In this document: positions 1-36,042 of the stretch, piece after piece
How the letters are laid out: each line of letters begins with the position of its first letter
How positions within the stretch are numbered: position 1 is the stretch's first letter
From: Chitinophagales bacterium 62-2
Lineage (GTDB): Bacteria; Bacteroidota; Bacteroidia; Chitinophagales; Chitinophagaceae
Length of the DNA stretch: 36,042 nucleotides
Assembly: GCA_002050375.1 (NCBI GenBank)
Contig: MWYU01000735.1
Coordinates: 1-36,042, forward strand
Direction of reading: 5' to 3'
Notes under the pieces: generated by a model
What the model was told of the DNA's origin: nothing
The model's database searches: none
The model's input: only the letters and a program-made list of their open reading frames with translations
Translations under genes and position numbers: made by a program

Positions 1-63
1 TTCCTGTACTGTTTCCAATCTGAAGGTTGGTGTATTAAAAATTAAGTTCTTTATTCCTGCCAT
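1..63 (-). CDS. 5' fragment of an unidentified gene running off the left edge
   Basis: An ATG at 63-61 on the minus strand opens a frame that stays open to the window edge (21 codons, starting MAGIKNLIF and ending LETVQE). The first residues recall the start of HAD-type hydrolases, but the expected DxD motif does not follow, so no family is assigned. There is no signal peptide. It lies about 18 bases downstream of the stop of a possible short ORF on the same strand. It is too short to judge; it could be a real N-terminus or chance. Confidence 0.3.
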   Translation of the reverse strand, partial: MAGIKNLIFNTPTFRLETVQE

Positions 64-81
64 GTTTATCAATATTTTATT

Positions 82-207
82 TTAAGCATTTGTTCCGGGG
101 TTTACCTTTTGGAGGTTTTTTACGATAACCACTAACAATCCGGAATTTTCTTGAAGAGGTAAACTGTGCTCGTCGTTAAGTGTTAGTATTTCTTTTTCAA
201 TGGCCAA
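82..207 (-). CDS. possible 41-residue ORF with TTG start, function unknown
   Basis: A minus-strand frame opens after an in-frame TAG and has a possible TTG start at 207-205; it has no ATG. It would encode a 41-residue peptide with an acidic, hydrophilic first half and a short hydrophobic stretch (LLVVIVKNL) near the middle. It ends about 18 bases before the ATG of the next minus-strand fragment, so the two could be co-transcribed. No family is recognised and there is no clear ribosome binding site. Chance remains likely. Confidence 0.2.
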   Translation of the reverse strand: MAIEKEILTLNDEHSLPLQENSGLLVVIVKNLQKVNPGTNA

Positions 208-312
208 TTTACAAACAAGCTAATTTATCAATACCTTTTTCAAGCTAAATTGTTTCAATATTTATTTAGTGGTTTAGTTAGAAGAATTGTTTACCCGCGT
301 TAAATTGATTAT

Positions 313-789
313 ATGTATAGAATAGGCTCAGGAATAGACTTTCATCAATTGGTAGAAGGCAGAGACCTGTGGTTGGGAGGTGTTAAAATACCACACACAA
401 AAGGCGCGCTGGGGCATAGCGATGCAGATGTTTTATTACATGCTATTTGTGATGCTTTGCTTGGCGCTTTATGCCTTGGAGACATTGGTGTTCATTTTCC
501 TGATACTTCCAAGGAATTTAAAAATATCGACAGTAAGATTTTATTAAAGCGTACACTAAACTTAATTCAGAACGAAGGTTACAAAGTTGTAAATCTTGAT
601 ACCACCTTAACGCTTGAATTACCAAAAATAAAAGCATACGTTGCCGGGATGCAACAAGTAATTGCCGCCATTTTAGAAGTTACTTCCAAAGATGTTTCCA
701 TCAAGGCTACAACAACAGAAAAAATGGGCTTTGTAGGAAGAGAAGAAGGTGTTGTGGCCTATGCAACTGCACTATTACAAAAGCTTTGA
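313..789 (+). CDS. ispF: 2-C-methyl-D-erythritol 2,4-cyclodiphosphate synthase
   Basis: IspF converts CDP-ME 2-phosphate to MEcPP with release of CMP in the cytoplasmic MEP isoprenoid pathway. The 158-residue length is normal for the family. The N-terminal metal-binding motif gives Asp9 and His11, and the GHSDAD...LLH block supplies the third ligand, His43. The C-terminal TTTEKMGFVGREEGV block (about 131-145) binds the cytidine diphosphate moiety. The homotrimer is well characterised in other bacteria. The start is the only ATG that leaves the MYRIGSGID N-terminus intact. No clear Shine-Dalgarno is visible. ispE, the preceding kinase of the same pathway, lies about 22 kb away in this window. 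The next gene, dut, has its own promoter, so ispF may be monocistronic. Confidence 0.97.
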   Translation: MYRIGSGIDFHQLVEGRDLWLGGVKIPHTKGALGHSDADVLLHAICDALLGALCLGDIGVHFPDTSKEFKNIDSKILLKRTLNLIQNEGYKVVNLDTTLTLELPKIKAYVAGMQQVIAAILEVTSKDVSIKATTTEKMGFVGREEGVVAYATALLQKL

Positions 790-818
790 TTTTAACATTC
801 CGCTGTATAACAAATCCC

Positions 819-847
819 TTTGCTGTTAATCTCAATAATTACATTTG
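819..847 (+). promoter_or_regulatory. Bacteroidota-type promoter of dut
   Basis: TTTG at 819-822 and TACATTTG at 840-847 match the -33 (TTG/TTTG) and -7 (TAnnTTTG) elements of the Bacteroidota housekeeping promoter. The 17-base spacer fits the reported TTG-N17-23-TAnnTTTG arrangement. Transcription would start only a few bases past 847, practically at the GTG start codon at 854. Confidence 0.6.
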
Positions 848-853
848 CCTTAA

Positions 854-1297
854 GTGGATAAACAAACAATTAACATAATCAATCTTTCCAATAATCCGTT
901 ACCGGCCTATGCTACCGAAGGTTCTTCAGGCATGGATTTGAGGGCGTATATTGAAAGTGCAATTATGCTTCAGCCTTTAGAACGGAGGTTAATACCGACA
1001 GGTTTGTTTATTGAACTTCCGGACGGATTTGAAGCCCAGGTGCGACCACGAAGCGGATTGGCAATAAAGCAAGGCATAACATGCCTCAACAGCCCCGGCA
1101 CCGTGGATGCTGATTACCGTGGAGAGTTAAAAGTCGTGTTGATCAACCTTTCCAACGAACCACAGGTGTTGCATCCCGGCGACAGAATTGCGCAAATGGT
1201 AATTCAAAAAGTTGAAAAGGTAACATTGGTACAGGTACATGAAATAAGTTCAACAACAAGGGGTGAAGGTGGGTTCGGACATTCAGGAAAACATTGA
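854..1297 (+). CDS. dut: deoxyuridine 5'-triphosphate nucleotidohydrolase (dUTPase)
   Basis: Dut hydrolyses dUTP to dUMP and pyrophosphate, keeping uracil out of DNA and feeding dTMP synthesis. All five trimeric dUTPase motifs are visible in order: SGMDLRA (about 25-31), [21 protein letters not shown] with the catalytic Asp and Tyr, GDRIAQMVI, and the C-terminal [10 protein letters not shown] arm that closes over the substrate. The start is GTG, immediately preceded by an in-frame TAA, so it is the first possible start. The next ATG lies inside motif 1 and would destroy the fold. The 147-residue length is typical. The promoter -7 box ends six bases before this codon, which points to a leaderless transcript. 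Confidence 0.96.
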
Positions 1298-1384
1298 ACA
1301 TTTGACAAGTCATGTACACTTACGAACTTCTTTTTATAAAACATTTACTAAGGGTATCAGACCCGTTAAAATAATTAAAGACTA

Positions 1385-2218
1385 ATGAAAAATTTATCCA
1401 TAATCCTTTGTTTATCCATTGTGATGTTTGCTTGCCGCCCTGCAAAAAAGGTTCAGAAAATACAAACTGCCATTTCTAAAGTAGATACATCTTCCGTTAC
1501 TGTTGTACCCGGTAAAGACAACAAAGGAGTTGACTCAGCACAGTTGTTGCGAGACGTCTTCAATAAAGTACTTAAAAACAAAATTGATTTTAAAACTTTT
1601 AATGCTAAAATTCGTGTTGAATACAGTGCCAAGCAAGGTGGCGATGAAGCAACGGCATACGCACGGTTAGAGAAAGATAAAATAATATGGCTCTCGTTAA
1701 GAGGTGCCTTAGGTATTGAAGGATTTAGAGTACTGGTAACTAAAGACAGTGTAAAAGTTATGAACCTTTTAAAAAAGGATGTGCAGTTACGAAGCATCGG
1801 ATACCTGCAGGAGATTACTGAACTTCCTTTTGACTTTACCACATTGCAAGACCTTATCATTGGTAACCCGGTTTTTACTGACAGCAATATTGTCTCGTAC
1901 AGAACAAATGCAAACAATGAACTGCTTGTATTAATGGTTGGTAAACTTTTTAAACATCTCGTAACGCTCGATAATAAAGACTTTAAGTTATTACACAGTA
2001 AACTTGATGACGTTGATGTGGTGAGAAACCGTACGTGCGATATAACGTTTAGTGATTATGAATCTAATTCCGGAGTGGCTTTTTCTACAAAAAGGAAAAT
2101 ATCTGTAGCCGAAAAAGCCAAACTCGATATTAATCTTGATTTTAAGCAGTACTCGTTTAATGAACCTACCACCTTTCCTTTTACAATTCCAAAAAATTTT
2201 AAAAGACGCCGGTCCTAA
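1385..2218 (+). CDS. DUF4292-family lipoprotein
   Basis: This 277-residue protein has a lipoprotein signal peptide with a lipobox at MFAC (Cys17), so it should be acylated and anchored in an envelope membrane facing the periplasm. The body matches what I know of DUF4292, a Bacteroidota family with a LolA/LolB-like or Smp-like beta-sheet character. Its function is not established here. The gene ends directly against the EnvC-like ORF: the TAA at 2216-2218 abuts the first possible ATG at 2219. The two are therefore almost certainly co-transcribed, and the pairing suggests a shared role in wall remodelling or lipoprotein handling. That role is inference from context. Confidence 0.8.
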   Translation: MKNLSIILCLSIVMFACRPAKKVQKIQTAISKVDTSSVTVVPGKDNKGVDSAQLLRDVFNKVLKNKIDFKTFNAKIRVEYSAKQGGDEATAYARLEKDKIIWLSLRGALGIEGFRVLVTKDSVKVMNLLKKDVQLRSIGYLQEITELPFDFTTLQDLIIGNPVFTDSNIVSYRTNANNELLVLMVGKLFKHLVTLDNKDFKLLHSKLDDVDVVRNRTCDITFSDYESNSGVAFSTKRKISVAEKAKLDINLDFKQYSFNEPTTFPFTIPKNFKRRRS

Positions 2219-2251
2219 ATGCTAATTGTAATGCGAATTAAAAATTTCAAT

Positions 2252-3655
2252 ATGGTAAGAAAAATCGTTTTTCTGTTGCTGTTATCTTCATTTACCTGCG
2301 GAGCATTTGCCCAAACCAAACAAGAACTGCAACAAAAACAACAATCGCTCTTAAATGAAATTGGGAACCTGAATAAAACATTAAAAGAAATAAGGAACAG
2401 CAAGAGCAAGTCGTTAGCTAATTACAACCTTGTTAAAAGAAAAATAGCTGCGCGTGAAGAGCTTATTCAAAATATAAATAAAGATATACGCATTATCGAT
2501 AAGAATATAAAGACGTCGCAACTTGAAATTGATCACCTTAAAAAGGTATTGGATACTTTGAAGCAGGAGTATGCGAAGAACCTTCAGTTTGCTTATAAAA
2601 ACCGGAACACTTACAATTATCTCAGTTTCATTTTCTCGGCGTCAACTTTTAATGATGCCATAAAAAGAATTACTTATTTAAAGAGTTATCGTCAATATCG
2701 GGAACAGCAGGTGGCTCAAATCGAGAACACGCAGCAAGTAATCAGCGATAAGATTGCAAGCCTCAATAATAGTAAGAATGAAAAGAGTATGGCTCTGCAG
2801 GATCAGGGTAAGCAACTGAAGGTTTTAGAGGAAGACCGTAAAGAGAAAAATGAAGTGGTAAACAAACTAAAAGGGCAGGAGGAGGATTTGGCTACGCAGG
2901 TGAAGAGACGTGAAAGAGACCGGCAGCAAATTCAGCAGGCAATAACGGCTGCTATAAGACGTGAGCAGGCTGAAGCACGTAAAAGAGCTCAGGCTATAGC
3001 AAAGCAAAAAGCGGCAGAAAAAGCAGCAGCAGATGAGAAGAAAAAAAGAGATGCGGAAATAGCCAGGCAAAATAAAGCTAACGAGGCTGCCAGGGATAAT
3101 GCGAAAGCTAATACTAATAACACACCAAAGGATAACCCCAAACCTGCTATTGAAGATGTTGCTGTTGCTCCACCACCTGCAAAGCCGAAAAAAGAAAGAG
3201 AAGATAGTCCCTTAGAGTCCACAGATGAAAGTAAGGCGCTCTCAATTAATTTTGAAAGCAGCAAAGGAAGACTTCCGTGGCCGGTAGATGCAGGGCAGGT
3301 GACGGTGCCCTTTGGTACTTATACCATTCCCGGAACCAAGTTAGTTGGCAGAAGTGAGGGTATTACTATTTCACTCCCTGTAGGCGCACCGGTAAAAGCA
3401 GTTGCTGACGGCTCGGTTACATCAATATTCGACTTAGGTGGCGAACAGGCAGTAATTGTACTTCATGGAAAATATCTCACCACTTATAGTCACTTGTCAT
3501 CCACTAATGTAAACAAGGGACAACAGGTACGCCCCGGAACAGTACTTGGAAGAGCGGCAACAAACGATGACGGTGATGGGGGAGAAATATTATTTATGGT
3601 TTCCAACGAAAGAGGTGCACCATTAAATCCTACAAGTTGGTTAAGACCAAGATAA
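2252..3655 (+). CDS. EnvC-like murein hydrolase activator (coiled coil plus degenerate LytM/M23 domain)
   Basis: The protein has a signal peptide (MVRKIVFLLLLSS...AFAQ), a long coiled-coil region over roughly the first 260 residues rich in K, E, Q and R, a low-complexity Pro/Lys linker, and a C-terminal LytM/M23 domain of about 120 residues. The frame is open from 2219, but the ATG at 2252 gives the cleanest signal peptide; ATG 2231 is also possible. The zinc ligands of active M23 enzymes look absent. The first metal motif reads SEGITIS, with Thr where Asp is expected, and the terminal HxH position reads EILFMVS with no His. It therefore resembles EnvC/NlpD activators of amidases at the division septum rather than a hydrolase. 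It is probably co-transcribed with the upstream DUF4292 lipoprotein gene. Confidence 0.88.
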   Translation: MVRKIVFLLLLSSFTCGAFAQTKQELQQKQQSLLNEIGNLNKTLKEIRNSKSKSLANYNLVKRKIAAREELIQNINKDIRIIDKNIKTSQLEIDHLKKVLDTLKQEYAKNLQFAYKNRNTYNYLSFIFSASTFNDAIKRITYLKSYRQYREQQVAQIENTQQVISDKIASLNNSKNEKSMALQDQGKQLKVLEEDRKEKNEVVNKLKGQEEDLATQVKRRERDRQQIQQAITAAIRREQAEARKRAQAIAKQKAAEKAAADEKKKRDAEIARQNKANEAARDNAKANTNNTPKDNPKPAIEDVAVAPPPAKPKKEREDSPLESTDESKALSINFESSKGRLPWPVDAGQVTVPFGTYTIPGTKLVGRSEGITISLPVGAPVKAVADGSVTSIFDLGGEQAVIVLHGKYLTTYSHLSSTNVNKGQQVRPGTVLGRAATNDDGDGGEILFMVSNERGAPLNPTSWLRPR

Positions 3656-3755
3656 GTTGAAATACTTTACCACTTAGACCTTTAGGAGCATAGAAGAAGT
3701 TACTTGATAGAATACTATTTACTATGGATTCTATTGTGCCTACTGTGACAAAAAC

Positions 3756-4889
3756 TCATTTACAATCCATCCTGCAAAACCTACTGTACAACTTCTCATA
3801 CACCGGAACAATATTGCTGATGTCAAATTTCTGTGCCTGCTCAAATGCATTCTGTTTTAAAGTGGCGAGCTTACTTTCATCCTGTAACAGGCCTATTGCA
3901 TAGGTACTCATTGTTTCAACATCGCCAACATTAGCAAGAAAACCAGTAATACCATGCAAATTGACTTCGGGCAGACCCCCCGCATTAGTGCTTATAACAG
4001 GCATTCTGGCGGCCATTGCCTCAAGGGCTGCAAGGCCAAAGCTTTCATAATCGGAGGTTAAAACAAACAAATCGCTAACCACCAATATCTCCTCAATTTG
4101 TTCTTGCTTTCCTAAGAACCTTACGTCTTCAGTAAGTTTAAATTCTTTCACAAGATTTTCCATCACAGGGCGTTCAGGTCCATCGCCAACCATCAGCAGC
4201 TTTGCCGGGAGGTTCTTTCTTACCTCTGCAAAAACCTTTACCACATCCTGCACTCTTTTAACCCCTCTAAAGTTAGACGCATGAACCAATATTTTTTCTC
4301 CATGCGGGGCAATCACTCTGCGGAAAGCATCAATAGGTTTTTTACTAAAACGGGCAACATCTACAAAATTGTAGATGACTTCTATATCCTTTGTTATCGA
4401 GAACGAATTAAAAGTCTCCTTTCGAAGGTTATCGCTCACTGCAGTTATCGCATCACTTTCGTTTATGCTAAAAGTTACCACCGGCGCATAAGTCTTATCC
4501 TTACCAACAAGGGTTATATCAGTACCATGCAACGTTGTTATCACCGGAATTTTTCGTCCTTGTTTTTCTACAATTTTCTTAGCAAGGTATGCAGCCGAAG
4601 CATGCGGAATAGCATAATGCACATGCAACAGATCGAGATCGTGATTAAGTATAACATCTACCATTGTACTGGATAGCGCAACTTCATAAGGCGGATAATC
4701 GAAAAGGGGATACGTAGGAACACGAACTTCATGGTAAAAAATGTTTGCGCTAAAAACATTTAGCCTTACCGGTTGCTGGTAAGTTATAAAATGGACAGAA
4801 TGACCTTTGTCGGCCAAAGCCTTACCTAATTCTGTCGCCAGCACTCCGCTGCCACCAAAAGTGGGGTAGCAAACTATACCTATTCGCAT
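3756..4889 (-). CDS. bshA: N-acetyl-alpha-D-glucosaminyl L-malate synthase
   Basis: BshA is the GT4 retaining glycosyltransferase that joins GlcNAc from UDP-GlcNAc to L-malate, the first step of bacillithiol synthesis. The N-terminus [20 protein letters not shown] is very close to BshA proteins of Bacillus and Bacteroidota and carries the glycine-rich nucleotide-sugar loop. TLHGTD (119-124) and the Glu-x7-Glu pair of the GT4 family (Glu282 and Glu290 in [11 protein letters not shown]) follow. The 377-residue length is normal. The gene converges on the EnvC-like gene with a 100-base gap that holds only a weak inverted repeat. bshB1, the second pathway enzyme, is 15 kb away on the other strand; bshC is not in the window. 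Confidence 0.95.
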
Positions 4890-5001
4890 ATTAGCATTGG
4901 TTTTTATGTGGCCGGCAGTGGTTTTCCTTTCCTTCTATTTCGTTGCTCACTTACCGGTCTTATTAATAATATCTTCCCAAACTTTATTTTTAAATTCCAA
5001 A

Positions 5002-5035
5002 CTCCCCCTTTAGGGGTTGGGGGCTAAACTCCCAA
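5002..5035. repeat. C-run/G-run intergenic repeat
   Basis: The element begins CTCCCCCTTTAGGGG, continues TTGGGGGC and ends with ACTCCC. The C5 run (5004-5008) can pair with the G4 run (5013-5016) or the G5 run (5019-5023), so alternative hairpins are possible. It sits in the 270-base gap between the divergent bshA and M28 peptidase genes. I recall similar C5-TTTA-G4 elements between genes in other Bacteroidota genomes; this could not be checked here. No T-tract follows, so it is not a standard terminator. Confidence 0.5.
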
Positions 5036-5063
5036 CTCTTCTTTAGGTGTCACCGTCCTCAAA

Positions 5064-5071
5064 TAACTTTG
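5064..5071 (+). promoter_or_regulatory. possible -7 box upstream of the M28 peptidase gene
   Basis: TAACTTTG matches TAnnTTTG and lies about 90 bases before the ATG at 5160. No convincing TTG is found 17-23 bases upstream, so support is weak. Confidence 0.3.
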
Positions 5072-5159
5072 CTAAGTAACAATAAATTCTGTTATTGGTT
5101 TACATGCATTGTAAACTACGAGGCCTGACATTTGCTTAGGTTGCTTCGAAAATTTATAA

Positions 5160-6527
5160 ATGAGAAAATTAGTGTTGGTTCTTGCCTTGCTTCCTGCCTT
5201 AGCTATTGCGCAAAAAGAAGATTCTATTTTTATAAGGAAGATAGCAAACAACATTTTAGTGAACGGGAGAGCTTATGAACAACTTCGTTACCTGACAAAA
5301 AAAATTGGTGGAAGGCTCGCGGGTTCTCCTCAAATGACAATGGCGGAAAATTGGGGACTTACAACACTGAAAGAATCAGGTGCTGATAATGTTTTCTTTC
5401 AGGAATGTATGGTACCGCATTGGGTTAGGGGAGGAGAGGACAAGGCTGCAGTTATAGATGTTGCTGGTAAAAAACAAAAGCGATCTTTAGATGTTTTGGC
5501 TTTAGGTAATTCGTTAGGGACAGGTAAAAAAGGACTAACAGGCGAAGTAATTGCTGTAGCTTCTTACGATGAATTAGAAAACCGTAAAGCCGAAGTAAAA
5601 GGTAAAATCGTATTTTATAATTATCCTTTTAATCCAACTTATATAAGACCGGGACAGGCTTATGGTGAATCAGGAGTTTATCGCAGAAATGGCCCAAGCC
5701 GTGCTGCGAAGTACGGAGCCGTTGGTGTTATTGTTCGTTCGTTAACTGAAGCAACAGACAATAACCCTCATACGGGCGCTACACTTTATAATGACTCATT
5801 TCCTAAAATACCGGCTGTAGCTGTAGGGTTAAAAGATGCTGAATATTTATTTAAAACCTGTAAGGAAAATAAGATTGTAAAAGTTTCACTTACAACTTAC
5901 GGACATTTTTTACCGGATGCCGTGGGACACAATGTAATTGCCGAATTGAAGGGAACTGATCAGAATGAATTTATAACTGTCGGTGGCCATCTCGATAGCT
6001 GGGATATAAATGAAGGAGCACATGACGATGGAACCGGCATTGTACAAACTATGGAAGTTTTGAGGGTACTGAAAGCATTAAATTATAAGCCAAAAAAAAC
6101 CATCCGTTTTGTGCTTTTTGCTAATGAAGAAAATGGATTACGCGGGGGACAAAAATATGCAGAACAGGCAAAGGTAAATAAAGAAAAACACGTATTTGCG
6201 TTAGAGAGCGACAACGGAGGATTTACTCCACGCGGGTTTTCATTTACTGTAAGTGAAGCAGGCTTACAAAAAATTAAGCAGTGGCAACCATTATTGCAAA
6301 CGTATGGTGGCACTGATTTTATACAAGGTGGGGGTGGAGCAGATATTACTCCGTTAAACTCAAATTTTAATACACCTGTTGCCCAACTTTTACCCGATAA
6401 CCAGCGTTACTTTGATTTGCATCATGCACGAAGCGATGTTTTTGAGCAGGTAAATAAAAGAGAGCTTTTTTTAGGTGCTATAAATATGGCGGCTTTAATA
6501 TATCTTGTTGATAAATACGGTTTATAA
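5160..6527 (+). CDS. secreted M28-family zinc metallopeptidase with PA domain
   Basis: This 455-residue protein has a clear signal peptide (about 1-18, ending AIAQ). The M28 dinuclear zinc site is visible: His277 and Asp279 in GGHLDSWD, the bridging Asp289 in AHDDG, the Glu323-Glu324 pair in ANEENG (general base and zinc ligand), Asp351 in LESDNGG, and a His in the LHHARSD block (421-422). Residues about 125-250 fit a protease-associated (PA) insert, as in glutamate-carboxypeptidase-like and bacterial M28 peptidases. It probably acts in the periplasm or outside the cell as an aminopeptidase or carboxypeptidase; the exact specificity cannot be read. A small membrane-protein gene follows 12 bases downstream and may be co-transcribed. 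Confidence 0.92.
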   Translation: MRKLVLVLALLPALAIAQKEDSIFIRKIANNILVNGRAYEQLRYLTKKIGGRLAGSPQMTMAENWGLTTLKESGADNVFFQECMVPHWVRGGEDKAAVIDVAGKKQKRSLDVLALGNSLGTGKKGLTGEVIAVASYDELENRKAEVKGKIVFYNYPFNPTYIRPGQAYGESGVYRRNGPSRAAKYGAVGVIVRSLTEATDNNPHTGATLYNDSFPKIPAVAVGLKDAEYLFKTCKENKIVKVSLTTYGHFLPDAVGHNVIAELKGTDQNEFITVGGHLDSWDINEGAHDDGTGIVQTMEVLRVLKALNYKPKKTIRFVLFANEENGLRGGQKYAEQAKVNKEKHVFALESDNGGFTPRGFSFTVSEAGLQKIKQWQPLLQTYGGTDFIQGGGGADITPLNSNFNTPVAQLLPDNQRYFDLHHARSDVFEQVNKRELFLGAINMAALIYLVDKYGL

Positions 6528-6539
6528 AAATTATAAAAC

Positions 6540-6905
6540 ATGGGAAGATTTATAGGTCTTATTTTAATTATTGTTCTTATTGCCGTCGGTGGAATATTTT
6601 ACTGGAAGTACTACTATACTTATAGCGACGGAAACCGTACAGGTTTATTGCAAAAGTTTTCGCATAAGGGTAATCTTTTTAAAACTTATGAAGGTGAATT
6701 AGTATTGAGTGGAATTCTGCAAAATGGGCAATCCAACTTCTCTACCGAGAAATTCTATTTTTCAGTTGATAAGCCTAAAGTTGCTCAGCAGCTAATGAAC
6801 TATGAAGGCCGCAGAATAGTGGTGCATTACGAGCAAAAAAATGGTGCACTCTGGTGGAGAGGTGAAACGCCCTATATTGTAGATAGTATAATGAACGTAC
6901 AATGA
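6540..6905 (+). CDS. small membrane-anchored protein of unknown function
   Basis: The 121-residue product has one N-terminal membrane helix (about residues 4-22) followed by an aromatic patch (YWKYYYTY) and a soluble domain of about 95 residues. The motif TGLLQKFSHKGNLFKTYEGE is characteristic of a short conserved Bacteroidota family. I recall relatives sometimes carrying the unlikely label 6-phosphogluconate dehydrogenase, but no nucleotide-binding fold can fit here. No catalytic motif is visible. The gene starts 12 bases after the M28 peptidase stop, and its TGA abuts the stop codon of the convergent methyltransferase gene with no spacer. Its terminator lies inside that neighbour. Confidence 0.75.
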   Translation: MGRFIGLILIIVLIAVGGIFYWKYYYTYSDGNRTGLLQKFSHKGNLFKTYEGELVLSGILQNGQSNFSTEKFYFSVDKPKVAQQLMNYEGRRIVVHYEQKNGALWWRGETPYIVDSIMNVQ

Positions 6906-7667
6906 CTATAGAGCATACAATAAAAATATTGCCGGGCGTTTATGAATGTCTGGCAATTTTTTTTTCCAATCGGTAATAGATTTTGTTACAATGTTTTCTG
7001 CTGAGGAAGTTATATCTACTGCAATGCAAAGTTGAGTTTGAGGTTTACAGGTTTGTATAATATCTTTTATCAACTGGTTATTGCGGTAAGGTGTTTCAAT
7101 AAAAATCTGAGTGCAATCTTTTTTTGCTGACTCATTTTCCAGGTCTTTTATAGCTGTTTTTCTTGCATCACTATCTATTGGTAAGTAACCAAAAAACTGA
7201 AACTGTTGACCATTCATACCACTGGCCATCAGTGCCAACAAAATACTGCTTGGTCCAACCAAAGGTTTTATGGCTGCACCTTTTTTTTGAGCAGCATTCA
7301 CTAATAACTGTCCCGGGTCAGCAATACAAGGGCAGCCGGCTTCACTAATAATACCTATATTATTTCCCTCTTTAAGCAGTTGTATAAATAATTGTTGAAC
7401 TTCTTTTTCGGCTTTATGAATAGTGAACCACTTATAATCATCAATCACCATTTCGCGCCAAAGCATCTTTAAATAACGACGTGCCGTTCTTTCATTCTCT
7501 GTAAAAAAAACCTGGCATTGCTTAACTGCATCTAACACATATAAGGGAATGGTTTGGGGTGCATCTTCATGTAATACTGTTGGAATTAAAAACACTATAC
7601 CCAAAGCTTTGTTGCTTGTATTTAATGCTTCGGTCTGTTGTTCAGGTACTTTATCCATTGTATTCAT
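6906..7667 (-). CDS. RsmI-like SAM-dependent methyltransferase (tetrapyrrole methylase fold)
   Basis: The 253-residue protein has the tetrapyrrole/corrin methylase fold used by RsmI, which 2'-O-methylates C1402 of 16S rRNA. Visible blocks are VFLIPT near residue 30, ENERTARRYLK, IISEAGCPCIADPGQLLV (the RsmI SAM-loop equivalent of SDAGTP..SDPG), and LVGPSSILLALMASG. The canonical TPIGNL N-terminal motif is replaced by IPTVLHEDAP, and EAGCPCIADPG differs from the RsmI consensus. This fits a second, RsmI-paralogous group common in Bacteroidota whose substrate is uncertain. The gene converges on the 121-residue protein gene with zero spacing and contains that gene's terminator in its coding end. 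Confidence 0.8.
   Translation of the reverse strand: MNTMDKVPEQQTEALNTSNKALGIVFLIPTVLHEDAPQTIPLYVLDAVKQCQVFFTENERTARRYLKMLWREMVIDDYKWFTIHKAEKEVQQLFIQLLKEGNNIGIISEAGCPCIADPGQLLVNAAQKKGAAIKPLVGPSSILLALMASGMNGQQFQFFGYLPIDSDARKTAIKDLENESAKKDCTQIFIETPYRNNQLIKDIIQTCKPQTQLCIAVDITSSAENIVTKSITDWKKKLPDIHKRPAIFLLYAL
6928..6965 (+). terminator. intrinsic terminator of the M28/121-residue gene pair
   Basis: A 13-bp stem (6928-6940 with 6945-6957, three G.U pairs, four-base loop TATG) is followed by a run of nine T. It lies 23 bases past the stop of the plus-strand gene and entirely inside the 3' coding end of the convergent methyltransferase gene. Confidence 0.75.
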
Positions 7668-7799
7668 CAGCTATTAAAACTTGCTAAATTCTATTGCAAG
7701 TAAAAGAAAAAATAAAAAGAGATTTTCATTGATAGTACTTTATGTTCCTGTCTATCATTTTATCATATAGGGTGGAGGTGTTATTGTACATTTCCCCGC

Positions 7800-7851
7800 A
7801 ATCCTTTCAATCCTAGAAATCCTGGTTCAGACTATCCCGGTTCAAACATCC
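7800..7851. repeat. 9-base-period AATCCTnnn repeat
   Basis: Three tandem units AATCCTTTC, AATCCTAGA and AATCCTGGT (7800-7826) are followed by a decayed copy with TATCCCGGTTCAAACATCC. The array ends on top of the stop codon (7842-7844) of the EI24 gene. I recall AATCCT...GGTTCAGAC strings as recurrent in Bacteroidota intergenic DNA; a genome search would settle this. Confidence 0.55.
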
Positions 7852-8606
7852 CCCCTCCTCATCGGATACATACTTAATGTTGCAGCAATTACAGCATAAG
7901 CAGGGGCTAAGATCCAGCCGGCAATTGGTATTAAATGCATCAGGTAAAACAACAAGCCATTACCAATTGCGAGGCCTTTTCTGCTGCCGATGAAATTAAT
8001 ACTTTCTGCAGATGTGAGATTATGGCGTTCGCAGCTATAATCCAACATCGAAAAACCATAATAATAGCATTCAATCAAAATTGTAAAAACAGGGGTAACC
8101 CAACCAATTACCGGAATTAATGAAAGTAATAAAAGCGAAACGATATAAACAGTTTGCCACAGTGAATTTCTTAATGCGATTCTTATTCCTCTAAGAATGT
8201 CTTTCATCAATTGTTTGAAGCTGAAAGGGTATTCTTTTTCTTCGATAATCGCTTCGGTTTTTTCACTTAAATAGGCAAATATGGGTGAGCCAACAATAAA
8301 CCAAAGGTATTTGAACAACGAAAAATAAAACAACATCAAAATAAGCCAAAGTATCATTGCACCTACGGTAACAAAAAAGGTAGCTATACGGCCGGGCATG
8401 CTTTCCATCCACTTGTGTAAACCGGTTTTTATACTCAGGTATTCAATAACGGAACTCGCACTTTTACCAAAAAAATACATACTTATGCAGAACAGCAGCA
8501 TGTAAACAATGCCAGGAACTATAATCCATTTCCATAAATTATGTCGGCGTATAAAGCGATGAGCCTGCCCATAACCTTGAAAGGCAATGATGAGGTCTTG
8601 TAGCAA
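7842..8606 (-). CDS. EI24/CysZ-like integral membrane protein
   Basis: The product has about five hydrophobic segments, starting with WKWIIVPGIVYMLLF, and the overall pattern of the EI24 (etoposide-induced 2.4)/CysZ family. CysZ members move sulfate; the role of the Bacteroidota members is not known. The frame is open back to an ATG at 8765, but the extra 53 residues look non-coding, and a promoter box at 8683-8690 lies inside them. A TTG at 8606 starts LLQDLIIAFQGYGQAHRFIR, the usual N-terminus of this family as I know it, giving 254 residues. The gene is divergent from the mpg-type glycosylase gene. Its stop codon is embedded in an AATCCT repeat. Confidence 0.75.
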   Translation of the reverse strand: MLQDLIIAFQGYGQAHRFIRRHNLWKWIIVPGIVYMLLFCISMYFFGKSASSVIEYLSIKTGLHKWMESMPGRIATFFVTVGAMILWLILMLFYFSLFKYLWFIVGSPIFAYLSEKTEAIIEEKEYPFSFKQLMKDILRGIRIALRNSLWQTVYIVSLLLLSLIPVIGWVTPVFTILIECYYYGFSMLDYSCERHNLTSAESINFIGSRKGLAIGNGLLFYLMHLIPIAGWILAPAYAVIAATLSMYPMRRGDV

Positions 8607-8682
8607 ATGAGTTCTTTTTAATTGAAGTAAATTTAAATCACCGTTTACAAAATTTATAGGAGTACAAGGAAGTTTGTTGATG

Positions 8683-8690
8683 CAAATGTA
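8683..8690 (-). promoter_or_regulatory. -7 promoter box of the EI24 gene
   Basis: Read on the minus strand this is TACATTTG, a full match to TAnnTTTG. It is about 77 bases upstream of the proposed TTG start at 8606 and downstream of the longer ATG alternative at 8765, so it helps decide the start. No clear TTG is seen at -33. Confidence 0.45.
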
Positions 8691-8763
8691 AGGTGCAGAA
8701 GGGAGCGAAAGACTTTTTGAATCAACAGGTATAAAACACATATTCATAAAATGAAAATAAAGC

Positions 8764-9399
8764 ATGACAGAGCAAAAGAATGATTGGAAAAAATTACCTG
8801 CTGTTTTTTATGAACGTGCTGATGTTGCTGTAATAACAAGGGAGCTATTAGGTAAAATACTGGTTACAAAATTTGATAATGCAATTACAGCCGGAAGAAT
8901 TGTTGAAGCCGAAGCTTACAATGGCCCTTATGATAAAGCATCGCATTCTTATGGTAATCGCAGAACAAAGCGTACAGAAGTGATGTACGCTCTAGGGGGC
9001 GTTGCTTATGTATATTTATGTTATGGCATTCATCAAATGTTTAATATTGTTACCAATGTTCCAGGTATTCCAAATGCTATTTTAATACGAGCTTTGGAGC
9101 CTTTGGTTGGAATAGATACAATGCTTGAACGTTCTAAAAAAACTCAACATAGTTTTGATCTTACCCGCGGACCAGGTACTGTAGCCAGGGCGTTAGGAAT
9201 ATGTACATCCCATACAGGTATGAGTTTGCAAAGCGACGAGTTGTTTATAGCAGATGATGGACTGCAATTTAATGAAAGCGACATAGCAGTAACTGCAAGA
9301 ATTGGTGTGGATTATGCAGGAGAAGATGCTTTATTGCCTTACCGCTTTATAAGAAAAGGGAATAAGTATGTGAGCGGAAAGAGAAATAATAATGAATAA
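8764..9399 (+). CDS. DNA-3-methyladenine glycosylase (AAG/MPG family)
   Basis: This 211-residue protein belongs to the AAG/MPG superfamily of monofunctional glycosylases that excise alkylated purines such as 3-methyladenine in base excision repair. The catalytic Glu is Glu50 in GRIVEAEAYNGPYDKASH, which aligns with the VETEAY motif of the human enzyme. RTEVMYALGG..YVYLCYGIHQMFNIVTN forms the conserved DNA-binding core, and the C-terminal YRF block is present. The length matches bacterial members (about 195-210). The gene is divergent from the EI24 gene. The ATG at 8764 is followed by a normal N-terminal extension before LPAVFYER. Confidence 0.95.
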   Translation: MTEQKNDWKKLPAVFYERADVAVITRELLGKILVTKFDNAITAGRIVEAEAYNGPYDKASHSYGNRRTKRTEVMYALGGVAYVYLCYGIHQMFNIVTNVPGIPNAILIRALEPLVGIDTMLERSKKTQHSFDLTRGPGTVARALGICTSHTGMSLQSDELFIADDGLQFNESDIAVTARIGVDYAGEDALLPYRFIRKGNKYVSGKRNNNE

Positions 9400-9408
9400 T
9401 GAATAATG
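9387..9408. repeat. AATAATG short tandem repeat at the mpg stop codon
   Basis: AATAATG-type units repeat about three times across the glycosylase stop codon (9397-9399). The last Asn-Asn-Glu residues of the protein (KRNNNE) are encoded by the repeat, so it has altered the C-terminus. Confidence 0.5.
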
Positions 9409-9503
9409 TAAAAGCAAAAATGCAAAGTAAAAAGATAGTGAGATAGCAAAGTAGATTAGTGGCAAGTACAAATAATAAATATTAATTTCAGAACTATTAC
9501 CAT

Positions 9504-9530
9504 ATGAAAAAAGTAAACAATGTAATATGA
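9504..9530 (+). CDS. 8-codon upstream ORF overlapping the oxidoreductase start
   Basis: ATG at 9504 opens MKKVNNVI and stops at TGA 9528-9530, which overlaps the ATG at 9527 as ATGA. This layout can couple translation. It may be chance; no regulatory motif is visible in the peptide. Confidence 0.2.
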   Translation: MKKVNNVI

Positions 9531-10717
9531 AAGAAACACAATTTAACCGGCGCAAGTTTATAAAGGATACTGCTACTACTGCGGCAGGCATCGCAGGACT
9601 TTCTGCTTTATCTAAGAATGCTTTTGCGGAACTTGAAACAAGTAAACCACTTATAAATGTTGACGACAATAGTGCAAAGTATAAAGCAGAACCACGAATT
9701 AACTTTTCTGTCATTGGCATAAACCACGCTCACATTAACTCGCAGGTAGAAGCAGTGTTGCGTGGTGGGGGCCGGTTTGTTTCCTTCTATGCGAAAGAGC
9801 CTGATCTTGCAGCAGCCTTTGCTAAAAGGTTTCCACAGGCAAAGCTCGCCGGTAGCGAAAAGGAGATACTCGAAGACAAGTCAATTCAGCTTGTCCTTAG
9901 TTCTGCAATCCCAAATGAGCGGGCTCCTTTAGGCATTCGCGTAATGCGACACGGCAAAGACTATATGTCTGACAAGCCCGGCATTACCTCATTGCAACAA
10001 CTTGCAGAAGTGCGTAAGGTTCAAAAGGAGACGGGGCGTATTTATTCAATTATGTACAGCGAGCGGTTAGAGCACCGGGCAACTATTAAGGCCGGTGATT
10101 TGGTAAAAGCAGGAGCCATTGGCAAAGTGATTCAGACCATCGGTTTAGGACCACACCGCATGAGCCCGAAAACACGTCCCGACTGGTTCTTCGACCGCAA
10201 TCGTTTTGGTGGCATCATCACAGATATTGCCTCACATCAATTCGACCAGTACCTTTTTTTTACAGGCTCCACTAAAGCCGAAGTGGTAGCAGCCCAGGTT
10301 GGAAATGTTAATCATCCTCAATATCCTGCATTTGAGGATTTTGGAGATGTGATGCTGCGCGGTAATGGTGGAGCAGGATATATTCGTGTGGACTGGTTTA
10401 CTCCAGATGGGCTTAACACATGGGGAGACGGGCGGTTGACTGTACTTGGAACCGAGGGTTATATTGAGATACGAAAGAATGTTGACATTGCCGGTCGGCA
10501 GGGTGGCAATCACTTGTTTTTGGTAAATCAAAAAGAAACGAAATATATCGATTGCACTAAGGAACCTTTGCCCTACGGTCAACAGTTGGTAGACGACGTT
10601 ATTAACCGCACCGAAACCGCTATGACACAAGAGCATTGTTTTCTCGCCACCGAATTAGCGTTAAAAGCACAGAAGCAGGCACAAGGGATTAAGCTCGGGA
10701 AATTAGAAAATAGATGA
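9527..10717 (+). CDS. Tat-exported Gfo/Idh/MocA-family oxidoreductase
   Basis: The 396-residue protein starts with a twin-arginine signal (NRRKFIKD, residues 7-14, then a hydrophobic AGIAGLSALS segment), so it should be exported folded with its cofactor. A Rossmann-type domain begins near residue 57 (RINFSVIGINHAHINS), although the usual GxGxxG is altered to GINHAH. DKP at 149-151 occupies the place of the family EKP motif. The C-terminal alpha/beta domain includes ITDIASHQFDQYLFF. Members reduce or oxidise sugars or sugar derivatives with NAD(P); the substrate is unknown. The gene is visibly richer in G+C (several lines at 53-58% against about 32-40% around it), which suggests acquisition. 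A short upstream ORF (9504-9530) ends in an ATGA overlap with its start. Confidence 0.88.
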   Translation: MKETQFNRRKFIKDTATTAAGIAGLSALSKNAFAELETSKPLINVDDNSAKYKAEPRINFSVIGINHAHINSQVEAVLRGGGRFVSFYAKEPDLAAAFAKRFPQAKLAGSEKEILEDKSIQLVLSSAIPNERAPLGIRVMRHGKDYMSDKPGITSLQQLAEVRKVQKETGRIYSIMYSERLEHRATIKAGDLVKAGAIGKVIQTIGLGPHRMSPKTRPDWFFDRNRFGGIITDIASHQFDQYLFFTGSTKAEVVAAQVGNVNHPQYPAFEDFGDVMLRGNGGAGYIRVDWFTPDGLNTWGDGRLTVLGTEGYIEIRKNVDIAGRQGGNHLFLVNQKETKYIDCTKEPLPYGQQLVDDVINRTETAMTQEHCFLATELALKAQKQAQGIKLGKLENR

Positions 10718-10927
10718 CAGATGAAGGTTGACTGAATTATGAGGAGTGGAACTTTCTAAAAAAGCTAAAACAGCCCAATTTTTTTTCCAACTCCATCTTA
10801 CTATCTGTTTTGTGCAAAGCAATCAATGCTATAATGCTCAATAGAAAGCTAATCAAGGTTAAAAAAATCAAATCAAAATTCCGTCACCTGAAGAATATAA
10901 TTCCGTATAATCTATAGAAACTTGCGA

Positions 10928-11935
10928 TTAGAACTTAGGACACGGTACTGTCTTGCCTTTCTCGGCGCTGCGTCTGCGGGTATAAATAAGAGATATTTCT
11001 GTTCCGCCTCTAGCCTGCGATGCAGGTTTAAGGGAAGAAATGTTTACATCGTAAGTCATGCCTAAACGAAAATCATTAAACTCCAACCCAATGTAAGGGA
11101 TAAGGGCATCATTGAGCCGCATCCAGCTTCCAAGATACAGACTGGTAGGTCTATCGATATTATCGGCTACCGATAGTTGCAGTGCTCCGCCAATAACAGT
11201 TTCAGAAGCCTTTGCCTGCGTACTGTATAAACCACTTAAATGTAGCGTGCCGGAGCCCGCAGGAAAATATCCACCGGCATGAAAGGTGGTTCGTGTATTT
11301 AGCAGGAAGAACGTACCAGTGAAATGGTGTTGAGGCCGCGTCAGGTGATACATTGAGAAACCCGCATAATAATTATTATTATCGGACGTGCTTCCGGTGT
11401 ATAAAACGCCGGCGTTAACATCAAAGTAATTATTTTTTAGATTAGAATAGTTGAAGATCTCCGTCGTTGTACCTGTAAAACCAAAGGGCGTCAACTGATC
11501 TTCGAATTTTAGGTTAGTGACATTTAAAAGCATGTTAGAATATGTAGCCTGAAAGCCTGCCCCAATTTGATGGTATCCATCCTCATCTAAACCTTTATGA
11601 AAAGCAGTTGAGACTGTAAGGTAATTTAGCTTGAGAGCGCTGTTAGCGCTTTGGTCGGAATAGGCCATTACACCAACACCCCAGGTATCGTTGAATGCAA
11701 TGCTATTACCAATAATAGGAAAATCAACAGATAGGGTAGTGGTGGTGAATGCACGGTTAAATGTGGGCCACTGGTTTCGATAATCACCCGCCATGCGAAG
11801 GTCTCCGTCAAACTTGCCCGTAAAAGCAGGATTAAGGGTTAGCGGTGAAGAAAAAAATTGTGAAAAGTGAGGATCCTGAGAATAGGTTTTTATCAGAACA
11901 CATAAAAAAAATATGATTAAAAAAACTTTCCGCAT
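10928..11935 (-). CDS. PorP/SprF-family type IX secretion system membrane protein
   Basis: The 335-residue protein has a signal peptide (about 1-19, ending TYSQ) followed by DPHFSQFFSSPLTLNPAFTG and YRNQWP (52-57), the hallmark start of PorP/SprF proteins. The remainder alternates polar and hydrophobic residues as expected for an outer-membrane beta-barrel. PorP of Porphyromonas and SprF of Flavobacterium take part in type IX secretion and in display or secretion of gliding adhesins. Most Bacteroidota have many paralogues, often next to a large secreted protein; here the gene stands alone between non-T9SS genes. That makes its partner unidentifiable from the window. Confidence 0.9.
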   Translation of the reverse strand: MRKVFLIIFFLCVLIKTYSQDPHFSQFFSSPLTLNPAFTGKFDGDLRMAGDYRNQWPTFNRAFTTTTLSVDFPIIGNSIAFNDTWGVGVMAYSDQSANSALKLNYLTVSTAFHKGLDEDGYHQIGAGFQATYSNMLLNVTNLKFEDQLTPFGFTGTTTEIFNYSNLKNNYFDVNAGVLYTGSTSDNNNYYAGFSMYHLTRPQHHFTGTFFLLNTRTTFHAGGYFPAGSGTLHLSGLYSTQAKASETVIGGALQLSVADNIDRPTSLYLGSWMRLNDALIPYIGLEFNDFRLGMTYDVNISSLKPASQARGGTEISLIYTRRRSAEKGKTVPCPKF

Positions 11936-12014
11936 TGATGAACGTTGGATAATATTTATTTTAAGACATAAAAGTAACGAATTCTGTTGCGTTTATACTG
12001 CAGATATTAAGAAT

Positions 12015-12665
12015 TTACATTTGCATTTTAGTTCCAAATGCAAGATCACCTGCATCTCCCAATCCCGGTACAATATATCCTTTTGCTGTTAATTCATCAT
12101 CAATTTCTCCGCACCATATCTTTACATCAGGTTGTTCGCGCAACACATATTCAATTCCTACAGTGCAGGCAATAGCAACAACAATATGCATTTGCAAAGG
12201 GGCTGCATCAGCTTTCATATACTGTATTGTTTTTACAAGCGACGATCCGGTTGCCAGCATGGGGTCGCTTATAATTACAACTTTTCCTTCGAGCGAAGGG
12301 CAACTCATGTACTCCAGGCTTATTTCAAACGAACCATCCCGGTGATGTTTTCTATAAGCAGATATAAAAGCATTGTCGGCTTTGTCAAAATAATTAAGCA
12401 TACCATTATGCATGGGTAAGCCTGCACGTAAAATAGTGGCAAGCACCGGTTGCGTTTTTAAAGTTTTGCAATTAGCTATGCCTAAGGGAGTTTGAATTTC
12501 TATCTCCTGCCATTCGAGTTGCTGACTTATTTCATACGCTGCTACTTCTGCAATTCTTTCGAGGTTACGCCTGAAACGCATCCTGTCTGTTTGTATTTCT
12601 GAACTTCTCAACTCGCCTACCCAATTACTTACTAAACTATGTTGCTCGCTTAAATTAATTACCAT
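12015..12665 (-). CDS. upp: uracil phosphoribosyltransferase
   Basis: Upp makes UMP from uracil and PRPP in pyrimidine salvage. The 216-residue length is normal. The PRPP-binding loop VVIISDPMLATGSS is at 129-142, the flexible-loop region includes TILRAGLPM (78-86), and the uracil-binding C-terminal block GLGDAGDLAFGTK is at 201-213. Acidic residues in GEIDDEL precede it. The gene is divergent from anmK across 82 bases. An approximate -7 box with one extra spacer base (TACAATTTG) is visible upstream. The first ATG (12665) is used. Confidence 0.95.
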   Translation of the reverse strand: MVINLSEQHSLVSNWVGELRSSEIQTDRMRFRRNLERIAEVAAYEISQQLEWQEIEIQTPLGIANCKTLKTQPVLATILRAGLPMHNGMLNYFDKADNAFISAYRKHHRDGSFEISLEYMSCPSLEGKVVIISDPMLATGSSLVKTIQYMKADAAPLQMHIVVAIACTVGIEYVLREQPDVKIWCGEIDDELTAKGYIVPGLGDAGDLAFGTKMQM

Positions 12666-12747
12666 AGTAAAATTGCAGATTTCAAATTGTAGATTGCGGC
12701 GAAAATTACGGCAATTATAGCATCCTGCAGCTTAAAATCTAAACATT

Positions 12748-13845
12748 ATGTTATACAGAGTTATCGGAATAATGAGTGGTTCATCTCTTGATGGTTTGGA
12801 CATGGCTTTTGTTGAACTTGAAGAAACCGGTGGCAAATGGAGTTACGAAATAGAAGCTGCCAATTGTAAACCTTACAATAATGACTGGGTTAGTAAACTG
12901 CAAAAAGCAACAACACTTTCTGCTTATGATTATCTTTTCTTACATGCTGAATATGGTAAATACATTGGTGAAGAGATAAATAAATTTGTTGATGAAAATG
13001 ATCTTCATCATAAGGTGCAGTTGATTGCTTGTCATGGTCATACCACATTTCATGCACCGGCTTCAGGTATTACAGCACAGTTAGGAGATGGAGCCGTGAT
13101 AGCTGCAACCACCCAGATAAATGTGGTAAGCGATCTTAGAGCAATGGATGTAGCTTTTGGGGGACAAGGCGCACCTATTGTACCGATAGGAGAGAAGTTA
13201 TTATTAAGTGATTTTTCACTATGCTTAAACATCGGAGGCATTGCCAATCTTTCTTTTAGAAGAGATTCAGGATACATTGCTTTTGATATATGTGCTGCAA
13301 ACCGCGTTATGAATATGCTTGCACAATTAGAAGGAAAGCAATTTGATGAAGGCGGAATGATGGCGGCATCAGGAAACACTAATACAGCTTTATTAACGAG
13401 ATTGAATGAGCTTACTTACTATGCAAAACCTTACCCAAAATCATTGGCTAATAGTTTTGGGACAGATGAAGTTTTTCCGGTTATACAAACATTCTCGTTA
13501 TCCACCTCTGATAAATTAAGAACTTATGCGGAACATGTTGTAATGCAGATTAGAAATTCTGTAGGATTAATCAATGAAAAGTCGAAAATCGAAAATCAAA
13601 AATTGCTTGTGACTGGCGGTGGTGCCTTTAATACTTTTCTCATAACAAGATTGAAGGAAGTATTGTACACGCTGAATATAGAGGTAATCGTTCCGGATGC
13701 GACGCTGATTAATTATAAAGAAGCATTGGTGATGGCGCTTATCGGCGTACTGCGTTGGCGCGAAGAGTATAATGTTTTTGATACAGTGACCGGGGCAAGA
13801 AGAAGCAGCATTGGCGGCGCGGTATGGATAGGGCAGGAAGCTTAG
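12748..13845 (+). CDS. anmK: anhydro-N-acetylmuramic acid kinase
   Basis: AnmK opens and phosphorylates 1,6-anhydro-MurNAc from recycled peptidoglycan, giving MurNAc 6-phosphate. The 365-residue protein shows the family motifs: GIMSGSSLDG at 7-16 (phosphate-binding), CHGHTTFH, QLGDGAVIA, the SDLRAMDVAFGGQGAP block with the catalytic acid region, and LNIGGIANLSF. LLVTGGGAFN near the C-terminus is the adenosine-binding loop of this sugar-kinase fold. Together with the NamZ-like protein at 17155-18399 it suggests muramic acid salvage. No murQ etherase is present in the window. Confidence 0.95.
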   Translation: MLYRVIGIMSGSSLDGLDMAFVELEETGGKWSYEIEAANCKPYNNDWVSKLQKATTLSAYDYLFLHAEYGKYIGEEINKFVDENDLHHKVQLIACHGHTTFHAPASGITAQLGDGAVIAATTQINVVSDLRAMDVAFGGQGAPIVPIGEKLLLSDFSLCLNIGGIANLSFRRDSGYIAFDICAANRVMNMLAQLEGKQFDEGGMMAASGNTNTALLTRLNELTYYAKPYPKSLANSFGTDEVFPVIQTFSLSTSDKLRTYAEHVVMQIRNSVGLINEKSKIENQKLLVTGGGAFNTFLITRLKEVLYTLNIEVIVPDATLINYKEALVMALIGVLRWREEYNVFDTVTGARRSSIGGAVWIGQEA

Positions 13846-14405
13846 GTGCAGAAATGGTTTCAATTGTATAGACAGGAACACTTTCACCGGGGTTTGCAGT
13901 AGAAGTTATGTTGTAAGACTTAATGGGAGTTAAGTGTCTTGAATATTGCAAACTAGCAATCAGACCCCTTGCCTTCGTTTTAGTGGAACATACATTTTTA
14001 ATACCATTGTTTTGGCTTAGTTGTCTATTCAGCTTTCCTGTGCAAAATAGAGAACTTGGGCTGCGCTTGCTTTTAATGCGTTAATTACCTGAATAAACTA
14101 TTCAGTTAGGCCCGCAGCGCTCATTTTGTTCTGTGCTGGTGTTTATTATTAAGCATAAACTAATGACCGAAAATATTCCTGTTGCCACCATGCAGGCATA
14201 CATGCTGCTTGCAATGTTCTACTTATAACCTTGAGTTTTTAGGTGCCGAAAGCATTTTAAACTTTGACTCGAAAAGTTATATGATTATAATAAAAAAAGA
14301 ATATTTTAGCACTCCAGCCTTTTATAAAAGGCACTCTTAATTTGATAATAATTGCCTGATGAATAATTATAAAAAAGAAAGAACAATAATTTTAAAACAC
14401 ACCTT
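13846..14405. other. 560-base gene-free region with inverted repeats
   Basis: No frame of plausible coding quality was found on either strand. The stretch holds a compact hairpin CTGAATA-AAC-TATTCAG (14089-14105) enclosed by longer-range arms GCTGCG (14060-14065) and CGCAGC (14113-14118). CTATTCAG also occurs at 14025-14032, and a perfect palindrome lies at 14317-14332. It may contain a structured RNA or the regulatory region of the collagen-like gene. No known riboswitch or RNA family is recognised. Confidence 0.4.
14317..14332. promoter_or_regulatory. perfect 16-bp palindrome upstream of the collagen-like gene
   Basis: GCCTTTTATAAAAGGC is an uninterrupted 16-bp palindrome 73 bases before the ATG at 14406. 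It is not followed by a T-tract, so an operator for a dimeric regulator is more likely than a terminator. No known consensus is recognised. Confidence 0.4.
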
Positions 14406-15011
14406 ATGAGACAGAAGCTTTTTACAATCCCTTGTATTTTTTTGTTAGCAATTACCTTAATGCTTGGGTCTTGCGCTAAAGATGGTCCGGCAGGTGCACA
14501 AGGACCAGCGGGTCCTGCGGGGCCTCAAGGACCTGCCGGTGGTGCAGGTACTAATGGTGCACCTGGCACTCCCGGCGCTCCGGGAGCACCAGGTTCCGCT
14601 AATGTAATTTATTCTGCCTGGCTAAATGTATCGTTTACCCCGTTATATACTGACAGTAGTGCCTGGATTGGCGTAATTAATGCTCCAAGGCTGGTTGATT
14701 CCATTTTAAATAGAGGGATAATGAAAGTTTACCTGAATGCAGGAAGTGACTCTACGGGACGTCAATTTATAATACCACTACCTAACTATGATCCTTTTGT
14801 TGCACAAGCTATCATAAATCCTTATTTCTCATTTCAGGAAATTGATTTGGTCGCTACTGACAATGTAAGTTCCTTTAAAATAGGAAACTATAATCATTAT
14901 CAATATAGATACGTATTAGTTCCTGGTGGGGTAAATACCGGCCGTCTGGCTAATCCTATTGATTGGAATGATTATAAGCAGGTAAAAGAATACCTTGGCC
15001 TAAAGGATTAG
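14406..15011 (+). CDS. collagen-like repeat lipoprotein
   Basis: The 201-residue protein has a lipoprotein signal peptide with lipobox LGSC (Cys23), then 13 uninterrupted Gly-X-Y triplets (residues 27-65) rich in Pro and Ala. A non-collagenous C-terminal domain of about 135 residues ends with the YRYVLVPGG motif typical of a Bacteroidota collagen-like family as I know it. The triplets should form a trimeric collagen helix projecting from the membrane. The C-terminal domain may be the trimerisation or binding head; this is inference. The repeat region is GC-rich because of glycine and proline codons. The gene has a long upstream region with a perfect palindrome and its own terminator, so it is probably a single regulated unit. 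Confidence 0.88.
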   Translation: MRQKLFTIPCIFLLAITLMLGSCAKDGPAGAQGPAGPAGPQGPAGGAGTNGAPGTPGAPGAPGSANVIYSAWLNVSFTPLYTDSSAWIGVINAPRLVDSILNRGIMKVYLNAGSDSTGRQFIIPLPNYDPFVAQAIINPYFSFQEIDLVATDNVSSFKIGNYNHYQYRYVLVPGGVNTGRLANPIDWNDYKQVKEYLGLKD

Positions 15012-15069
15012 TAGATACAGCTTCAATTGTTTTTCTTAAGATATAAGTTGGCTTGGGCCTCAATCTATC

Positions 15070-15115
15070 GGTGTCCGGATTTCTTCTTTGTAAGATACCG
15101 GACACCTTTTTTTTT
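15070..15115 (+). terminator. intrinsic terminator of the collagen-like gene
   Basis: GGTGTCCGG (15070-15078) pairs perfectly with CCGGACACC (15098-15106) around a 19-base loop and is followed by nine T. It lies 59 bases past the stop codon. Confidence 0.9.
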
Positions 15116-15261
15116 AAGTAATAGGAGATGTCAGATGCTTTAAACGACGTTTAGTACAAGTCTTTTGCGGCCTACAATTTAGGCGAGGGGAAGGGAACCT
15201 TTTACAACAGTAGCAGTGCATTTTATTTGTGCGTAAGGTATTTATACTACACTTATTTAAT

Positions 15262-16161
15262 TCACCACATCAAAGCAGTTCTAAAAGTATTGCAATGAGC
15301 TTCAACAATAGTTTTGATATCAGGAGAGTAACCTCCCCCCATGGCTACTGTAAAAGGAACTTTACTTTTTTGCAAATGAGTGAAAACAAATTCATCTCTC
15401 TCTTTACAACCTTGTAATGTTACCTGCAGTTTTCCAAACTTATCTGTTTGCAAAATGTCGACGCCTGAAAGATAAAAAGCAAAATCAGGTTTAAAGCTTT
15501 GTATTAGTTGGGGAAGATTTTCAGAAAGTAACTTTAGGTATGTGCTATCATCAGTTCCATCTCCTAATGGAATATCGAGGTTGGAAGTTTCTTTATGAAA
15601 AGGATAATTATGCTGACCGTGCATACTGAAAGTAAAAACCCTGGTTTCGTTTTCAAACAATTTTGCAGTGCCATTTCCCTGGTGAACATCAAGATCGATG
15701 ATTAGTATTTTTTGCACTAATTTTTTATGCAATAAATAATTAGCTGCAACGGCAAAATCATTTAATAAACAGAAGCCTTCACCCCTATTTGAAAAAGCAT
15801 GATGAGTACCACCTGCTACATTTAATGCAAAGCCGTTTTCTAAAGCAAAGTAGCAACAATCAATAGTTCCTTGTGTAATAATTAGTTCTCTCCTTGTCAG
15901 TTCGGGCGATTGCGGAAATCCTATCTTCCTCTGTTCTGAGGCTGATAAAGCCTGGTGTAGTAATCTATCCAAATATTCTTTAGTATGAGTCAATAAAATA
16001 ATCTCTTCACTGCAGGCAGCAGGTGCAAAAATATTGTTAGCAGTAATAGTTCCTTCATGTAAAAGCTGCTCCGGTATCAACTCATATTTCAACATTGGGA
16101 AACGATGACCTTCAGGTAAAGGATGAGCATAAATTGGATCGAAAGCTATTTTAATAGTCAT
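15262..16161 (-). CDS. histone deacetylase-superfamily amidohydrolase
   Basis: This 299-residue protein carries the arginase/deacetylase fold of class II-like bacterial deacetylases. The GHRFPMLKY start (18-26) is conserved. The paired catalytic His are His120-His121 in GGTHHA. Zinc ligands are Asp158 and His160 in DLDVHQGNGT and Asp235 in LSGVD, and the transition-state Tyr278 lies in GGGYS. All needed residues are present, so it should be active. Bacterial relatives act on acetylated proteins, polyamines or acetoin-pathway enzymes; the substrate cannot be read here. The gene is followed on the same strand only by non-coding DNA, and a GTCATTAAGTCA tandem repeat lies immediately upstream of its start. 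Confidence 0.93.
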   Translation of the reverse strand: MTIKIAFDPIYAHPLPEGHRFPMLKYELIPEQLLHEGTITANNIFAPAACSEEIILLTHTKEYLDRLLHQALSASEQRKIGFPQSPELTRRELIITQGTIDCCYFALENGFALNVAGGTHHAFSNRGEGFCLLNDFAVAANYLLHKKLVQKILIIDLDVHQGNGTAKLFENETRVFTFSMHGQHNYPFHKETSNLDIPLGDGTDDSTYLKLLSENLPQLIQSFKPDFAFYLSGVDILQTDKFGKLQVTLQGCKERDEFVFTHLQKSKVPFTVAMGGGYSPDIKTIVEAHCNTFRTALMW

Positions 16162-16172
16162 GGAGCTAGTAA

Positions 16173-16216
16173 GTCATTAAGTCAGTGGGTCATTAAGTCA
16201 TCGGGTTCATTAGTGG
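16173..16216. repeat. 16-base-period GTCATTAAGTCA tandem repeat
   Basis: Two near-identical units, GTCATTAAGTCAGTGG (16173-16188) and GTCATTAAGTCATCGG (16189-16204), are followed by a partial third, GTTCATTAGTGG. They lie 12 bases upstream of the deacetylase start codon. A related array in reverse orientation is at 33718-33770. Confidence 0.65.
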
Positions 16217-16240
16217 ATTGAGACGAAAATGAAAACTAAA

Positions 16241-16308
16241 CATTCGTATTTTGAACTTCATATTTCGTACTTCGTATCTCAAACTTCCCACTTCGTACTT
16301 TACACTTT
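16241..16308. repeat. degenerate TTCGTAcTT repeat
   Basis: Degenerate units around TTCGTATTT and TTCGTACTT recur at an irregular 7-to-20-base spacing through this stretch. The array runs over the stop codon of the pdeM-type gene (16300-16302). It is a different sequence from the GTCATTA array 25 bases away. Confidence 0.5.
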
Positions 16309-16983
16309 CACTACCGCACCGGGCTCTCCTTTAGCAGGATTTGATGGTATGATTGCAAAAACATTGTCAGAAGATTTTTGTTCGATGGAAGCTGTACCGG
16401 TAAATTTTCCAAAGGCAGGTAGAACAGCAAAAGTTTCGGTAAAATAATAGCACGGAAACGTGAGCGATTGTTTACCAAGGCCGTTTATAGTTACACAGGG
16501 ATGAATGTGACCACTGAAATAATAATTAATAGCAGGAGAGGGTTGACAGGCTTCTTTAATATCGTGAACAAAACAAAAATTACTAAGGTGAAAATGTGAT
16601 TGGGAGACAGAAATATTGTTAGCAGTATACCACTCTTCCTTCAAGATATCATGATTACCTTTTACAAGTTCGATATGTAATTGATGAAAGTCGTTCCGCC
16701 ATTTTATAAAAAACCCAAGTTCTTTATTCATCACACTATGAAAAAGATCACCTACTACTATCAATTGCTGCGGCTTAAAATATTGTAACTGATCTATAAG
16801 CCGTTGCAAGTCTTCTTTATAAACATTTTGGGGTACAGCAATACCAGATTTTCTAAAATGACCGGTTTTGCCAAAATGAGTATCGCTTACAATAAGTGAT
16901 TTTTGTTCCTCCCAATAAATGCAGCGCATGTTTGAAAGCCAGAGAGTTTGATTACGCAGAAAGAATTTTTGGGATGCCTGCAC
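16300..16983 (-). CDS. pdeM: PdeM-like metallophosphoesterase (ligase-associated DNA damage response endonuclease)
   Basis: The 227-residue calcineurin-like phosphoesterase shows all metal motifs: Asp34 and His36 in SDTHFGK, Asp79 in GDLFHS, Asn110-His111-Asp112 in KGNHD, and His159 and His161 in FSGHIHPC. YWEEQKSLIVSDTHFGKTGHFRKSG is the PdeM signature. PdeM is normally encoded with an ATP-dependent ligase, an Lhr-like helicase and an exonuclease in a DNA damage response set, none of which is present here. The start is GTG at 16983; no ATG precedes the conserved domain, and a -7 box lies about 20 bases upstream. Its last codons overlap a TTCGTA repeat. Confidence 0.88.
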   Translation of the reverse strand: MQASQKFFLRNQTLWLSNMRCIYWEEQKSLIVSDTHFGKTGHFRKSGIAVPQNVYKEDLQRLIDQLQYFKPQQLIVVGDLFHSVMNKELGFFIKWRNDFHQLHIELVKGNHDILKEEWYTANNISVSQSHFHLSNFCFVHDIKEACQPSPAINYYFSGHIHPCVTINGLGKQSLTFPCYYFTETFAVLPAFGKFTGTASIEQKSSDNVFAIIPSNPAKGEPGAVVKV

Positions 16984-17003
16984 CTTTTTTGTTTTAAAGA
17001 GGG

Positions 17004-17011
17004 CAAATATA
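17004..17011 (-). promoter_or_regulatory. -7 promoter box of the pdeM-type gene
   Basis: On the minus strand this reads TATATTTG, matching TAnnTTTG, and ends 20 bases before the GTG start. No clear TTG is seen at -33. Confidence 0.4.
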
Positions 17012-17154
17012 AGAAAGGAATACGCGTATGAATAACGACATTTTTTAAATTGTTGTATTGCTTAAGACAGATGAGGTGGATGTATACAAATGATATTTTA
17101 AAAGGTGGCCATCAACAAAAAGGTTGGATATACTGCAAGTACATATATTAAAGG

Positions 17155-18399
17155 CTATGGATAAAGCAGGTATTTTTTTCGCATTATTTTAAATTGGCTT
17201 AAACCCGGTTCCCAACTTGCACGAATTTCATTTTCCGATTTTCCTGCGATAATCTGTTCTTTAAAAAGTGTAGTTCCTGCAAGCTTATCAATGTTGCCCA
17301 TTTCTTTGCTTTGCTTAAAATCGAAAAACTTTTCCTTATTAGGGTAAGCGTTATACATTTCTTTCATCCATTGTATGTTAATACGTTTGCTTTTATAAAG
17401 TTTATCAATATCGTAATTGCGTAAATCCAGGCCGTAACAAACCTGTTTCATGTGCAAAGGCGTTTCAGCCATTCCTTTAATGCTATCAGGAGTGAAAGAA
17501 AAAGAGTATTTGCCTTTAAGATCAGGATTGCCCAAAACGGTAAAGGGAAAGTAAGTTCCACGCCCCTGGCTTATAACTGTGCCTTCAAAAAGACACAGCG
17601 AAGGATAAAGCATTACAGACTGCTGCGTATTCAAATTGGGTGAAGGCTTTACGGGTAAAGTATACGGCATATCATGATTATAATTTGCTACTGTAATTAT
17701 TTTGATGTTACACTTCATTTTATTTGTAAGCCAGCCTTCTCCGTTTGCCATCTGTGCAAATTCTGCAATGGTTAAACCGTGGCTAATAGGAATAGGAAAC
17801 ATCCCTATGCCTGATTTTAGGTTCATGTCTAATATAGGACCATCTACAAAATAGGCATTAGGGTTAGGCCTGTCCAAAATGATAAGTTCCTTACCGTTTT
17901 CTGCACATGCCTCCATAAAGCGTACAAGGGCATTGATATTTGTGTAAAAACGGCAACCTACATCCTGCAGGTCGTATAACATCACATCAACATCAGCAAG
18001 GTCTTGTAGTGATGGTTTGTTTTTAGCTCCATACAACGAAATAACAGGGATACCGGTAGCCTGATCAACTTCATCTGCCACTTTTGCACCTGCGCTTGCG
18101 TTACCCCTAAATCCATGTTCGGGGCCAAACACTTTTACTATATTAATACCAAGCGTTTTAAAGCTATCTACCAAATGTTTATTGCCAATAATCGAAGTTT
18201 GATTGGCAAGCATTCCTATTCTTTTGCCCTTGAGGTACGATATATATTTTTCTATTTGGTCGGCGCCTGTTTTAATTTTTTCGCTTCGGGAAGTTGGGGT
18301 GTTGTTGTCTTGAGCCAGCCCCTGGGGTTGTTTACTATAACAAGAGCAATAAATAGCACTCATTATAATAACAAAGAAAACAGCACGTAATTTTTTCAT
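17155..18399 (-). CDS. NamZ-like exo-beta-N-acetylmuramidase (DUF1343, GH171-type) lipoprotein
   Basis: The protein of 414 residues from ATG 18399 begins MKKLRAVFFVIIMSAIYCSC, a lipoprotein-type signal, so the longer frame from 18465 is rejected. The DUF1343 signature is strong: GMLANQTSIIG, then VKVFGPEHGFRG with the proposed catalytic Glu in GPEHG, then YDLQDVGCRFYTN and LDRPNPN. NamZ enzymes (B. subtilis YbbC, Tannerella NamZ) remove MurNAc from the non-reducing end of peptidoglycan fragments. Here it would act in the periplasm and feed muramic acid recycling, in keeping with anmK 4 kb away. The gene is not in an operon with a MurNAc transporter. Confidence 0.9.
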   Translation of the reverse strand: MKKLRAVFFVIIMSAIYCSCYSKQPQGLAQDNNTPTSRSEKIKTGADQIEKYISYLKGKRIGMLANQTSIIGNKHLVDSFKTLGINIVKVFGPEHGFRGNASAGAKVADEVDQATGIPVISLYGAKNKPSLQDLADVDVMLYDLQDVGCRFYTNINALVRFMEACAENGKELIILDRPNPNAYFVDGPILDMNLKSGIGMFPIPISHGLTIAEFAQMANGEGWLTNKMKCNIKIITVANYNHDMPYTLPVKPSPNLNTQQSVMLYPSLCLFEGTVISQGRGTYFPFTVLGNPDLKGKYSFSFTPDSIKGMAETPLHMKQVCYGLDLRNYDIDKLYKSKRINIQWMKEMYNAYPNKEKFFDFKQSKEMGNIDKLAGTTLFKEQIIAGKSENEIRASWEPGLSQFKIMRKKYLLYP

Positions 18400-18581
18400 T
18401 GTTTTAGGTTTAGAGTAGTAATAAAAGTAATATAGAAAATGATTAGCAGAGATTGTTTTTGCCATAATTAATTTCGGAAGTTTAATGATTACTTAGTATT
18501 GAATGTACAAGGTTATTCTTACAGTAATGTTGGCTTATATGAAAGGTACTATGTAAGTTTACCCTTATTGCATTAGAATAA

Positions 18582-19145
18582 ATGGAAAATAAACAAGACA
18601 TCAATCACATCTTACAGGCCTATTTAGATCAATTTCAACACGAAGACCATCAACAGCTTTTACACTTTTTGAAAAGAAATGAGCAGTTATACGACAGAAA
18701 AAATTTTAACGGCCACATTACTGCCAGCGCTTTTATTGCAGATGCCGGTGCACAACAAATGTTGTTATTAAAACATAAGCTATACGACAGATACCTGCAA
18801 CCGGGCGGGCATATTGAAAAAGGAGACTCTTCAGTTTTAGATGCAGCCCTGCGGGAAGCAAGTGAAGAAACAGGTATATCTGTAGCTAACCTAATTTATA
18901 TTCCCGTGTATTCCATAGCAAATGTTCCGTTAGATATAAATAGTCATTATATACCCGCTAACAAAAATAAAAATGAAAAGGAACATATTCATCATGATTT
19001 CAGATACTTGTTTGTTTATAGCGGAGATAAAAAAATTAAGGTACCACCGTCTGAAGCCAAAGATGCAAAATGGGTATCTCTTTCAGCCTTAGCAGAAATT
19101 GAGGTTTCTATTGTAGCAAAAAAGATTAGCAGACTCTTATTATAA
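18582..19145 (+). CDS. NUDIX hydrolase with variant Nudix box
   Basis: The 187-residue protein has a Nudix box at 76-99. GHIEKGD is followed by eight rather than seven residues and then REASEETGI. The first Glu of the canonical GX5E is replaced by Asp, but the metal-binding REUXEEXGU core is intact, so hydrolase activity of the nucleoside-diphosphate-X type is expected. QPGGHIE is preceded by a hydrophobic strand (MLLLKHKLYDRYL). The GDSS spacing variant also occurs in other bacterial NUDIX proteins. The substrate is unknown. The gene stands alone, divergent from the NamZ-like gene and followed by a short inverted repeat. Confidence 0.9.
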   Translation: MENKQDINHILQAYLDQFQHEDHQQLLHFLKRNEQLYDRKNFNGHITASAFIADAGAQQMLLLKHKLYDRYLQPGGHIEKGDSSVLDAALREASEETGISVANLIYIPVYSIANVPLDINSHYIPANKNKNEKEHIHHDFRYLFVYSGDKKIKVPPSEAKDAKWVSLSALAEIEVSIVAKKISRLLL

Positions 19146-19176
19146 TTGATAATAATTCACTGTACATATTTAAGAA

Positions 19177-19202
19177 TCTATCTAAAAAATGAAATAGATA
19201 GA
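19177..19202. repeat. inverted repeat after the NUDIX gene
   Basis: TCTATCTA (19177-19184) and TAGATAGA (19195-19202) form a perfect 8-bp stem with a ten-base loop 31 bases past the stop. No T-tract follows, so it is at best a weak terminator. Confidence 0.4.
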
Positions 19203-19328
19203 ACGCTATACAATGATTGGGGTTGAACTTCCTCTTATTAAAAAGTTTGTCTCTTCGTTAAACCTCTTACTCTACAGCAGGAGCATTTAATGGAGACGGA
19301 ATATCGAAAAAAAAGGAGCGAGTAAAAT

Positions 19329-19336
19329 TATCTTTG
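19329..19336 (+). promoter_or_regulatory. possible -7 box of the SGNH hydrolase gene
   Basis: TATCTTTG matches TAnnTTTG, 76 bases before the ATG at 19413. A matching -33 TTG is not seen. Confidence 0.3.
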
Positions 19337-19412
19337 CTTTTGTTGTTGCTGACAAGAAGCTCTATTTTGCAAAACGAATTACTTTTTTTAAATCATGCCA
19401 CAATAGTTTCTC

Positions 19413-20078
19413 ATGAAAAATATGCTATCTATTACCGCCGTTACTTTACTGCTCATATCAGCTTTTTTTAACGTTGTCGCACAGCCTGCTTTCCAAAACG
19501 AAATACAGGCGTTTAAAAAACAGGACAATGTTTCACCTCCGCCTGCAAATGCTATTTTGTTTGTTGGCAGCTCTTCGTTTAGAAAGTGGACAGATGTACA
19601 AGCTTACTTTCCCGGTTATACGATAATTAACAGGGGATTTGGTGGTTCGGTTTTGCCTGATGTAGTGCGTTATGCAAATGATATAATTATTCCTTATCGT
19701 CCTAAACAAGTGCTGATTTACTGTGGCGATAACGACCTTGCCTCTTCCGATTCTATTACACCTCAAATGGTCGCAGGTCGCTTTAGTCAACTATTCACTG
19801 TGATAAGAAATGCATTGCCAAAAGCAAAAGTGTCTTTTGTTTCCATCAAGCCAAGCCCAAGTCGGGAAAGGTTGATGCCCAAAATGAAGCAGGCCAATTC
19901 ATTAATCAAATCTTTTCTTGCAAAACAAAAAAATACTTCTTACATCAATGTTTTTGATCCTATGCTATTGCGAAATGGCAAGCCAAAACCCGATCTTTTT
20001 CTTGAAGACAAGTTGCACATGAACGAAAAAGGTTATGCCATCTGGCAAAAAGCAATTCAACCGTATTTAATAAAGTAA
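19413..20078 (+). CDS. secreted SGNH/GDSL-family hydrolase
   Basis: The 221-residue protein has a signal peptide (about 1-23, ending VVAQ). SGNH blocks are visible: block I VGSSSFRKW with the catalytic Ser at about 54, block II NRGFGGS (Gly78), block III YCGDNDL (Asn107), and block V LEDKLHMN with Asp200 and His203. The first block reads GSSS rather than GDS, common in Bacteroidota sugar-ester members. Relatives act as esterases or acetylhydrolases on carbohydrates or lipids; the substrate is unknown. It probably acts in the periplasm. The 231-base gap after it holds a hairpin and a TTTGC palindrome before bshB1. Confidence 0.9.
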   Translation: MKNMLSITAVTLLLISAFFNVVAQPAFQNEIQAFKKQDNVSPPPANAILFVGSSSFRKWTDVQAYFPGYTIINRGFGGSVLPDVVRYANDIIIPYRPKQVLIYCGDNDLASSDSITPQMVAGRFSQLFTVIRNALPKAKVSFVSIKPSPSRERLMPKMKQANSLIKSFLAKQKNTSYINVFDPMLLRNGKPKPDLFLEDKLHMNEKGYAIWQKAIQPYLIK

Positions 20079-20099
20079 CAAACTTTGAGAAGCCGCCTA

Positions 20100-20132
20100 T
20101 AACATACATTACTGCAATGAATATGTGTGTTA
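20100..20132 (+). terminator. possible weak terminator after the SGNH hydrolase gene
   Basis: TAACATACAT (20100-20109) pairs with ATGTGTGTTA (20123-20132) through ten pairs, one of them G.U. It is followed by AT-rich DNA but no true T-run. Confidence 0.35.
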
Positions 20133-20309
20133 TACGACGATTAGTATTTTATATAGATTGATGCATGTGTTACTCATAAGTATCAATAGGTATTTGCATG
20201 CAAAAAATTATCCTCTTTACTCTACAGATTGTTGAAATCTATTTCTTTTCATTAACATCAATAACTGCTAAATAGGCTACCTTGCAGCCCTCTATAATTG
20301 GTTGATTAT

Positions 20310-21044
20310 ATGGTTGAAAAATTGGATGTATTGGCTTTTGGTGTGCATCCCGATGATGTTGAGTTAGGTTGTTCAGGAACAATTTTAGCATGCATTGCCG
20401 AAGGTAAAAAGGTTGGAATTGTTGATTTAACCCGTGGTGAATTAGGCACGCGAGGAACTGCCGAAACGAGGAAGACTGAAGCAGCTAATGCTGCAAAAAT
20501 ATTGGGAGTGGAGGTAAGAGAGAATCTTGCAATGGCAGATGGATTTTTTCAGAACGATGAAATTAACCAGCGTAAGACAATACAGGTAATCAGAAAATAT
20601 CAGCCTGAAATTATCTTTTGTAATGCTCCTGAAGATCGCCATCCCGATCATGGAAGAAGCGCTAAACTGGTTTCAGATGCTGCTTTTCTTTCGGGCTTAC
20701 GAAAAATTGTTACCGAAGTTGAGGGAATTAATCAGGATGCATGGCGGCCAAAATATGTTTTTCATTACTTTCAGGATAGATTTTTACAACCTGATTTTGT
20801 AGTCGATATCTCTGAATTTCTGGATAAAAAAATTGAATCTGTCCTTGCTTACACAACCCAATTTTTTAATCCTGATCTTAACGAACCTCAAACCTATATT
20901 TCGAGTCCTGAGTTTTTAGAAACAGTTAAGGCACGGGCGATGATGCTTGGTAAACGTATTGGCGTTAAATTCGCCGAAGGTTACTTAAGTGACAAGGTGA
21001 TAGGTATTAAAAGTTTCGATGCAATTATTCAACACGCAACTTGA
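20310..21044 (+). CDS. bshB1: bacillithiol biosynthesis deacetylase
   Basis: BshB1 removes the acetyl group from GlcNAc-malate, the second step of bacillithiol synthesis. The LmbE/PIG-L zinc motif VHPDDVELGC gives His13, Asp15 and Asp16, and EDRHPDHGRSA supplies the third ligand and the general acid/base His. The sequence is strongly BshB1-like (LTRGELGTRGT). The frame also opens at TTG 20298, but ATG 20310 gives the family-typical MVEKLDVLAFGVHPDD and 244 residues. bshA is 15 kb away on the opposite strand; the bacilliredoxin gene lies 7 kb downstream. A promoter is not obvious. Confidence 0.94.
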   Translation: MVEKLDVLAFGVHPDDVELGCSGTILACIAEGKKVGIVDLTRGELGTRGTAETRKTEAANAAKILGVEVRENLAMADGFFQNDEINQRKTIQVIRKYQPEIIFCNAPEDRHPDHGRSAKLVSDAAFLSGLRKIVTEVEGINQDAWRPKYVFHYFQDRFLQPDFVVDISEFLDKKIESVLAYTTQFFNPDLNEPQTYISSPEFLETVKARAMMLGKRIGVKFAEGYLSDKVIGIKSFDAIIQHAT

Positions 21045-21093
21045 TTAGATCTTAATCATACAAACATAAAAAGGCATTTAAATTAAAATCTCA

Positions 21094-22167
21094 ATGAACA
21101 CCACTCCCAAATTTGCTACGCAGAAACAATCGTTTCATGCAGAATTAAAAAAACGTATTAACGATTATTTTACCGAGCGTGGAATCAGTACAACAGGTAA
21201 CTATAAATTATACACTAAAGCAATAGTTCTTCTTATTGCTTTTTCAATAACCTATGTTCATCTTGTATTTTTTACACCCACAAGTGCGTGGGCATTATTA
21301 GAAGCCGCAGGATTAGGTGGCTTAATGGCAGGAATCGGTTTCAATATAATGCATGATGGGGCACATGGCAGCTTTAGTAAATCGCCCGTTATTAATAGAT
21401 GCGCTGCTATCACTTTAGGTATTTTGGGTGGCAGCCCGTTTATGTGGAATATGAAGCATAACATTGTTCACCACGCCTTTACCAATATTGATGGTGTTGA
21501 TGATGACTTAGATGCAAAGCCGTTTTTGAGAATGGCATCTACACAAAAGCATTATAAAATGCACCGCTTTCAGCATGTGTACTTTTGGTTTTTTTATTGC
21601 CTGTTGCATTTCCATTGGAGTTTTGTATCAGACTATAAGAAATATTTCAGACAAAAGATCGGTGATATTCCGCTTAAAAAAATGTCAATGGGCGATCACA
21701 TCAGCTTTTGGGCTTTCAAGATTATTTATTATGCTTTATTTATAGTTATTCCAATTATCACCATAGGCTTTACAAACTATTTAATTGGCTTCGTTTGCTT
21801 TACAGCAGCAACAGGTTTTATCTTAAGTATCGTTTTTCAATTAGCTCATACTGTTGAACATACACATTTCCCCATGCCCGATGAAGTTACCGGCAAAATT
21901 GAAGATGAATGGGCTATTCACCAGCTAAAAACTACAGCTAATTTCGCCACTAACAATAAGCTCATTTCGTGGTTTGTTGGTGGATTAAATTTTCAGATCG
22001 AACATCATTTATTTCCTAAAATATCGCATGTACATTATCCTCAAATAAGTAAGATTATAAAAAATGCGTGCAAAGAATATGGGGTAGAATATGTTGAATA
22101 TAAAAGAATGAGTCAGGCAGTAATTTCTCACATTGCTTACCTAAAGCAGATGGGTAGAGTGGCTTGA
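21094..22167 (+). CDS. front-end-type fatty acid desaturase
   Basis: The 357-residue integral membrane di-iron desaturase has all three histidine boxes: HDGAH (87-91), HNIVHH (122-127) and QIEHH (301-305). The Gln in the third box is the hallmark of front-end (delta-5/delta-6-like) desaturases. The N-terminal cytochrome b5 domain of eukaryotic members is missing, so electrons must come from a separate ferredoxin or reductase. Four or more hydrophobic segments flank the boxes. It is likely to introduce double bases of membrane acyl chains as unsaturation near the carboxyl end; regiochemistry cannot be read. The gene starts 49 bases after bshB1 and ends at a strong terminator, so the two may share a transcript. 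Confidence 0.92.
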   Translation: MNTTPKFATQKQSFHAELKKRINDYFTERGISTTGNYKLYTKAIVLLIAFSITYVHLVFFTPTSAWALLEAAGLGGLMAGIGFNIMHDGAHGSFSKSPVINRCAAITLGILGGSPFMWNMKHNIVHHAFTNIDGVDDDLDAKPFLRMASTQKHYKMHRFQHVYFWFFYCLLHFHWSFVSDYKKYFRQKIGDIPLKKMSMGDHISFWAFKIIYYALFIVIPIITIGFTNYLIGFVCFTAATGFILSIVFQLAHTVEHTHFPMPDEVTGKIEDEWAIHQLKTTANFATNNKLISWFVGGLNFQIEHHLFPKISHVHYPQISKIIKNACKEYGVEYVEYKRMSQAVISHIAYLKQMGRVA

Positions 22168-22187
22168 CGCTTGAAAACATGATTATT

Positions 22188-22218
22188 AAAAGCGCAGCGT
22201 AATTGCCGCGCTTTTTTT
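22188..22218 (+). terminator. intrinsic terminator after the desaturase gene
   Basis: AAAAGCGC (22188-22195) pairs with GCGCTTTT (22208-22215), with two further inner pairs across an A.C mismatch, followed by seven T. It is 20 bases past the stop. Confidence 0.8.
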
Positions 22219-22313
22219 ATTGAAAATATTATGATTAATCTCCTCCTAATGCACAAGATGAATAGAAGAAAAATTAAATAGTCCTGGTTCCATTCCAAAA
22301 GTATAAACAGGTT

Positions 22314-23123
22314 TTATGGAATAACCACCAATAAGTAATTTTTGGGAAAAGCAAATTCAGGTTCAAAGGTTTTAAGGAAGATGCCGAATACAGTACTTCC
22401 TGTTCCGGTCATCGAGGCATATATTGCACCTGCTGTATACATTTCGTCTTTTATTTCCTTAACTGCCGGGTGTGAGTCAAAAACAGGTTTTTCAAAATCA
22501 TTGATTAACTCATTTTTCCAGCTTACAACAGGTAGCGCTACAATTTCCTTAATAGATTTTTCAGGTCGCGTTGGCGTCAACTTCAAAAAAGCATCTTTTG
22601 TTGAAACATGTATTTTTGGATTAACTACAATCATTTTGTAACCTGACAGATCAAGATTTACAGTTTGGAGATTTTCACCACGGCCTGTAGCAAAACTGGG
22701 TTTGTTTATAATGAAAAAAGGGCAATCACTTCCTAATTGTAAAGCATAATCAATAAGAGCCTTTTCTGATAATTGTAAATCAAATTTGTCGTTCAGCATC
22801 TTTAGCATAAAAGCTCCGTCACTGCTTCCTCCGCCCAAGCCGGCACCTGTTGGTATTGCTTTATGCAAATGAATTTTTAAACTGGGTAACTGGGGAAAGT
22901 CTTTCTTTAGTAACTGATATGCTTTAAGGCAAAGATTATCTTCCGCGTTTCCTGTAACCTCTAAACCTGAAACCTCAAATTGCATTTCTGCAGATTGGAT
23001 TATTTCTAAAGCATCTCTCAATGAGATTGGGTAGAAAACAGTTTCTATATTATGATAACCATCAGGTCGTTTATCAATTACATGGAGGCCAAGATTAATT
23101 TTACAATTAGGAAACCAAACCAT
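22314..23123 (-). CDS. ispE: 4-(cytidine 5'-diphospho)-2-C-methyl-D-erythritol kinase
   Basis: IspE phosphorylates CDP-ME at the 2-hydroxyl in the MEP pathway, producing the substrate used by IspF. The 269-residue GHMP kinase has the substrate-binding start PNCKINLGLHV (5-15), DGYHNIETVF, and the ATP-binding loop PTGAGLGGGSSDGA (91-104). A C-terminal GHMP motif (YASMTGTGSTVFGIF) is present. It lies 57 bases downstream of the bifunctional-nuclease-family gene on the same strand and may be co-transcribed with it. The ATG at 23123 is used. Confidence 0.95.
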   Translation of the reverse strand: MVWFPNCKINLGLHVIDKRPDGYHNIETVFYPISLRDALEIIQSAEMQFEVSGLEVTGNAEDNLCLKAYQLLKKDFPQLPSLKIHLHKAIPTGAGLGGGSSDGAFMLKMLNDKFDLQLSEKALIDYALQLGSDCPFFIINKPSFATGRGENLQTVNLDLSGYKMIVVNPKIHVSTKDAFLKLTPTRPEKSIKEIVALPVVSWKNELINDFEKPVFDSHPAVKEIKDEMYTAGAIYASMTGTGSTVFGIFLKTFEPEFAFPKNYLLVVIP

Positions 23124-23157
23124 TAAAGAGAATTGTAATAGGTATAAAATGGCAGAT

Positions 23158-23178
23158 AAAGCTTACAACTTACAACCT
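23158..23178. repeat. short CTTACAA repeat at the nuclease gene's stop
   Basis: Near-tandem units CTTACAA, CTTACAA and a decayed CCTACTTAC sit directly next to the stop of the bifunctional-nuclease gene at 23181. The pattern resembles the other short-period arrays of this window. Confidence 0.35.
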
Positions 23179-23180
23179 AC

Positions 23181-23768
23181 TTACTTCTTCCGCTTCTTTA
23201 TCTCATCTCTAATAGGAATTGCGCGTATATAATCTTCCTGCTCGAGCACCTCGTTTAAAAGATTATTTAGTTCTTCGAGGGTTAAGGCACTTAAATCTTC
23301 ACGGATTCCGGGATCGGCAGAAGGAGCGCCGGGAGTTTTTTTCTTCTGTGTTCCTGTATCTTCCATTAAAATTCCTGCACTTTCTAAAATATGATCATAA
23401 GTATACACCGGACAACCAAATCGAACGGCTAAAGCTAAAGCATCACTGGTGCGGCTATCAATTTCAACAGTATCATGTTCATTTACACAAAGAAGTTTAG
23501 AATAGAATATTCCTTCCTGCAAATCACTAATAATAATTTCCTGCAGATCAACATTAAAAGCATTCATAAAGTTTTTTAGCAGGTCGTGGGTTAAAGGCCG
23601 GCTCGGCTGCATTCTTTCAAGTGCAACAGCAATAGCTTGTGCCTCAAATCCACCAATAACAATGGGTAACCGCCTAAGTCCATTTACTTCACCTAAAACC
23701 ACAGCATAGGAATGTGTTTGTGTTATGCTATGCGATAGTGCTACAATTTCCAGTTCAATTTTCTTCAT
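23181..23768 (-). CDS. bifunctional nuclease-family protein with C-terminal UVR motif
   Basis: From ATG 23768 the product is 195 residues (MKKIELEIVALSHS). A DUF151/bifunctional nuclease domain covers about residues 5-130, with the conserved LPIVIGGFEAQAIAVALE and EIDSRTSDALALAVRFGCPVY blocks. A UVR-type helical hairpin (LEELNNLLNEVLEQEDYIRAIPIRDEI) is at the C-terminus. Plant members have reported RNase/DNase activity; bacterial function is not settled. The UVR motif in UvrB/UvrC mediates protein contact, so coupling to repair or protein quality control is conceivable. The frame is open to 23852, but a -7 box at 23801-23808 lies inside that extension, so the shorter form is chosen. ispE follows on the same strand. 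Confidence 0.88.
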   Translation of the reverse strand: MKKIELEIVALSHSITQTHSYAVVLGEVNGLRRLPIVIGGFEAQAIAVALERMQPSRPLTHDLLKNFMNAFNVDLQEIIISDLQEGIFYSKLLCVNEHDTVEIDSRTSDALALAVRFGCPVYTYDHILESAGILMEDTGTQKKKTPGAPSADPGIREDLSALTLEELNNLLNEVLEQEDYIRAIPIRDEIKKRKK

Positions 23769-23800
23769 ACCTGCAAATGCTTCAAATTGTAAATTAAGCG

Positions 23801-23808
23801 CAAATGTA
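23801..23808 (-). promoter_or_regulatory. -7 promoter box of the bifunctional nuclease gene
   Basis: On the minus strand this reads TACATTTG, 32 bases before the chosen ATG at 23768. The identical box drives thrS on the other strand at 23925-23932. No -33 TTG is clear. Confidence 0.5.
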
Positions 23809-23924
23809 AAGATTTCGTTTTTATTAATTTTTTTTGTAAGAGGTAAATTCATTGTATTTTAAATAGGGTGGTTATCAATAATTTTAGCGTTTGCAACTCC
23901 GCCAATCCTCTGCCGATTGTTTGT

Positions 23925-23932
23925 TACATTTG
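23925..23932 (+). promoter_or_regulatory. -7 promoter box of thrS
   Basis: TACATTTG lies 28 bases before the ATG at 23961 and downstream of the longer alternative start at 23868. It supports the shorter ThrRS. A -33 TTG at the expected distance is not obvious. Confidence 0.5.
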
Positions 23933-23960
23933 CAATCTTTCAAAATACAGCAGTTGTTTT

Positions 23961-25901
23961 ATGATCAATATTTCTTTTCCTGATGGCGCAGTAAGGCAAT
24001 ATGAAGCGGGTTTATCAGCCATGGATATTGCAACGTCGATTAGTCAGGGACTTGCACGGAAGGTTTTAGCTGCCAAAGTAAATGACGAAGTGTGTGATTT
24101 ATCCCGACCAATAAATAAAGACGTTTCTCTGCAGCTTTTAATGTGGGATGATTTAGAAGGAAAATCAACGTTCTGGCATTCATCCGCGCATCTCATGGCT
24201 GAGGCTTTGGAAGCAGTATTTCCTGGAGTTAAATTGGGAATTGGACCTGCCATTGAAAAGGGTTTTTATTACGATATTGATTTAGGTGACAGGCAGGTTA
24301 ACGATGAAGATTTGCGTAAGCTCGAAGTAAAAATGGCTGAACTTGCGAAGCAAAACAGTAGCTATGTTCGCAAAGAAATAGGCAAAGCCGATGCGGTAAA
24401 ATATTTTACAGATAAAGGCGATGAATATAAATTAGAATTAATTGATGGATTGAAGGATGGCGAAATAACTTTCTATACTCAGGGAAATTTTACTGACTTA
24501 TGTCGTGGGCCACACATACCTCATACCGGTTTTATAAGAGCTATAAAACTTACCAGTATTGCAGGAGCTTATTGGCGTGGAGATGAAAAGCGTAAAATGC
24601 TCACCCGCATTTATGGCGTTACCTTTCCAAATCAAAAAGAGTTGGATGAGTATGTGTTATTACTGGAAGAAGCAAAGAAAAGAGACCATCGCAAAATAGG
24701 TAAGGAGCTTGGTTTGTTTACTTTTTCTGAGAAGGTTGGTTTAGGACTGCCTTTATGGTTACCAAAAGGCGCTATGTTAAGAGAGCGCTTACAACAATTT
24801 TTACAGAAGGAACAAATGGATATAGGGTATCTTCCTGTAATCACACCGCATATTGCCCAAAAAAGTTTGTACATCACCAGTGGTCATTACGAGAAGTATG
24901 GTAAGGATAGTTTCCAGGTAATTAAAACGCCACAGGAAGGTGAGGAGTTTATGCTCAAGCCAATGAACTGTCCGCACCATTGCGAGATTTATAATTCTTC
25001 CCCGCGTAGTTATAAAGACCTTCCGCTACGTTTAGCCGAGTTTGGTACAGTGTATCGTTACGAGCAACATGGCGAATTACATGGACTTACCCGTGTTCGC
25101 GGTTTTACACAGGACGATGCACATTTGTTCTGCCGCCCCGAGCAGGTAAAAGATGAATTTAAAAAAGTAATTGACCTTGTATTGTATGTTTTGGATCTGC
25201 TGAAATTTACAGATTACACGGCACAGATCTCTTTAAGAGATAAAGAAGACCGGAGTAAGTATATTGGCAGTGATGAGAATTGGGAAATTGCCGAACAAGC
25301 AATCATTGAGTCATCTGCAGAAAAAGGCTTACGTACAGTTATAGAATATGGCGAAGCTGCGTTCTATGGACCTAAGCTCGACTTTATGGTAAAGGATGCC
25401 ATTGGCCGCAAGTGGCAATTAGGAACTATCCAGGTTGACTATAACTTACCCGAGAGATTCGACCTCACATACGTTGGTGAAGACAATAGTAAGCACCGTC
25501 CCGTTATGATTCATCGCGCGCCTTTTGGATCGATGGAAAGATTCATTGCTGTGTTAATTGAACATTGTGCGGGAAAGTTTCCTCTATGGCTGGCGCCAAC
25601 GCAGGTTACAGTTCTGCCCATAAGCGATAAATATTTGCCGTATGCTGAAGAGGTAAAACAACAATTAAAGAAAGAAGATATTAGAGTGGAAGTTGATGAC
25701 CGAAATGAAAAAATAGGGAGGAAAATAAGAGAAGCTGAAATGAACAAAATTCCTTACATGTTTGTGGTAGGAGAGAAGGAAATGACCGAAGGCAAAGTTG
25801 CTGTAAGAAAGCAGTCAAAAGGAGATTTGGGAACTAAAACAATAAACGAGGTAATAGATTTTTTAAAGGAAGAAATACAAAGTAAAAGAGCATTTGAATA
25901 A
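23961..25901 (+). CDS. thrS: threonine-tRNA ligase
   Basis: ThrRS charges tRNA-Thr. From ATG 23961 the protein has 646 residues, the usual bacterial length. The order is a TGS domain (about 1-61), an editing (SAD) domain with HSSAH at 73-77 and CRGPH at 181-185, the class II catalytic core with the zinc Cys337 in [10 protein letters not shown] and motif 2 (FGTVYRYE...RGFTQDDAH), and a C-terminal anticodon-binding domain from about 540. The frame is open from 23868 but residues before MINISFPDG do not fit the family, and a promoter box lies between. An 84-residue gene and infC follow on the same strand. Confidence 0.97.
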
Positions 25902-25974
25902 TTTGCTATTTTTACAATAATGACGGCAACGCAATCTCTGAAGATTTATAACATATTACTTCGCTATTTTAAAA

Positions 25975-26229
25975 ATGATGAAGATGCAGATTGAACAAAT
26001 AGTTGCAGATAAATTTTCACAAGAAAAAGAAAATATCGCGCCTAAGTCTGAACTGATGTTAATAAGAAAAGATTTAGAAATTCTCCGTCAAGAAATAAAA
26101 ACAGGTTTTGCAGAAAGCGAAAGCAGAATAAAATCAGAAATTAATAGACTCATAATTTGGATAATTGCGACTATGTTTGGGGCAGGTGCATTATTCATAA
26201 CAATTGCGAAACTATTTTTCGATAAATAA
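25975..26229 (+). CDS. 84-residue coiled-coil and single-membrane-helix protein
   Basis: The product has an N-terminal amphipathic and charged region (residues about 5-58, heptad-like, rich in E, K, I and L), predicted to coil, and one C-terminal membrane helix (about 59-80, LIIWIIATMFGAGALFITIA) followed by KLFFDK. The pattern resembles DUF1640/CCDC90-like small proteins. Function is unknown. It lies between thrS (73 bases) and infC (33 bases) on the same strand and is likely co-transcribed with them, interrupting a pair that is usually adjacent. The ATG cluster at 25975, 25978 and 25984 leaves the start uncertain. Confidence 0.75.
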   Translation: MMKMQIEQIVADKFSQEKENIAPKSELMLIRKDLEILRQEIKTGFAESESRIKSEINRLIIWIIATMFGAGALFITIAKLFFDK

Positions 26230-26262
26230 AATCACCAAACAACCTTCACCAAAAAAGTATTA

Positions 26263-26838
26263 ATGGCATTAAACCCAAGTTTTCAAAGGGGTAGAAACCC
26301 GAACTTCCGCAAAGAACAACAACAGGAACATAGGACTAACAGAATGATTCGCATTCCCGAAGTGCGATTGGTAGGAGAGGGGATAGAACCAGGAATTTAT
26401 CCTACCGAAAAAGCTCTCGCAATGGCCGAAGCACAAGGCTTAGACCTTGTTGAAATATCTCCAAATGCTACACCCCCGGTTTGCAGAATTATCGATTACA
26501 AAAAGTTTTTGTACGAGAAGAAGCGCAAGGAAAAGGAGATGAAGGCAAACGCCAAGCAAAGTGAGGTAAAAGAAATTCGTTTTACACCTGGCACCGACGA
26601 TCACGATTTCGATTTTAAAGCCAAGCACGCCGAAAAATTTTTGAAAGATGGCAATAAAGTAAAAGCATATGTGCAGTTTAAAGGTCGTGCTATCATGTTT
26701 AAAGATCGCGGAGAATTATTGCTTCTAAAATTTGCCGAACGCCTGGCTGAAACGGCTGTTTTAGAAGGCATGCCAAAAATGGAAGGAAAAAGAATGCTTG
26801 TGATTTTTGCTCCTAAGCCGCAAAAGAAAACAAAATAA
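26263..26838 (+). CDS. infC: translation initiation factor IF-3
   Basis: IF-3 binds the 30S subunit, blocks premature 50S joining and checks start-codon selection. The 191-residue protein has the N-domain (NRMIRIPEVRLVGEGIEPGIYPTEKALAMAEAQGLDLVEISP, about 26-68), a Lys/Glu-rich linker, and the C-domain (VKEIRFTPGTDDHDFDFKAKHAEKFL onward). It starts at an ordinary ATG here, unlike the AUU of E. coli infC. It ends with a strong terminator and is not followed by rpmI and rplT, the usual partners. Confidence 0.96.
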   Translation: MALNPSFQRGRNPNFRKEQQQEHRTNRMIRIPEVRLVGEGIEPGIYPTEKALAMAEAQGLDLVEISPNATPPVCRIIDYKKFLYEKKRKEKEMKANAKQSEVKEIRFTPGTDDHDFDFKAKHAEKFLKDGNKVKAYVQFKGRAIMFKDRGELLLLKFAERLAETAVLEGMPKMEGKRMLVIFAPKPQKKTK

Positions 26839-26859
26839 TTTTATTAATATAGTTAATAC

Positions 26860-26890
26860 AAAAACAGTAGATAACCTCTGCTGTTTTTTT
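26860..26890 (+). terminator. intrinsic terminator of infC
   Basis: A stem of up to twelve pairs (26860-26871 with 26877-26888, one G.U) around a five-base loop is followed by a T-rich tail. It lies 21 bases past the infC stop. Confidence 0.88.
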
Positions 26891-26912
26891 GTTTCAATCA
26901 AATACATTTTCC

Positions 26913-27947
26913 ATGAGTAATACTAAACTTTCCGAAAGTTCGAACACGATAACGGTTTCTTATAAAGACATGGAAAAACGTTTTTATGATCTTTTAATTA
27001 AGTACGGTTTAAATAAGGAAAAGGCTTTCACATGTGCACGAACATTTGCTGATAATAGTTTAGACGGTGTTTATACTCATGGTGTAAACCGCTTTCCACG
27101 GTTTTTACAAAACATAAAAGATGGACATATAATAGTAAACAATGAGCCTGTATTAACGGTAGGTTTTGGAGCATTTGAGCAATGGAACGGACAGTCAGGG
27201 CCAGGAATTTTAAATGCATTTTTTTGTACTGAAAGAGCGATGAAAATTTCAGAACAAAACGCGATTGGCTGTGTAGCTATCTCTCATACTAATCACTGGA
27301 TGCGAGGGGGAACTTATGGCTGGAAAGCTGCAAAAAAAGGTTTTGCATTTATATGCTTTACCAATACAATTGCCAACATGCCTGCGTGGGGCGCAAAGGA
27401 TAGCAGGTTAGGAAATAATCCTCTCATAATTGCTATTCCATATAAAGATGAAGCTATTGTGCTTGATATGGCAATGTCACAATTTTCGTATGGTAAAATG
27501 GAATTAAAAAAAATACAGGGAGAAGAATTGCCTGTTTCCGGAGGCTTTGATGAAAATGGAAACCTAACAACTGATCCTGAAAAGATTTTGCAAACCAACC
27601 GCTCTTTACCCATTGGTTATTGGAAAGGATCGGGCTTAGCATTGTTATTAGATATTTTAGCTACCATTCTTTCAGGCGGTTTATCCACGCATGAAATAAG
27701 CCGACAGAAGGTTGAGATAAATGTTTCCCAGGTTTTTATTGCCATCAATATTTCTAAGCTGCAAAACAGTTCCGCTATTGCCATGGCTTTGGATCAGATT
27801 ATTGAAGATTATAAAAATGCAGAGCCTGATAACAATGTGGGCTCTATTCGCTACCCAGGCGAAAATGTTGTACGAATAAGAAAAGAAAATTTGGAAAATG
27901 GAATACCTGTAACAAAACAGATATGGGATGAAATAATGAGTTTATAA
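26913..27947 (+). CDS. yiaK: YiaK-like 2,3-diketo-L-gulonate reductase (Ldh family)
   Basis: This protein of 344 residues from ATG 26913 (the frame also opens at 26889, inside the terminator) belongs to the type II malate/lactate dehydrogenase family. It matches E. coli YiaK closely: GVYTHGVNRFPRF with the catalytic His56, NHWMRGGTYGW, MPAWGAKDSRLGNNPL, and IGYWKGSG. It should use NAD(P)H to interconvert 2,3-diketo-L-gulonate and 3-dehydro-L-gulonate, an ascorbate or uronate catabolic step. No other sugar-acid catabolism genes are nearby, so the pathway role is uncertain. It is separated from infC by a terminator and has its own AT-rich upstream region. Confidence 0.9.
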   Translation: MSNTKLSESSNTITVSYKDMEKRFYDLLIKYGLNKEKAFTCARTFADNSLDGVYTHGVNRFPRFLQNIKDGHIIVNNEPVLTVGFGAFEQWNGQSGPGILNAFFCTERAMKISEQNAIGCVAISHTNHWMRGGTYGWKAAKKGFAFICFTNTIANMPAWGAKDSRLGNNPLIIAIPYKDEAIVLDMAMSQFSYGKMELKKIQGEELPVSGGFDENGNLTTDPEKILQTNRSLPIGYWKGSGLALLLDILATILSGGLSTHEISRQKVEINVSQVFIAINISKLQNSSAIAMALDQIIEDYKNAEPDNNVGSIRYPGENVVRIRKENLENGIPVTKQIWDEIMSL

Positions 27948-28050
27948 TAAGTATACACGGAATTATAACTGGTCGTATATAAGACGTAACAAGTAATAAT
28001 CGATATTCCTAACCTTATTCCTTAAATAGCATCATTAATAAAAAATAAAA

Positions 28051-28080
28051 CCTCCTCCATAGAAATGGAGGAGGAGTATT
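28051..28080 (-). terminator. terminator between yiaK and the bacilliredoxin gene
   Basis: CCTCCTCCAT (28051-28060) and ATGGAGGAGG (28065-28074) form a perfect 10-bp stem with a four-base loop. On the minus strand it is followed by a run TTTTATTTTTTATT, the better T-tract, so it mainly ends the bacilliredoxin transcript. It may also stop yiaK read-through. Confidence 0.85.
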
Positions 28081-28143
28081 TACTAACCCATCCATGTGTA
28101 GCCTAAGCTTCCATAGACGAAATCTTAAATATCGCTTATCGTT

Positions 28144-28557
28144 TTAGCAATGTTTATTAAAAGCCGCTATAAGGTTACTGGCAATCATCTGTGCCGGGCG
28201 ACCTTCAATCTGGTGTCTTTCTATAAAATGAACCAACTCACCACCTTTAAATAAAGCAACAGCAGGCGACGACGGAGGATAAGGCATCAAAAGTTCACGA
28301 ACTTTCTTTACTGCATCAATATCAAATCCTGCGAAGGTTGTTGTAAGGTTCTCAGGTTTTTTGTCAGAATTTGCAACAGCCATCAAAACACCGGGTCGGG
28401 CCGATCCTGCACTGCAACCACATACGCTGTTAATCATAACCAATGTAGTTCCTTCTTTATTTACATACTCTTCTACCTGTTCGGGCGTCTCAAGATCTTC
28501 AAATCCATTCTCAGTTAGCTCGGCCTTCATTGGTAATACTATTTCTTCTGGGTACAT
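28144..28557 (-). CDS. BrxA/BrxB-family bacilliredoxin
   Basis: Bacilliredoxins remove bacillithiol from S-bacillithiolated proteins. The 137-residue thioredoxin-like protein has the diagnostic Cys46-Gly-Cys48 motif in NSVCGCSAG. MYPEEIVLPMKAELTENGF is the family N-terminus, and VALFKGGELVHFIERHQIEGR matches the C-terminal half. An extra C-terminal Cys137 is present and is unusual enough to note; whether it takes part in redox is unknown. The start is ATG 28557. A -7 box lies about 36 bases upstream. It is divergent from the Hsp20 gene over a 211-base region with inverted repeats, and it complements bshA and bshB1 in this window. Confidence 0.93.
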   Translation of the reverse strand: MYPEEIVLPMKAELTENGFEDLETPEQVEEYVNKEGTTLVMINSVCGCSAGSARPGVLMAVANSDKKPENLTTTFAGFDIDAVKKVRELLMPYPPSSPAVALFKGGELVHFIERHQIEGRPAQMIASNLIAAFNKHC

Positions 28558-28592
28558 ATTCTTCTATTTGTTGTTCTATTAATTATGAGATA

Positions 28593-28600
28593 CAAAAATA
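28593..28600 (-). promoter_or_regulatory. -7 promoter box of the bacilliredoxin gene
   Basis: On the minus strand this reads TATTTTTG, matching TAnnTTTG, 35 bases before the ATG. The -33 region lacks a clear TTG. Confidence 0.4.
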
Positions 28601-28633
28601 AGCAGAAAAGAGGTTTGAAACGAAAAAAGGAAT

Positions 28634-28713
28634 GTTAATGGTAAAAACGTCATGATTATTACATTCTATATGACAGAAAGTCTTCTTTTGCAGCTTGTTT
28701 TACCATTCTTAAC
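28634..28713. promoter_or_regulatory. nested inverted repeats between bacilliredoxin and Hsp20 genes
   Basis: Outer arms GTTAATGGTAAAA (28634-28646) and TTTTACCATTCTTAAC (28698-28713) match apart from two extra bases (CT) in the right arm. Inside, GTCAT and ATGAC form a second inverted pair. The layout suggests a binding site for a dimeric regulator or a structured leader of the Hsp20 mRNA. No known heat-shock or thiol-stress operator is recognised. Confidence 0.45.
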
Positions 28714-28768
28714 ATGTTTTTCCGAGAAGGAATACAATTTGATTTATAAGATAAAAAATTATAAAACT

Positions 28769-29197
28769 ATGATATACGCAAAAACAATCCCCCAAACAAA
28801 AAGCTTTCCCGGCATTTTTGACGAGTTATTCAATTCCTTTCCTTCAAACTTTTCTACCGCAAACAATGTAACCCCGGCTCTTGTAAACATTAAGGAAGAT
28901 GAGCAAGGTTACCATTTAGAATTGAACGCACCTGGTAGAAACAAAGAAGATTTTAAATTAAATGTCGAAAAAGGAATACTAACTATCAGCTGCGAAAAGA
29001 AAGCAGAAGCAGAAGACAAAGCATACAAAACTATACGCAATGAGTTTAGTTTTTCAAGCTTTAAACGTTCTTTCAGTTTGGATGATAAGATTAATGCCGA
29101 TGGCATCGAAGCAAAATATGAGAATGGAATTTTGAAGGTTTATTTACCTAAAAAAGAAGAAGTTAAAATAACACCAAAAAACATTTCTGTTCAGTAA
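28769..29197 (+). CDS. Hsp20/alpha-crystallin small heat shock protein
   Basis: From ATG 28769 the protein is 142 residues, the usual small-HSP length; the frame is open to 28652 but that extension looks untranslated. The alpha-crystallin domain spans about 38-130, with NIKEDEQGYHLELNAPGRNKEDFKLNVEKGILTI and the signature ENGILKVYLPK near the end. The C-terminal tail ITPKNISVQ resembles the I-x-I anchoring motif. It should act as an ATP-independent holdase in the cytoplasm and is probably stress-induced. It is a single gene closed by a terminator. A box with one extra base (TACAATTTG, 28733-28741) may be its promoter. Confidence 0.94.
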   Translation: MIYAKTIPQTKSFPGIFDELFNSFPSNFSTANNVTPALVNIKEDEQGYHLELNAPGRNKEDFKLNVEKGILTISCEKKAEAEDKAYKTIRNEFSFSSFKRSFSLDDKINADGIEAKYENGILKVYLPKKEEVKITPKNISVQ

Positions 29198-29279
29198 GCA
29201 ATTAAACTTTTTTAAACATTAGCAGTTTAATTAACAGGTTTTGAAATTGGTTTTCATAGCAGTTGGTTTTGGTTATTAG

Positions 29280-29309
29280 ACCCGGTGTTTTCACGCCGGG
29301 TATTTTTTT
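29280..29309 (+). terminator. intrinsic terminator of the Hsp20 gene
   Basis: A nine-pair stem (29280-29288 with 29293-29301, one G.U) and a four-base loop are followed by seven T after one A. It is 82 bases past the stop. Confidence 0.88.
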
Positions 29310-29370
29310 GTGTCTGCATCAAAAAATTATTATAACAATAGCTATGTACTTTCGTATACAAATTATAAGC

Positions 29371-30231
29371 ATGAAAAGATTAATCGGAGCATTGATTGGG
29401 GCTTTCGGGTTTGTTGTTGTAAATGCACAGCCGCCTACAGAAAAAACATTATTGTGGGAAGTTTCAGGTAGCGGAATTTCAAGTCCTTCTTATTTATTTG
29501 GTACCATACATTTAATGTGTGCAGATGAGTTAAAAATGCCTGACATAGTGAAAGGAAAGTTTGATTCAAGCAAACAGTTGTTTCTCGAAATCGACATGGA
29601 TGATCCTAATATGGTAACAGAAATGATGAGTGGCATGCAAATGAAGGGCAATACAACTTTGGAAAATTTAATGGGAAAAAAATTTGACAGCGCTAATACG
29701 ATCTTTCAAAGCAAAACAGGTATACCGTTAAAAATGCTTAATTCAGCAAAGCCTTTTTTATTAATGTCAATGATATATCCTTCGTTATTAGGTTGCCAAC
29801 CCTTAAGCTGGGAAGGTGAATTTCAAAAAATGGCCAAAGAAAAAGAGTTGGAACTTAAAGGACTGGAGAAGCTATCGGACCAGATGGATATTTTTGAAAA
29901 AATTCCATACGAGGTGCAATCCGAAATGCTTATTAAAATGCTCCAGAATATTGATAGCTCTAAAATAGCTTTTACAGAAATGCTCGGTGTTTATAAAACC
30001 AAAGACATTAATAAACTGTATGAAATGACAACAAAGGATAAAGATTTTGGAGAATATGAAGGACTCTTGTTGAATGACCGAAACCATAATTGGATACCTG
30101 TAATTGGTGAACAGGCTAAAAAGATGCCTACATTTTTTGCATTTGGTGCAGGTCATTTAGGAGGTGATAAAGGAGTGATTAGTTTATTAAGAAAAGCAGG
30201 TTATACGGTAAAGCCGGTTCTTTACCAATAA
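29371..30231 (+). CDS. secreted TraB/GumN-family protein
   Basis: From ATG 29371 the 286-residue product has a signal peptide (MKRLIGALIGAFGFVVVNAQ). The frame opens at 29263 inside the preceding terminator and is rejected there. SYLFGTIHLMC (about residues 39-49) and the C-terminal GAGHLGGDKGVISLLRKAGY block are the two TraB/GumN motifs; the GTIH and GAGHL residues are proposed to form a metal site related to erythromycin-esterase/TIKI-like hydrolases. The biochemical role of bacterial members is not settled. The gene is followed at 65 bases by an unknown protein gene. Confidence 0.85.
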   Translation: MKRLIGALIGAFGFVVVNAQPPTEKTLLWEVSGSGISSPSYLFGTIHLMCADELKMPDIVKGKFDSSKQLFLEIDMDDPNMVTEMMSGMQMKGNTTLENLMGKKFDSANTIFQSKTGIPLKMLNSAKPFLLMSMIYPSLLGCQPLSWEGEFQKMAKEKELELKGLEKLSDQMDIFEKIPYEVQSEMLIKMLQNIDSSKIAFTEMLGVYKTKDINKLYEMTTKDKDFGEYEGLLLNDRNHNWIPVIGEQAKKMPTFFAFGAGHLGGDKGVISLLRKAGYTVKPVLYQ

Positions 30232-30296
30232 AGGATAGACCTGAAACTTTGATAACAAAATGTTTTTTTGTTTCTTGTATTTAATAAAAAGCTTTT

Positions 30297-30851
30297 ATGA
30301 CCCAGGAAAAAATTATTTCAGGAAATGAAGATGAGATTTGGCAGCAAATAACTGCAGATTTTATTAAAGAAGATGATTTGCTGGAATACCGGGTAGTGAT
30401 TGAGCAGCAAAACAGAAGAATACTTTTAGATATAGATATTGACTTAGGAGGAGGGTTTGAAGGTGGCTTTGAAAGTACCATGCTTAGGTCGCAATTAAAA
30501 TCTATAGGAGATTTTAGATTTGCTATTCATAACGAAAGCTTTATAGATGAAGTTGGAAAATTTTTTGGAATGCAGGATGTTGTAATTGGTTACCCTGAGT
30601 TTGATAAAAAAGTTCTTATTAAAGCGAATGATGAAACAAAAGTAAGACCACTGTTTTCTGAAACTTCCATTAGAGAAGTTTTTCAATCACTTGATGATTT
30701 CACTTTCGGAATTATCATGCATCATTTCGACGGTAAAGAGAAAAGCCCATGTCTTGAATTATATATTAATAGCGCAATTACAGATGCAGTTTCGTTACGG
30801 AAAATCTATAGTGCATTTTTCAAGGTTCTTATTCTAATCGATCCCCATTAA
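30297..30851 (+). CDS. hypothetical protein, 184 residues
   Basis: No signal peptide or membrane helix is visible, so the product is probably cytoplasmic. The first 50 residues are acidic and include a repetitive DIDIDLGGGFEGGFE patch. The stretch YPEFDKKVLIKANDETKVRPLFSETSIREVFQSL resembles a theme found in many bacterial uncharacterised proteins (EFD..f.vka.d...v..lL....R..l). It might be a ligand or protein-binding alpha/beta domain. I do not recognise a named family. It starts 65 bases after the TraB/GumN gene and ends 32 bases before the phosphoesterase/propeller gene, so the three may be co-transcribed. Confidence 0.7.
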   Translation: MTQEKIISGNEDEIWQQITADFIKEDDLLEYRVVIEQQNRRILLDIDIDLGGGFEGGFESTMLRSQLKSIGDFRFAIHNESFIDEVGKFFGMQDVVIGYPEFDKKVLIKANDETKVRPLFSETSIREVFQSLDDFTFGIIMHHFDGKEKSPCLELYINSAITDAVSLRKIYSAFFKVLILIDPH

Positions 30852-30883
30852 GTATTAAGCGGAGAATTGTATAATTTTCCTGC

Positions 30884-32728
30884 ATGAAACTCACAATAAC
30901 TATTTCTTGTTTCTTACTCCTTTGTATTTCTGGTTCAGCACAAATAAAACCTTTCCGTTTTGCTTTCATTTCCGATACCCATATTGGTTCGCCTGATGGC
31001 GTTGCTGAAGAAGATTTAAGACGTACAGTAAGCGACATTAATCAAATGAATGATGTTGCTTTCGTTGTTATAACAGGCGACATAACCGAATTAGGCACCA
31101 ATGCCGAGTTGATGTTAGCAAAGGCGTTATTAGATAGTTTAAAGATTCCGTTGTATATCATTCCCGGTAATCATGATACGGGCTGGAGCGAAAGCGGTGG
31201 CTTAAGCTTTACAAAGATTTTTGGAAACGATAAGTTCTACTTCACTCATAATGGTATTCATTTTATCGGTTGCGCATCGGGTCCTTATGTAAGAATGAGT
31301 GATGGTCATGTTCCCCGTGATGCTGTGAACTGGATGAATGAAAAACTATCTAAACTTGCTAAGGGGGAACCGTTAATCTTTCTTAATCATTATCCCTTAG
31401 AACCCGCTTTAGATAATTGGTACGAAGTAGTTGATCTTCTAAAAACCAAAAATACTTTGTTAGCCTTGTGCGGGCACGGACATGCTAATCGCACTGTTAA
31501 CGCAGAAGATATTCCTGCCGTAATGGGACGCTCAAACCTGAGAGCTAAAGCTGCTGCAGGCGGTTATAACTTAGTAGATGTCCGCGCAGACTCTTTCATA
31601 TTTATTGAAAGAAATCCTTTAACCAAAGAAGAAAAGACATGGAAAACTGTACAGCTAAAACAACAGGAATACGATCTCTCAAAAAGCTATCCCCGACCAA
31701 ATTTTTCAATCAATAAAAAATACAATGCTGTTCGGCCTAAATGGACATTTCAGTCAGATGCAAATGTTATATCTACTCCCACAGTTGCGAGTGATTATGT
31801 AGTTTTCGGAAACCAGGAAGGAACGATACAGGCACTAAAAAAAGATAACGGAGAAAAGGCGTGGAAGTTTCAAACTGGAGGGCCGGTATTTTCTTCGCCC
31901 TTTTTTAGTAACAACAGAATTGTTATGGGTTCTGCTGACGGCAATGTGTATTGCTTAAACACAAGGGGTAAGTTGCAATGGAAGTATACCACAAACGCAT
32001 CTGTTTTAGGTGCGCCGCTTATTCAAAATAATATTGTTTATATCGGAGGGAGCGATTCAAATTTTAGAGCAATTGATTTAATCAGCGGTAAACAACTTTG
32101 GGCATTTAACCAGCTCACGGGCCCTGTTGTAAGCCAGCCTGTTATTTTTAATGATGTAATTATTTTTGGCGCCTGGGATCGCAACCTTTATGCTCTCAGC
32201 AAGTTGAACGGTAATTTGTTGTGGAAATGGAACAACGGATCAACTGTTCTTAATTATTCGCCTGCCGCCTGTATTCCTGTTGTAAAAGATGGGGTTGTTT
32301 ATATCGCCGCACCTGACAGGTTCTTAACCGCCATTGATATTGAAACAGGTAAAGCACTTTGGCGAACCAATGAAGCTACCGTTCGCGAATCAATCGGCAT
32401 TTCTGAAGATGGAAAATATGTTTACGGTAAAACAATGAACGATACAATAGTTGCGTTTGTAACCAACAAAGAAAAACCGGTTATTGCCTGGAAGATGAAT
32501 GCAGGTTATGGTTATGAACATGTACCATCAATGTTAATTGAAAAGGGTGGACAAGTCTTTTTTGGTACACGAAACGGTGTGGTGTATGCCATAGATCCAG
32601 CCACACAAAACATAAACTGGGCCTACAAAATAGATAATTCAATGGTGAACACAGTTAATGTAATCAACAGTAAACAAATTATTGCATCTACGATGGACGG
32701 GAAGGTTACTTTGTTGGAGAGCAGGTAA
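30884..32728 (+). CDS. secreted metallophosphoesterase fused to a PQQ-like beta-propeller
   Basis: The 614-residue protein has a signal peptide (about 1-19), a calcineurin-like phosphoesterase domain (22-240) and a C-terminal PQQ-like beta-propeller (about 285-614). Metal ligands are Asp31 and His33 (SDTHIG), Asp66 (TGDIT), Asn96-His97 (PGNHD), His169 (FLNHY), and His198 and His200 (CGHGH). The propeller shows repeated blades with A-x-D/W motifs such as GKQLWAFNQ, GNLLWKWNN and GKALWRTNE. PQQ-like propellers usually bind protein or carbohydrate rather than PQQ. The phosphoesterase may act on nucleotides, phospholipids or teichoic-like envelope polymers; this is inference. It probably acts in the periplasm. 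Confidence 0.9.
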   Translation: MKLTITISCFLLLCISGSAQIKPFRFAFISDTHIGSPDGVAEEDLRRTVSDINQMNDVAFVVITGDITELGTNAELMLAKALLDSLKIPLYIIPGNHDTGWSESGGLSFTKIFGNDKFYFTHNGIHFIGCASGPYVRMSDGHVPRDAVNWMNEKLSKLAKGEPLIFLNHYPLEPALDNWYEVVDLLKTKNTLLALCGHGHANRTVNAEDIPAVMGRSNLRAKAAAGGYNLVDVRADSFIFIERNPLTKEEKTWKTVQLKQQEYDLSKSYPRPNFSINKKYNAVRPKWTFQSDANVISTPTVASDYVVFGNQEGTIQALKKDNGEKAWKFQTGGPVFSSPFFSNNRIVMGSADGNVYCLNTRGKLQWKYTTNASVLGAPLIQNNIVYIGGSDSNFRAIDLISGKQLWAFNQLTGPVVSQPVIFNDVIIFGAWDRNLYALSKLNGNLLWKWNNGSTVLNYSPAACIPVVKDGVVYIAAPDRFLTAIDIETGKALWRTNEATVRESIGISEDGKYVYGKTMNDTIVAFVTNKEKPVIAWKMNAGYGYEHVPSMLIEKGGQVFFGTRNGVVYAIDPATQNINWAYKIDNSMVNTVNVINSKQIIASTMDGKVTLLESR

Positions 32729-32798
32729 CCTTAACACTCAAAATACTTTGCCTTGCATAACTCATTGACATTGCGGATTGATCTTTGTAAACGAGGGA

Positions 32799-33215
32799 TC
32801 ATTTTATAATCAATACCATTGTTCCTCCAATTATTAATCCTGCACCTAAAATTTCTTTCATCGTTACCGGTTCTTTTAAAAATATAAAAGCGAGCACAAT
32901 AGTGAGGGCAACACTGAGTTTATCAATAGGAGCAACCTGGGAAACGTTTCCCAATTGCAGGGCCTTGAAATAAAATATCCATGAAAGCCCTGTTGCAATG
33001 CCCGACAAAACCAGGAACAATAAATTCTGCTTCGACAGTGTATGAATGGTTGACGTTCCTCCCCGAAAGAAGGCAATGCTCCATGCAAGAATTAGAATAA
33101 CAACAGTTCTGATTGCTGTAGCCAGATCAGTATCTACTCCTTTAATACCAACCTTGGCAAAGATGGCTGTAAGCGAAGCAAATAGCGCCGAAAGCAAAGC
33201 ATATATTACCCACAT
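32799..33215 (-). CDS. half-size EamA/DMT-family transporter
   Basis: At 138 residues this is a single EamA repeat with four to five hydrophobic helices, beginning MWVIYALLSALFASLTAIFAK and ending ILGAGLIIGGTMVLIIK. Full-size DMT proteins have two such repeats in about 300 residues, so this one must dimerise. The sequence is complete, not truncated: it has a normal start and stop and the conserved SWIFYFKALQLGNVSQVAPIDKLSV block. Its substrate is unknown. It is divergent from crcB and convergent with the propeller gene across 70 bases. Confidence 0.9.
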   Translation of the reverse strand: MWVIYALLSALFASLTAIFAKVGIKGVDTDLATAIRTVVILILAWSIAFFRGGTSTIHTLSKQNLLFLVLSGIATGLSWIFYFKALQLGNVSQVAPIDKLSVALTIVLAFIFLKEPVTMKEILGAGLIIGGTMVLIIK

Positions 33216-33276
33216 ATATTAAGTTTAATGATTAATATTAAGCTATAAATATACTGTTCATAACATCTTCAAAGTC

Positions 33277-33292
33277 TTTGCAATATTGCAAA
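33277..33292. promoter_or_regulatory. perfect 16-bp palindrome upstream of crcB
   Basis: TTTGCAATATTGCAAA is uninterrupted and lies 21 bases before the crcB ATG. It could be an operator overlapping the promoter. No fluoride (crcB-motif) riboswitch was recognised in the 98-base region between the EamA and crcB genes. Confidence 0.5.
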
Positions 33293-33313
33293 AGCCAAAC
33301 TCATTGACAAGAA

Positions 33314-33682
33314 ATGAAAATTTTATTGCTTATAGGAACAGGAAGTTTTATTGGTGGAATTTTCAGACACCTGCTTTCTCAATTCATCCAAACAAAGCTT
33401 CTTTCAACTTTTCCTTTTGGAACTTTAGGAGTAAATATTACCGGTTGTTTTATAATCGGGCTTGTATTAGCATTAAGTGAACAAACAAACATGACATCAG
33501 AACTGCGTCTCTTTCTGGCAACCGGTATTTGCGGTGGTTTCACAACGTTTTCTGCTTTCTCAAATGAAACATATTTACTTTTTCGTAACGGACAACCCGG
33601 GTATGCTTTTGTTTATATTACGGCAAGCATTGTGCTTGGAGTGTTGGCAACACTTATTGGTTATGCACTTATTAAGTTGTGA
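33314..33682 (+). CDS. crcB: fluoride channel Fluc/CrcB
   Basis: CrcB/Fluc exports fluoride as a dual-topology dimer of four-helix subunits. The 122-residue length is exact for the family. GGIFRH (14-19), FPFGTLGVNITGCFIIG (33-49, with Asn41 near the pore) and GFTTFSAFSNE (75-85, with the pore-lining Phe residues) are all conserved. The ATG at 33314 is the only one giving the correct N-terminus. A perfect palindrome lies immediately upstream. It is followed by a gene-free 118 bases with a TACCCTAATGA tandem repeat. Confidence 0.95.
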   Translation: MKILLLIGTGSFIGGIFRHLLSQFIQTKLLSTFPFGTLGVNITGCFIIGLVLALSEQTNMTSELRLFLATGICGGFTTFSAFSNETYLLFRNGQPGYAFVYITASIVLGVLATLIGYALIKL

Positions 33683-33717
33683 CAATAGAAAATGGCAACT
33701 ACTTAATGTGCCCATAG

Positions 33718-33770
33718 TACCCTAATGAATTATTGACCCCAATACCCTAATGACCTATTGACCTAATGAC
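33718..33770. repeat. 25-base-period TACCCTAATGA tandem repeat
   Basis: TACCCTAATGA..TATTGACC recurs with a 25-base period (33718 and 33743), followed by a further CTAATGAC. Read in reverse it gives GTCATTAGGTCAATAGGTCA, clearly the same family as the array at 16173-16216. Confidence 0.65.
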
Positions 33771-33800
33771 TATTAATTACCTTTAATTAAAATCCTTTTC

Positions 33801-34928
33801 ATGCAGCAATCAAATGCCGATCATTTATACAAGGCGCTCATAAAAGCAATATCTTTTGCAGCAGGCATTGTAATTTTTCTTTGGTTTCTTATAAAAATTT
33901 CCGGTGTTTTAATGCTTCTGCTTTTTGCTGTTACTATTGCCATTGTTATAAACGGCCCTGTTACGCTGTTAGAAAAAAGAAAGATAAAAAGAGGCTGGGC
34001 ATCGCTGATTGTTTTTGGAATTATTTTTTTGGTGATTGCTTTAATAGGGTGGCTTGTTATACCAACCATTGGCGAGCAGTTAACGCTGCTTATCGGCAAC
34101 ATCCCCGGTTATATACAACAGCTTTCAAAATTAATAGCTTCATCGCTCAGCAAATATCCTGATGTAGCAAAACAATTAGAAACGGGTGGCAACAGTATGG
34201 CAGAATGGATACCTTCTATTCCGGCTACACTCATGCGCGTAGGTAATTTCTCCCTTAATATATTGGGCTCTGTTCTTATTGTCATAATATTTCTAAGCCT
34301 TATTATATACATGGTATTGGTTCCGCGCCCTTTGGTTGAAATATATTTATCCCTGTTCTCACCTCAGGATCGTGGCAAAGCGACACGGGCTTTAACTAAA
34401 GCATCCATTATGCTTATTGGCTGGATGCGGGCTAATGTCATTGGTGGCGCTATACAAGCTGTTGCAGTTACTGTTGTGCTAAATATTCTTAAAGTACCTG
34501 GCGCTTTTGTTTGGGGCGCTCTTGCTTTTTTTGCCCAGTTTATACCTAAGCTTGGTTTTTATATAATGGCTATTCCGCCAATTTTAATCGCCTTATCTAT
34601 TAGTCCAACCACAGCCATATGGGTTATTGTCTTTTTTCTTGCACTTGACGAAATTTTAGGTGATTTTGTTATGCCCCGAATAAGATCATCTACTATGAAT
34701 ATTCATCCCGCATCTATCTTAATTGTATTGTTAGCTATGGCAGCAGCGTTTGGAGCAACAGGAGCAATTCTTGCCACTCCTCTTGCCGCCATTATAAAAG
34801 CCTATTATGAAGAGTTTTACCTGAGCCGTTTTAAAGCAGATCCTCGGGTCGAAGAACGCATTGATACTATCTTGTACAGAAAGGATACGGCAAATGATGT
34901 TGACAGGGAGGTAGTGAAATCGAAGTAA
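33801..34928 (+). CDS. AI-2E-family (PerM/TqsA-like) membrane transporter
   Basis: The 375-residue protein has about eight predicted membrane helices, arranged as a pair near the N-terminus (about 12-50), one at 65-85, a soluble loop (about 90-145), then several to the C-terminus. The family block FAQFIPKLGFYIMAIPPILIAL and ALDEILGDFVMPRI..STMNIHPASILIVLLAMAAAFG are diagnostic. Members export small molecules or ions (AI-2, Na+/H+); only some are tested, so the substrate is not assigned. The C-terminal 40 residues are charged and cytoplasmic. It has no obvious operon partner. Confidence 0.9.
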   Translation: MQQSNADHLYKALIKAISFAAGIVIFLWFLIKISGVLMLLLFAVTIAIVINGPVTLLEKRKIKRGWASLIVFGIIFLVIALIGWLVIPTIGEQLTLLIGNIPGYIQQLSKLIASSLSKYPDVAKQLETGGNSMAEWIPSIPATLMRVGNFSLNILGSVLIVIIFLSLIIYMVLVPRPLVEIYLSLFSPQDRGKATRALTKASIMLIGWMRANVIGGAIQAVAVTVVLNILKVPGAFVWGALAFFAQFIPKLGFYIMAIPPILIALSISPTTAIWVIVFFLALDEILGDFVMPRIRSSTMNIHPASILIVLLAMAAAFGATGAILATPLAAIIKAYYEEFYLSRFKADPRVEERIDTILYRKDTANDVDREVVKSK

Positions 34929-35092
34929 GGAGTAGCCGGCTGTGAGAAGCCGGTAGGATCAATACAGTAAGGCCCACGTAGCAAGTCGCCGGTTGGGAGC
35001 AGGAAGTAAGAGCAATTCAATAAAGCCGGAGTAGCGGGCAGTCAGTTGTGAGCAGGAAGTAGTCAGTCGTAAGTAGGGCGTAGGGATTAAGA
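34929..35092. repeat. degenerate AGTCxGTAAG/GAGCAGGAAGTA intergenic repeat region
   Basis: The gap after the transporter is filled with short recurring words. GAGCAGGAAGTA occurs at 34997-35008 and 35050-35061, GTCAGT and CAGTCGTAAGTAG repeat near 35041-35080, and a CCGGCT..AGCCGG inverted pair lies near 34936-34953. Higher G+C than the flanks is visible. No coding frame is plausible. Confidence 0.5.
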
Positions 35093-35136
35093 GCAACACA
35101 ACAAGAAGAATCTATATTAGAACACACTATCAGGAT

Positions 35137-36042
35137 TCACTTTTTGATTTTCATCACAACCCATCTGCCTACATTAAGTCCCAGTTCTCTTCCATTATCT
35201 ACAGCATCCATAAAGTGAATACCGCCATAAAATCTTGATAAGCCGGCTTCGATAGCAGCTTCGTCAAATGACGTGAAACTTCTTGCTGCCAGTCCATACT
35301 TTACCTCTACGTTGTCGGTATACTTAAAATCATCGCCTAAAAAATGGGTGAGAACTGTAGCAGATAAAGCCGATATAGTTGAATGACCGCTTGGATACTC
35401 AGGAAAAGGAGGCGTTTGCAATAGTGGGAACCACTTCGCATCCATTAGTTTTCTTATCGCGGTTTCCGGACGAATGCGGTTGCTGCGGTACTTTTCATCC
35501 CAGCAACAAATAAAAGCATCCATCAATCCAACAGATAGCCAGGTATAAATTTGAAGTGATTCATCAAAGCTTTTCTTTGCTTTTTCGCATGCGATCCCGG
35601 TTATACCCATCCAATGAGCGCCTGGTGAAATTTTTTTGATGCCTATCGCCAAATGTCCTTCATCCTGAACGGCAAAGGGATTGCAATCCCAAAAGGCCGC
35701 TATCGTATCATGGTTTGCCGGTACAATGCCTTTATAATTCGATAAGACCAATTTGTAAAAAGCCGAGTTCTTATCCTTTGAAAAAGCAACAGGAGGTGCA
35801 GGTTGAAATTGCGTGCAGGTATCTAATGTAAAAGGTCTGACTGTATTAAAATAAGGTTCAACCGCAGCTATGTATGCAGGAGGCGTAGGAAACCATGTTC
35901 CATCTTTACCAACAGGTGTATACCTGGGGTAATTACTGATCTTATTATACCGGTCTGATTTGGCATAGGCCAATATCTTTTTACTTACTGCAACCGCATA
36001 CTTTTTTGAATTATCAACCACTTCCTCTTGCCAGCCAGCTTG
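35137..36042 (-). CDS. vanadium-dependent haloperoxidase/PAP2-type phosphatase, N-terminus outside the window
   Basis: The minus-strand frame stays open past the right edge, so the true start is outside; an internal GTG at 36021 is not a likely start. About 301 C-terminal residues are present. The vanadate/phosphate site motifs are clear: the Lys-containing KWFPLLQTPPFPEYPSGHST block with PSGH (acid-base His), and SRFYGGIHF with the Arg and apical His that coordinate vanadate. The pattern fits secreted vanadium-dependent haloperoxidase-like proteins of Bacteroidota, though acid phosphatase activity is equally possible in this superfamily. The gene converges on the AI-2E-family transporter gene across a 208-base repeat-rich gap. 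Confidence 0.9.
   Translation of the reverse strand, partial: QAGWQEEVVDNSKKYAVAVSKKILAYAKSDRYNKISNYPRYTPVGKDGTWFPTPPAYIAAVEPYFNTVRPFTLDTCTQFQPAPPVAFSKDKNSAFYKLVLSNYKGIVPANHDTIAAFWDCNPFAVQDEGHLAIGIKKISPGAHWMGITGIACEKAKKSFDESLQIYTWLSVGLMDAFICCWDEKYRSNRIRPETAIRKLMDAKWFPLLQTPPFPEYPSGHSTISALSATVLTHFLGDDFKYTDNVEVKYGLAARSFTSFDEAAIEAGLSRFYGGIHFMDAVDNGRELGLNVGRWVVMKIKK

Follow-up and report, generated by a model that had tools for sequence, protein, structure and literature searches.

The dut gene of the window, that is, the whole stretch of 36,042 nucleotides that was analysed, very probably has a sigma-A promoter of its own and is transcribed as a near-leaderless mRNA initiated at GUG. This is the best reading of the locus, as the original prediction of a leaderless, GTG-initiated dut mRNA had proposed, and it is favoured by the finding that 72 of 129 dut loci from the family Chitinophagaceae have a -7 element 3 to 6 nt before their start codon. 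The sequence comparisons strongly support dut, which encodes the DNA-protecting enzyme dUTPase, as a conserved near-leaderless gene and as a new member of a known phenomenon.

The dut locus and its start codon

The features of the locus that are needed below are as follows.

313-789, + strand: ispF (2-C-methyl-D-erythritol 2,4-cyclodiphosphate synthase; TIGR00151, 207.6 bits), the upstream neighbour of dut
791-811, + strand: TTTAACATTCCGCTGTATAAC, an element behind the ispF stop, from the genus alignment
819-822, + strand: TTTG, the "-33 element" of the original prediction, with a 17-base spacer to TACATTTG
840-847, + strand: TACATTTG, candidate Bacteroidota sigma-A -7 element (TAHHTTTG), from its match to the consensus (PMC6847099) and its conservation
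852-853, + strand: predicted transcription start, from the spacing of 4-5 nt after the box in F. johnsoniae
854-1297, + strand: dut (dUTP diphosphatase; NF001862), 147 codons, GTG start at 854-856
932-934, + strand: first in-frame ATG in dut (codon 27), within SGMDLR, which we take to be dUTPase motif 1
1385-2218, + strand: LolB1-type lipoprotein insertase gene, downstream of dut (NF053559, 134.6 bits)

The genes are arranged in the order ispF, dut, the LolB1-type gene and an EnvC/M23-like gene, and 64 nt separate the end of ispF from the start of dut on the same strand. In profile searches the Dut protein matched NF001862/TIGR00576 with 204.4 bits (cut-off 103) and PF00692 with 102.4 bits, as expected of a member of the homotrimeric dUTPase family. 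TACATTTG is followed by CCTTAA (848-853) and then by GTG (854-856), so that the six bases originally counted between the end of the promoter and the GTG were read correctly. Because an in-frame TAA (851-853) lies immediately 5' of this GTG and the next ATG, at 932, lies in motif 1, which a start at that position would cut, GTG 854 is, judging from the reading frame, the sole usable standard start of dut, as had been argued originally. The N-terminus of the protein also aligns with those of the Dut proteins of relatives, which is consistent with the GTG at the predicted 5' end being the true start.

In F. johnsoniae, the -7 element spans T-12 to G-5, and the start of many RNAs lies 4 or 5 nt downstream of it (PMC6847099, which is represented here, like the other papers cited, by excerpts). 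With this spacing, the sigma-A promoter of dut would have its -7 box (840-847) placed directly against the reading frame, and transcription would start at about 852 or 853, leaving a leader of AA or A and an mRNA of the form (A)A-GUG. This predicted leader of 1-2 nt falls within the 5' UTR of 0-3 bases that was first proposed, and the promoter is thus positioned for a near-leaderless dut mRNA. Translation would then begin at the 5'-proximal GUG without a ribosome-binding site, probably by the 70S ribosome, in analogy with E. coli, or by a 30S subunit loaded with initiator tRNA. An extra share of ispF-dut read-through mRNA is possible and would add a leadered form. The search for mRNA structure around the 5' end of dut gave no signal (z 0.29), the Rfam search gave no matches, and the sigma-70 and terminator scans contributed nothing.

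The original prediction spoke of a full promoter. Its downstream half stands, since TACATTTG is conserved, as described below. TTTG and the 17-base spacer are literally present, but TTTG at 819 has no counterpart in the other genus sequences aligned, and only 9 of the 72 strict dut sites have a TTG at a distance of 14-25 nt upstream of the box. On these grounds, TTTG (819-822) is probably incidental rather than a part of the promoter. In F. johnsoniae also, the -33 motif is much less evident (PMC6847099). Separately, the TTTAACATTCCGCTGTATAAC element adjoins the ispF stop codon upstream of the dut promoter and is largely preserved in several members of the genus; it may be an activator site, a processing site or something else.

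Conservation of the box in dut loci of the family

The motif TAHHTTTG alone is an ordinary 8-mer, with 27 occurrences in the window against 35.8 expected. The window by itself therefore proves little, and for this reason relatives were compared. The dut gene is present in 279 of 294 family genomes, and we analysed the dut loci of 130 of these 279, namely those ranked highest by similarity to the Dut of the window, so that the sample leans to near relatives. The dut starts were chosen blind to the promoter, solely from the number of codons that separate them from the PLPxYAT motif. One locus in which no start could be picked (L249) was dropped, leaving 129 loci; in another (L005) an upstream TTG was picked as the start, and this locus was scored as not strict in the counts and set to boxed in the tree.

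When k denotes the number of bases between the end of the box and the start codon, strict TAHHTTTG boxes were found at k = 3, 4, 5 and 6 in 4, 26, 38 and 4 loci, respectively, which gives the 72 strict loci. Only one other strict match, at k = 37, was found within k = 0-59 among the 129 loci. At k = 4-7, 68 loci had a strict box, against a mean of 0.6 and a maximum of 9 for 29 permuted motifs. When up to one mismatch was allowed at k = 2-8, 97 of the 129 loci were boxed. At least one strict case was present in 34 of 57 genera, and at least one case with up to one mismatch in 49. Three extra family genomes from the class search (G004, G034 and G155) all had the strict box, and all of 30 more distant family genomes searched have dut. 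At the strict sites, the preferred bases are T at -13 (0.71) and C at -4 (0.83). Since the box keeps a distance of 3-6 nt in most of the family dut loci compared, its position at the start codon is, by these comparisons, more than chance. The alignment of the region upstream of dut in related Chitinophagaceae, which had been named originally as a way of checking the prediction, thus favours the near-leaderless reading. Against this reading, 32 of the 129 loci have no box near the start even at one mismatch; the boxless loci include all examined members of genera g84 (five), g48 and g19, and four of five of g11.

The distance from the start to PLP is 13, 14 or 16 codons in the strict set, so that the N-terminus of Dut varies by up to three codons, and the start codon also varies; k nevertheless stays at 3-6 throughout. 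The ispF gene lies directly upstream of dut in 86 of the 129 family loci. It does so in 61 of the 72 strict loci, with gaps of 11 to 391 nt; in the other strict loci, ispF was absent from the stretch covered (eight loci), elsewhere on the same strand (two) or on the other strand (one). Because the gap to ispF varies while k stays at 3-6, the preserved feature is the distance from the box to the start, not that to ispF.

These results bear on the alternative that the sole dut mRNA is a bicistronic one shared with ispF, with leadered or coupled initiation at the GTG, TACATTTG being fortuitous. The position of ispF, 64 nt upstream on the same strand in the window and directly upstream in most family loci, agrees with such an arrangement, as do the boxless loci: 15 of the 32 lie directly behind ispF, and seven are within 10 nt of the ispF stop codon or overlap it, as expected for co-transcription, which is likely in some relatives. 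Against this alternative, the box is preserved at 3-6 nt in 72 of the 129 loci, with 68 loci at k = 4-7 versus no more than 9 for the permuted motifs, and it is also present in eight loci without ispF in the stretch covered. We therefore regard exclusive bicistronic expression as improbable for the window.

A second alternative accepts the promoter and supposes that the dut mRNA is mainly leadered, the leaderless form being minor or condition-specific; the leadered form would come from ispF or from an unrecognised start that uses another sigma factor or the 791-811 element. The presence of the latter element is compatible with this view, as are the strict boxes that lie 14-62 nt upstream of dut, in a leadered layout, in several loci titled Bacteroidales. 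In 128 of the 129 family loci, however, there is no strict sigma-A box elsewhere at k = 0-59, and we consider a mainly leadered dut mRNA slightly less probable still than the bicistronic arrangement.

Promoter or translation signal

To distinguish a promoter from a translation signal, the gaps between neighbouring genes are informative. In the family loci, strict boxes at k = 3-7 were found for 38 of 490 divergent genes, for 30 of 330 genes with a same-strand gap of 40-100 nt and for 19 of 365 with larger gaps, against only 3 of 222 with a gap below 15 nt and 2 of 139 with a gap of 15-40 nt; about nine dut ORFs escaped the filter in these counts, and the use of the boxed ATG, where there was one, as the reference point for the gap may favour larger gaps slightly. 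Boxes at leadered distances (k = 13-60) were found for 2 of 222 genes in the tightest gap class and for 10 of 139 at 15-40 nt. Operon-internal genes depend on a signal for translation but for the most part not on a promoter of their own; since the box avoids these genes, it behaves as a promoter.

The least probable alternative is that TAHHTTTG-N4-6-start is a Kozak-like translation signal, a role that would suit an element within 15 nt of the start in Bacteroidota, which lack Shine-Dalgarno sequences and for which Kozak-like contexts have been reported (PMC6847099), but the element fits the promoter consensus, including the lack of G at -10/-9 (PMC6847099), and its depletion in tightly spaced same-strand genes (3/222 and 2/139 versus 38/490 and 30/330) led us to reject it as a ribosome-binding context. 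By its match and its conservation, TACATTTG is the putative -7 element of a Bacteroidota sigma-A promoter.

GTG starts in the genus of the window and beyond

The genus of the window was represented by 10 genomes with 11 dut loci, and in 9 of the 11 loci a strict box lies 5-6 nt before the start. Seven of these boxed loci start with GTG: those of G000 (the genome of the window), G098, G582, G583, G584 and G585, and the copy of G267 on contig C3, so that GTG stands behind the box in 7 of the 10 genomes. The other two start with ATG (G223) and with TTG (G172), the latter being locus L005, which was read by eye and has the box 6 nt before the TTG. The loci without a box are that of G586 and the second dut copy of G267. 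The two copies in G267 (L287 and L288) differ in their settings: one is behind ispF with the box and GTG, and the other is located elsewhere, starts with ATG and is boxless.

A GTG start was found in 17 of 135 dut loci, from 8 genera. Every one of these 17 loci has a box at k = 4-6 (9 strict and 8 with a single deviating base), and without exception their next in-frame ATG falls in motif 1. Repeated independent gain of GTG was considered and not retained: a weak tree gave 10 ATG/GTG changes, but only one independent pair was on supported branches. Outside dut, GTG at the leaderless position was not above chance, with 0 versus 2.1 in the family neighbourhoods and 1 versus 0.6 in the genome of the window, counts in which the dut filter was incomplete. 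The original description of leaderless mRNAs with GTG starts as uncommon thus holds for GTG, and less so for leaderlessness in Chitinophagaceae.

Leaderless-position boxes beyond dut

To examine other genes, we used a family set of 785,653 bases from the genome of the window and three arbitrarily chosen family genomes, from which the dut ORFs detectable by blastp had been removed. Strict boxes at k = 3-7 numbered 19 in the 599 ORFs of this set, where permuted motifs gave 3.3 on average and at most 8; in the 561 ORFs of Bacteroidales-titled contigs they numbered 7, where permuted motifs gave 2.2 on average and at most 5. The excess at k = 3-7 was 2.6 per 100 ORFs in the family set and 0.8 in the Bacteroidales-titled contigs, and the share of the excess (k = 3-7 over k = 3-60) was 0.44 and 0.04, respectively. 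The two sets differed by Fisher's test on raw counts (p = 2.2e-5; p = 7.6e-6 with the incomplete dut filter). The method is supported by the Bacteroidales share, which is in line with the proportion of 5' UTRs below 10 nt in B. thetaiotaomicron, roughly 3.7% (PMC7366714). The share of 0.44 was rejected as an estimate of the fraction of leaderless mRNAs, which it overstates, since the family set has few strict leadered boxes: these were barely above the control (49 versus a permuted mean of 29.4 and a maximum of 50).

At ORF starts only, the genome of the window had 9 boxes in 313 ORFs against a permuted mean of 2.0 (maximum 7; dut filter incomplete). The raw count of TAHHTTTG-N5-ATG in this genome, 47 hits against 62 for the pattern read backwards, speaks against a simple reading of the pattern, and boxes with one mismatch fell within the permuted range and were too noisy (dut filter incomplete). 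The neighbourhoods of 80 dut loci had 73 boxes in 1,030 ORFs against 4.4 (maximum 14), a number swollen by recurring orthologues. The boxed genes in the genome of the window include mutS, gatC, mtaB, a gene for a PcrA-like helicase and one for an MsbA-like transporter, the pcrA and msbA matches being below the NCBIfam cut-offs; in relatives, they include murF, pheS and porU. A near-leaderless box was found in 34 of 46 members of the MurF cluster (for example, L184:3959-5224) and in 12 of 33 members of the PorU cluster; the clusters still contained a few named contigs that duplicate family genomes. The gene murF is thus a second conserved leaderless candidate beside dut, as far as the position of the box indicates. 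As a side observation, two candidates in the genome of the window (L275 and L277) concern DNA maintenance, namely MutS and the PcrA/UvrD-like helicase.

Ten genomes, of which eight were single contigs, represented nine further families of the class and had 13 boxes in 312 ORFs against 1.0; 7 of the 13 come from G373. Their share of 0.30, driven by G373, G579 and G349, did not differ from that of the family set (Fisher p = 0.84), and a restriction of the trait to Chitinophagaceae was ruled out by these genomes with a similar share. On the counts obtained, leaderless-position boxes are patchy in the class. In G373, a member of family f44 (L291 and L292), 7 strict boxes at k = 3-7 were observed in 34 ORFs over 40 kb (dut filter incomplete), and two of the boxed proteins presumably correspond to GatB and RbfA, which their N-termini resemble. 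Family f44 may be another leaderless-rich family of Bacteroidia.

Among 80 named dut loci, some of which duplicate family genomes, 13 had a strict box at k = 2-8 and 8 had one with one mismatch; none of the 13 strict loci was Bacteroidales-titled, and none came from the genera that we take to be Flavobacteriales. Of 14 loci that were treated separately as Chitinophagaceae, two of them under the bare title 'Bacteroidetes bacterium', 10 were strict; two further Chitinophagaceae-titled loci had a box with one mismatch (L108) and a strict box at k = 7 (L116). Niastella soli (L072) and Chitinophaga sp. SYP-B3965 (L085) are among the named organisms with a strict box at dut. In the class search, 5 of 30 dut loci were strict, namely the locus of the window, those of three more genomes from its family and, at k = 2, one from a different family (L174).

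The wider reading of these results is that leaderlessness is a regular route of expression for housekeeping genes (dut, murF, mutS, the pcrA-like helicase gene, gatC, pheS and porU) in Chitinophagaceae, and patchily in a few other families of Bacteroidia, at a level well above the 4-6% known from measurements in Bacteroides and F. psychrophilum, and that the ribosomes accept a 5'-end GUG, at least on dut. To us, the chances for and against this reading appear evenly balanced. If it is true, the leaderless route is one of the ways of initiating translation in a phylum that lacks Shine-Dalgarno sequences and in which mapped leaderless mRNAs have so far been a small minority. The larger question that it raises concerns Chitinophagaceae as a leaderless-rich lineage of Bacteroidota. 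Confirmation of the excess across the family would mean that a model for leaderless promoters belongs in the annotation of gene starts in Chitinophagaceae. The dut gene itself, near-leaderless across many genera and with GTG in several, would be a concrete conserved test case for the choice of start codon.

Comparison with known systems

A near-leaderless layout is thought to be rare in Bacteroidota. About 3.7% of 5' UTRs are below 10 nt in B. thetaiotaomicron (PMC7366714) and 5.5% of mRNAs are leaderless in F. psychrophilum (PMC9723704), and in F. johnsoniae leaders are 10 nt or less in 13% and longer in 87% (PMC6847099). The low shares measured in B. thetaiotaomicron and F. psychrophilum count against a near-leaderless dut. 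The mapped leaderless mRNAs and dut have the sigma-A -7 element in common, but the mapped cases come from other families, and in the excerpts of these three papers a family-wide leaderless gene, dut or a GTG start is not discussed. Of the 37 Bacteroidetes/Chlorobi genomes surveyed by Zheng et al. (PMC3160421), one had leaderless genes, by an approach with which only Pribnow-like promoters were detectable. The FCB group is characterised by non-canonical AT-rich ribosome-binding sites (PMC9581028) and Chitinophagia are almost without Shine-Dalgarno sequences (PMC10783764). The general idea is not new, because of the work of Nakagawa et al., as far as its excerpt goes; searches of the open-licence literature brought up no work that deals with leaderless transcription in Chitinophagaceae or with a leaderless dut.

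In mycobacteria, ATG and GTG both work at the 5' end, with GTG below 10% in E. coli (PMC4633059), and GUG works in several actinomycetes (reviewed in PMC9031893). Mycobacteria belong to a different phylum and have a different promoter from that of dut in the window, and in contrast to them GTG leaderless starts here do not exceed chance in genes other than dut. Mycobacteria also make poor use of TTG at the 5' end (PMC4633059), whereas in G172 the box lies 6 nt before a TTG. The leaderless mRNAs of E. coli are the basis for expecting 70S-type initiation on dut (PMC9031893). In E. coli, a 5'-end GUG is far less efficient than AUG (PMC9031893), whereas in the genus of the window GTG stands behind the box in most genomes.
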